From: Gallionella sp.
Lineage (GTDB): Bacteria > Pseudomonadota > Gammaproteobacteria > Burkholderiales > Gallionellaceae
Assembly: GCA_013043965.1 (NCBI GenBank)
Contig: JABEVF010000123.1
Location: 1 to 36,267 of the forward strand
Direction: 5' to 3'
Length of the DNA stretch: 36,267 bases
Shown piece by piece: positions 1-36,267 of this stretch. Within the stretch, counting starts at the first letter, position 1. Each line of letters starts with the position of its first letter. The translations under genes and the position numbers were made by a program. The notes under the pieces are model-generated. The model saw only the letters and a list, made by a program, of their open reading frames with translations. It ran no database searches and was not told the DNA's origin.

Positions 1-13
1 CGACGAATTCCAT
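1..13 (-). CDS. start of next tail gene (partial)
   Basis: An ATG at 13 reading leftwards (M-E-F-V) is preceded by GGAG at a good distance, just after the stop of the tail tube gene. Only four codons are in the window. In contractile-tail phages the gene after the tube is usually the tail assembly chaperone, but nothing here proves this. Confidence 0.5.
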
Positions 14-14
14 A

Positions 15-383
15 TTAAATCTCCTCGACGGATGGGCCTTCCCACTTGACTTCAAAAGTGGCTTCGGCGGTTTTAACTTCCTGCGATTCGACTGTCCACA
101 TATTGCGGCCGACGACGGTCTTGCCATTGGCCAGCTCCAGCGTCACGGTGTTGTTGGTCATGGCATTAAATGCCGCAACGGAGAGCCCACCCGCGTCGCG
201 CAATGTGGCGGAAATCATGCCGGGGATAGGTTTCTCGGAATAGCCGTGCACTCTGTCCTGCCCTGTCAAAGATTCGCGTTCGACGCGCGAGACTTTGTAG
301 GTCGCATCGGCGGACAGCATATAACTCACGCCGTCGACGGAGATATACGCGATCCCCGCGAGACGATTGGTGGTATCGCTCAT
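15..383 (-). CDS. phage tail tube protein (Mu gpM-like)
   Basis: Small 122-residue protein expected to polymerise as the inner tube of a contractile tail. It is rich in beta-strand patterns (ISVDGVSYML near residues 14-23, VTLELANGKTVVGRN near 80-94, ATFEVKWEG near 108-116), the alternating pattern typical of gpM/tube proteins that pack six per ring. It follows the tail sheath gene directly on the same strand, which is the canonical sheath-tube order, and its length fits the Mu-type family (about 115-125 residues). A terminator-like hairpin lies between sheath and tube, so the tube may be expressed at its own level. The call rests on position, length and fold pattern rather than on one diagnostic motif. 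Confidence 0.8.
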   Translation of the reverse strand: MSDTTNRLAGIAYISVDGVSYMLSADATYKVSRVERESLTGQDRVHGYSEKPIPGMISATLRDAGGLSVAAFNAMTNNTVTLELANGKTVVGRNMWTVESQEVKTAEATFEVKWEGPSVEEI

Positions 384-398
384 AATTTATTCCTCATG

Positions 399-424
399 AA
401 AAAAGCCAGCCTGGAAAGGCTGGC
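399..424 (-). terminator. hairpin terminator between sheath and tube
   Basis: On the minus strand a 7-bp GC-rich stem (gccagcc/ggctggc, plus-strand 405-411 with 418-424) with a 6-nt loop is followed by a run of six T (plus-strand A tract 399-404). It has the form of a rho-independent terminator and lies just after the sheath stop. Confidence 0.7.
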
Positions 425-431
425 CGGGTTG

Positions 432-1946
432 TTAAAACAGGCGGAACTGCATCAGCAACGCAAAGATGTTGAGCTGGTCGATCAGGATGCCGGGATAGAG
501 CACATCCACCCGATTCGGGTTGACCGCATTTTGCTGCACGATCAATCCGGCTTTGAACACATCACCGTTTTGCACCTCACCCGCATATTCCATCGTGCGG
601 TATTGCGCGATCAGGTCGGCACGGATCATGTTTGGCGTAACGATGCCGGAACCTTGGGCGAAGCGCGTGCCGTTGGCAGCCAGCTTGACGCGCGAATATT
701 TGCTGGTGACGACGGTTTTCAACGCGCGCAACACATAAGCCAGGTTGAACAGCGTCTCCACTTGCAGATAACTGTTGTCGGCATTGCCGAATGCGTTTTT
801 CTGGTAGGTGGTGATCAGATTTTCGATGGCGACGGTACCGTCATCGGCCACGGTGAAGGTGGATATGCCGGTCCAGAGCAAGGTGTTGCGATCGGTGAGC
901 TGGAAGCGCGACTGCAGAGGCGGAGCCAGAACACCCGCGATGGTGAGGGTATGCAACGGCATGGCCGGATCGGCGCGCAGGCTGGGGGCGGCGGCACCGG
1001 TCAGCGCGGCGGCCCACACCCAGTTTGGTGTAGGGCTATCGTTGAACCCGAGCATGGTCGTGTGCTGGTTGTTCAGACCTGAGCCCAGGGTTTGCAACGT
1101 GCCCAGCGTGCCGCGTGCCGAGCTGAAGGCATGGCCGTAAAGCTGATTTGCCCAGCTCCAGCGGCCTGTGGTATCGGCCAGCAATGTTGCGATCGCGGCG
1201 AGGCTGGTCGCATCGGTATACGGCAATACGATGAAGTCGAAGGCCTGGCTGCCCAGATTGGAAAGCGCGGTGGTAAGGCTGGGGGCGGTCGCCCCGCTCG
1301 CCATCGCGGTGATGGTATAGGCCAACCCGACCGGCAACGCTTCGCCGCCGCGAGTGCCGAGATAATTCACACGCAGATCGATGTCGTTACCTGCAGGGCC
1401 TTTATTCAGGGCCGTGAAATTGACTTTGGAAAGCGTTACGCCATCGACAAGCGCGGTCACAGGCAAACTTGGCGTTGCATTCACGGTCGCGGCCAGCGCG
1501 GTTGCGAGCTGGGCGGCCGTCATCGTGGACAATACGGTTTGGGATATTTTCACGCCGGCGATATAGAGCGACAACACGCCGCTTGCGGTAGGGGGGGCCG
1601 TGAAATTGATGCTACCCGTTGCGGCAACGGCGGCCGGATCGTCCGCCAAGGGCAGATACCACACCTCGCCGAAGTTATCGTTCAGCCGGTAAGCGTTGGT
1701 CATCAGATGCAACATGGATCCGGGGCCGCCTTGAATCGCCGCATCGCTGCCGCCCTGCGAGATGATGGGCACATTGGGCGCGGCCTGCCCGGCGGGAATA
1801 CTGTTGGGCAGACCCGCGCCATTGATCTGGCCGATGATCAGGGCGCGCTGGTTGTTTTGCGATGTGTTCGCCTGAGAATTATCGAGCTCCGCATAGAACA
1901 GCGGCACGCGAAGATTGGCGGGAATTTGCTTGAAAGGAACGGACAT
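432..1946 (-). CDS. phage tail sheath protein (Mu gpL-like)
   Basis: 504-residue contractile tail sheath subunit. The N-terminus (SVPFKQIPANLRVPLFYAE) has the FxxIPxxxRVPLFYxE pattern typical of Mu-type sheath proteins, and a GNDIDLRVNY segment in the middle matches the variable beta domain seen in this family. The C-terminal part (ILIDQLNIFALLMQFRLF) is the usual end that reaches round the neighbouring subunit. It contracts to drive the tube through the host envelope. Neighbours are DUF2635 upstream and the tube downstream, as in Mu-like tails. The ATG at 1946 is close to the expected N-terminus; terminator hairpins flank the gene on both sides. Confidence 0.92.
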   Translation of the reverse strand: MSVPFKQIPANLRVPLFYAELDNSQANTSQNNQRALIIGQINGAGLPNSIPAGQAAPNVPIISQGGSDAAIQGGPGSMLHLMTNAYRLNDNFGEVWYLPLADDPAAVAATGSINFTAPPTASGVLSLYIAGVKISQTVLSTMTAAQLATALAATVNATPSLPVTALVDGVTLSKVNFTALNKGPAGNDIDLRVNYLGTRGGEALPVGLAYTITAMASGATAPSLTTALSNLGSQAFDFIVLPYTDATSLAAIATLLADTTGRWSWANQLYGHAFSSARGTLGTLQTLGSGLNNQHTTMLGFNDSPTPNWVWAAALTGAAAPSLRADPAMPLHTLTIAGVLAPPLQSRFQLTDRNTLLWTGISTFTVADDGTVAIENLITTYQKNAFGNADNSYLQVETLFNLAYVLRALKTVVTSKYSRVKLAANGTRFAQGSGIVTPNMIRADLIAQYRTMEYAGEVQNGDVFKAGLIVQQNAVNPNRVDVLYPGILIDQLNIFALLMQFRLF

Positions 1947-1971
1947 TTTTTATCTCCGGATTGCGCCCAAT

Positions 1972-1997
1972 AAAAAACCCGCCGAAGCGGGTTTTTT
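1972..1997. terminator. bidirectional hairpin terminator upstream of sheath
   Basis: A perfect 6-bp stem acccgc/gcgggt with a 4-nt loop (CGAA on plus, TTCG on minus) is flanked by A and T tracts on both sides, so it can act in both directions. It lies between DUF2635 and the sheath gene inside the late operon. Confidence 0.75.
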
Positions 1998-2016
1998 GGA
2001 AGCGGTTAATGGTGGA

Positions 2017-2229
2017 TCAATCGGTTGTATCGTCGCTTTTTGCTGCAAAAGAGCGAATTGATTGAGACGGCGGAACAGCTGGTTGTGGTGCATCCGCTTT
2101 GACGACATCGCCAGCCAGCCAGAGGCGATGCCAATAGTCTGAATCGGGCACTTCCCTGCCCTCTGCGGGCAAGAAACCATTCAAATCAGGATCGACGATC
2201 CTGAGTCCATCCGCAGGTTTGACAAACAT
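2017..2229 (-). CDS. DUF2635 tail protein (Mu gp38-like)
   Basis: 70-residue protein starting MFVKPADGLRIVDP and continuing FLPAEGREVPDSDYWHRLW, which matches the compact DUF2635 family of Mu-type tails (KPAxGLxVRDP...LPxEGxxVPxxxYWxRRL). The family is always found immediately before the sheath gene, as here. Its exact role in tail assembly is not established. The tail beyond residue 45 is low in conserved features. Confidence 0.85.
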   Translation of the reverse strand: MFVKPADGLRIVDPDLNGFLPAEGREVPDSDYWHRLWLAGDVVKADAPQPAVPPSQSIRSFAAKSDDTTD

Positions 2230-2238
2230 GGTTTTCTC

Positions 2239-2907
2239 CTATTGTGGCAACGTGATAGAAAGGCCGCCTTCGTTGCGGCCATCCGGCCCGCTGGTGCGCG
2301 GCGCGGGCAATACAGAAGCGGGGAACGGCGGATTGGCATACGTGCCATTCGCATCGAATGGTTGAATCAGGTCCACATTTATTTCGACATCGGTAAGCCC
2401 CGTCGTTGCGGGCTGAACCACCGGCCATTGGCTCAAGACAGGCAAAGGTGCTGCCGGATCAAACGCTTCGAACATTTCGAAGACGATAGACATTTTCACA
2501 CCGCCCAGATGCCGCCTGCCATCGGCCGTGATTTCGATTTCAGAATCTACCGAAGCGATCTGCTGGATCATCGATATCACGTTGTAATCTGTGAAGAGCG
2601 CGTTCTCGATGTTGTAAACAAGTGCCTCGATATTGTCCTGAGCTGTGGATGAATCAACTGCCTCCACACGAGCCTCGATCTCCAGCGTGATTGTCGTCGT
2701 GAATTCCGGCATGCCTTTGTTGACCGAATCCTTGCGATCGCGACTGTTGCGCAGCAATACCGCAGGCATCGCTTCCGGCGGTGTGCTCCAGTCGCCGGGC
2801 GAATCTACGGTGACTATTCCCGCTGCTGTTTTGATGCCATTGATGGCCGCCAATGCCGCCAGCCTGAGCTGACGGCGAGCGAGCATCGGTTGCAATGGTG
2901 CGGTCAT
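2239..2907 (-). CDS. probable tail terminator / Gp37-type protein
   Basis: 222-residue protein lying between the head-tail joiner and DUF2635, the place usually held by the tail completion/terminator gene in phages with a lambda-type head and Mu-type tail. N-terminal residues form helices (RRQLRLAALAAINGIK) followed by beta segments with a TTITLEIEARV strand and an embedded helix (AQDNIEALVYNIENAL). That alpha/beta layout resembles lambda gpU-like proteins, which cap the tube and join it to the head. I see no unique motif, so function is inferred mainly from order. The C-terminal 60 residues are proline-rich and look extended. Confidence 0.55.
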   Translation of the reverse strand: MTAPLQPMLARRQLRLAALAAINGIKTAAGIVTVDSPGDWSTPPEAMPAVLLRNSRDRKDSVNKGMPEFTTTITLEIEARVEAVDSSTAQDNIEALVYNIENALFTDYNVISMIQQIASVDSEIEITADGRRHLGGVKMSIVFEMFEAFDPAAPLPVLSQWPVVQPATTGLTDVEINVDLIQPFDANGTYANPPFPASVLPAPRTSGPDGRNEGGLSITLPQ

Positions 2908-2908
2908 G

Positions 2909-3229
2909 TTATGGGCTCAGATAATTCAGTTTCAGCAAAATAGAGCCGTGACTGTCCGGTTCCGGCTTCTTGACGACATAGGTTGCACCGGTGCGCAGAA
3001 TGGTCAGATGGTCACCCTGTTTTGGCGGCTGCAGACAATCTGCCGTCCTCACCCCAAGCACCGGAGTGACGCTCATAACTGCCGTGCCGCCCGACAGATC
3101 GACCTCCTGATAGGCTTCGTCAAAGATGCCATTGAGCGCGAATACTGCACCCACTTTTGGTGCATAGCTCACCGGCTCGCCAAAAACGCCAACCGTGGGC
3201 CCAATAACATTTTTATCCCAGTCGATCAC
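2909..3229 (-). CDS. head-tail joining protein (lambda gpFII-like)
   Basis: 106-residue protein with the start IDWDKNVIGPTVGVFGEPV and internal GIFDEAYQEVDL...TPVLGVRTAD, which fits the lambda FII attachment family (Phage_attach): a conserved WD near the N-terminus, FGEPVxYxP, G(V/I)FDxAY, and PVLGVR. gpFII sits under the portal and makes the head competent to accept a tail. Length is close to the family norm of about 117. It overlaps the previous gene by a few bases, consistent with co-translation. Confidence 0.8.
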   Translation of the reverse strand: MIDWDKNVIGPTVGVFGEPVSYAPKVGAVFALNGIFDEAYQEVDLSGGTAVMSVTPVLGVRTADCLQPPKQGDHLTILRTGATYVVKKPEPDSHGSILLKLNYLSP

Positions 3230-3459
3230 GCGGCAACTTTGACCATGGGGCCACCATCGGGCGTGAAGGTAGGGCCGTTGGATTTTTCTGGCGGTTTGAC
3301 CGCCGGATCGACCAAGTGCCCGGATGCACGGAGCTGCTTGACATCGGCGGCGGCCAGGGAAACTTCCTCTCCGGGCCCGAAGACCCCATCTCCGTCATCC
3401 ACCGTGTGACCGTCGGCAACGACGGCCTTGACTTTTGGCTTGATATCCTCGTTTGCCAT
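3226..3459 (-). CDS. small head-region protein (gpFI position)
   Basis: 77-residue protein; the ATG at 3459 lies just after the capsid stop, and a longer reading from 3486 would run into the capsid gene. The central GPGEEVSLAAADVKQLRASGHLVD is a short helix-turn pattern seen in small proteins encoded after the major capsid gene in many phages. In lambda this slot belongs to gpFI, which helps DNA packaging, but sequence similarity to gpFI is not apparent. Proline-rich C-terminus. Confidence 0.6.
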   Translation of the reverse strand: MANEDIKPKVKAVVADGHTVDDGDGVFGPGEEVSLAAADVKQLRASGHLVDPAVKPPEKSNGPTFTPDGGPMVKVAA

Positions 3460-3461
3460 GA

Positions 3462-4628
3462 TCAGATCACAGTCGCGGCCAGACACGCATTGACGCGGCT
3501 GGGGATGATGATAGGCGAGGATTGCATCATGATGAAGCGCTGGGCGGGATCATTCTCTACCCAGGTCTTAGGCGCATAAGGCATCGAGGTGTAATTAAAT
3601 GCCGGATCGAGAATCGAGCCGAAGCTGCGCGTACCCATCAGATCAGGGCCGCACATGATGACGGTGCCGTCGGGCAGCATCGGCTGTTCGATGTTGTTGT
3701 CGTCGACATACCAGTCGTTGTATAGCCACAGGTCGTACTGGCCCCAGCGGCCTTTGTATACCGCACCACGGGTGATTTGCGCGCCGGGGTTGATGGCGTT
3801 ACCGCTGTACGGGTTCAGGGCCGGATAGATGATGGCATTCAGCAGTTTCTTTTCGGGATCGCTCAAGAAGGCATTCCATGCGCCAACGGTAAACACGATG
3901 TCGGTAACCACGCCGCCAGATTTCTTGAGGATATTCTGTTGCCAGCTTTCGATATTGGCCGTCGGCGTGCCGGTAGTCGTGTTCCACTTGGCTGCGCCAG
4001 TCAGTCCTACCGTCAACGAAGCGTCTCGGCCGAAATCTACCACCACGGTCGGGAAGCCCTCGCCGGTGATCGTGACGGAACCGCCGATCAATGCCTGAGC
4101 AGCCATCCATTCGAGGCGGCGATCGAGCATGTCGATCTGGTCCGCCATTTCGAATTCGAGGTTGGCCATTTCGCGTTCTTGGCCGGTCATGTCACCGCCG
4201 ATGCGCTCGCCTATCATGCGGCGTACCGGTTTGCGCAAATCGGGAGCACGCTTGTCTTTGATATACGCGGGCTTGAATGTGTTGGTCTGTATGCGGCGTT
4301 GTTCGACCAGCTTGCCTTCGACCAGCGGTGAGACGAAGGGCGACATACGACGCTTTCCGACATCGACATCAATGGACACATATTCCGTATCGCTCGTGAC
4401 TATATTGGGAAAGAATTTGTCGAGCAGGAACTTTTGTGCGCGCTTCAAGTTGGGCACCGTCTGGATCAATACGTTGGTGTCGAAGATAAAACCGTTGGCC
4501 GTGATGCCGAGAAAGGCGACACTCAGGTCGGTATGCTGAACCGGAGCCAGATAGTGACTGCCGATAACGGCCAAGATCACCGCAAACACCACCATGGCGA
4601 CGCGGAACAAACTGGATTTCAATTTCAT
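3462..4628 (-). CDS. major capsid protein (lambda gpE family)
   Basis: 388 residues from the ATG at 4628, which follows AAAGGA at good spacing; a longer frame to 4988 lacks support. The body fits the gpE/Phage_cap_E family: FDTNVLIQTVPNLKRAQKFLLDKFF near residues 48-72, DVGKRRMSPFVSPLVEG, the KPAYIKDKRAPD segment, and the late GTRSFGSILDPAFNYTSMPYAPKTW. It forms the icosahedral shell with HK97 fold. Neighbours (decoration gene upstream, joiner downstream) agree. Odd: the first 30 residues contain an uninterrupted hydrophobic stretch (MVVFAVILAVIG) preceded by lysines and arginine, looking like a signal or membrane anchor, which gpE itself does not have. Confidence 0.88.
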   Translation of the reverse strand: MKLKSSLFRVAMVVFAVILAVIGSHYLAPVQHTDLSVAFLGITANGFIFDTNVLIQTVPNLKRAQKFLLDKFFPNIVTSDTEYVSIDVDVGKRRMSPFVSPLVEGKLVEQRRIQTNTFKPAYIKDKRAPDLRKPVRRMIGERIGGDMTGQEREMANLEFEMADQIDMLDRRLEWMAAQALIGGSVTITGEGFPTVVVDFGRDASLTVGLTGAAKWNTTTGTPTANIESWQQNILKKSGGVVTDIVFTVGAWNAFLSDPEKKLLNAIIYPALNPYSGNAINPGAQITRGAVYKGRWGQYDLWLYNDWYVDDNNIEQPMLPDGTVIMCGPDLMGTRSFGSILDPAFNYTSMPYAPKTWVENDPAQRFIMMQSSPIIIPSRVNACLAATVI

Positions 4629-4653
4629 GATTTTTTCCTTTTGTTGAGAACAA

Positions 4654-4678
4654 TAAAAAAGCCAACCCAGGGGCTGGC
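4654..4678 (-). terminator. hairpin terminator between decoration and capsid genes
   Basis: On the minus strand the stem gccagcc/ggttggc (one G-T pair) with a 4-nt loop runs directly into six T. It lies between the decoration gene stop and the capsid ribosome binding site. Confidence 0.7.
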
Positions 4679-4702
4679 TTAATGGATGAGCGAGCGAGTT
4701 GT

Positions 4703-5716
4703 TTAGCCGGGATCGGTGGCGCTGACGGAAGACTTGATGAAAATGCCCAGCGGGCGCAGCGCGGCCTTGATGGAGGCGAGCGTCATACCGGCACCGAGCG
4801 TCAGCGCGTTGAAGTTGAATTCGCCCATGATGTAGCTCGCGGTGGCAACATTGCCAGCCGAGGCATCGGCGTAGTCTGCCAGGATCGCGACCGGATTCTG
4901 GCTGCCATCCACCGCGTTGCTGGCGGCCAGCTTGTAATAGCCGGAGCCCGAAGCGGCAGCGATCGCGAATGTATCGCCAGCCGCGCAAGCCACGCCGCCT
5001 GCGGTGATCAGGAAGCTGATTTCAGCATTGGTGAATTGGATGCCGAAAGTTGCCACGCCCAGATCGTTACCCGACGGATCGAATACGTTGGCCGTTGTTG
5101 CGGTAGCACAGACTGCGGTGTAGTTGCCGGGTTTGATCTGCGCGCCTGCGGACAGCGTGCCGACGGTGGCATTGCCGGTATTGGCCGTGCCGCCTGTCAG
5201 GGTTGCAGCGGAAACGGTGAAGGCCACCGCGTCCGACGTGGCCAGGGTCAGCGCGTTGCCGACGGTACCGATAGCCGCCGCCGTCAAAGTGAGGGTCGAG
5301 CTGTTCAGCGAATAAGTGAACAGGATCAGGTTGGCATCGGACGAACCCAACAGGAAGGCCAGCAGATTCTGCGCAGTCTGAGCCGTGGTGAGACCGATGA
5401 CGACCTGGTTACCGACCGGATTGGCCACCACAAATGTGATGACGGTGCCGTTAAGCGTCAACGTATCGCCCGCCAGCGGCAGCGCGCCGACGGCAATGCT
5501 GCCACTGGCGAATGTCTTGCCGGTGCTGGCTGCTATTGCGCCAAAGGCAACCCTGCCCAGCACAGATCCACGTTGCAGAGCCGCGCCTCCGGTCAGCATG
5601 ATGGAATCGCTGACCAGTTTGAGATTGCCGGCAATAAGCTGATCCGGAATATAGGCATCGGCTGCGATGCCTGGTATTTGGGGGTTATCCCCAATATTAT
5701 TGACTGCGAGTGGCAT
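4703..5716 (-). CDS. head decoration protein with inserted beta domains
   Basis: 337-residue protein in the gpD position. The N-terminus (DAYIPDQLIAG then VSDSIMLTGGAALQRGSVLG) and C-terminus (PVAILADYADAS...YIMGEFNFNALTLG) match the head decoration family, which binds three-fold sites on the expanded capsid and stabilises it. Lambda gpD is only about 110 residues; here about 200 extra residues (roughly 65-265) form two Thr/Ala/Gly-rich beta domains with repeated GDTxTxNG/GDTF motifs. Such inserts would project outward from the head. The ATG at 5716 has AGGAG upstream. A terminator separates it from the capsid gene. Confidence 0.82.
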   Translation of the reverse strand: MPLAVNNIGDNPQIPGIAADAYIPDQLIAGNLKLVSDSIMLTGGAALQRGSVLGRVAFGAIAASTGKTFASGSIAVGALPLAGDTLTLNGTVITFVVANPVGNQVVIGLTTAQTAQNLLAFLLGSSDANLILFTYSLNSSTLTLTAAAIGTVGNALTLATSDAVAFTVSAATLTGGTANTGNATVGTLSAGAQIKPGNYTAVCATATTANVFDPSGNDLGVATFGIQFTNAEISFLITAGGVACAAGDTFAIAAASGSGYYKLAASNAVDGSQNPVAILADYADASAGNVATASYIMGEFNFNALTLGAGMTLASIKAALRPLGIFIKSSVSATDPG

Positions 5717-5752
5717 GGGTAGGTCTCCTTAGTTGTGGTGGTTGGGTAAAGA

Positions 5753-6397
5753 CTATTTGCTATCGCCGCGAGCTTTGGCAGCTGCGGCGATAATTTGCTG
5801 GGCGATGCTTGCGGCGCTCCCAGCGGCGGGTGCCGAGGCATTATCAGAACCGACGATGGGCAGCTTGATGCTTGTCATGCGCGAGGCCAACGCGCTGCCT
5901 TTGGATGCTCCGCCTGCCGCAACCGAATTGAGCAGGCCGACGGCTTCTTTGCGCGACATGGTGGTGTTGAACGCCAGATGCGCTGCCACGTCGGGGCGAG
6001 CGGCGGCGGCACTAGACGCGAAGATGGCAGAACACCGGGCGCGCTCGCGACTACGGGCTGCTGCAGCTGTTCCTTTGCCCTTCATTTCTTCATCGGTATC
6101 GTCGGCCTCGGCATCGTCCCCCTCTTCTTCCATCTTTTTCATGCGCTTGGCGTAGTCTTCATCGGACTCGTCGGGACGCTGTTTCTTTTCGTCATCATCA
6201 TCCTGCGAATCGTCGTCGGCCTTAGCTTTGGCGGATTTTTTCTGATCATCCTCCTCCAGTTTTTTCATGCGCTTGGCATAGTCCTCATCGGATTCATCTG
6301 CCCCTTGTTTCTTTTCGTCGTCGGTCTGGTCTTCGGCAACAACACGACCGATGCCCAACAGATGGGCGAACGATGCCGTAAGGCTTTTTTTAGCCAT
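5753..6397 (-). CDS. capsid assembly/scaffold-like protein with acidic repeats
   Basis: 214-residue, highly charged protein between the protease and decoration genes, where lambda encodes its scaffold (Nu3, made from the end of gene C). Residues about 25-100 contain two near-identical units (ESDEDYAKRMKKLEE and ESDEDYAKRMKKMEE) separated by Asp-rich linkers, predicted coiled coil or disordered. The C-terminal half is Ala/Ser-rich with a helical end (SIAQQIIAAAAKARGDSK). Scaffold proteins typically have acidic, helical, repeat-rich sequences that are removed before packaging; the adjacent S49 protease is the likely processor. ATG at 6397 is preceded by AAGGAG. Confidence 0.6.
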   Translation of the reverse strand: MAKKSLTASFAHLLGIGRVVAEDQTDDEKKQGADESDEDYAKRMKKLEEDDQKKSAKAKADDDSQDDDDEKKQRPDESDEDYAKRMKKMEEEGDDAEADDTDEEMKGKGTAAAARSRERARCSAIFASSAAAARPDVAAHLAFNTTMSRKEAVGLLNSVAAGGASKGSALASRMTSIKLPIVGSDNASAPAAGSAASIAQQIIAAAAKARGDSK

Positions 6398-6433
6398 GTT
6401 TGATACTCCTTATAAAAGTTGATTCGGGAAAAA

Positions 6434-7312
6434 CTAACTCAGGGTTTCCAACAATGCCCGGAATGCGGCATCAGGTGACATCACCGCATCGGCGAGGCCG
6501 AGTTTGACACCCGCATCGCCAAGGTAGGTTGCGGCTTGCGTATCGCGGATCGCTTGTTCCGCCATATTCCGGTTGCGCGCGGCAGTAACCACGAACAATT
6601 CGCCCATCACGTCCATGTCGCTCTGGAAGCGTTTCAGCGCTTCGGGCGAAAGCGGGATCTCGGGATGTCCGTCAGCCTTGCGCTCACCGTAGGTGATGAA
6701 GGTGACTTTCAACCCGGCATCGGTCAGCGCTTTAGACCAATCTACATGCATGCAGATGACGCCGATGCTGCCCACACCACCGGTGCGCGGTACGATGATA
6801 CGATCTGCGGCGCTGGCGAGGGCATAGCCTGCCGAATATGCCGATTCGCTCAGGATGCTCCAGATCGGTTTGTTCCCGCGCGACTGATAGATCGCATCGA
6901 CCAGGTCGAAGCATCCGGCAACTTCACCGCCGGGCGAGTCGATATCGAACATGATGGCCTTAACTTCCGGATCGGTGAGAGCCATGAGGAAGTTTTGGCG
7001 GATGCCGTCATAACCTGTCATGCCGGAGAATGGGCGGAGAGTGCCGAGTTTTTGCACCAGGGTGCCGCAGATCGGAATGATCGCCACGCCGTTGACAATG
7101 TCGTAGCCGCCGCGCGGGTTGTTCGCGTCGCGATCATAGCTGCCCATGTCATCATCCATCAGCGCCGACGGGTTCATGCTTTCTCCAGTGGCACGCACGA
7201 TATGCGTGATGCCGAGACGTTCGGCCAATGCGGCCATCACGACTTCTGCTTTGCGCGGATGGATGGCGAGCGGTACGTTAAACAGGCGCTGGCTCAGATG
7301 TGCGAATGACAT
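6434..7312 (-). CDS. S49 family head maturation protease (lambda gpC-like)
   Basis: 292 residues from the ATG at 7312, which overlaps the portal stop as TAATG; the upstream extension is out of the portal frame and unconvincing. Motifs of SppA/S49 serine proteases: FDIDSPGGEVAG near 123-133, the nucleophile Ser160 in SAYSAGYALASAAD, and GGVGSIGV near 178-185. The general-base lysine is likely Lys212 in GERKADGH. In lambda-type phages this enzyme clips portal, capsid or scaffold during head assembly. Here the scaffold is a separate downstream gene rather than a C-terminal part of the protease. Confidence 0.9.
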   Translation of the reverse strand: MSFAHLSQRLFNVPLAIHPRKAEVVMAALAERLGITHIVRATGESMNPSALMDDDMGSYDRDANNPRGGYDIVNGVAIIPICGTLVQKLGTLRPFSGMTGYDGIRQNFLMALTDPEVKAIMFDIDSPGGEVAGCFDLVDAIYQSRGNKPIWSILSESAYSAGYALASAADRIIVPRTGGVGSIGVICMHVDWSKALTDAGLKVTFITYGERKADGHPEIPLSPEALKRFQSDMDVMGELFVVTAARNRNMAEQAIRDTQAATYLGDAGVKLGLADAVMSPDAAFRALLETLS

Positions 7313-8946
7313 TAAACGATCCCCGGGTCTTGAATAATTTGATCGGCGGTTTTGTCCTGCATGCCCGCCCATTCTGGGACTTTCAGCCCCAAGGAATTGA
7401 ACAGATCGATTTCCTTTTTGCGCTGGAACAATACTTCTTCGTAGTCCAGCCCCTGCTCCGCACATTCGGATTGCAGCGTCGAGAGCCCGGCATCCATGCC
7501 GAGCACGGCGCCTTTCTTTTCGGCGACCGGATCGACCCAGCCCCGTCCCGGGCCGATCCACTCCGCACGCGCATAGGCGCTGCGGCATTCCATGAACTCG
7601 GGCGCACCCTTGGGCAACGGGAGATCATCGACTTCCATGGATTCTTCGAGGAAAGCACCGAAGATGGGCTGGGCAAAACCGTGTGCGAAATCGATACGGC
7701 GGCGCGTCATGGTCTTCCAGGCTTCGAGCATGGCCGCGCGCGCGCTGCTGTAATTCACATCGGACCAGTCTTGGCTGAGCTGTTGTGCGGAGATACCCAT
7801 GCCGGATGCGGCATTACGCAATACGGCACCTTCGAAGTCGCGGAAGTTACTATTCGGGCGAGCCGCCGAAACGGCGTTGATTTTCTCGCCCGGATACAAG
7901 ATCGGCATCTTGGCTTCGCCCAATGTGATGCGGCGATCGGTATGGAACTCGGCACGGCCTTGCTGGTAGGCATTCAGTTCTTCGCCGTCGCCACCCAGTG
8001 CGCTCTCGACGAATTGGTGGTCAAACGGGCTTTCGATATAAGCCGCAAATATTGCATTGATGATCGATGCGTCGAGCTCGGTGCTATCGTATTTGACCAG
8101 CATTTTCAGACGCTCCAGCACCGGCGCAAGAATTCCTGCGCCACCGCGATGCTGTCCAGCACGGTCATGGTCAAAATCGTGCACGATGATGGGTCTGCCC
8201 CAGTCGGTCTCGCGCGGGATCTTGTCCCAGTGCATCGCTTTTGCGGCATTGAACCAGTCACCCGCATGGGCGCGCCGTATCCAGTAAGCCGTGGCGGCAC
8301 CGTATTCGTCCACTTCGACACCGCCGCGCATCGTCATCTGATCGAATTGCAGTTGCGGATTTGAAAGACGATCCGGATCAACCAGTTGGATGCTGGTCGC
8401 GTAGCGCGCGCGGCCGATGCCGACCTGCTCGGGTTTCCAGTACAGCATGGCCAGTGCATCGCCATCTATCAGCTTGTGACGGAACGCGAGGCGCATCAGC
8501 TGCGATACGGTCAGGTTACGTTGGGCATCGCAGTATCGACCGAGATCGTTCGACCAGCTGCGATAGTTCGCTTCGACTGCACGGGCGTATTCGTCCGCCC
8601 ATTTGGAATCGAACGCCTTGTTGCCGGTATATTGCGCCAGGGCGCGATAATCCGGTTTTGAGATCGGACGGAAGCTCGCGCCGATTGCGTTGTCCAGAAT
8701 GCGCGTGATTGCACCGGACGCCCATCCGTCGTTGCGCACCATGTCGCGCACTCGCGACACGATGCGGTCGCGGTACATGTTGAGCTCGCCATCCGGCGAC
8801 CACAGGTAAGGGCGCCAGGAAGCCATGTGCCCGCTGTAGATATCCGCCGCGTCGTAAGGCGCTCCGCCGCCGCCATTCAACATCGAGGCGCGCGAAGGCT
8901 TCAGGGGCTGTCCGTTGGCCCCTAATATGGATACTAGATTTTCCAT
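7312..8946 (-). CDS. portal protein (lambda gpB family)
   Basis: 544-residue portal that forms the dodecameric ring through which DNA enters and to which the tail attaches. Family signatures include the N-terminal RDRIVSRVRDMVRNDGWASGAITRI pattern (shown in part), the DALAMLYW strand, the RRRIDFAHGFAQPIF segment, and the C-terminal GWVDPVAEKKGAVLGMDAGL, all characteristic of gpB/PF05136. The start ATG at 8946 abuts the gpW-like stop. The C-terminal 80 residues carry the crown region. The length is typical (lambda gpB 533). Confidence 0.92.
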   Translation of the reverse strand: MENLVSILGANGQPLKPSRASMLNGGGGAPYDAADIYSGHMASWRPYLWSPDGELNMYRDRIVSRVRDMVRNDGWASGAITRILDNAIGASFRPISKPDYRALAQYTGNKAFDSKWADEYARAVEANYRSWSNDLGRYCDAQRNLTVSQLMRLAFRHKLIDGDALAMLYWKPEQVGIGRARYATSIQLVDPDRLSNPQLQFDQMTMRGGVEVDEYGAATAYWIRRAHAGDWFNAAKAMHWDKIPRETDWGRPIIVHDFDHDRAGQHRGGAGILAPVLERLKMLVKYDSTELDASIINAIFAAYIESPFDHQFVESALGGDGEELNAYQQGRAEFHTDRRITLGEAKMPILYPGEKINAVSAARPNSNFRDFEGAVLRNAASGMGISAQQLSQDWSDVNYSSARAAMLEAWKTMTRRRIDFAHGFAQPIFGAFLEESMEVDDLPLPKGAPEFMECRSAYARAEWIGPGRGWVDPVAEKKGAVLGMDAGLSTLQSECAEQGLDYEEVLFQRKKEIDLFNSLGLKVPEWAGMQDKTADQIIQDPGIV

Positions 8947-9210
8947 TTAACGGAAATTAAACCGGACGGGACGGCGCGGTCTGGAGATCATGCCAAGCTG
9001 AACTTGCAGCTGCTTGATCAGCGCGGTCAGGTTGTGGATCTCGGCAGGTGAGTAAGTCACCGTCTTGGTACCATCTCCCTGCGCGTAGGAAAAACTGACT
9101 CCCTTCGCGCCGGTGGACAGATCCAGGTAGGCTTGCTGTGCATTGGCCAGTGCCGTTTGCAACGCGGCCGTTGACATGCCGGCAAGGATGGATGTTTGCG
9201 TGTTATACAT
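8947..9210 (-). CDS. gpW-like head-tail connector
   Basis: 87 residues, located between large terminase/minor tail gene and portal like lambda gpW. The first 40 residues form a helical hairpin (STAALQTALANAQQAYLDLSTG) followed by a beta hairpin (VSFSYAQGDGTKTVTYS) and a final helix (ALIKQLQVQLG), the alpha-beta-beta-alpha plan of gpW. gpW binds below the portal and stabilises packaged DNA. C-terminal basic tail RPRRPVRFNFR fits DNA proximity. Confidence 0.8.
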   Translation of the reverse strand: MYNTQTSILAGMSTAALQTALANAQQAYLDLSTGAKGVSFSYAQGDGTKTVTYSPAEIHNLTALIKQLQVQLGMISRPRRPVRFNFR

Positions 9211-9219
9211 TTTTCTCGT

Positions 9220-9891
9220 TTATTTGTTCGCTATAGCAATCGCACGGGCCAAGGCCGTGCCGATCTCTCGGTTCATTAGCTTCTTCACCATGGCAGCCGC
9301 CAGAGCGCGCCATCCTAAGTGTTGCTTGACTGGATGCGCATCTTCAAATCGAATCAGTAGCTTTAAGTGCCCAGTTGTGTTCGATCCCTTTGGAACAATG
9401 CTTTTTCCGCGAATCTTTTGATTTTTTCGAATAAAAGGACGTTGCCATACACCGTTAATCTGCTGCCCGTTCTTGCCCTTGACCACTCCGATGAAGATGT
9501 CCTTGCGGTTTTTCAGCTGGGCCAGCATATTTCTGGGCAAATTACCATATTGGTTTGTTTTGGCATCAACCGGATCCAACAGTGCGCGGCCATTGAGTTT
9601 ATTCACCCCGCCGAACTCATACGGCTCAAGATATGAGGCCGCCAGATCCTTGATATAGATGGTCGCCGTGTAGTTGTTCTGTTTGCGCGCCAGCCGCACG
9701 CCCACCGATTTCAAGGTGAATGGCGTGGGGCGATCCAGCACTTTTTGCATGTTCGCAACCTGGGCCACCGCAATCTTTTTGGCCACGCTGTTGGTCGCGG
9801 CTTCCACCGCTTTAGGCATTTGCTTATAAGCAAAGTCGTTCAGGGCTCTTTCGATTTCCCTGACGTTGGTCTTGATGTTGATATCGAACAT
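9220..9891 (-). CDS. minor tail / head completion protein (gpZ-like)
   Basis: About 223 residues from the ATG at 9891; a GTG at 9906 directly after the terminase stop is the alternative start, and neither has a strong ribosome site. The protein is basic, with an N-terminal helix pair (EIERALNDFAYKQMPKAVEAATNSVAKK) and a middle part TPFTLKSVGVRLARKQ that resemble lambda gpZ and HK97 gp10-type proteins, which complete the head-tail interface. The position between terminase and gpW genes is unusual relative to lambda but common in prophages with this mixed head-tail plan. Confidence 0.6.
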   Translation of the reverse strand: MFDINIKTNVREIERALNDFAYKQMPKAVEAATNSVAKKIAVAQVANMQKVLDRPTPFTLKSVGVRLARKQNNYTATIYIKDLAASYLEPYEFGGVNKLNGRALLDPVDAKTNQYGNLPRNMLAQLKNRKDIFIGVVKGKNGQQINGVWQRPFIRKNQKIRGKSIVPKGSNTTGHLKLLIRFEDAHPVKQHLGWRALAAAMVKKLMNREIGTALARAIAIANK

Positions 9892-9906
9892 TGCAGACGT
9901 GTGCAC

Positions 9907-11838
9907 CTATGCCAGACGGCGGGTTATCGATTTTTTGTTTGAGTCTTGATCCGACCGGTCGGTAGTCCTGTCCGTTTTTGTGCGCTCGTTATCTTTAGAT
10001 ATCGCCACAAATAAATCTGTTTGCGGCGGATTAACCTTCAGCCGTTCGCGCGCCCAATCGTTTTCTCGCCACTTATGCAGCCCGAGCCGATGTGCGGCCG
10101 CGAGGTTATATACAGCCAGATCGAGTGCCTCATTGCGGTCGGATTTTGACTTTACCCATTCCGTGCGTTTATGGCCCTTGACGTACTTTATCAACCGCCG
10201 TTCGCTACAGAGTTGTTTGTAAAAATCTTCCGGCAGGTCGCTTGAAAAATGTATCCCCCCCGGACCGCCCGCTATTTTCCATCGGCTATGCAACCAATCT
10301 TTAGAGGTATCGGTACCGACCATCCATAATTCTGCACCGCCTTTTTCTATCTTGCCGCGCCGGTTGATATCGACCTTGCTTGGGGTTGCCGCAATAATCG
10401 GACGACCCGGTTTGCTTGCGCCTTTTACCGCAAAAACCATGCGATATTTCCGTCGCCGAGTGAACTCGTAAACCTCTTGTGTGCAATGTCCGCCCGAGTC
10501 AATCGCGGTCGCACGAATGGTCATGTTCAGGCCATTCGTGCGACGTAATGGCGTTTGGAGTATTTCATCCAGCGCATCCCAAGTTGACTGATCCGCTGGA
10601 TCTCCATGGATGACCTGGTAATCGATCAGCCAGCGTTCCATCCCTTCGCCCCAGCCCATGATCTTCAATTCGAGACGGTTATCCTGCGTGTCGACGGCAG
10701 CAGTAAGAAGCACGACACCATCCGGGATGCTGCGCAGCGAATACGATTCTGCACGCTGCCGAAGTTCTTCAGGTTGAGTGCGCTCTTTTATGTTGTCCCA
10801 AGTTTTCGCCAATCGGGTGTTATAAAACACCTGCATGGGCTCGGGATCACCCTTGTCGTCCGCATCCTTTGCTTTGACGTATTGCTTCGCCAACGACAGC
10901 CATGACACCCAACCCAGCGGGGCATAGAGTGCCGAGATGGTAAACCCTACGGTTTCGCCATCACCGGCTGCATGCGATCTCCATTCGCCATGCGCGAGCA
11001 TTTCACGCTTGTGGCTTTCGTCGATGTGTGCGCCGCAATCTTTGCAGACGTATGCGACGGAACTGAAGTCGGGCGACCACCACAGGTTTTCCCACTCCAA
11101 AATCTGGAACTCGCCGCAGTGCGGGCATGGTACATAGTGATACCGCTGATCGCTCTGTGCAAACAGCGTCGCTATCCTGCTCGCCCCCTCGATCGTCGGC
11201 GAGCTGGAATAATAAATCTTGGCATTTCTGCCGAATGTGCTGGTCCGCGTTTCGGCAAGTTCGACCGGATCACCTTCCTGGTCGACAGAAACTTCCCATC
11301 GATCGATTTCATCGCCGTATACATATCGCGCCGGTATCTCGGCCAAGTTGGCTGCCGAACCCGCTGTGATGATATACAGCGTGCCGCCGATGAACTCTTT
11401 TGTATCGATGGTATTGCGACTGTCGCGCGAGCGCGGCGCAGCTACACGCTCGCGCAGCTCAGGCACTGAGTCAATCGTCTTCCCGATCCGGGTAGACACG
11501 CGTTTTGCAATATTGCCGCTTGGCAGTAACGCCAATATGTTGCCTGGCGCTTGATGGATAGATGCGGATATCCAATTGATCGCCACTTGTGTCTTTAACA
11601 GTTGCGACGCTCCCATGACCGCAATACGCTTGGCGGGATGTGCGGGCGAAAGACATCGCATGACCTCCCGTGCGAACGGCGTGCGAGCTGTGCGGTATTT
11701 ACCAGGCTCAGGGCCGTTGCCGGGGGGGATGCGCTGGTACTCGTCTGCCCACTCATCGATCCAGAGATCTGGATCGGGCATGAGTCCTTTACCGAATCCA
11801 TCGAGATAAGCAACGCCGCCATCAGCGACTGCATTCAT
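9907..11838 (-). CDS. terminase large subunit (GpA family)
   Basis: 643-residue packaging motor and DNA-cutting enzyme. The ATPase Walker A-like segment is AVMGASQLLKTQ near residue 75, followed by Walker B with catalytic acid in YVYGDEIDRWE near 172. A CPHC...CKDC zinc pair near 235-270 is characteristic of GpA proteins. The C-terminal half contains the nuclease-like region (LTAAVDTQDNRLELKIMGWG near 385-405). The ATG at 11838 overlaps the small terminase stop. Length matches lambda gpA (641). GpA-type terminases usually make cohesive ends, so a cos site is expected nearby. Confidence 0.93.
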   Translation of the reverse strand: MNAVADGGVAYLDGFGKGLMPDPDLWIDEWADEYQRIPPGNGPEPGKYRTARTPFAREVMRCLSPAHPAKRIAVMGASQLLKTQVAINWISASIHQAPGNILALLPSGNIAKRVSTRIGKTIDSVPELRERVAAPRSRDSRNTIDTKEFIGGTLYIITAGSAANLAEIPARYVYGDEIDRWEVSVDQEGDPVELAETRTSTFGRNAKIYYSSSPTIEGASRIATLFAQSDQRYHYVPCPHCGEFQILEWENLWWSPDFSSVAYVCKDCGAHIDESHKREMLAHGEWRSHAAGDGETVGFTISALYAPLGWVSWLSLAKQYVKAKDADDKGDPEPMQVFYNTRLAKTWDNIKERTQPEELRQRAESYSLRSIPDGVVLLTAAVDTQDNRLELKIMGWGEGMERWLIDYQVIHGDPADQSTWDALDEILQTPLRRTNGLNMTIRATAIDSGGHCTQEVYEFTRRRKYRMVFAVKGASKPGRPIIAATPSKVDINRRGKIEKGGAELWMVGTDTSKDWLHSRWKIAGGPGGIHFSSDLPEDFYKQLCSERRLIKYVKGHKRTEWVKSKSDRNEALDLAVYNLAAAHRLGLHKWRENDWARERLKVNPPQTDLFVAISKDNERTKTDRTTDRSDQDSNKKSITRRLA

Positions 11839-12428
11839 CAGTGTGCAGGCTCCATAGCCTTATCCAAATCATCAGCTGTCATTTTGGACATGTCCAAAAG
11901 TATCTGACGCAATGCGTTGCGCAGTTTGACTTCGATTTCAAAAGGGTCGGTCATAGAAGCCAATTCGGGAGCCAATTGAGTTGGTAGTGCGCCCAACATC
12001 GTGTCGCGTAGCATGCGGCCCGCAGCGAAAGACATGGCTTCAACTCGTTGACGCACCACCAAGTTGCCTCGTTGTCTCGCCAGCTCTAATTGAGCGAGCT
12101 CTGCCAGCGTATCCTCGCGGCGAGCTTTGGCATCCCAATATTTGGGATCAGCCTTTCCGTTTGCATCAGGTTCATTCGGAGAATTTGCCCGTATCTGCGA
12201 ACCCACATGCTGATCAATACGAGCAGTCGCATGATGTTGCCGCACACCTTCTTTGCCAGGATCACCCGTGTGTCCCAGCAACATCAAAGTTGCATCGACA
12301 TCAACTTGTTTTCCGTCTTTGCTCAGAACCAATCGGCCCTGATCTTTGAGCTTAGTGACATAACTCGGGCTCCAACCCTGTTTTGCCGCGAATGCCGACT
12401 TGCTCAGATAAGAGATTTCACCTTCCAT
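11838..12428 (-). CDS. terminase small subunit (Nu1-like)
   Basis: 196 residues with an N-terminal winged-helix pattern (LSKSAFAAKQGWSPSYVTKLKDQGRL) that would bind the packaging site, a variable linker, and a helical C-terminal region (DPFEIEVKLRNALRQILLDMSKM) for contact with the large subunit. It overlaps the large terminase start, the usual arrangement. ATG at 12428. It corresponds to lambda Nu1 in order and domain plan. Confidence 0.85.
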   Translation of the reverse strand: MEGEISYLSKSAFAAKQGWSPSYVTKLKDQGRLVLSKDGKQVDVDATLMLLGHTGDPGKEGVRQHHATARIDQHVGSQIRANSPNEPDANGKADPKYWDAKARREDTLAELAQLELARQRGNLVVRQRVEAMSFAAGRMLRDTMLGALPTQLAPELASMTDPFEIEVKLRNALRQILLDMSKMTADDLDKAMEPAH

Positions 12429-12603
12429 TGAACCAATTCACCGAATCTAGTTAATTTCACTTAACCAATAATTCACCCACTAGAAAAATCTCGGGGTGCG
12501 CAATGCCCTCGACGCTTACCCCTCCAGGAAGGACCCACTTTTTTTAAGAGCATCCTGCGGTCAAGCCTTGAGACATCTGCACTGTCACAAGGCTGATGAC
12601 AAT
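12429..12603. other. noncoding region before terminase, candidate cos/packaging site
   Basis: No convincing gene lies here. Phages with GpA/Nu1 terminases usually carry cos just upstream of the small terminase gene. A GC-rich imperfect dyad (ggggtgcgcaatgccc, 12493-12508) in an otherwise AT-rich stretch is a possible nick site. This is positional inference only. Confidence 0.25.
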
Positions 12604-12636
12604 AAAAAACCCGCTTCCTTTCGGTTGCGGGTTTTA
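12604..12636. terminator. hairpin terminator before terminase operon
   Basis: acccgc (12609-12614) pairs with gcgggt (12627-12632), flanked by an A tract on the left and TTTT on the right, so it can stop transcription in both directions. It separates the late regulator gene from the terminase genes. Confidence 0.7.
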
Positions 12637-12691
12637 TGAAGTGACAATGAAACACAGTTTGCACGATTTATATAGACTTTGTCTTACCGCG

Positions 12692-13081
12692 TCAAGCGAT
12701 TTTAAAATCAGGTACGTTTATTCCGCATGCTTCATCGTTCAACCAATCCATGATCTGACTATGCGCACGGTCGATACGTGAATAGATCGTAGCACGACCA
12801 CAGTGCAGGGCTTTGGCTTTTTGGTCAATCGTTCCGGGCTCAAGATAGAACGATTTGACTGTTTCCTTCAGGTAGTCAGGCAACGACTGCACCGCCTGTT
12901 CAACGAGCCACGCGTCCTCGTTGAAGTTCGGAGATATAAATCCAGAGGAAGTTCGTGCGGCCAATCTTGTATATGAACATTCACGAGGAAACCCCAATCC
13001 ACCGCTGGTACGTTGAGCTGACCACAATGCCCATAGATTGAGCCTGCTGTTGATGTATGTATTAAATGCCACGGTATTCAT
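12692..13081 (-). CDS. probable late-gene regulator with C-terminal HTH
   Basis: About 129 residues (a GTG at 13072 is better spaced from the AAAGGA than the ATG at 13081). The C-terminal half, LPDYLKETVKSFYLEPGTIDQKAKAL then ATIYSRIDRAHSQIMDWL, has the sigma-70 region-4-like helix-turn-helix seen in phage late regulators (Q-antiterminator, ArpU and RinA types). It lies directly upstream of terminase with a terminator between them, the place where such regulators act. I cannot tell activator from antiterminator on sequence alone. Confidence 0.6.
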   Translation of the reverse strand: MNTVAFNTYINSRLNLWALWSAQRTSGGLGFPRECSYTRLAARTSSGFISPNFNEDAWLVEQAVQSLPDYLKETVKSFYLEPGTIDQKAKALHCGRATIYSRIDRAHSQIMDWLNDEACGINVPDFKIA

Positions 13082-13093
13082 CCTTTCTCATGA

Positions 13094-13270
13094 TCATTTG
13101 CTCTTCTTGCCGCCCCCATTTTTCATTACCACTCGCACCAAAGCCTGAATCCGCAAACTCTTGTTTCGCCTCATCTGAGCCGCATCACGTTTGGCTCGCT
13201 CAGTCATGCGCCGCATCTCATCAACACACTCGGACGGATCACCGTAGAACCGTTTCGGGAGCGCGCTCAT
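13094..13270 (-). CDS. small basic phage protein
   Basis: 58 residues from the ATG at 13270, overlapping the upstream stop as ATGA. Rich in Arg and Lys (ERAKRDAAQMRRNKSLRIQALVR, shown in part) with a GGGKKSK tail, so a nucleic-acid contact is possible. No family recognised. Confidence 0.55.
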   Translation of the reverse strand: MSALPKRFYGDPSECVDEMRRMTERAKRDAAQMRRNKSLRIQALVRVVMKNGGGKKSK

Positions 13271-13536
13271 CGCTTGCCTTTCTTCGCACCCGAACGATTT
13301 GAGGCAAACACCATTCGATGTCCGCAAATCACTTTCAGATTTTCACAGCCGATTCCGGCACCACAATTCGCGCAGCGTTCCCAGCGATCAGAAACAACAC
13401 CAAACTCGCGCCCATTTTCCGCCCCCCCCTCCACAACCACAGCGTCCCCAAACACTGCGCGGAACTCATCCACGATCTTGGCCACGGCGGGGAACGCCGC
13501 ACGGTTGGCCGCGCGTTTCGCATCGATGTCGCTCAC
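13267..13536 (-). CDS. small protein with Cys pairs
   Basis: 89 residues from the GTG at 13536, six bases after AGGAGG; a TTG at 13542 is too close to that site. The N-terminal half is an Ala-rich helix, and the C-terminal half has CANCGAGIGCENLKVICGH, a possible zinc-binding cluster. Coupled to the next gene by ATGA. Function unknown. Confidence 0.55.
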   Translation of the reverse strand: MSDIDAKRAANRAAFPAVAKIVDEFRAVFGDAVVVEGGAENGREFGVVSDRWERCANCGAGIGCENLKVICGHRMVFASNRSGAKKGKR

Positions 13537-13552
13537 GCCCAACCTCCTTTCA

Positions 13553-13796
13553 TCCGTCCAACCTCACGCCGCGAGGTTGGACGGAAAAAACCGCACAAAA
13601 TCAATTCACTGTCTAACCTCCTAACCTGTCTAACCAAAATACACACACAGGGGCGCGCGCGTACGCGTATATGCGCGGGTGTGCGCGGGCGGGTGTGCGC
13701 GGTGAGGTTGGACGAGGTTGGACGGTTAGACGAACCAAATAAAGACGGGGCTTTTAGCCGTCCAACCTTTTCCGCGAAGGCTGGACGAGGTTGGAC
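13553..13796. repeat. decamer repeat field (GAGGTTGGAC), iteron-like
   Basis: Five exact copies of the decamer gaggttggac or its complement: plus orientation gtccaacctc at 13556-13565, reverse at 13573-13582, 13704-13713, 13714-13723 and 13787-13796, plus several one-base variants (13611, 13628, 13760). The first pair makes an inverted repeat with 13-bp arms (13553-13585). Two copies are in direct tandem at 10-bp spacing. The field follows the primase-helicase gene. This resembles iterons bound by an initiator, so a replication origin is one reading; binding sites for another regulator is another. Confidence 0.55.
13641..13700. repeat. alternating purine-pyrimidine tract
   Basis: About 60 bases dominated by CA, GC, TA and TG steps (acacacac, then gcgcgcgcgtacgcgtat and gtgtgcgc blocks). 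It is a strong Z-DNA-prone tract between two groups of the decamer repeats and carries no gene. Confidence 0.5.
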
Positions 13797-13824
13797 ACCT
13801 GCGCGCACCTTTTGCGATCCCTGG

Positions 13825-16110
13825 TTAGAACGGATAGGCATCATCTTGCTCCCCGTTATTGATTTTTGGGCGAACGTACACCCACTCGCGCCCACCACCG
13901 CTGCGACGCTTCTTCAGCCACCCCAGCTTGCGCATGCAAACCCCTACACGCATCGCCGCCTGTTTGGCTCCATCAATCTTGCTCACCTCCATTTTCAATG
14001 CGCCGACCAACACATCGAGGGACGTGACCTCGTTCTCCGCGCAATGCTTAGCCCACTGGAAAATTGCCGATTCCCACGGGTCTGCAATCTCGCGCGCTTC
14101 CTGCTCTGGCGTGAACAATCTGTCCTGTTCGTCCTTGGATGGATACCACCGCTCGCCGTCGCGGAACAGCTTCACCGCCTCGGCAAAAAGCTGCTCGCGC
14201 ACATCACGCAAACCTGCGGCATTTAACCCATCCAGGCACAGCACCGGCCAATAACGCCGGTTGCCCGACGCATCCTTGAAATACTCGTATTGGTTGGTTG
14301 TCCCGATGAAGACGCACTGGCGTGGCCAGTCTTTTGAAATTCGGTCGTAAGGTGCGCGATAACTGTCGGTGGAAGATGAAATAAACGCCTTTGCGCGAGT
14401 CGATTCCGAGCGGTTAAAAGAATCCAGCTCGGCAAGCTCATAAGCCCACTTCCCGCGCAACGCAAGGAATGAATCCTTGTCTCCCATCACGAACGTCGTA
14501 TCGGAGAACCATTCGCCCGCCAGCGCCCGCGCGATAGTGCTTTTACCTTCGCCCTGCAGGCCTTCCAGGATCAACGCCGTATCCATCTTGCAGCCAGGGC
14601 GATAGATACGCGCCACCATGCCGATCAAAAAATACCGCCCGACCCGCACGGAATATTCTGATTTTTGCACACCGGCAAAATCGCTCAGCCAATCGCCCAA
14701 ACGCGACGTGCCATCCCATTTCAGATCATCAAGCCATTCTCGCACCGGATGAAATACGTTGGCCACCGCTGAAGCTCTGACACCCTGAGACAACATCGAG
14801 TCGGACTTGATAAACAAATGCAGATTTCGCGCCAACCACAAACCGAGCCTGAAATCCTGATCCTCATCCCACAGATCGCCGTTTCGCATGCCCGTCGGCG
14901 TATCACGCCGCACACGGATAGCATTCGCGAATTCATCCATCGCCAGGCAACCGACCCAATCGGGATGACTCATCAGCACTTGGAAGACATTCTCGCGGCA
15001 CTCCCGATATGCACCGTTCTTCAAGAACATATGCAAATCCCAGTCCTCGGCGGCAGCCCTGGTAGCGGCAGGAATGCTTTTTGCGACCGGCGAATATTGG
15101 TTGGACTTGATGAACGCACGGATGTCGCCATCAGACATCCCATCCGCAAACGCATCGGCAATATCCCAGCCGGGCGGCTTTTCTCCGGATGCCGGGATCG
15201 CCACGATGCGCACTTTGCAACCGCGCTCCATCAGCTTTTGCGCGACCTTCTCCATCGCAGCCACACCCGGCTGGCGCGATGCGGGTAATAACACCCCATC
15301 CTTATCCTGCATCGCATCGCAATCGGGCCAGAGCAGCACCTTGTCGCCTTCGCCAAATCGCGACCAATCCACCTTATCCACGGCCTTGGCGCCCCCCGGC
15401 CAAGTCACCGCGTCATACTCGTCCAGCCGGTGCGCTGCATCGGCGCATTTTTCGCCTTCCACCACCAGCTTGGTCACACCATCGCGCCATCGGCCAGCGG
15501 GGATATACAGCGGGCGCGGCTCGGGAAAAGCCATCCAACGCCAGTCATGCGCACCCGTCACCTCGTGCTTGCAATACGTGAGCGGCAATATCTCCTTGCC
15601 GCCGTCCGAAGCGGTGAATCGGCAAATGAACCCGACCAGCCCGCCATCGGCCAAGCGGTACGTCCACGCCTGATCGGGCTTGCCGCGCTTGATATGCGCC
15701 ACAGGCGCAGTTTGGGCCACACCATCCGGGATAGGCACAACCGGCGACCACTCGCTGCGCGCCTTTTTTACTTTTACCGAGACCACCTGCGTATGTGAAT
15801 CGCCCGAGTCCGGCACGCTCATGCCGAGCTGCGCCATAATCTCCTTGGCCGCATCGAGCGCGGAAACGCCAAACAGATAAATATACAGATCGATCGCACC
15901 ACTACCCTTGTCATCGGTCGCAAAATCTGCCCACACCCCCGTGCGCAGATTGATCGAGAAACTGCCCAGCTTGCTATCTGAGCGATTCGGGTTCAGGGCC
16001 TTGTATTCATGCCCATCGCGCTTGCCGCCGGGCAACCACTGGCCGAGCAAAGACTCCAGCGAACCCAGCGCGCGATCAGAGACAGCTTTGAAGTCAATCT
16101 TCGACTTCAA
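13825..16110 (-). CDS. primase-helicase, VapE/VirE-type
   Basis: 761-residue replication protein. The N-terminal half has a primase-like TOPRIM layout with Glu219 in LVVEGEKCADA and Asp263/Asp265 in LLWPDCDA. The C-terminal half is the virulence-associated-E helicase domain, with Walker A GLQGEGKST at 517-525 and a YELAELDSF acidic motif following. The product likely primes and unwinds phage DNA, as in P4 alpha-type proteins. The start is TTG at 16110, five bases after GGGAGG, and is buried in a perfect 13-bp hairpin. The CII-like gene lies upstream on the same strand. Confidence 0.85.
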   Translation of the reverse strand: MKSKIDFKAVSDRALGSLESLLGQWLPGGKRDGHEYKALNPNRSDSKLGSFSINLRTGVWADFATDDKGSGAIDLYIYLFGVSALDAAKEIMAQLGMSVPDSGDSHTQVVSVKVKKARSEWSPVVPIPDGVAQTAPVAHIKRGKPDQAWTYRLADGGLVGFICRFTASDGGKEILPLTYCKHEVTGAHDWRWMAFPEPRPLYIPAGRWRDGVTKLVVEGEKCADAAHRLDEYDAVTWPGGAKAVDKVDWSRFGEGDKVLLWPDCDAMQDKDGVLLPASRQPGVAAMEKVAQKLMERGCKVRIVAIPASGEKPPGWDIADAFADGMSDGDIRAFIKSNQYSPVAKSIPAATRAAAEDWDLHMFLKNGAYRECRENVFQVLMSHPDWVGCLAMDEFANAIRVRRDTPTGMRNGDLWDEDQDFRLGLWLARNLHLFIKSDSMLSQGVRASAVANVFHPVREWLDDLKWDGTSRLGDWLSDFAGVQKSEYSVRVGRYFLIGMVARIYRPGCKMDTALILEGLQGEGKSTIARALAGEWFSDTTFVMGDKDSFLALRGKWAYELAELDSFNRSESTRAKAFISSSTDSYRAPYDRISKDWPRQCVFIGTTNQYEYFKDASGNRRYWPVLCLDGLNAAGLRDVREQLFAEAVKLFRDGERWYPSKDEQDRLFTPEQEAREIADPWESAIFQWAKHCAENEVTSLDVLVGALKMEVSKIDGAKQAAMRVGVCMRKLGWLKKRRSGGGREWVYVRPKINNGEQDDAYPF

Positions 16111-16115
16111 AGCTG
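16083..16115 (-). promoter_or_regulatory. hairpin enclosing the primase-helicase start codon
   Basis: Perfect 13-bp inverted repeat: cagctttgaagtc (16083-16095) and gacttcaaagctg (16103-16115) with a 7-base loop. In the mRNA the TTG start (16110-16108) is inside the 5' arm and the ribosome site just above it, so initiation should be blocked when folded. Confidence 0.6.
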
Positions 16116-16214
16116 CCTCCCGGAATTTGAAACAGCCATCCGGCCAATGCTGATGCTATGGCTACGCTCGCGCGCTGACTGCTGCGGCAGGTTCACTGAG
16201 AGGAGTGAATTCAT
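16107..16214 (-). CDS. possible leader peptide before primase-helicase
   Basis: A 35-codon frame (MNSLLSVNLPQQ... ending GRQL) stops as TGA overlapping the TTG start of the primase-helicase. Ribosomes finishing here would open the start-codon hairpin. It lacks a clear ribosome site, so it may be chance. Confidence 0.25.
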   Translation of the reverse strand: MNSLLSVNLPQQSARERSHSISIGRMAVSNSGRQL

Positions 16215-16221
16215 GATCAGG

Positions 16222-16599
16222 TTACAGGTTCTTTGAAAGCAATTCGATTCGCTCCGCCATCCTGGATAAAAGCTGGGTCGAATCGATAATTTGCCGCTTC
16301 AATTGAGCCATCTCATCCAGCGGCTCGATAACCGAGACCGCATAGCCCGCCTCGTTCCCGATAAAATTCATCGCGCCGTGGCAACCGATCTTCTGCGCTT
16401 CGCGCAATAGCCAAAGAACCTGCTCCGGGTCGAGCTTTTCGCGCCGCTCCTGATTGAGGCAATCAGAAAGCCATCTTGCAGCATCGTCTATCGTCTTTTC
16501 GGGGCGCATCATCATCCCCACCTTTTTGGTGCCGCCCAATGCCTGCACGACCTCGCGCAGGGCATCGTTGATGGATTCATGGATCAAGTCGTATTGCAA
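16222..16599 (-). CDS. CII-like phage regulatory protein
   Basis: 125 residues from a TTG at 16599 placed about five bases after GGGAGG; frames further upstream run through the operator. The core (INDALREVVQALGGTKKVGMM then TIDDAARWLSDCLNQE, LDPEQVLWLLREAQ) follows the layout of phage regulatory CII-family proteins from Gram-negative temperate phages, with an HTH-like N-terminal part. The C-terminus is a leucine-rich helix suited to oligomerisation. It sits at the head of the replication gene pair next to a symmetrical operator. Confidence 0.6.
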   Translation of the reverse strand: MQYDLIHESINDALREVVQALGGTKKVGMMMRPEKTIDDAARWLSDCLNQERREKLDPEQVLWLLREAQKIGCHGAMNFIGNEAGYAVSVIEPLDEMAQLKRQIIDSTQLLSRMAERIELLSKNL

Positions 16600-16616
16600 A
16601 AGAACCTCCCAGTTCC

Positions 16617-16670
16617 ACCTTGTCCGACGCTGTCCGAAATTTAATTTATTTTTCGGACAAGGTCGGACAG
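16617..16670. promoter_or_regulatory. four-half-site operator with divergent promoters
   Basis: Four TGTCCG half-sites: plus orientation at 16621 and 16631 (10 bp apart) and minus orientation at 16654-16659 and 16664-16669 (10 bp apart), giving 11-bp inverted arms (16617-16627 with 16653-16663) around an AT-rich centre. Promoter-like pairs run outward both ways (plus TTGTCC-16-TAATTT; minus CTGTCC-16-TAAATT), each with its -35 box in a half-site. Confidence 0.5.
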
Positions 16671-16832
16671 ACAAATTTCAAGCAAAAAAATAGGATGCCG
16701 TCATGGATACTTTGACTGCATCACGTTATAAAAAAGCCACGCGTTACGTTGCCACTGTCAAAAGTTGGAGATTCGCTACCGTGCTAAGCTTTGAATTTTT
16801 GAACCCAAAACCCACCATCGAAAGGAAACCCC

Positions 16833-17066
16833 TTGAAACCCGATCCGCTTCAATTCGTCATCGACTCGGCCATCAGCAACGAACTAGCACTCAATCTACT
16901 GATACAAACCCTTCTCAAATTTCATCCGGAACTTGCAGACGATTACATCAACGCACTCGACACCGCAATTTCAGCCAGAGAAATCCCAACCTCTGGCGCA
17001 AAACAAAATATCGCCGAACTTCGCGCGACGATAGCCAATATGCCCAAGCCGACAGCCGCTCATTAA
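16833..17066 (+). CDS. small phage protein, unknown function
   Basis: 77 residues from a TTG at 16833, preceded by AAAGGA. Helical, hydrophobic-acidic composition (SNELALNLLIQTLLKFHPELADDYINALD) with codon use like neighbouring phage genes, so it looks genuine. It is preceded by the plus-strand promoter of the operator region. I do not recognise the family. Confidence 0.6.
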   Translation: MKPDPLQFVIDSAISNELALNLLIQTLLKFHPELADDYINALDTAISAREIPTSGAKQNIAELRATIANMPKPTAAH

Positions 17067-17369
17067 TAAAATCATTTTTCATGCGCCATCGCCTTCACTT
17101 CAGACCTCGATCAGAACACTCTGAAAGCCAAGTTTCACGGGATAGAGCGCGAGACGTTTCTGTACTTACTCGCAGCAGCCAGCCCAGTGATTTCAGGCCA
17201 TTTATTAACGGGGTCTTGGGATTGGATTGCGGCGCATCAAAATCGAAAATAACCCGTAAAGCCAATCCGTCCGACCGGTACGCGCCAAATAACCAGCGCG
17301 ATGCCGAAGAAAAGAAAAATGAGAGCGCCAAAGCCTTCATATCAACCAGCCGACACGAAAGGGCTGCCC
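17067..17369. other. gap without a supported gene
   Basis: Frames exist on both strands but none has a ribosome site together with protein-like composition. A minus-strand frame from a GTG at 17391 follows the antisense frame by a GTGA overlap, but its product does not look protein-like. I see no strong repeats. Confidence 0.4.
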
Positions 17370-17591
17370 ATGAAACTCGATTTAGACTCACAAGCCATCG
17401 TTCTGACCTGCCCTGGCTGCAGTCAAAAATTCAACGAGAAGATCGGAAGGCTGAAGAACAACCCGAAACTCACCTGCCCCGGGTGTGGAAGCGTTATCAC
17501 TATCAAGGCGGACGAGCTGAGACAAGGAATCCAATCCGCCGAGAAAGCCCTGGACGACCTCGTGAGAAGTCTGCGCAATATCGGAAAGTAA
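17370..17591 (+). CDS. small zinc-ribbon protein
   Basis: 73 residues from the ATG at 17370 (AAAGGG upstream). Two CPGC pairs, LTCPGCSQKF at residues about 13-22 and LTCPGCGSVI at about 34-43, form a zinc ribbon; the remainder is an amphipathic helix (QSAEKALDDLVRSLRNIGK). Such small ribbons are common in phage early regions and may bind nucleic acid or a host protein. An antisense frame overlaps nearly all of it. Confidence 0.68.
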   Translation: MKLDLDSQAIVLTCPGCSQKFNEKIGRLKNNPKLTCPGCGSVITIKADELRQGIQSAEKALDDLVRSLRNIGK

Positions 17592-17651
17592 ATCTAACGC
17601 TTCATCTATCAGTGCGGTATCGCACGTCAGAATTATTGTGGGATCGTTCAT
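17388..17651 (-). CDS. possible gene coupled to cro, antisense to the zinc ribbon
   Basis: 87-residue frame whose ATG overlaps the cro stop as ATGA with GGAGG four bases upstream. Composition is protein-like (LTCDTALIDEALDLLSDIAQ, FRVVLQPSDLLVEFL). It is directly antisense to the zinc-ribbon gene in register, so at most one is likely to be conserved as protein; the start signals favour taking it seriously, the Cys motifs favour the other. Confidence 0.35.
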   Translation of the reverse strand: MNDPTIILTCDTALIDEALDLLSDIAQTSHEVVQGFLGGLDSLSQLVRLDSDNASTPGAGEFRVVLQPSDLLVEFLTAARAGQNDGL

Positions 17652-17848
17652 GCGGCCTCCGACGTTTGAATACAGGCGCAATCCGCCGAGGTGCCGAACA
17701 CGTCTGGTCGCAGCAAAGCCAGATATTGTCTACGCGCTTTTGGTATGCCGGTCTTTCGCCATTCAGATACGGAAGAAGGCTTAACCTCGCAAATTTCAGC
17801 CACCGCCGAGGTTCCGCCTAAAGCATCAATTATTTTGGAGTCTTTCAT
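17648..17848 (-). CDS. Cro-like (YdaS-type) repressor
   Basis: 66 residues from the ATG at 17848. The core MKDSKIIDALGGTSAVAEIC-xVKPSSVSEWRKTGIPKARR is the classic Cro/YdaS helix-turn-helix: GGtxAVAE in helix 2 and SSVSEW in the recognition helix. It is transcribed divergently from the cI-like gene with three operators between them, the arrangement of a genetic switch. The promoter TTGACT-18-TAAAAT places the transcript start almost at the ATG, so the message may be leaderless. Confidence 0.82.
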   Translation of the reverse strand: MKDSKIIDALGGTSAVAEICEVKPSSVSEWRKTGIPKARRQYLALLRPDVFGTSADCACIQTSEAA

Positions 17849-17855
17849 GGAATCT

Positions 17856-17885
17856 ATTTTAGGCATACCTAAATATACAAGTCAA
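17856..17885 (-). promoter_or_regulatory. cro promoter
   Basis: Minus-strand -35 TTGACT (17885-17880) and -10 TAAAAT (17861-17856) are separated by 18 bp. Operators O1 and O2 overlap the two boxes, so a repressor bound there blocks cro. Confidence 0.6.
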
Positions 17886-17921
17886 GGCATACCTAACTTT
17901 TTAAGTGTTAGGCTTGCCTAT
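17859..17921. promoter_or_regulatory. three CI/Cro operators O1-O3
   Basis: Three 14-bp near-palindromes: O1 ttaggcatacctaa (17859-17872), O2 caaggcatacctaa (17883-17896), O3 ttaggcttgcctat (17908-17921). Centres are 24 and 25 bp apart. O3 touches the cI-like start codon. The consensus TTAGGC-N2-GCCTAA returns at 20102 and 20136. Confidence 0.8.
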
Positions 17922-18269
17922 ATGAAAAACTGGAATGAACGACTAACCTATGCGCGCGAATTGCGGGGTCTCAATAAAAGCGAGCTGGCAAAAGGCGTTT
18001 TTGTTTCTAGCCCAACCGTAACAGATTGGGAAAGTGGTGAAATAAAAAAACTTGAAGCTGATAATCTTTTAAAAATATGCGACTTCTTGAATATATCTGC
18101 TAAGTGGTTGTTATTTGGAAAAGGCGAGATGGATGAATTGGTTTTAACAGATGATGACTACCATGCTATTAAAATCAATCGCGCCTTGGAATTGAAGCAA
18201 CGACGCACGTGGTATCAAGTCGGCAATTCGCTTGCTGAACGAGACGAAGGCACCAATGGCAAGCAATAA
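17922..18269 (+). CDS. CI-like repressor, short form
   Basis: 115 residues from the ATG at 17922; longer frames would run through the operators and cro. HTH motif: TYARELRGLNKSELAKGVFV then SPTVTDWESGEIKKLEADNL (helices 1-5, XRE family). The C-terminal part NISAKWLLFGKGEMDE is the usual continuation. The S24 peptidase domain of classical CI proteins is missing, so RecA-triggered self-cleavage is not expected and induction may work by another route. No ribosome site is seen. Codon use is AT-richer than the late genes. Confidence 0.82.
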   Translation: MKNWNERLTYARELRGLNKSELAKGVFVSSPTVTDWESGEIKKLEADNLLKICDFLNISAKWLLFGKGEMDELVLTDDDYHAIKINRALELKQRRTWYQVGNSLAERDEGTNGKQ

Positions 18270-18322
18270 CGTGATTCAACTGCAAATTCAACTTAAATTC
18301 AAATTCGACTGAGGAATTGGCA

Positions 18323-18658
18323 ATGGAAACTATCAAATTTTCAGTTCAGGGGTCTGCCCCCATACCTTATGAAGTAAAATTTCATAAACTGGGAAACAAA
18401 TTATCCGCATTTTGCACCTGCTCGGCAGGGGAAAACGGTCAACATTGCAAACATCGAATTCAAATCCTTCAGGGGAGCGACCAAGGTATCGTGAGTGGAA
18501 ATAATTCTCAAGTACCCACCGTTGCGGCATGGCTGATAGGAACCAATCTCGAAGCCGCCTTGAATGCTGAGATAATTGCCGAAAGAGATTTAGTTCAAGC
18601 CAAAAATGCGCTTTCTATAGCCAAGAAAAATCTTGCACACATCATGATGCACCCCTAA
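18323..18658 (+). CDS. SWIM-like zinc-motif protein
   Basis: 111 residues; the ATG at 18323 is seven bases after GAGGA. CTCSAGENGQHCKHRIQIL (about residues 32-50) has the CxC...CxH pattern of SWIM-type zinc fingers, which bind DNA or protein. The C-terminal half is a long helix (LEAALNAEIIAERDLVQAK). It lies just downstream of the cI-like gene in the zone likely expressed in the lysogen. Confidence 0.6.
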   Translation: METIKFSVQGSAPIPYEVKFHKLGNKLSAFCTCSAGENGQHCKHRIQILQGSDQGIVSGNNSQVPTVAAWLIGTNLEAALNAEIIAERDLVQAKNALSIAKKNLAHIMMHP

Positions 18659-18661
18659 ACA

Positions 18662-19477
18662 ATGAAGTCCACGCAGATGATCCAAAAATCAGCCATCTTG
18701 CTTATCGCGCTCACAGCCCTGTTAGCTAGTTGCGCAGATATAACAAATCAATTTGATCCGCTTGAATCGCGATTAAACACCACATTGGTGGACGGCCCCA
18801 ATGGAATGCGCGTTAGCTGTGCAGAGATTGACGATTTCGGGAAAGGAAAATTTGATTCTTCGGAAGTGGTCTTTGATGTTAAGAAATCGGAATGGACTTG
18901 GGATATTTTCCGGTTTTTAGATCAAAAAATAGGGCAATGTTACTCGCAATTTGAACGGGAATTATCCACTCCCGGTTTTTTAAAAATAGGTTATTCAACA
19001 CCTCAAGAACGAGAGCAAATTGCCATCGCTCAACAGCACGCCCAATCCAAAGTAAATCAGATTGAGTCTGAGAATAACATCAGGACATTAGCTGAAAAAA
19101 CCAAACAAGAGGAAACACAGAGGCAAGAAATTGCGCATCGCAGGGAAGCTGAAGCACAAGCTGAAATACAACAACAAGCACGAATCGAAGCATGCAAAAA
19201 TTCTAAACCGTATCAGCTATTCAGTGTCCAGGAAGAAATTATCTCAAACCTTGAAGATAAAGCCCACATGAAATCCGGTATAGCCGAAGATCAAAAAATC
19301 ATCCAAGTTGCTGGCGTTAGCGATTTAAACAGAAGATATGACTATGGCTTAATGATTGTACGCCTTGATGAGCAGCTCAAAAAAAACTGGATAACATATA
19401 AGTCATTGGGTGGCGAAGCCACTAGCCTAAAAAAAGTAAAACATCAATTCCTAGACCCCTGCGCGCAACTCAATTAG
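18662..19477 (+). CDS. lipoprotein with coiled coil
   Basis: 271 residues starting MKSTQMIQKSAILLIALTAL then LASC, a clear lipoprotein signal with Cys24 as the lipidated residue. Residues about 120-180 form a charged Gln/Glu-rich coiled coil. Predicted to sit in the cell envelope, facing the periplasm or surface. Being downstream of cI and separate from structural genes, it is a candidate lysogenic conversion gene, for instance affecting envelope properties or superinfection. The family is not recognised. Confidence 0.65.
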   Translation: MKSTQMIQKSAILLIALTALLASCADITNQFDPLESRLNTTLVDGPNGMRVSCAEIDDFGKGKFDSSEVVFDVKKSEWTWDIFRFLDQKIGQCYSQFERELSTPGFLKIGYSTPQEREQIAIAQQHAQSKVNQIESENNIRTLAEKTKQEETQRQEIAHRREAEAQAEIQQQARIEACKNSKPYQLFSVQEEIISNLEDKAHMKSGIAEDQKIIQVAGVSDLNRRYDYGLMIVRLDEQLKKNWITYKSLGGEATSLKKVKHQFLDPCAQLN

Positions 19478-19526
19478 ATATTGTGGGTCAATGGAGTCTG
19501 ACCACCCATTAAACAGGATCGTACCC

Positions 19527-19850
19527 ATGGATGATTTTCGCGCAACCTACTTACCCTATTGTTTAATTCAACAAGCGGACGGGCGATATGCGGTGGTGAA
19601 TCGGCGTTATAAGCCGCTTGGCTACCTCACTGGCGAATGGGTAGAATATGCAGACAAACCCATTCTTTGTCACCTCGCTGGGCTAGACCCCGCTACCACT
19701 CGCAAGCTATCTTGGAATGGTAGCGAAAATACAGATCGCGTTTATCTTTACAACGATGGCTGCGTCCCGACAGCCAGTGACAAAAACATGAATGATTATT
19801 TGGGACGCGTCGCCATTCTTGCCAAGCTAAAGGTCAGCCCGCAGCCATAA
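19527..19850 (+). CDS. conserved phage protein of unknown function
   Basis: 107 residues from the ATG at 19527, with CAGGA upstream; an earlier ATG at 19491 has no ribosome site. The pattern YLPYCLIQQADGRYAVVNRR then YKPLGYLTGEWVEY is one I associate with small proteins of betaproteobacterial prophages. Its last bases overlap the end of the converging P-loop gene. Function unknown. Confidence 0.6.
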   Translation: MDDFRATYLPYCLIQQADGRYAVVNRRYKPLGYLTGEWVEYADKPILCHLAGLDPATTRKLSWNGSENTDRVYLYNDGCVPTASDKNMNDYLGRVAILAKLKVSPQP

Positions 19851-20043
19851 TCTCATCGTAATTTAACGCGCCAGCCGTGGCCGGATTGTTGGTCAGCACC
19901 AGCCTGTCGGCAGGCAAAGCGTGCAGATCGACCACATCTTCTATATCTATTACGCTTGTGCAGCCTAGCTTCTGCATCAACACCGCGCTGTGCTTCGTTT
20001 TACCGCAGCCCTGCGGACCATAAACCACTTTACAATCGCTCAT
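19834..20043 (-). CDS. small P-loop protein
   Basis: 69 residues from the ATG at 20043, preceded by GGAGGG. The N-terminus MSDCKVVYGPQGCGKTKHSA contains a Walker A motif (GPQGCGKT). The remaining part has DIEDVVDLHALPADRLVLTNN, where the acid pair could serve as a Walker B site. The protein is far shorter than a full NTPase, so it may act as a regulator or with a partner. It is convergent with the preceding plus-strand gene and divergent from the operator-controlled promoter. Confidence 0.6.
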   Translation of the reverse strand: MSDCKVVYGPQGCGKTKHSAVLMQKLGCTSVIDIEDVVDLHALPADRLVLTNNPATAGALNYDEIMAAG

Positions 20044-20060
20044 CGCACCCTCCAAATTAA

Positions 20061-20086
20061 GCCGCAGGACACCCCTGCGGTTTTTT
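20061..20086 (+). terminator. rho-independent terminator
   Basis: Stem ccgcagg/cctgcgg with a 5-base loop followed by six T. It ends plus-strand transcription from the cI-lipoprotein region just before the 20.1-kb promoter, and lies upstream of the P-loop gene ribosome site on the other strand. Confidence 0.8.
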
Positions 20087-20101
20087 ATTCTGCCACAATT
20101 A

Positions 20102-20115
20102 TTAGGCAAGCCTAA
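20102..20115. promoter_or_regulatory. CI/Cro operator O4
   Basis: ttaggcaagcctaa, a perfect match to the TTAGGC-N2-GCCTAA consensus of the cI/cro region. It lies nine bases upstream of the -35 box of the promoter at 20124 and could also affect minus-strand transcription of the P-loop gene. Confidence 0.75.
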
Positions 20116-20123
20116 AATAAATC

Positions 20124-20152
20124 TTGACAAATTATTTAGGCTTGCCTAATAA
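20124..20152 (+). promoter_or_regulatory. strong early promoter with operator O5
   Basis: TTGACA (20124-20129), a 17-bp spacer and TAATAA (20147-20152) form a near-ideal sigma-70 promoter. Operator O5 ttaggcttgcctaa (20136-20149) fills the spacer and -10 box, so the repressor would shut it. It drives the small-gene operon at 20338 and beyond. Confidence 0.8.
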
Positions 20153-20337
20153 TCACCTCAGTCGCAAAACAAAGCATCAGCGGAGTCGAGCGACAAAACA
20201 AACCCTAGATCACTGCGAGCGCATCGCACCGCCGGAATCCTGAGCAAGCCACAGGACCAGTGATCGAACAGCGACAACACCCGAAAGACGTAGAGAGCAA
20301 GGGCGCGAAACTGGCAACAACACACAGGAGACACATC
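20153..20337 (+). other. 185-base leader of the plus-strand operon
   Basis: No gene seen. gatcactg (20208-20215) pairs with cagtgatc (20258-20265), giving an 8-bp stem with a long structured loop. A leader of this size before an early operon could hold an antitermination or processing site; I see no boxA match that I would defend. Confidence 0.35.
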
Positions 20338-20520
20338 ATGTTTGGAATGCTTGGAGATTTAACGAAGGCCGTAGTTGGGATTGTTGTTGAAACGCCTATC
20401 GCGATTGCTGCCGATCTTGTAACGCTGGGTGGTGCGATAACAGATAAAAACGAGCCATACACCGCAACCGCGCTGAAAGGCGTAATGAAAAACGTGGAGA
20501 ACGCAACCAAGCCGGATTAA
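20338..20520 (+). CDS. small hydrophobic early protein
   Basis: 60 residues from the ATG at 20338, with AGGAGA upstream; upstream extension has no support. Hydrophobic N-terminal two thirds (LTKAVVGIVVETPIAIAADL then VTLGGAI) suggests membrane association. First gene behind the O5 promoter. Function unknown. Confidence 0.6.
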   Translation: MFGMLGDLTKAVVGIVVETPIAIAADLVTLGGAITDKNEPYTATALKGVMKNVENATKPD

Positions 20521-20544
20521 GTCTCATCCACCAGGGGGAGCGCC

Positions 20545-20757
20545 ATGACCGACCACATTGTGCAAGTGGGCAAACCAGCCGAGATCACTGGTGAGGATCT
20601 GCGTCGCGCCTATCTGCTGGCCCAATTGCGCAGGATCGGCATCAGCTACCAGAAAGCGATCATGACACCCTGCATCAACAAGGCCCTGCACTGCACCGCG
20701 CAGGAAATGAAGACTCATAAACACGGCAATCCTGCCCCGATTCAGCAGGCATTTTGA
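20545..20757 (+). CDS. small early phage protein
   Basis: 70 residues, ATG at 20545 after GGGGGAG. Mixed helical sequence with two Cys residues (TPCINKALHCTAQE). Part of the tight plus-strand operon. Function not recognised. Confidence 0.55.
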   Translation: MTDHIVQVGKPAEITGEDLRRAYLLAQLRRIGISYQKAIMTPCINKALHCTAQEMKTHKHGNPAPIQQAF

Positions 20758-20772
20758 GAAGGGGATCGCATC

Positions 20773-20961
20773 ATGGAAATAAAGACTGCAAACTGGCCTT
20801 TCAACCAAAAAACTCTTGATTACGATGACCCGCTGGCAGTGTTGAGGGCCGTGGCGGGCGAAATCTCGGAGACTGTGCGTCCGTTTAGCGTGGACAGTTA
20901 CCTGCCACCGCATATCTGCGATCGAGTTTTCGCCGCCATCGCAAAAGCAGAAAAAGCATGA
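20773..20961 (+). CDS. small early phage protein
   Basis: 62 residues, ATG at 20773. Contains YDDPLAVLRAVAGEIS and ends AAIAKAEKA. Its stop overlaps the next start (ATGA), indicating translational coupling. Function unknown. Confidence 0.55.
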   Translation: MEIKTANWPFNQKTLDYDDPLAVLRAVAGEISETVRPFSVDSYLPPHICDRVFAAIAKAEKA

Positions 20962-21176
20962 CCTGCCAAAGCATCTATTGCGACACCGCATGCGACTGCC
21001 GCGAGCACCAGATCGCGGTGCTCATCAAGGCCGCGCAAGATGCCGCCGTCGCGCTCGACGAAATGAAAAAAGATTTGATGCCGGATCCTGCCGAACAAGA
21101 TGCGGCCAGGCAGATCATCGAGCGCGTTCATGCAGCTTGCGAATCTCTTATGGAACCGAAGGGAATACCCGCATGA
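20958..21176 (+). CDS. small Cys-rich early protein
   Basis: 72 residues starting MTCQSIYCDTACDCREHQ, with four Cys in the first 14 residues that could bind a metal, then a helical region. Coupled by ATGA on both sides. Function unknown. Confidence 0.55.
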   Translation: MTCQSIYCDTACDCREHQIAVLIKAAQDAAVALDEMKKDLMPDPAEQDAARQIIERVHAACESLMEPKGIPA

Positions 21177-21334
21177 AACACTACCTCATCATTTTGATTT
21201 ACGGCGGCACGCGGCATGTGCGCAACATCATCGCCGCCAGCTCGGTGCAGGCCGGACGCATCGGCCTAAACACGATGCCGCAGACCGACGAACCTTGCGC
21301 AATCATCTGCCAACCGCTCAGGAGGCTCGCATGA
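21173..21334 (+). CDS. small early phage protein
   Basis: 53 residues, ATG at 21173 overlapping the previous stop. Hydrophobic beta start (HYLIILIYGG) and VRNIIAASSVQAGRIGLN. Function unknown. Confidence 0.5.
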   Translation: MKHYLIILIYGGTRHVRNIIAASSVQAGRIGLNTMPQTDEPCAIICQPLRRLA

Positions 21335-21492
21335 ACCCCAACATTATCCCGCGCCGACGTAATCCAAACTGGCTTAAACGCATCGCGCGGCGCGTCGGGC
21401 AATTGCGCCGGCAGTTTGCGCTATATCGATTCTATCGCGGCCTCGGGTGCCGGCATGCTGTGGCGTGGGATAAGGCTGGGAGGACGCTATGA
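21331..21492 (+). CDS. small basic early protein
   Basis: 53 residues, ATGA-coupled on both sides. Strongly basic (RRRNPNWLKRIARRVGQLRR), so nucleic-acid binding is possible. Function unknown. Confidence 0.5.
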   Translation: MNPNIIPRRRNPNWLKRIARRVGQLRRQFALYRFYRGLGCRHAVAWDKAGRTL

Positions 21493-21728
21493 GCCTCATG
21501 CCAGAAAAATACATCGCCGGCCCCGTCACGATCGACGGCACGCTATTTTGCGGACTGTGCGCTGTGGTTCAAAGAAAATCCGGTTGGTGTGGAATTTTTA
21601 GCGACAACATCGAAGACATCAGGAAGGCATGGGCGGTTTTTCAAGACGACTCGCCCGAATTACCCGACCTCGATGAATCGATGCTGCAAAACGTCGTAAT
21701 GGGCTCGCTCGATAAGGTCTCGAAATGA
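21489..21728 (+). CDS. small early phage protein
   Basis: 79 residues, ATG at 21489 overlapping the previous stop. Contains LFCGLCAVVQRKSGWCGIFS, three Cys in a beta-rich segment, followed by an acidic C-terminal region. Function unknown. Confidence 0.5.
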   Translation: MSLMPEKYIAGPVTIDGTLFCGLCAVVQRKSGWCGIFSDNIEDIRKAWAVFQDDSPELPDLDESMLQNVVMGSLDKVSK

Positions 21729-22156
21729 GAAAACGCACTCCCCGCCAAGTCCGCGACCCGATGGCGTGCGTCACCCAGCGCATGCCGCTGACCGACGATC
21801 AGCAGCGCGACCTCTGCATCGCCTATCGTATCCAGCTTCAAGCCATGCTGCGCGGCAGCGGCACAGAAGAGACATGGAATACGCTCACTTGTTCGCTGAA
21901 TATTGCTCTAATCCTGTGCGAGCAAGGTATCGGTGCGAACGCAATTCAGACGATTCAGCTTGCACAAGAAGCCCTGCTTGCCTGCCGCGAACGGGCACGG
22001 CGGTTGAGCCGCTGGGCATTCAGCGGCGATGAAGCGCGGATGGTGATGAGCGCATGTTCGATACACGACGAACAACTGGAATTCGCAACACGGGCGCAGG
22101 TCGTGAGCGCGCTCACGGAAGTACATCGCAGGATTGAGATCGGAGAGACAGTATGA
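21725..22156 (+). CDS. helical phage protein, unknown function
   Basis: 143 residues; start and stop are both ATGA-coupled. Almost fully helical, with LTDDQQRDLCIAYRIQLQAM then a second block LNIALILCEQGIGANAI and AREALL-type repeats, in the manner of small helical-bundle phage proteins of beta- and gammaproteobacterial prophages. No catalytic motif is visible. Confidence 0.55.
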   Translation: MRKRTPRQVRDPMACVTQRMPLTDDQQRDLCIAYRIQLQAMLRGSGTEETWNTLTCSLNIALILCEQGIGANAIQTIQLAQEALLACRERARRLSRWAFSGDEARMVMSACSIHDEQLEFATRAQVVSALTEVHRRIEIGETV

Positions 22157-22419
22157 CCGAACTCACCCTCTTCGCCAGCACCTTCGTCCTGGTCTTCGCG
22201 CTCGGGCTGCAATCGCTGAACGTCAACAACGGGCATCACATCGCTGCCGCCGTCACCAGCTTCGCCATCGGTGCGATGCAGATGATCTTGTTCAAACTCG
22301 CTCCGAACGCCAGCCCGACCGAGATCGCCGCGTTCTTGCTAGGCGGCCCGTTCGGCATCATATCCAGCATGTGGGCGCATCCCCGACTCGTGCAGATTTT
22401 AACGCGTGGCAAGCCATGA
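22153..22419 (+). CDS. small membrane protein
   Basis: 88 residues with three hydrophobic segments: LFASTFVLVFALGLQSL, the ITSF-like stretch AAVTSFAIGAMQMILF, and IAAFLLGGPFGIISSMW. Its size and topology are compatible with a holin, but it sits in the early operon far from lysis genes, so an accessory membrane role is equally possible. ATGA-coupled to its neighbours. Confidence 0.55.
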   Translation: MTELTLFASTFVLVFALGLQSLNVNNGHHIAAAVTSFAIGAMQMILFKLAPNASPTEIAAFLLGGPFGIISSMWAHPRLVQILTRGKP

Positions 22420-23102
22420 CCAAATCTCGCCACATCAATGCATCTAAAACGCATTGGACGCAAGAGCTTGTTGCTCTTCTGGTAGAGAAATATCCGCACA
22501 TCTCAACCTCAAAACTCGCGCCGATGCTCGATAAAACCGAGCAGCAGATTTACCACAAGGCCCATCTATTAGGTCTTAAAAAGACTCAAGAATATATGGC
22601 CGGACCGGACGGGGGGAGATTGCTTCGAGGTACAGAGATCGGCAAATCCTATCAATTTTCCAAAGGGCATATTCCGGTCAATAAAGGGGTAAAAGGGATC
22701 AGTTACCCAGGCACAGAAGCCACTCAATTCAAAAAAGGCGAAAAGCCACATACCTGGCGTCCCATAGGCAGCGAGCGGCTATCGAAGGAAGGATATCTTC
22801 AGGTCAAACTAAAAGACACCGGTGTGAGCCGCCACGATTATGTGCCGGTGCATCACCTGGTGTGGGAACTGCATCGCGGAGCGATCCCAAAAGGACATCG
22901 CATTGCCTTCAAAGATGGCGACAAGACCCACATCACTTTCGAAAACCTCGAAGCCGTATCGATCGCGGAAATGATGCGGCGCAACACTTTGCACAATTAT
23001 CCCAAAGAGATCGCCCAGCTCATGCGGCTGCGCGGGTTAGTGAATCGAAAAATCAACCGGAGACTAAAAGATGAGCGACCAACCGACACAACCAGTGAAT
23101 GA
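22416..23102 (+). CDS. HNH endonuclease
   Basis: 228 residues from the ATG at 22416, which overlaps the membrane gene stop. The N-terminus (WTQELVALLVEKYPHISTSK then LAPMLDKTEQQIYHKA) is an HTH DNA-binding domain. Residues about 140-195 hold the HNH_3-type site: HHLVWELHRGAIPKGHRIAF, then NLEAVSIAEMMRRNT, with the paired His, Asn and His. Such enzymes nick or cut DNA and are frequent free-standing homing genes in phages. Its last 32 bases overlap the next gene. Confidence 0.82.
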   Translation: MTKSRHINASKTHWTQELVALLVEKYPHISTSKLAPMLDKTEQQIYHKAHLLGLKKTQEYMAGPDGGRLLRGTEIGKSYQFSKGHIPVNKGVKGISYPGTEATQFKKGEKPHTWRPIGSERLSKEGYLQVKLKDTGVSRHDYVPVHHLVWELHRGAIPKGHRIAFKDGDKTHITFENLEAVSIAEMMRRNTLHNYPKEIAQLMRLRGLVNRKINRRLKDERPTDTTSE

Positions 23103-23421
23103 CATCACCGCAGTGCGCACCGCACTATTCGATACCCTGCGCGCTTTGGGCGACAAGGATAAGCCGATGGACATCGATCGCGCCAAGGCGATCAACGAAG
23201 TGGCGCAGACCATCATCAACAGCGCGAAGGTCGAAGTCGACGCGCTGCGTGTCATCGGTGGTACGGGGAGTGGATTTATACCGGCTCTGCCCCCGCAAAA
23301 ACCAGAACCGAGACCCGCGCTTGAGAATCTGCGCGAGAAAGGAATCTTGCCAAAAAAATACGATACACCACCCAAGATCACCCATCCGGCACCAGGGGTG
23401 ACACGTCATACGCTCGACTAA
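23071..23421 (+). CDS. conserved phage protein of unknown function
   Basis: 116 residues; helical N-terminus (DITAVRTALFDTLRALGD then MDIDRAKAINEVAQTIINSA) and a Pro-rich tail. The AKVEVDALRVIGGTGSGFIP segment occurs in many small proteins beside HNH genes in beta- and gammaproteobacterial prophages. Last gene before the DGR; no terminator follows, only 26 bases to the first DGR target. Confidence 0.6.
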   Translation: MSDQPTQPVNDITAVRTALFDTLRALGDKDKPMDIDRAKAINEVAQTIINSAKVEVDALRVIGGTGSGFIPALPPQKPEPRPALENLREKGILPKKYDTPPKITHPAPGVTRHTLD

Positions 23422-23447
23422 TTTTCAAAAACCATCAAGGAGAAATC

Positions 23448-24134
23448 ATGAACACTTTCATCACCGTACCAGCAACATCCTTACCGAACGGCACCATAGT
23501 CCCCTCATTTCAAGTCGGCGCATACGTCTGCAGTAAGGGAGAAGATGGTAATGCTGCTGTCACCTCTCATGGCAAACCCTGGGTGAACATCGACTTCGAG
23601 GAAGCCAAAGCCGCCTGCACCGAGATTGGTGCAGCACTGATCACTGAACTGCAATGGCTGGCTCTCGCATGGAATGCCTCCCAACAAGACTGCAATTGGA
23701 CCAGTGGCAAAGTCGGCGCAGGTGATCTGTTCCAAGGTCTGCGCAACGGCACAGTCAACGACGCTCAGGCTGGCGATTATGTTTCGTCCGACACATCAGA
23801 ACAACGCTGGCTCACACTTTCCAACGGCGAGCGCATCTGCGATCTGAACGGGAATGTCTATCAGTGGGTATTCGACGATGTGCAGGGCAACGAGAAGGGA
23901 ATCATCGCGAGCGACTTCGCCAAAGATTCTCCGTCAGTCGTCACCCCACCGTTCCCCACTCGCGAGAAGGGCATGGGCGATTATGCCGCATGGGATTGGT
24001 CCGGCTTTGCGCTCATCCGGGGCGGCTGCTGGTATTCCGCATCGCATGCGGGTGTCTTCTATCTCCTCTACGACTGGCCCGGCTATCGCTACGACAATGT
24101 CGGCTTTCGCTGCACCAAACCAATTGGTCTCTGA
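23448..24134 (+). CDS. DGR target protein 1 (FGE/C-type-lectin fold)
   Basis: 228 residues from the ATG at 23448, preceded by AAGGAG. The C-terminal half has the formylglycine-generating-enzyme/sulfatase-modifying fold used by many DGR targets: LNGNVYQWVFDDVQG near 138-152, then DWSGFALIRGGCWYSA and a final VGFRCTKPIGL. VR1 covers the last 45 or so codons, and all 12 differences from the TR lie at TR adenines, so this is the diversified ligand surface. No signal peptide or membrane segment. It starts directly with the FGE-like domain, unlike target 2. Diversified residues include Phe, Cys, His, Leu and Tyr in place of TR Asn/Tyr codons. Confidence 0.9.
   Translation: MNTFITVPATSLPNGTIVPSFQVGAYVCSKGEDGNAAVTSHGKPWVNIDFEEAKAACTEIGAALITELQWLALAWNASQQDCNWTSGKVGAGDLFQGLRNGTVNDAQAGDYVSSDTSEQRWLTLSNGERICDLNGNVYQWVFDDVQGNEKGIIASDFAKDSPSVVTPPFPTREKGMGDYAAWDWSGFALIRGGCWYSASHAGVFYLLYDWPGYRYDNVGFRCTKPIGL
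23999..24112 (+). repeat. variable repeat VR1 of the DGR
   Basis: 114 bases aligned without gaps to the TR at 26044-26157 (offset 2045). 12 substitutions, all at TR A positions (26051, 26052, 26073, 26085, 26090, 26105, 26111, 26112, 26114, 26127, 26129, 26135); none at the 90 non-A positions. The 3' end from the tgtcggc stretch is unchanged and acts as the invariant initiation end. Confidence 0.97.
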
Positions 24135-24146
24135 TCACTGGCCTCT

Positions 24147-24167
24147 GGTCGCGGCGTAGCCGTGGCC
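24147..24167 (+). promoter_or_regulatory. hairpin downstream of VR1
   Basis: ggtcgcggc-gta-gccgtggcc folds to a 9-bp stem with two wobble pairs and a 3-base loop, 34 bases after VR1. The same hairpin follows VR2. DGR target repeats need a downstream hairpin or cruciform for efficient retrohoming in Bordetella phage; this is the candidate here. Confidence 0.55.
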
Positions 24168-24198
24168 AAACACATCAACTTAACAACAGGAGCAAACC

Positions 24199-25119
24199 AT
24201 GAATGCGATCAACCAAAAAGAACTTGGTCTATACCAAAAATTCAACGTCACCCGGACAGATGGCAAAGATGCACCTGGCGAAAAACACTACGGTGATGAA
24301 TATTTTGTCCTGAATCTAACCACCGATGAACACGTCATTCCTGCGCTTGCGGCATATGCAGAATCCTGCGCCTCTGAATATCCCAAGCTGGCCGATGAAC
24401 TGCGCGGGAAGATTGCTGGATATGTATTGGAGAAATCCGAATACATCACTGTGCCCCAAATTATTCTACCGAATGGCATAGTCGTACCTTCGTTCAAGGT
24501 TGGCAAATATCTAAGCTCGCGTGGTCCTATGGGGACACCAGTGTCGATCGCTACCGCAAAACCTTGGGTCGAGATCTGTTACCACGATGCGCTCGATGCC
24601 GCCGATTGCAATGCGCTCGATCTGATAAAGGAAACGCAGGCACTGGCCATCGCGCATGACGTAGCCAATCAAGACTGCAATTGGACAGGTGGCAAGGTCG
24701 GTGAAGGGAAAATCTTTCAAGGCATCCATCTTGGCAACGTCAGCGAGGCCCAGGCTGCAACTTACGAACCGAACGAGGCAGAACGCCGCTGGCACCAGCT
24801 GAGCAACGGTGAGCGTATCTATGACTTTGCTGGCAATGCTTACACCTGGGTGTTTGACGACGTGCAAGGTGGCGAGAAAGGTCTGACCACCAAGATCGCC
24901 GCCGACTCAATCTCGCTTACCACAGCACCCTATCCGTCCTGCGAAAAAGGCGTTGGCTACCGTCCAGATGACGCGCGCGATTGGTCCGGCGATGCGCTCA
25001 TCCGGGGCGGCTGCTGGTGTTCCGCGTCGAGTGCGGGTGTCTTCTATCTCGACGACGGCTGGCCCGACTATCGCGGCGGCAGTGTCGGCTTTCGCTGCAC
25101 CAAACCAATTGGTCTCTGA
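24199..25119 (+). CDS. DGR target protein 2, fusion with phage N-terminal domain
   Basis: 306 residues from the ATG at 24199. The first 80 (GLYQKFNVTRTDGKDAPGEK, then EYFVLNLTTDEHVIPALAAY) match a small phage protein that is usually free-standing; the remainder parallels target 1 from ITVPQIILPNGIVVPSFKVG onwards. The C-terminal FGE-like domain has YTWVFDDVQGGEKG, DWSGDALIRGGCWCSA and VGFRCTKPIGL. VR2 covers the end with 15 substitutions, all at TR adenines. So both proteins share a diversified module, and target 2 adds a phage-specific anchor domain. Confidence 0.9.
   Translation: MNAINQKELGLYQKFNVTRTDGKDAPGEKHYGDEYFVLNLTTDEHVIPALAAYAESCASEYPKLADELRGKIAGYVLEKSEYITVPQIILPNGIVVPSFKVGKYLSSRGPMGTPVSIATAKPWVEICYHDALDAADCNALDLIKETQALAIAHDVANQDCNWTGGKVGEGKIFQGIHLGNVSEAQAATYEPNEAERRWHQLSNGERIYDFAGNAYTWVFDDVQGGEKGLTTKIAADSISLTTAPYPSCEKGVGYRPDDARDWSGDALIRGGCWCSASSAGVFYLDDGWPDYRGGSVGFRCTKPIGL
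24984..25097 (+). repeat. variable repeat VR2 of the DGR
   Basis: 114 bases aligned without gaps to the TR (offset 1060). 15 substitutions, all at TR A positions (26051, 26073, 26079, 26085, 26086, 26091, 26105, 26111, 26114, 26118, 26129, 26135, 26136, 26139, 26142); none elsewhere. Confidence 0.97.
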
Positions 25120-25131
25120 TCACTGGCCTCT

Positions 25132-25152
25132 GGTCGCGGCGTAGCCGTGGCC
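25132..25152 (+). promoter_or_regulatory. hairpin downstream of VR2
   Basis: Identical to the VR1 hairpin (ggtcgcggc-gta-gccgtggcc) and embedded in a 70-base block identical after both VRs (24098-24167 and 25083-25152). Confidence 0.55.
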
Positions 25153-25173
25153 CAACCCATCAATAGGACGAAT

Positions 25174-26019
25174 ATGAACGAAACGCAACCAACCGACGAA
25201 GAACAAATCCAGTTCAGCCTCCGCGCCTTCAGGGGCATAGAGGCCGGACTGGGTGAGGCCGATCCGATTGCCACCATCGCGCAGAAGCTGGAAGCGCAGC
25301 ATCCTGGTCACTTGATCCTGGTACAGGCTGGCAAGTTCCTGCATGGCTACGACCGTACCGCCTACGCGCTGGCCACGTTGAAGCAATACAAACTCAAGCT
25401 GGTCGGCACCACTATCGAGCCTCACATCCGCGTCGGCTTTCCGGTCGGCAATTTCAAGCGCCGGTTGTGGATCGTGGTGGAAGAATTCGGGATTCCCTAT
25501 GTAGTTGCGCTGGGCACGCTGGCATCAGGTCGCACGATCTATGTGTCCAGCCAACCTACAGGCAACAACCAGGTACTGGAATCGGTCTCGCCTCAAATCA
25601 TCGCGGACGTGATCTACGACCTCAAGCAGCGCGGCGAAGTGAATAAGGCTGCCGCCAAGCAGCTGCTGGCCAATCCAGACAGCACCTGCTTCCAGCTCAA
25701 AGCCAAAGCTCAGGATCTGGACACGCAACTGTTGCACGACATCATCAAAATGCCGCGCGATCTGCGCGCCACCTACGGCGAGAACCTGCGCAGCTGCATT
25801 GGACGCATCCTGCATAGCGTTATGGCCTATGGGCTGGAAGACAACAAGCCGCAGCTGCTCAAGTCACTTTCGGCCGACGTGGATATGCTCAAACACTACC
25901 TTGCACAGGCCCCACGGCTAAACGGGCTCAAGCTCTCATTCGAGCATCGCGCCGGTTTAGCCGTTGAGCTTGGCCGTCTGGTTGGCGGTCTCATCCGTTC
26001 TACACAGGTGCAGCCATGA
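25174..26019 (+). CDS. avd: MutS-like domain fused to Avd (DGR accessory)
   Basis: 281 residues from the ATG at 25174 (AGGACG upstream; an earlier GTG at 25147 is unsupported). Residues about 25-145 resemble MutS domain I: AQKLEAQHPGHLILVQAGKF in place of the mismatch-reading segment, then a GFPVGNFKRRLWIVVEEFGI block. The phenylalanine is retained but the partner Glu of the Phe-x-Glu motif is not seen (FLHGYD). Residues about 185-281 are the four-helix Avd bundle (DIIKMPRDLRATYGENLRSC then RAGLAVELGRLVGGLIRS), which binds the RT and template RNA. The stop lies 24 bases before the TR. MutS-like accessory parts in DGRs have been described; here fusion to Avd is the point of interest. Confidence 0.8.
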   Translation: MNETQPTDEEQIQFSLRAFRGIEAGLGEADPIATIAQKLEAQHPGHLILVQAGKFLHGYDRTAYALATLKQYKLKLVGTTIEPHIRVGFPVGNFKRRLWIVVEEFGIPYVVALGTLASGRTIYVSSQPTGNNQVLESVSPQIIADVIYDLKQRGEVNKAAAKQLLANPDSTCFQLKAKAQDLDTQLLHDIIKMPRDLRATYGENLRSCIGRILHSVMAYGLEDNKPQLLKSLSADVDMLKHYLAQAPRLNGLKLSFEHRAGLAVELGRLVGGLIRSTQVQP

Positions 26020-26043
26020 CACAACGAAGGGGATTCTCTGAAA

Positions 26044-26157
26044 GTCCGGCAATGCGCTCATCCGGGGCGGCTACTGGTATTCCGAATCGAATGCGGGTGT
26101 CTTCAATCTCAACAACGACTGGCCCGACAATCGCAACGACAATGTCGGCTTTCGCTG
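26044..26157 (+). repeat. template repeat TR of the DGR
   Basis: 114-base template with 24 adenines. In the VR reading frame it encodes eight AAY codons plus Tyr, Asp and Glu codons at the positions that vary, and ends in TGA where VRs read TGC. It lies between the avd stop and the RT start, as in most DGRs. A flanking region of about 120 bases to the RT may be part of the template RNA. Confidence 0.97.
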
Positions 26158-26276
26158 ACCCAAGAACATACAGCCTAGACGCTGGGCATGCCCACGGAAG
26201 GACAACTCTTGGTCGAGAATCTCCTGGTGCTCGCGCACCCAAAGCACGGCAACACGCCCAACTGGAAACCGCTGCG

Positions 26277-27305
26277 ATGCCTACGGGTGGCGCGGTGGAA
26301 TGCGGTAATGATTTTTATCGCCTCACTACACTCGCCAACCTATTCGATTGCTGGCTACACGCCCGCAGCAACAAGGGTGCCCGTCTGCGCATCCAACGTT
26401 TTGCCGAAGATCCATTGCATTACCTGACCATCATCCAGCAACGCCTGCTCGATCGGCAATATACCTTCGGCCCGTACAAGACATTCACCGTGCGCGAGAA
26501 GAAATTCCGCGACGTGGTCGATGCACCGATGAAAGACCGCATCGTGCACTGGATGCTTTACCAGTACCTGCTGCCAATCTGGCAGCCGAAATTCATACAT
26601 GATACCTACGGCAATCTGCCCGGTCGCGGCACGCATGCCGCTGTGCGCAGACTGGCACAATTTGCCCGTAGCGCGAATGCCACTTGGGTGCTGCAACTCG
26701 ACATCAGCAAGTATTTCTACTCAATCAACCATGTCCTGCTCAAAGAGCGCGTATTGCGTTACATCGGCGATCACGAACTGCGCACGCTCCTGGTCAATCT
26801 CATCGATTCGTTTCAAACCAATGACAGCTACAACCATCTATTTGATGAGTCCACGTTGTTCCGGCAGACCACAGCCAAGGGCATGCCCATTGGCAACCTG
26901 AGCAGCCAGCTGTTCGCCAACATTTTTCTAAATGACTTCGATCACTGGATCAAGGAGACATTGCGCGTGCGTCGCTATGTTCGTTACGTGGATGACATGG
27001 TCATCCTGTGCGACTCCCTGGAAGGGCTGCAAACCCTGTGCGAACAGATAACCGCCAAGCTCGCCAGCGATGGTTTGGTCATTCACCCGCACAAGATTCG
27101 CCTGGCACCGACCAGTACAGGCATCCCATTCTTGGGCTACGTCGTCTGGCCGCAACACATTTCTGCCGGGCGCTACATTCGAACTCGTTATCACCAGCGG
27201 CTACGCCAGCACGATTCAGGCACTCGCGATAGAACCGACGCGCTGCGTTCATATCAAGCAATGCTTAATCACACAGGCTCAACACGACATAAAGGCATGC
27301 AATGA
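26277..27305 (+). CDS. DGR reverse transcriptase
   Basis: 342 residues from the ATG at 26277; the open frame to 26016 would read through the TR, so the shorter start is preferred. Motifs: domain 3 aspartate Asp142 in VLQLDISKYFYSI, DGR-type domain 4 MPIGNLSSQLFANIFL at about 203-218, catalytic YVDD at 237-240, and IRLAPTSTGIPFLGY late. These identify a group II-related DGR-RT, which copies TR RNA with errors at adenines; the cDNA replaces the VR. Its stop overlaps the next start as ATGA. Confidence 0.95.
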   Translation: MPTGGAVECGNDFYRLTTLANLFDCWLHARSNKGARLRIQRFAEDPLHYLTIIQQRLLDRQYTFGPYKTFTVREKKFRDVVDAPMKDRIVHWMLYQYLLPIWQPKFIHDTYGNLPGRGTHAAVRRLAQFARSANATWVLQLDISKYFYSINHVLLKERVLRYIGDHELRTLLVNLIDSFQTNDSYNHLFDESTLFRQTTAKGMPIGNLSSQLFANIFLNDFDHWIKETLRVRRYVRYVDDMVILCDSLEGLQTLCEQITAKLASDGLVIHPHKIRLAPTSTGIPFLGYVVWPQHISAGRYIRTRYHQRLRQHDSGTRDRTDALRSYQAMLNHTGSTRHKGMQ

Positions 27306-28171
27306 CCAACCTTCGCGAACTCATCTTGGCACAACTCGCCGGAACCACCAGTCAAAATCCGGTGTATCTCACCGTCCTACGCAAAAAGACCGAGCGTATC
27401 TGCGATGACCCTAACGTACTGCACAAGCAGCTCGATGATCTCTACGCCGAACATAAAGTCAACCGATGCGCCGGCGAAAAAAAAGGCGTGCCCTATATGG
27501 CCTATTGGCTCACTGGTGTCGTGCAGACGTTTCTACATTCCAGCGTGGCATACGGTCGTCCGCTTCCGCCGCGTCGGGTTGCTATCCGCGAAGAGACCCA
27601 AGTGAAGTCGAATATTTCAATTTCAGCCGAATCAACATCTGAAAAGGAGCAATCTATGACAACCAAAACCAAACAAACTCGCGGTACTCTCTATCAAATA
27701 CTGCTTGATAAAGTCGCCGCACAACCCGGCATCGAACGCGCCGAGTTGCTCGTCTATGCCAAAAACTTATCCGCCGATCATACTCACAAGCGACTCGACA
27801 AAGCGATCTGGGATCTGCGCAACACCAAAAAACTACTAAGTCAAGAAGGCAGCCCAAACAAACCTCCGGTTACCTATTTTTTGAACACGGCATCCAGCGT
27901 GCCCACAGCCAAACCATCCAAGGTAGTCAAAAAGCCTGACACCCACAAACCTTCTGTCGCAACAAACAAACCTACGCGTGCTGAGACTTATAAACAAATA
28001 CAAGACGATTCCAACGCATCTTCCGCAAAAACGTTCGACTGCACCATATCTCTATCCGGCAGCATGACTATTAGCAAGGGCAGTCAGCGCATCGACCTAT
28101 CCCGTGATGAAGCGCGGAAATTCATGACTTTCGTCAGCGAGAAATTGACAGTCGCCCAAGCCACCGCATAA
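27302..28171 (+). CDS. unknown protein coupled to the RT
   Basis: 289 residues; start overlaps the RT stop (ATGA). Residues 1-75 and 120-195 each look like a small helix-rich winged fold (ELILAQLAGTTSQNPVYLTV; LYQILLDKVAAQPGIERAEL), separated and followed by Thr/Lys-rich linkers. The C-terminus has CTISLSGSMTISKGSQRIDL and SRDEARKFMTFVSEKL, a beta-hairpin plus helix. No family recognised. Coupling to the RT makes a DGR-related role worth testing, but a general phage role is as likely. Confidence 0.5.
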   Translation: MTNLRELILAQLAGTTSQNPVYLTVLRKKTERICDDPNVLHKQLDDLYAEHKVNRCAGEKKGVPYMAYWLTGVVQTFLHSSVAYGRPLPPRRVAIREETQVKSNISISAESTSEKEQSMTTKTKQTRGTLYQILLDKVAAQPGIERAELLVYAKNLSADHTHKRLDKAIWDLRNTKKLLSQEGSPNKPPVTYFLNTASSVPTAKPSKVVKKPDTHKPSVATNKPTRAETYKQIQDDSNASSAKTFDCTISLSGSMTISKGSQRIDLSRDEARKFMTFVSEKLTVAQATA

Positions 28172-28186
28172 CTCAGGAGATACATC

Positions 28187-30022
28187 ATGTCCGAATCCAC
28201 TACCGCACTCGCCGTCCACCAAGTCATCGCGCTGGATATTCTCGACCCGTCGCCAACGAACCCGCGCAAACGCTTCGACGAAGCCAAGCTCGCCGAGCTG
28301 GCCACATCGATCAAGCAACAAGGCATTCTTCAGCCGTTGTTGGTACGCGAGGGGAAAGCCCACGCCAAATCCGACAAGCCAAGCTGGCCGTTCTCAACAC
28401 CGGCAACACCCACTGGACGTTTCGAGATTATTGCTGGTGAGCGGCGTTATCGTGCCGCCAAGCTGGCAGGACTGAGCGAGATACCCTGCTTCGTGCGCAA
28501 CCTCACCGATACCCAGGTACTGCATGCTCAGGTGATCGAGAACTTGCAGCGCGACGATCTACATCCCCTGGAAGAGGCCGAGGGCTACGAAAAACTGATG
28601 AAAGAACACGGAAGCACGGCCGACAGCCTTGCCGTCGAGATCGGCAAGAGCAAGGCCTATATATACGCCAGGCTGAAACTGACCTCTCTCTGTCCGGAAG
28701 CGCGCAAGGCGTTCTATGACGACGAACTGGACGCGTCCACCGCCCTGCTCATCGCACGTATCCCGGTGCAAAAACTCCAAATTCAAGCCACAGAGAAGAT
28801 AACCGAAAAGAATTGGCAGGGCGACCTGGCGATGTCTTTTCGCACCGCACGCGACTATATCCAGCGCGAATATATGACTGACCTCGAACGGGCCCCTTTT
28901 CCAATCAAAGATACCAAGCTCATCGAGAAGGCTGGTGCATGCACAGACTGTGCCAAGCGCACCGGCAACCAACCGGAACTCTTTGACGATGTGAAGAGCA
29001 AAGACATTTGCACCGACACCGTATGCTTCCAGATGAAGCGCACCGCGCACATTCTCGCGATCCAGAAAGAAGCCGAGGCCAAAGGGCAGCTCGTCATCAC
29101 CGGCAAGGATGCCAAGAAGATCATGCCGTGGGCGCAGCACAACACCATGCTCGACAGCGATAGCGGTTATGCCAAGCTGAGTGATCGCGTGCCAAATGAT
29201 GACAAGAATCGCACCTGGGAACAAGCCCTCGGCAAAAAAGTTTTCGAGCCGGTAAAGGAAGCCGGCAAGCCCTTCGTGCAAAAAACCTTCGTCGAAAACA
29301 CCCACAGCGGCGAGCTGGTTCCTATCGTCAAGATCGAGGACGCAGTGAAAGCCCTGCGCGAGGCTGGATTCGATATCAAACTCAAAGCGACCACAGAATC
29401 GGCAAACCGCACCAACAAGACCGAAGAGGCAAAGCTCAAAGCCAAGGTAGAACAAGTCAGCAACTTCCGCGAACGCTTGTTCACCGCTTTACACAATAAA
29501 GTCGAAGCCGATATGACGCAAACCGTACCTCATGTCGCAGATGGCCTGTATCGCATTTTGGCCGAGCGCATGCTCGAAGATATTGGCGACTATCGCGAAT
29601 CAGAATATCTGGCCAAACGCCTTTTACCCCATCCGCACCCAGAAGGTCAAGACGAGCTTTTTGACGCACTACGGGAACTCATCCACATCATGACGACCCA
29701 GCAGCACTTCCTGCTGATGATCGATACGCTGATGATTCATGAAGTATTGGTGGGTCGCTGGAACTGCGACAAGGAACCCGCCGCGATGCTCGGTATCGCC
29801 AAAGAGATCGGCATCGATGCGGCGGAGATCGAAAAGGAAGTGGCCTCAGAAATAAATGCCGCAGCCAAGAAGACGATCTTGGCCGAAGGTAAAAAACCTG
29901 CTGTGAAAAAAGCTCTTACCCCTCTTCCCGCTGCGCAAGCGCAAGACAAAGGCGTGGTTAAACCCCAAGACGGGAAAGCTGCAAAACCAAAAGCGAAGAT
30001 GAAAGCCGCTACCGCGGCTTGA
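28187..30022 (+). CDS. ParB-like protein with Cys cluster
   Basis: 611 residues. N-terminal ParB/sulfiredoxin-type domain: LDPSPTNPRKRFDEAKLAEL near 25-45, and IAGERRYRAAKLAGL near 85-100. A KorB-like HTH follows (HPLEEAEGYEKLMKEHG; KSKAYIYARLKL). Near 250-285 a CTDCAKRTG...CTDTVCF cluster could bind zinc. The C-terminus is Lys/Ala rich and disordered. ParB-family proteins bind DNA and can act as CTP switches or nucleases; in phages this kind may aid partition, regulation or counter-defence. There is no ParA next to it. Confidence 0.75.
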   Translation: MSESTTALAVHQVIALDILDPSPTNPRKRFDEAKLAELATSIKQQGILQPLLVREGKAHAKSDKPSWPFSTPATPTGRFEIIAGERRYRAAKLAGLSEIPCFVRNLTDTQVLHAQVIENLQRDDLHPLEEAEGYEKLMKEHGSTADSLAVEIGKSKAYIYARLKLTSLCPEARKAFYDDELDASTALLIARIPVQKLQIQATEKITEKNWQGDLAMSFRTARDYIQREYMTDLERAPFPIKDTKLIEKAGACTDCAKRTGNQPELFDDVKSKDICTDTVCFQMKRTAHILAIQKEAEAKGQLVITGKDAKKIMPWAQHNTMLDSDSGYAKLSDRVPNDDKNRTWEQALGKKVFEPVKEAGKPFVQKTFVENTHSGELVPIVKIEDAVKALREAGFDIKLKATTESANRTNKTEEAKLKAKVEQVSNFRERLFTALHNKVEADMTQTVPHVADGLYRILAERMLEDIGDYRESEYLAKRLLPHPHPEGQDELFDALRELIHIMTTQQHFLLMIDTLMIHEVLVGRWNCDKEPAAMLGIAKEIGIDAAEIEKEVASEINAAAKKTILAEGKKPAVKKALTPLPAAQAQDKGVVKPQDGKAAKPKAKMKAATAA

Positions 30023-30030
30023 CTATTAAA

Positions 30031-30129
30031 ATGATTGCCCACCTCGCCCGTATTAAGCACGCGACACCTCTTTCCGGACTGCTCAAAAAGCGGCTGGACA
30101 GAGACCTGAACGAAGCCGAGGCAGTATAA
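30031..30129 (+). CDS. tiny ORF between ParB-like and DUF4224 genes
   Basis: 32 codons (MIAHLARIKHATPL... ending AEAV), ending two bases before the DUF4224 ATG. No ribosome site seen and no recognised family. May be a genuine small gene or a leader. Confidence 0.3.
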   Translation: MIAHLARIKHATPLSGLLKKRLDRDLNEAEAV

Positions 30130-30131
30130 CC

Positions 30132-30371
30132 ATGACACCGTGGCTCTCTCCCAATGAAATCGACGATCTGTGTGCGCCGCTGAAACAGCATGCCGCACAG
30201 ATCAGATTCATTCGTGGCCTCGGCATCACCGTACGTGAAAAACCGAACGGTGCAGCGCTGGTGATGCGGGCACATTTTGAAGAAAAGATGAGTCCAGCAG
30301 GCAAGGTACGTCAGCAAACCAAAACAGGGCCGAATCGCGCGGCTTTGTCTCTCGCATATTCAAGGGGGTAG
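30132..30371 (+). CDS. DUF4224 protein
   Basis: 79 residues with TPWLSPNEIDDLCAPLKQHA and AQIRFIRGLGITVREKPNGA, the DUF4224 layout found in small phage proteins next to integrase genes. Two bases separate it from the integrase start. Likely part of integration control (excisionase-like), based on position. Confidence 0.75.
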   Translation: MTPWLSPNEIDDLCAPLKQHAAQIRFIRGLGITVREKPNGAALVMRAHFEEKMSPAGKVRQQTKTGPNRAALSLAYSRG

Positions 30372-30372
30372 A

Positions 30373-31467
30373 ATGTCCCGCATGGTCGGTCGCAGAAAAA
30401 ACAATCCGCTCGGTCTTGAGCCGCGCGTCTATGCAAAGCATGGCGCGTTTTATTACGTCCACCGTGACGGTCGCTGGGAGAAGATAGGCACGGACATCGC
30501 CAAGGCCAACGACCGCGCCAAACTCTATAACGACTCGGGCGGATTGTTTGACACGATGGCTTACTGGCTAGATATGTTCATCGTCGATTGTGAGGCGCGC
30601 GTCAAATCAGGCACGCTTGCTCAGCGTACCCTGGAAGACTATCAAAAAGACATCGCGCCACTGAAGATATACCTCGCCCCGCCGATGCTGCCGACCGACA
30701 TCGAGCCGAATCACATACAAGACTATCTGGAGATCGGCGCAGCAAATGGGCGACCCGTTCGAGCCAACCGCGAGAAGGCGTGCCTGTCTTCCTGCATATC
30801 CTGGCTGATTCGCAGCGGCAAGGTGGACGGACTTATCGTCAACCCCTGCATGCGCGCCAGCGGCATCAAGCGCAACCCCGAGAGCAAGCGCGAGCGCTAC
30901 GTCAGCCACGACGAATACCGAGAGGTCTACGCCGTCGCACCTCCCCAGGTGCAGGCCATGATGGAACTGACCTACCGCACCCTGCAGCGCCCCGAGAGCG
31001 ACATCCTGGACTGGACGGTGGCCAACCTCACGATGAAGGACGGCAAACGCATCTTGCGCGTCGATCAGGGCAAGACCGGAAAGGTCGTCGACATCGCCCT
31101 ATCCGACGACCTGAGCACCCTGCTGCAAACACTGATCGGCGACATCCCGCGCATCGGAAAACCGCTAATCTGCTGCAGCCGAGGCAAGTATGCCGGCCAG
31201 CGCTACACCTACGACGGCATCAGCTCCATGCTCAAGCGCGCCATCGTCTCGGCCAATACCGAGCACGTGAAAAAAGGCCAGACCAAGATGCTACCCTTCG
31301 GCTTCCGCGACCTCAAGGGCAAGGGTGCGACAGACATGTGGATCTCTGGTGTGCCCATCGAAGAAATCCAACTGCTGTGCGGCCATGAAGACAAGAGCAC
31401 TACCGAGAAGTACATCAAGCAACGCTGGCGAGAAACAGCCCAGCCGAACCGGGTGCTAATGGCCTGA
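30373..31467 (+). CDS. int: tyrosine-family integrase
   Basis: 364 residues. The SAM-like N-terminal core-binding domain covers about 60-150, the catalytic domain about 175-360. Catalytic set: Arg206 (TLQRPESDIL), Lys234 hairpin (DQGKTGK), box II RDLK at 312-315, His338 (LLCGHED) and Tyr347 (TEKYIKQ). Box II normally reads HxxR; here Arg312 and Lys315 replace the two, a variation seen in some phage integrases but unusual. It lies at the prophage right end near the tRNA-Asn fragment, as expected. Confidence 0.88.
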   Translation: MSRMVGRRKNNPLGLEPRVYAKHGAFYYVHRDGRWEKIGTDIAKANDRAKLYNDSGGLFDTMAYWLDMFIVDCEARVKSGTLAQRTLEDYQKDIAPLKIYLAPPMLPTDIEPNHIQDYLEIGAANGRPVRANREKACLSSCISWLIRSGKVDGLIVNPCMRASGIKRNPESKRERYVSHDEYREVYAVAPPQVQAMMELTYRTLQRPESDILDWTVANLTMKDGKRILRVDQGKTGKVVDIALSDDLSTLLQTLIGDIPRIGKPLICCSRGKYAGQRYTYDGISSMLKRAIVSANTEHVKKGQTKMLPFGFRDLKGKGATDMWISGVPIEEIQLLCGHEDKSTTEKYIKQRWRETAQPNRVLMA

Positions 31468-31473
31468 AAATAT

Positions 31474-31515
31474 ATTTCGAAATCGCTTGACCTGTTCCGA
31501 AAACGGAACTAATAT
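31474..31515 (+). promoter_or_regulatory. promoter with Aca-type inverted repeat
   Basis: TTGACC (31487-31492), 17-bp spacer, TAATAT (31510-31515). The spacer contains gttccgaaaacggaac (31494-31509), a perfect 6-bp inverted repeat with a 4-bp centre. An additional palindrome atttcgaaat lies just upstream (31474-31483). This fits autorepressed acr-aca promoters. Confidence 0.8.
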
Positions 31516-31522
31516 TCTTTCA

Positions 31523-31544
31523 CGGTTGGCAATCAAGCAAACCG
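31523..31544 (+). promoter_or_regulatory. stem-loop in the leader of the acr candidate
   Basis: cggttggc and gcaaaccg pair with one mismatch around a 6-base loop, eight bases before the ribosome site region of the 31564 gene. It could be a binding site for RNA regulation. Confidence 0.4.
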
Positions 31545-31563
31545 AACTCTCAAGGAGATCATC

Positions 31564-31872
31564 ATGAACACCACTCAACAAGCCCTTCTCACCTTCGCGG
31601 CAGCCACCCACAACGAACTCTTCGATCCGGAATACAACGGCGGAGAGTGGATGATCGAGGCAGTTCAAACCGCAGAAACCATCGAGCAGTTCGTCGAATC
31701 CTCGAACAAGTGGGCATCTTGCACAAAAGACCAATTCGGCGAGATCGCCGGCTTCAAATTCGTGGCATGGCACGAGGTGCAGGGAGCCAAAGGCCAGCAG
31801 CGCCGGTCGCTCTCGGTGATCGACTTCGGTGATTTCAGAATGGCCCTGAATTGCGATCTGACATATTTTTAA
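31564..31872 (+). CDS. anti-CRISPR candidate (small acidic protein)
   Basis: 102 residues from the ATG at 31564, with AAGGAG upstream. Acidic and small, as most anti-CRISPR proteins. The C-terminal half (EIAGFKFVAWHEVQGAKGQQ then RRSLSVIDFGDFRMAL) resembles a family of uncharacterised proteins that I have seen on plasmids and integrative elements, so it is probably a mobile-element trait. It is followed by an Aca2-like regulator and driven by a promoter with an inverted repeat: the guilt-by-association pattern used to find acr genes. No known Acr sequence is recognised. Confidence 0.6.
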   Translation: MNTTQQALLTFAAATHNELFDPEYNGGEWMIEAVQTAETIEQFVESSNKWASCTKDQFGEIAGFKFVAWHEVQGAKGQQRRSLSVIDFGDFRMALNCDLTYF

Positions 31873-31880
31873 ACCGACTA

Positions 31881-31902
31881 GCCTGCCGGGGAACCGGCAG
31901 GC
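31881..31902 (+). promoter_or_regulatory. 9-bp stem-loop before the aca2-like ribosome site
   Basis: gcctgccgg-ggaa-ccggcaggc, perfect 9-bp stem, ending three bases before AGGTGA. No T tract follows, so it is not a normal terminator. Aca2 has been reported to bind stem-loops in acr-aca mRNA; this is a candidate. Confidence 0.55.
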
Positions 31903-31915
31903 ACAGGTGACCATT

Positions 31916-32389
31916 ATGAATAATCTAGAACTTCAATCCTTGCGTCGTCTTCTGTTTTTTTCAGTGCCGGAAGCAGCGCTGCTGGTAGCAGCCTCGCCGG
32001 AACGCATCAGCGGCGTTCAGGAACGAACGTGGCGGCGCTGGGAGGATGGCACACTGGCCGTGCCGGACAACATCGCCGAGATGATTCTGAAGCTGTGCGA
32101 GTGGAGAGCGCGCGCGCTCGATGCGATGCACGGCGCGATCGGAGAAGGCAAGGATGCGCACGGCGAGCTGGACATCGTGCTGGTATGGTACGACACCATG
32201 GACGGATGGGCATCGCTGGCCGGACGCGAGCCGATCTTGTGGCGGCCGCAGTGTTCAGTGATCGCCGAGGCCGTGGCGCTCGGTGCTCGACTGGTCGAGT
32301 TCGATACTGCGCACTATGCGCAGTGGCTGGGAAAGCGCCGGGATTCCGAGCAGATGCGCGGCGCTTGGGCAGCCGATCAATCTGTCTAA
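31916..32389 (+). CDS. aca2-like: Aca2-like (YdiL/DUF1870-type) HTH regulator
   Basis: 157 residues from the ATG at 31916 (AGGTGA five bases upstream). MNNLELQSLRRLLFFSVPEA then ERTWRRWEDGTLAVPDNIAE reproduces the Aca2 core: NxELQxxRxLL, SVxEAA, and RxWxxWExGxxxVPD. The following helix LKLCEWRARALDAMHGA and C-terminal half are the dimer region. Aca proteins repress the acr operon at its promoter. Longer than classic Aca2 (about 115-125). Known members sit directly after acr genes, as here. Confidence 0.8.
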   Translation: MNNLELQSLRRLLFFSVPEAALLVAASPERISGVQERTWRRWEDGTLAVPDNIAEMILKLCEWRARALDAMHGAIGEGKDAHGELDIVLVWYDTMDGWASLAGREPILWRPQCSVIAEAVALGARLVEFDTAHYAQWLGKRRDSEQMRGAWAADQSV

Positions 32390-32508
32390 GATCGACCGGA
32401 AACCCAACAAATATGCGGCCTGAATTTACCCAAAACGGCAAATCATCTTAGACAAGGTCGATGCCGAAACGTATAATTGACGTGGCTTTGAAGCACTTAC
32501 GGACTTCC

Positions 32509-32555
32509 GACTGTTAATCCGCAGGTCCCTGGTTCGAATCCAGGTCGGGGAGCCA
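32509..32555 (+). other. attR: right attachment site: 3' end of tRNA-Asn(GTT)
   Basis: 47 bases identical in form to the 3' half of a tRNA-Asn gene: anticodon loop ctgttaa, T arm ggttcgaatcc and end gtcgggga-gcca. The 5' half is absent: the upstream bases form neither acceptor nor D arm, and the anticodon stem is broken. This is the usual product of integration into the 3' end of a tRNA gene. The intact gene should lie at the left end outside the window. Confidence 0.85.
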
Positions 32556-32564
32556 GTAATACCA

Positions 32565-32590
32565 AGGCTTGCAGCGATGCAGGCCTTTTT
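32565..32590 (+). terminator. terminator after the tRNA-Asn end
   Basis: aggcttgca/tgcaggcct, a 9-bp stem with one wobble and a GCGA loop, followed by T run. It is the natural terminator of a tRNA gene and shows that DNA right of 32555 is the former downstream flank or the next element. Confidence 0.8.
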
Positions 32591-32660
32591 CACGTCAAGC
32601 GGTTTCGTGTCCGTGTAGGCGCAGTGTAGGATTTTCCGGAATGTCTCACGCACCCACAAA

Positions 32661-32682
32661 TAAAAAACCACCCGAAGGCGGT
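32661..32682 (-). terminator. UUCG hairpin terminator
   Basis: Minus strand: accgcc-ttcg-ggtggt followed by six T. It ends minus-strand transcription of the right-hand element. Confidence 0.75.
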
Positions 32683-32860
32683 CTGTTATCGTTGACACTG
32701 TTTTGCCCGCTTTCTGGCTCGGATGATTTCCCGGCATCGCCTGAGCAGTTATGGCCGCTGCTTTCGCCAGTGTTATTTCCCCTCGTGCCACACTCTTTGA
32801 TAATTCCGGGTCTGCTTTAGTTATTTTGTCTGCTGTTTTTTGAGTTCTTACAGAAACTCC
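32683..32860 (-). pseudogene. gene remnant, C-terminal ParB/DNA-binding-like
   Basis: An open minus frame after the TAA at 32863-32861 has no start signal. It reads VSVRTQKTADKITKADPEL then SKSVARGEITLAKAAAITA, resembling C-terminal segments of DNA-binding phage/plasmid proteins (PELxxxVxxGEIxLxxA). The frame runs into the terminator and tRNA end. Probably a truncated leftover. Confidence 0.3.
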
Positions 32861-32889
32861 TTATTTTTCAGCACGTTGTGAAACTGTTT

Positions 32890-32959
32890 CAAGGTGCAAT
32901 GATTGCACCTTGCTCCTGTCTTTCGAGGTGGATAAGGGTGCAAGATTGCACTCTTTTTT
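32890..32959 (+). terminator. inverted repeat and terminator
   Basis: Perfect inverted repeat aaggtgcaa-tga-ttgcacctt (32890-32910), followed by a second hairpin agggtgca/tgcactct (32934-32953) and seven T, a plus-strand terminator. The two share the gtgcaa core. Confidence 0.6.
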
Positions 32960-32982
32960 TGGACGACGCAGTTATTCGGCCT

Positions 32983-33219
32983 TTACCACGGGATTATTTT
33001 ACCGCGTGAAAGCCGAATAACCTTCGCCTTGGCTGCCTGCAATTCCTGCTTTGCTATCACCATCGCTGCCGCTCGGTTCACATTACCCACAAGGACATTG
33101 CGAGAGCTTGCCGCCTTGCCTTCGGGTGTCCTTGCCCCTGTTGAGCGTGTCCAAGGCTGCCATGTGTGGATTAAAGCGGCCTGCCGTGCCTTCTGTTCGT
33201 CTGTCCAGTGTCGCGCCAT
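32983..33219 (-). CDS. conserved small mobile-element protein
   Basis: 78 residues from the ATG at 33219, with AAGGA upstream. MARHWTDEQKARQAALIHTW then QPWTRSTGARTPEGKAASSR is a conserved pattern in small proteins of islands and satellites in betaproteobacteria (TGARTPEGKA). Function unknown; basic, and perhaps DNA-related. Confidence 0.65.
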   Translation of the reverse strand: MARHWTDEQKARQAALIHTWQPWTRSTGARTPEGKAASSRNVLVGNVNRAAAMVIAKQELQAAKAKVIRLSRGKIIPW

Positions 33220-33544
33220 GATGATTCCTTTTAAAAATAGCTCGTTATGTTCCAAAAGTGCGCAGTTATTGCACGGTTATTGTTGCGTAACTCCTTTTTC
33301 CCTGTGCTCATAAGTCCTTATTGCATATATCCTGCATGGCATTTTTTTAGTTGCGTTATGTGTGCGGAAATTGTGAACCATCTGTGAACCAGAAAACAGC
33401 TTGCAATTGGATTTCATAATCTTCGAGGCGGTTTCGTCCAGTTGTGGGGATTTGCCTGCCGGTGGGGGCGCATCAAAATAATTCAGCATTGTGGCGCTGT
33501 GACCAATTGCGCCGATTGGCGTAATTGGGGATTCCCTAGGCGCA
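33220..33544. other. intergenic region with 37-bp repeats
   Basis: No supported gene. The main content is the repeat pair described separately. A minus frame of 106 residues reads across both repeats but is probably a by-product of repeat periodicity (72 bases, divisible by 3). Confidence 0.5.
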
Positions 33545-33575
33545 TCAAAATAATTCAGCATTGTGGCGCTGTGAC
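33467..33575. repeat. 37-bp direct repeats flanking a hairpin
   Basis: 33467-33503 and 33539-33575 are identical over 37 bases, separated by 35 bases. The spacer with its edge forms an 11-bp hairpin (33503-33513 with 33518-33528, loop GATT, one G-T pair). The second copy overlaps the end of the 33545 gene. Confidence 0.9.
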
Positions 33576-33991
33576 GGTTCACTACTGCACCCGGCATTGT
33601 TCAGTATGCTTACATCAACAGACTGTTGCAAAGTTCCATCCTCGGCGCTTTGGTGCGCTCTGGTCGTGAGGTCTGCGCAATACTCGGTTGCAACATCAAC
33701 GCTGGCCTGTAGCCATGAGCCAAACTCAAATGCTCCGGCGCATCGCTCATACATATCATGCGGTAACGCTGCGTAGCATTCATCGAAGCGGTCGCGCATC
33801 CATAACATGCGGCGCTCAAGTGTGGCGATGCGTTCGGGTACTGAGCTATCAGGCAACCCGCCAGCAATGAAGGCTGCCTGTATTGGGTGCAGGTCGATAA
33901 TCACCGACTCGCCGCAATAGTCGCGTTGCTCAAGTCTGATTGTTCCATCTTCCAAAGTTTCAACATTCAAGTCGTGAAATTGTGCGGTCAT
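33545..33991 (-). CDS. conserved satellite/island protein
   Basis: 148 residues from the ATG at 33991 (AGGAG upstream). The N-terminal TIRLEQRDYCGESVIIDLHP then IQAAFIAGGL is a beta-then-helix motif (QxDYxGE...LHPIQ) present in small proteins of integrative elements. It ends inside the second 37-bp repeat. Function unknown. Confidence 0.6.
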   Translation of the reverse strand: MTAQFHDLNVETLEDGTIRLEQRDYCGESVIIDLHPIQAAFIAGGLPDSSVPERIATLERRMLWMRDRFDECYAALPHDMYERCAGAFEFGSWLQASVDVATEYCADLTTRAHQSAEDGTLQQSVDVSILNNAGCSSEPSQRHNAELF

Positions 33992-34002
33992 TTTTTCTGC
34001 TC

Positions 34003-34614
34003 CTATGCGTAATGTTTGATTTGTTGCATACGACCACCGGCCATCACCGGCAAGCGATGAATACTTGCTCTTGCTCTGCTTGCTGAATTGGTTGATAAAT
34101 CATCCCCCATTGGTACTAATACAATATGTTCACTTTTGGGGGGCGGCACAGCCTCACTTTTGGGGTGTGTAGGTGGTGTCCGTTCACCATTTTTGATGCT
34201 GTACGCCCTCATTTTTGGGGTGCGGTTTTTTTCTTTCGGCTGCCAGTCACGCCATGCGCAAGATTTGAAACCCTGCATATAAATCCCGTGAGTATTTGTT
34301 ACTGATAGCCAAGTAACCGCAAACTGTGCCGCCCCTTGATGAAAGCCGCCGCTTTTGGTTTTGTAGATGAACCCATGCGTTATCAGCTCATGCGTGGCCC
34401 TGCTCAGTGTGTTGACGCTGAACCCGAACCGCTCCATGTCGGAAAACGTGGCTTGCAGGTGTCCGTTATTTGTTTTGGTCAGTTGACGGGTTATCTGAAC
34501 AAGCAGGGCGCGTGCTGAAAACGTGAGGTCGGCGTATGCCTCAGAATCAATCACACGCCACTCAATCGCGGCATAGGGATGCTTGGTGGATGTTTTGGCG
34601 GGCTTGGCGCTCAT
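34003..34614 (-). CDS. winged-helix replication-type protein
   Basis: 203 residues from the ATG at 34614, which overlaps the previous stop as ATGA. HPYAAIEWRVIDSEAYADLT then LLVQITRQLTKTNNGHLQAT and FSVNTLSRATHELITHGFIY form a winged helix like those of plasmid and satellite replication initiators. C-terminal part is basic and Pro-rich. Probably initiates replication of the second element or regulates it. Confidence 0.55.
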   Translation of the reverse strand: MSAKPAKTSTKHPYAAIEWRVIDSEAYADLTFSARALLVQITRQLTKTNNGHLQATFSDMERFGFSVNTLSRATHELITHGFIYKTKSGGFHQGAAQFAVTWLSVTNTHGIYMQGFKSCAWRDWQPKEKNRTPKMRAYSIKNGERTPPTHPKSEAVPPPKSEHIVLVPMGDDLSTNSASRARASIHRLPVMAGGRMQQIKHYA

Positions 34615-35084
34615 ACTTGCCCCCATATATCCGACTGCCTTGGGTCGGGTGTTTTAAAACGCCTATGCAGATTTATCCGGGCTGCATCAGATTTGCACTT
34701 ATCGGACAGCTTGCGGCGTTCGGCTCTGGCAGCTTTTACCTTGTTAATCCAGTCACGCGCACCGGCTTCAAACGCCCTTGCGATTGTTTCTTGTGGCAAC
34801 CAATAAGCGGCAATTGTTGCAATGCGGCCGTCATTCGTCCCGGTCGCCATGTCGCGGCGGTCAATGTGCCAGCCATATTCACCTTCAAGGTAATGGATAA
34901 CAGCACCAAGGCGGGTTGTATGCTCCTTGAATACCGATTCCATACTTGTCATCGTGTGCGATTCCAGCAGCGCAACCATAACGGATGCGGTTACCGTGTT
35001 GATATGCTTGGGCAGTGTTCCGGGGGTATAATCGCGCTTGTCTGGGGCGCTCTCGTTTGTATTCTGAATGGGGGCGTTTTTCAT
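34611..35084 (-). CDS. helix-turn-helix protein of the second element
   Basis: 157 residues from the ATG at 35084, ATGA-coupled to the AlpA-like gene upstream. TASVMVALLESHTMTSMESV followed by RLGAVIHYLEGEYGWHIDRR is a winged-helix pattern. C-terminus carries a helical, basic region (ARAERRKLSDKCKSDAARI). It likely binds DNA and works with the neighbouring replication-type gene. Confidence 0.55.
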   Translation of the reverse strand: MKNAPIQNTNESAPDKRDYTPGTLPKHINTVTASVMVALLESHTMTSMESVFKEHTTRLGAVIHYLEGEYGWHIDRRDMATGTNDGRIATIAAYWLPQETIARAFEAGARDWINKVKAARAERRKLSDKCKSDAARINLHRRFKTPDPRQSDIWGQV

Positions 35085-35299
35085 TTTGCCACCTCGCCAT
35101 TCAGCAGGGCGCGGATTTGAGCAACCGGCCACGCAAGGCGGCCATTGATACGAACCGGGCGCATAGGGCCATTCTCTAAACAGGCCCATGCTCTCATTGT
35201 TTGCGGCTGTCTGTTCAAGTAGTGCGCAGCGTCAGCGGTGGGAACCGTTGGCCGGGTCACTTGCTCCAGTGGGGTGAATTGATTTGTGAATGTGTTCAT
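35081..35299 (-). CDS. AlpA/excisionase-like HTH protein
   Basis: 72 residues from the ATG at 35299 (GAGG upstream). VPTADAAHYLNRQPQTMRAW then RPVRINGRLAWPVAQIRALL is the MerR-like AlpA/excisionase fold (helix-turn-helix plus wing GRLAWPV). Such proteins control integrase or replication genes in satellites. First of three overlapping genes. Confidence 0.7.
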   Translation of the reverse strand: MNTFTNQFTPLEQVTRPTVPTADAAHYLNRQPQTMRAWACLENGPMRPVRINGRLAWPVAQIRALLNGEVAK

Positions 35300-35338
35300 T
35301 GTGAAACCTCGTTTTGTATTTGCGAGGCTTCAAGATTT

Positions 35339-35372
35339 CATGCCGCTTTTTTATTCATCATGCCGCGGCATG
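35339..35372. promoter_or_regulatory. palindrome upstream of AlpA-like gene
   Basis: catgccgcggcatg (35359-35372) is a perfect 14-bp palindrome; half of it, catgccgc, repeats at 35339-35346. It lies about 40 bases above the AlpA-like start, so it is a likely operator for that gene. Confidence 0.55.
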
Positions 35373-35440
35373 CTAATGCTATGTTTTATGCGGCGTTGCG
35401 GGCGTGTGTCCGGTATGTGTCAGGTATCATGGTGCGGTAT

Positions 35441-36136
35441 CTAATCGGGTTCAAGTGTAGTTTTCTCTCTCCATTCGGCAGCCCAGTCGGGAAGGCGTAA
35501 GAACACGGTGTCAAGTGTTTTTCGCACTATCCCTTCATCGAGCAAATAAAGGGCTATGTCGGCAAGGTTCCAAAGGGCGGACGCTTTCTTGCTGCCAGGC
35601 GAAACACGGCAAGCCTTTAATTTATTGGAGGGCGATGCAAGATTTTTCCCCCAATGGTCATAGTCCCATTTTATATGTTGGAATGCGGCCTGCACTTTGC
35701 GCTTATCAACCCCTTTAATGGCTGGCACTGGCGGCTTGACTGGCACGGCTTCCACCTTCGGGGCGGGTGCGCTCTGGGTATTCGCTGCATATTCGAGCCA
35801 GTAAGGTGTAAAGTCTTTTCCCTTGGCCCATTCTATCCATTCTTGAGGCTTTCTAGTTTCGTTGCTGGGGCTGTTTTCTGAGTAGGATTTTAATGAGAGG
35901 AAGTCTCTTAGGCATTCATCTTGCCTTGGGTTAAATAACCCGTTTACGCCGCGTTGAAGGGACGTTATGCCATCAAGACCGTCTCGCGGCTGAGTATCGG
36001 AAAGCGCAAACTCACTCAATGACGGCAGATAGCCAGCGAGTAGCTGAATAGCTTGCTGGCGTGTCCATAGGTCATGCTTAAGCCAGTCCATAATAAGAAC
36101 AGGCGGCAGCGTCTTATAATGGTTGCGGCGTTGCAA
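35441..36136 (-). CDS. hypothetical protein of the second element
   Basis: 231 residues; the frame opens with TTG at 36136 but no good ribosome site is present, so the start is uncertain. The N-terminal region (WLKHDLWTRQQAIQLLAGYL) and a linker rich in Pro/Val (VEAVPVKPPVPAIKGVDKRK) precede a C-terminal helical domain with RVSPGSKKASALWNLADIAL. Family not recognised. Confidence 0.5.
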   Translation of the reverse strand: MQRRNHYKTLPPVLIMDWLKHDLWTRQQAIQLLAGYLPSLSEFALSDTQPRDGLDGITSLQRGVNGLFNPRQDECLRDFLSLKSYSENSPSNETRKPQEWIEWAKGKDFTPYWLEYAANTQSAPAPKVEAVPVKPPVPAIKGVDKRKVQAAFQHIKWDYDHWGKNLASPSNKLKACRVSPGSKKASALWNLADIALYLLDEGIVRKTLDTVFLRLPDWAAEWREKTTLEPD

Positions 36137-36267
36137 TTTGATAACATCAATGTGATTGCCGGGGTTGTCTGAGTACGATCAGTAATCTTGATGGTGTTAT
36201 CTGCCGAATTGGTCAGATAGCGTGATGGGGAGTAGAAGATCCCCCTCAAGGAACTTGAACAAACGAA
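36137..36267. other. right window end, no supported gene
   Basis: The 131 bases right of the last gene contain no convincing start or RNA; they are probably the leader of the minus-strand operon. Confidence 0.4.

Follow-up and report, generated by a model that had tools for sequence, protein, structure and literature searches.

The 36,267-nucleotide stretch of Gallionella DNA analysed here (the window) very probably carries a prophage-borne diversity-generating retroelement (DGR) that diversifies two lectin-like proteins, and in which the template repeat (TR) and the structured spacer (Sp) behind it serve as a translated leader of the reverse transcriptase (RT), or of a different gene among relatives. 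The direct observations behind this reading are adenine-only substitutions, the gene content, the RT clade, the spacer fold, an ATGA start with an SD-like motif, and an open frame. At stake is how DGRs separate the reverse transcription of their template from the translation of the transcript that carries it; a template lying within the translated start of an RT gene would be a natural test of this. The element spans positions 23448-27305, which the earlier note had placed rightly, and is made up as follows:

23448..24134, + strand: target gene 1 (228 aa), FGE-sulfatase/C-type-lectin-like, with VR1 at its C-terminal end; PF03781 at E 4.8e-10, above cut-off; phrog_2889
23999-24112, + strand: variable repeat VR1, 12 substitutions, all at TR adenines
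24147..24167, + strand: candidate hairpin after VR1, GGTCGCGGC-GTA-GCCGTGGCC, 9 bp with two G.T pairs, from sequence reading, RNA fold and family comparison
24199..25119, + strand: target gene 2 (306 aa), carrying VR2; phrog_9572 at E 4.2e-38; PF03781 below cut-off
24984-25097, + strand: variable repeat VR2, 15 substitutions, all at TR adenines
25132..25152, + strand: candidate hairpin after VR2, identical to the VR1 hairpin, from sequence reading and RNA fold
25147..26019, + strand: accessory gene, starting at GTG 25147 or ATG 25174; N-terminal part MutS-domain-I-like, C-terminal part Avd
26006..26019, + strand: AGGTG motif, then ATGA, in which the accessory stop (26017-26019) overlaps the leader/RT start (ATG 26016)
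26016..27305, + strand: RT ORF (429 aa); phrog_1423 at E 2.5e-102 from residue 95, RVT_1 at E 6.5e-27 from residue 162
26044-26157, + strand: TR, ending where IMH* (GCTGACCCAA) departs from IMH (GCTGCACCAA)
26158..26290, + strand: Sp, the spacer of the template RNA, structured on the evidence of covariation, within the open RT frame; 3' boundary approximate

Recomputing the alignments gave exactly what the earlier note had reported: TR aligns without gaps to both VRs, and the substitutions of VR1 and VR2 together (27/27) fall on adenines, which account for 24 of the 114 TR bases, and none on the 90 other positions. At 24/114 per substitution, such an all-adenine pattern would arise by chance with a probability of about 8e-9 in VR1 and 7e-11 in VR2. 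Comparing the two VRs shows 15 differing sites, every one a TR adenine, and relative to TR 14 codons are altered in at least one VR. Eight AAY codons, which had been claimed unable to become stops, occupy varying sites when read in the target frame; across the TR codons examined, no stop codon can arise from an adenine change. Throughout the assembly (2.48 Mb in 157 contigs, 95.7% complete), TR-like sequence occurs only at the TR, VR1 and VR2 places. The 55 nt on the 3' side of both VRs (24113-24167 and 25098-25152) are identical. The IMH of the VRs differs from the IMH* of TR, as is usual for DGRs; among relatives, IMH* is present in 51 of 56 TR rows (each TR being counted once per VR pair) and IMH in 47 of 56 VR rows. 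Relatives share the adenine pattern, in a scan that required adenine changes to outnumber other changes at least fourfold. For 8 of the 41 loci compared, scanning found no TR/VR pair. Comparative signs of retrohoming come from four near-identical relative pairs: the VRs differ at adenines only in three (adenine/other differences 23/0, 15/0 and 15/0) and are identical in the fourth (0/0).

Domain 4 of the RT reads MPIGNLSSQ, the G...SQ type characteristic of DGRs, and YVDD is also present, so that both motifs named previously (PIGNLSSQ and YVDD) are confirmed. In one tree of 31 rows, which carried long-branch warnings, the RT belongs to a family-specific clade of 8 rows (support 100/100) that groups with ..SQ-motif RTs and stands away from the 8 RTs carrying QG..SP motifs. 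The earlier note had named an RT placement outside the DGRs as what would refute it; the tree puts the RT among SQ-motif RTs instead, and this clade, together with the adenine pattern found also in relatives, supports the complete DGR with two targets that it had described. It was silent on the accessory gene, the hairpins, the spacer RNA, the location of TR within the RT frame, and the 55-nt identity.

The setting is a contractile-tailed prophage. Target 1 has a predicted C-type-lectin-like domain (PF03781) of the kind expected in a DGR target, and residues 81-306 of target 2 show 56% identity to target 1, indicating a paralogous C-terminal domain. Judged from sequence, two surface-type, lectin-like proteins would be rewritten at chosen sites by the DGR. 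The reading frames of targets, accessory gene and RT are all intact.

The accessory gene, between VR2 and TR, is predicted to encode an Avd domain behind a domain resembling MutS domain I, like the accessory named "MSL". Its Avd half matches phrog_3206 (E 3.8e-7), as expected of an Avd-type accessory, reaches 20.6 bits with Pfam bAvd, under the cut-off of 40, and in Foldseek aligns to BPP-1 Avd with a TM of 0.76-0.85 by target (best E 2.6e-3). The N-terminal half finds many MutS chains in Foldseek, with a best E of 0.018 and a probability of 0.82-1.00 among the matches listed. The structure model is of low confidence (mean pLDDT 59.5), and Foldseek with it gave no match at E 0.001. At the sequence level, MutS_I is sub-threshold in the accessory sequences (7/23, best E 0.047); comparison of the N-terminus with 14 MutS domains gave an hhalign probability of 2.3 and, in tiny databases, a best hmmsearch E of 0.011; and searching PDB sequences with a profile of the accessory returned nothing meaningful. 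There was no accessory match at E 1e-5 in INPHARED phages and PLSDB plasmids, and RT matches came from 131 INPHARED records, all below 60% identity. Among 76 genomes of the genus, the accessory gene was found in the window's own genome only, with one weak Avd-like match besides. The predicted fusion to a MutS-domain-I-like part suggests mismatch handling as part of the process.

Sp is a covarying, conserved RNA fold. Paired cells amount to 95.8%, versus 89.3% when shuffled, and covariation is 0.274, versus 0.155 for shuffles and 0.073-0.094 for slid structures; the excess of further pair types is modest (27 versus 24.5 in shuffles, 34 of 500 shuffles being as high). Rfam gave one match only, far under its gathering score.

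The hairpins after the VRs look strand-specific, since in the VR flanks of relatives G.T pairs are tolerated and A.C mismatches are hardly ever present. Loops in relatives are mostly GTA, GTAA, GAA or GTGA, on stems that are longer than those of BPP-1-type DGRs and contain G.T pairs. The family scan chose a non-family stem in a few flanks (for example, L014, L053, L056, L059 and L075) and did not pick the window stem because of its two wobbles; the window hairpin rests on sequence reading and RNA fold. A stem tolerant of G.T and poor in A.C points to one strand, either single-stranded sense DNA or RNA, and so would agree more readily with the lagging-strand model set out in PMC12875486 than with a symmetric cruciform. 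We do not favour a transcription terminator, as there is no T-run 3' of these hairpins in the window.

The evidence for translation of TR comes from 41 loci, window included, which are related, some nearly identical, and were collected by scans finding close relatives only. ATGA stands at the accessory stop in 41/41. It is preceded by an SD-like match of at least 4 nt in 39/41, versus 15.7% of random accessory-gene windows, and of at least 5 nt in 29/41, versus 2.4%. From ATGA the frame is open through TR and Sp in 41/41, continuing into RT in 32 and into another gene in 9; in the window, TR plus Sp make up the first ~93 codons of the RT ORF, and the RT family match begins at residue 95. Solimicrobium silvestre (L050, apparently identical with locus L017) has an RT fusion devoid of ATG, GTG and TTG behind TR; in Aromatoleum toluclasticum (L045, apparently L012) the leader continues into an H-NS-like gene. 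In one clade, length changes of +2 and -2 cancel within Sp. The frame sum, taken from automatic anchors, failed in 3/41 (L012, L018 and L055), where we judged the anchors to be misplaced by insertions. Because of the constant ATGA, the SD-like motif and the frame open into RT or another gene, TR looks like a translated leader of the RT frame in the DGR family examined.

An open frame is not in itself sufficient proof of translation, as BPP-1-type RTs and shuffled spacers can be open too; shuffling the spacer of the window leaves it open in 32% of cases. Selection on the leader as a protein was rejected on codon positions: in the RT frame, Sp has 0.26/0.29/0.31 differences per codon position and a dN/dS of 0.72, near that of other frames, versus 0.15 in the RT core, and the constraint on TR lies in the target frame instead. 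The leader, if made, would therefore be only tolerated.

The template would be a transcript carrying accessory gene, TR, Sp and RT. By analogy with BPP-1, whose retrohoming steps we take as a guide, RT and the Avd-type accessory would copy TR from the structured Sp RNA, misincorporating at adenines, and the cDNA would replace VR1 or VR2 beside IMH and hairpin, thereby diversifying the two lectin-like proteins. A ribosome ending the accessory gene at ATGA, or loading at the preceding motif, would start the next gene there and read through TR and Sp into RT, or into another gene in relatives, so that TR and Sp would form a translated leader. The leader would then be made and retained on the RT, translation and reverse transcription would compete for the same RNA, and the MutS-like domain would meet the mismatched cDNA/target duplex. 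Only tentatively do we join all this into a single reading, in which the RNA is either messenger or cDNA template and hypermutation is under the control of translation; the leader formed by TR and Sp is exchangeable, with other phage genes fused to it; the hairpin acts on the sense strand only; and the mismatch domain of the accessory handles the mutated duplex.

One alternative is an ordinary BPP-1-like DGR with TR and Sp untranslated, where RT starts after the spacer, in the window at ATG 26277 or at GTG 26295, and where the frame is open by chance, through the composition of the template. The window frame has an ATG at codon 87 and a GTG at codon 93, the latter with a 4-nt SD-like match. 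BPP-1-type RTs do keep an ATG of their own, yet 38/58 are open through TR and Sp; a second spacer frame of the present family is also stop-free in 34/41; and the spacer lacks a codon signature. A missing SD-like motif would not by itself argue against such a start, because only 10/56 BPP-1-type RTs have a match of at least 4 nt before their own ATG. However, although 25/32 RT fusions have some ATG, GTG or TTG after TR, 7/32 have none between TR and the RT core, nor has the L018 fusion any from codon 47 to 139, unrelated genes are joined in the same frame near the same point, and ATGA and its motif are kept as described. We consider this alternative improbable.

That the leader is translated for a separate function, for example as a peptide, or through ribosome-driven unfolding that controls RT access to the template RNA, is possible if rather doubtful: the start site is kept across RT and non-RT fusions and RNA structure lies inside the frame, but Sp shows no selection at the amino-acid level. 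A decayed or inactive relic would suit the sporadic occurrence of the accessory gene in the genus; it is very improbable, given intact target, accessory and RT frames, intact RT motifs, and close relative pairs differing at adenines only.

The window shares with the DGR of Bordetella phage BPP-1 (mtd-avd-TR-brt, NC_005357) the order target-accessory-TR-RT and, going by PMC12875486 and PMC3240598, an Avd-type accessory, an RT with G...SQ, an IMH/IMH* pair, a hairpin after VR, and a TR-RT spacer RNA. The entry of cDNA into the target is called mysterious in PMC12875486. In the open-licence literature we found no description of a strand-specific VR hairpin, nor of a translated, exchangeable TR leader, a weak negative as the main DGR survey lies outside it. 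A likeness to MSL DGRs would lie in MutS domain I, the window family's PF01624 sequence match being sub-threshold. The MSL accessory was reportedly described originally by Wu et al. 2018 in NAR. Its attribution to PF01624 (MutS domain I) is given in PMC10053308.

An overlap of TR with the RT ORF is an already known class: PMC3521204 records, as a DGR layout, TR overlapping the RT ORF at its 5' end, and its authors infer separate transcription and that position has no importance. The present ORF (26016-27305) contains TR (26044-26157), as in DiGReF group 3, where TR overlaps an end of the RT ORF; in the window family, by comparison, the overlap is conserved together with a start, an SD-like motif and a frame, and includes non-RT genes. 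BPP-1-type loci have ATG at the RT start in the 58 examined of 67 (at the first matched codon in 56/58 and one codon upstream of it in 2), whereas the window family has no conserved RT start after TR. Likewise, 39 BPP-1-type VR flanks have perfect stems and mostly GRNA-type loops, two stems excepted, in contrast to the G.T stems found here. Unlike BPP-1, the window family has an ATGA start upstream of TR and a putative added MutS-I-like domain.

The element in this contig is a real and complete diversity-generating retroelement (DGR), probably active within its family. The cassette described in the earlier note was borne out, but an accessory open reading frame (ORF) between the second variable repeat (VR2) and the template repeat (TR) had gone unmentioned. 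The gapless repeat pairs with adenine-only changes were confirmed, all 27 substitutions falling on TR adenines. Between VR1 and VR2 there are 15 differences, every one at a TR adenine. In the target frame, 14 TR codons are altered in one VR or both; the AAY codons previously reported at varying sites account for eight of them. A search of the window's own assembly (2.48 Mb, 157 contigs) revealed no additional TR/VR copy.

Features of the element and its surroundings
435-1946, tail sheath, at the window's left edge, so that the remaining tail module is out of view
23999-24112, + strand, VR1, 12 substitutions relative to TR
24147-24167, hairpin copy after VR1, two G.T pairs
24984-25097, + strand, VR2, 15 substitutions relative to TR
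25132-25152, hairpin copy after VR2, two G.T pairs
26044-26157, TR, 24 adenines among 114 nt
30373-31467, integrase

The contig is a prophage of a contractile-tailed phage: genes for tail sheath, major head protein, head decoration, protease, portal, large and small terminase subunits and primase/helicase occupy the left side of the window, and HNH and ParB-like genes lie close to the cassette. On the minus strand, a stretch of 277 nt (7312-7588) is shared, in different frames, by the portal ORF (7312-8946) and the head protease ORF (6434-7588). The two targets are paralogues with FGE-sulfatase (C-type-lectin-like) domains, 56% identical across residues 81-306; targets of phage DGRs are usually read as serving surface or receptor binding. 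The 55 nt that follow each VR and run past the target's stop codon are identical (24113-24167 and 25098-25152), and the upstream parts of the targets have diverged. This shared block stops exactly where the hairpin does, and the pattern points to a duplicated target or to a copied 3' end. The stop of the reverse transcriptase (RT) overlaps the ATG of the next gene (ATGA, 27302-27305), so that coupling to the RT is possible for that gene (27302-28171), which has no Pfam match and a weak match to an unknown PHROG.

Across the genus (76 genomes), the accessory gene was found only in the window's own genome; one other genome gives a weak hit to the Avd portion. Relatives were defined by scans whose reach is limited to close relatives: IMG/VR gave 21 loci by accessory and 31 by RT, 4 of the latter at only 29-32% identity, and GTDB genomes gave 7 loci, whose titles name Proteobacteria (5 of 7 betaproteobacterial by name). 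Of 52 sequences with both genes, 41 were kept, window included. A TR/VR pair was detected in 33 of these 41 loci, with at most two non-adenine changes each, in a scan that itself required a fourfold excess of adenine changes. In one locus (L058:3613-5866), a tandem 1,070-bp repeat gives two successive accessory and TR copies, by real duplication or misassembly. The earlier note had named placement of the RT outside the DGR clade as a refutation; the window RT lies on the SQ-motif side, in its own clade (8 rows, 100/100). VR differences between near-identical loci, at adenines/elsewhere, were 23/0 (L008/L009), 15/0 (L056/L061), 15/0 (L060/L062) and 0/0 (L019/L020).

The accessory protein belongs to a known type or lies near one. 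In the C-terminal half, the Avd PHROG is hit with E 3.8e-7. All 23 family members match Pfam bAvd (best E 5.3e-5), the window's own score of 20.6 bits lying below the cut-off of 40; MutS_I of Pfam matches 7 of 23 (best E 0.047). A structure model built from 23 sequences has low overall confidence (mean pLDDT 59.5), its helical C-terminus lying mostly at 70-87. With Foldseek, a stretch of about 110 residues resembles Avd of BPP-1, the Bordetella phage with the reference DGR (8ub7, 8ube and 4dwl chains; TM 0.76-0.85 by target, best E 2.6e-3). Many MutS chains were also returned (best E 0.018; probability 0.82-1.00 among the best 50 of 712 matches), and none of the 712 matches reached E 0.001. 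The MutS motif GDFYE, whose Phe and Glu contact the mismatch, aligns opposite GKFLH of the accessory. All 23 family members keep the Phe, and all 23 have His where MutS has Glu. In PMC10053308, an MSL accessory is given Pfam PF01624.

In all 41 loci the accessory gene ends in a TGA overlapping an ATG, and the ORF from this ATG runs without a stop through TR and spacer, into the RT in 32 loci and, in the other nine, into a different gene that is followed by the RT. TR starts 20-30 nt and ends 138-146 nt past the accessory stop (33 loci with a pair).

Genes fused to the putative leader in place of the RT
L049 and L063, D12 adenine methylase (Pfam)
L061, PAPS reductase (Pfam)
L067, N6/N4 methylase (Pfam)
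L012, H-NS C-terminal domain (Pfam)
L015, L018, L065 and L076, no Pfam name

Ahead of the ATG, 39 of 41 loci have an SD-like match of 4 nt or longer, compared with 15.7% of random accessory-gene windows; in 29 of 41 it reaches 5 nt or more, compared with 2.4%. Different loci carry different motifs (AAGGA, AGGTG, GGAGG and others), a pattern that speaks for selection acting on a start site. Seven of the 32 RT fusions contain no ATG, GTG or TTG from TR to RT core, and the L018 fusion has none across codons 47 to 139. Spacer indels preserve the frame, +2 and -2 cancelling in one seven-member clade, and the automatic spacer length sum is divisible by three in 38 of 41 loci; since the frames of the exceptions (L012, L018 and L055) are open throughout, their last anchor was judged misplaced. 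In L056 and L069, the leader and the RT domain are separated by about 80 additional in-frame codons.

A single open spacer is no evidence of translation. The window spacer, when shuffled, still keeps its frame open in 32% of cases, and across the family the second spacer frame is stop-free in 34 of 41 loci and the third in 10 of 41. Some possible start past TR exists in 25 of the 32 RT fusions; in the window these are an ATG at codon 87 (SD-like match of 3 nt) and a GTG at codon 93 (4 nt). TR and spacer are also open in 38 of 58 BPP-1-type loci examined (67 found), where the RT start ATG is kept in 58 of 58, at the first matched codon in 56 and one codon further up in 2, and SD-like motifs spanning 4 nt or more accompany just 10 of 56 of these ATGs. 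More than half of these 58 RT frames (L098-L156) are open for some 600-900 nt upstream of their ATG. Because single open frames are weak, later starts are often possible and BPP-1-type loci are also often open, the case for a translated leader rests on the family, where its basis is the conserved start, the SD-like motif, the missing downstream starts in some members and the in-frame foreign genes.

In 30 RT fusions, dN/dS is 0.15 for the RT core and 0.72 for the spacer in the RT frame, with codon positions nearly flat and other frames much alike. For TR, pN/pS is 0.33 in the target frame (constrained) versus 1.17 in the RT frame (not constrained). RNAalifold predicts 29 spacer pairs in seven helices; in 33 sequences, 95.8% of cells are paired versus 89.3% when shuffled, two-sided changes affect 15 of 29 pairs versus 8.0, and covariation is 0.274 versus 0.155 shuffled and 0.073-0.094 slid. 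Further pair types are barely raised (27 versus 24.5, 34 of 500 shuffles being equally high). In the predicted fold, spacer segments pair with the very end of TR and with the IMH* bases right after it; IMH*, at the TR end, is GCTGACCCAA in 51 of 56 rows, and IMH, at the VR end, is GCTGCACCAA in 47 of 56. Judged from these sequence comparisons, the spacer is held as RNA. Because the codon signal is flat and the RNA fold covaries, the leader is best read as an RNA-constrained sequence kept open and in frame.

According to PMC3240598, efficient retrohoming in BPP-1 needs a hairpin after VR, and hairpins of phage DGRs have GC-rich stems of 7-10 bp and GRNA loops. In 56 VR flanks of the family, stems of at least 7 bp hold 60 G.T, no A.C and 10 other mismatches, whereas 39 BPP-1-type flanks yielded 13 such stems with one G.T, no A.C and one other, the shorter stems listed having none. 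For unique family stems of at least 8 bp, G.T:A.C was 42:0 at a penalty of 1.5, 32:0 at 2.0, 48:2 at 1.0 and 55:8 at 0.5; these G.T pairs are spread over several stem positions, many being inherited and so not independent events. RNA folding of the window's hairpin flank gave z -3.0 after VR1 and -1.4 after VR2. As a sense-strand G.T is an A.C on the other strand, the selected hairpin would be one of the sense strand, in single-stranded DNA or RNA. PMC12875486 argues that the cDNA pairs with a target strand which is left single-stranded on the lagging-strand template; that single strand would be the sense strand, fitting the hairpin strand, a fit that we infer ourselves.

A TR overlapping the RT ORF is a known layout class, as described in PMC3521204. 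As far as literature searches reach, two comparative results are new: the evidence for TR and spacer as a putatively translated, exchangeable leader, and the predicted strand-specific hairpin.
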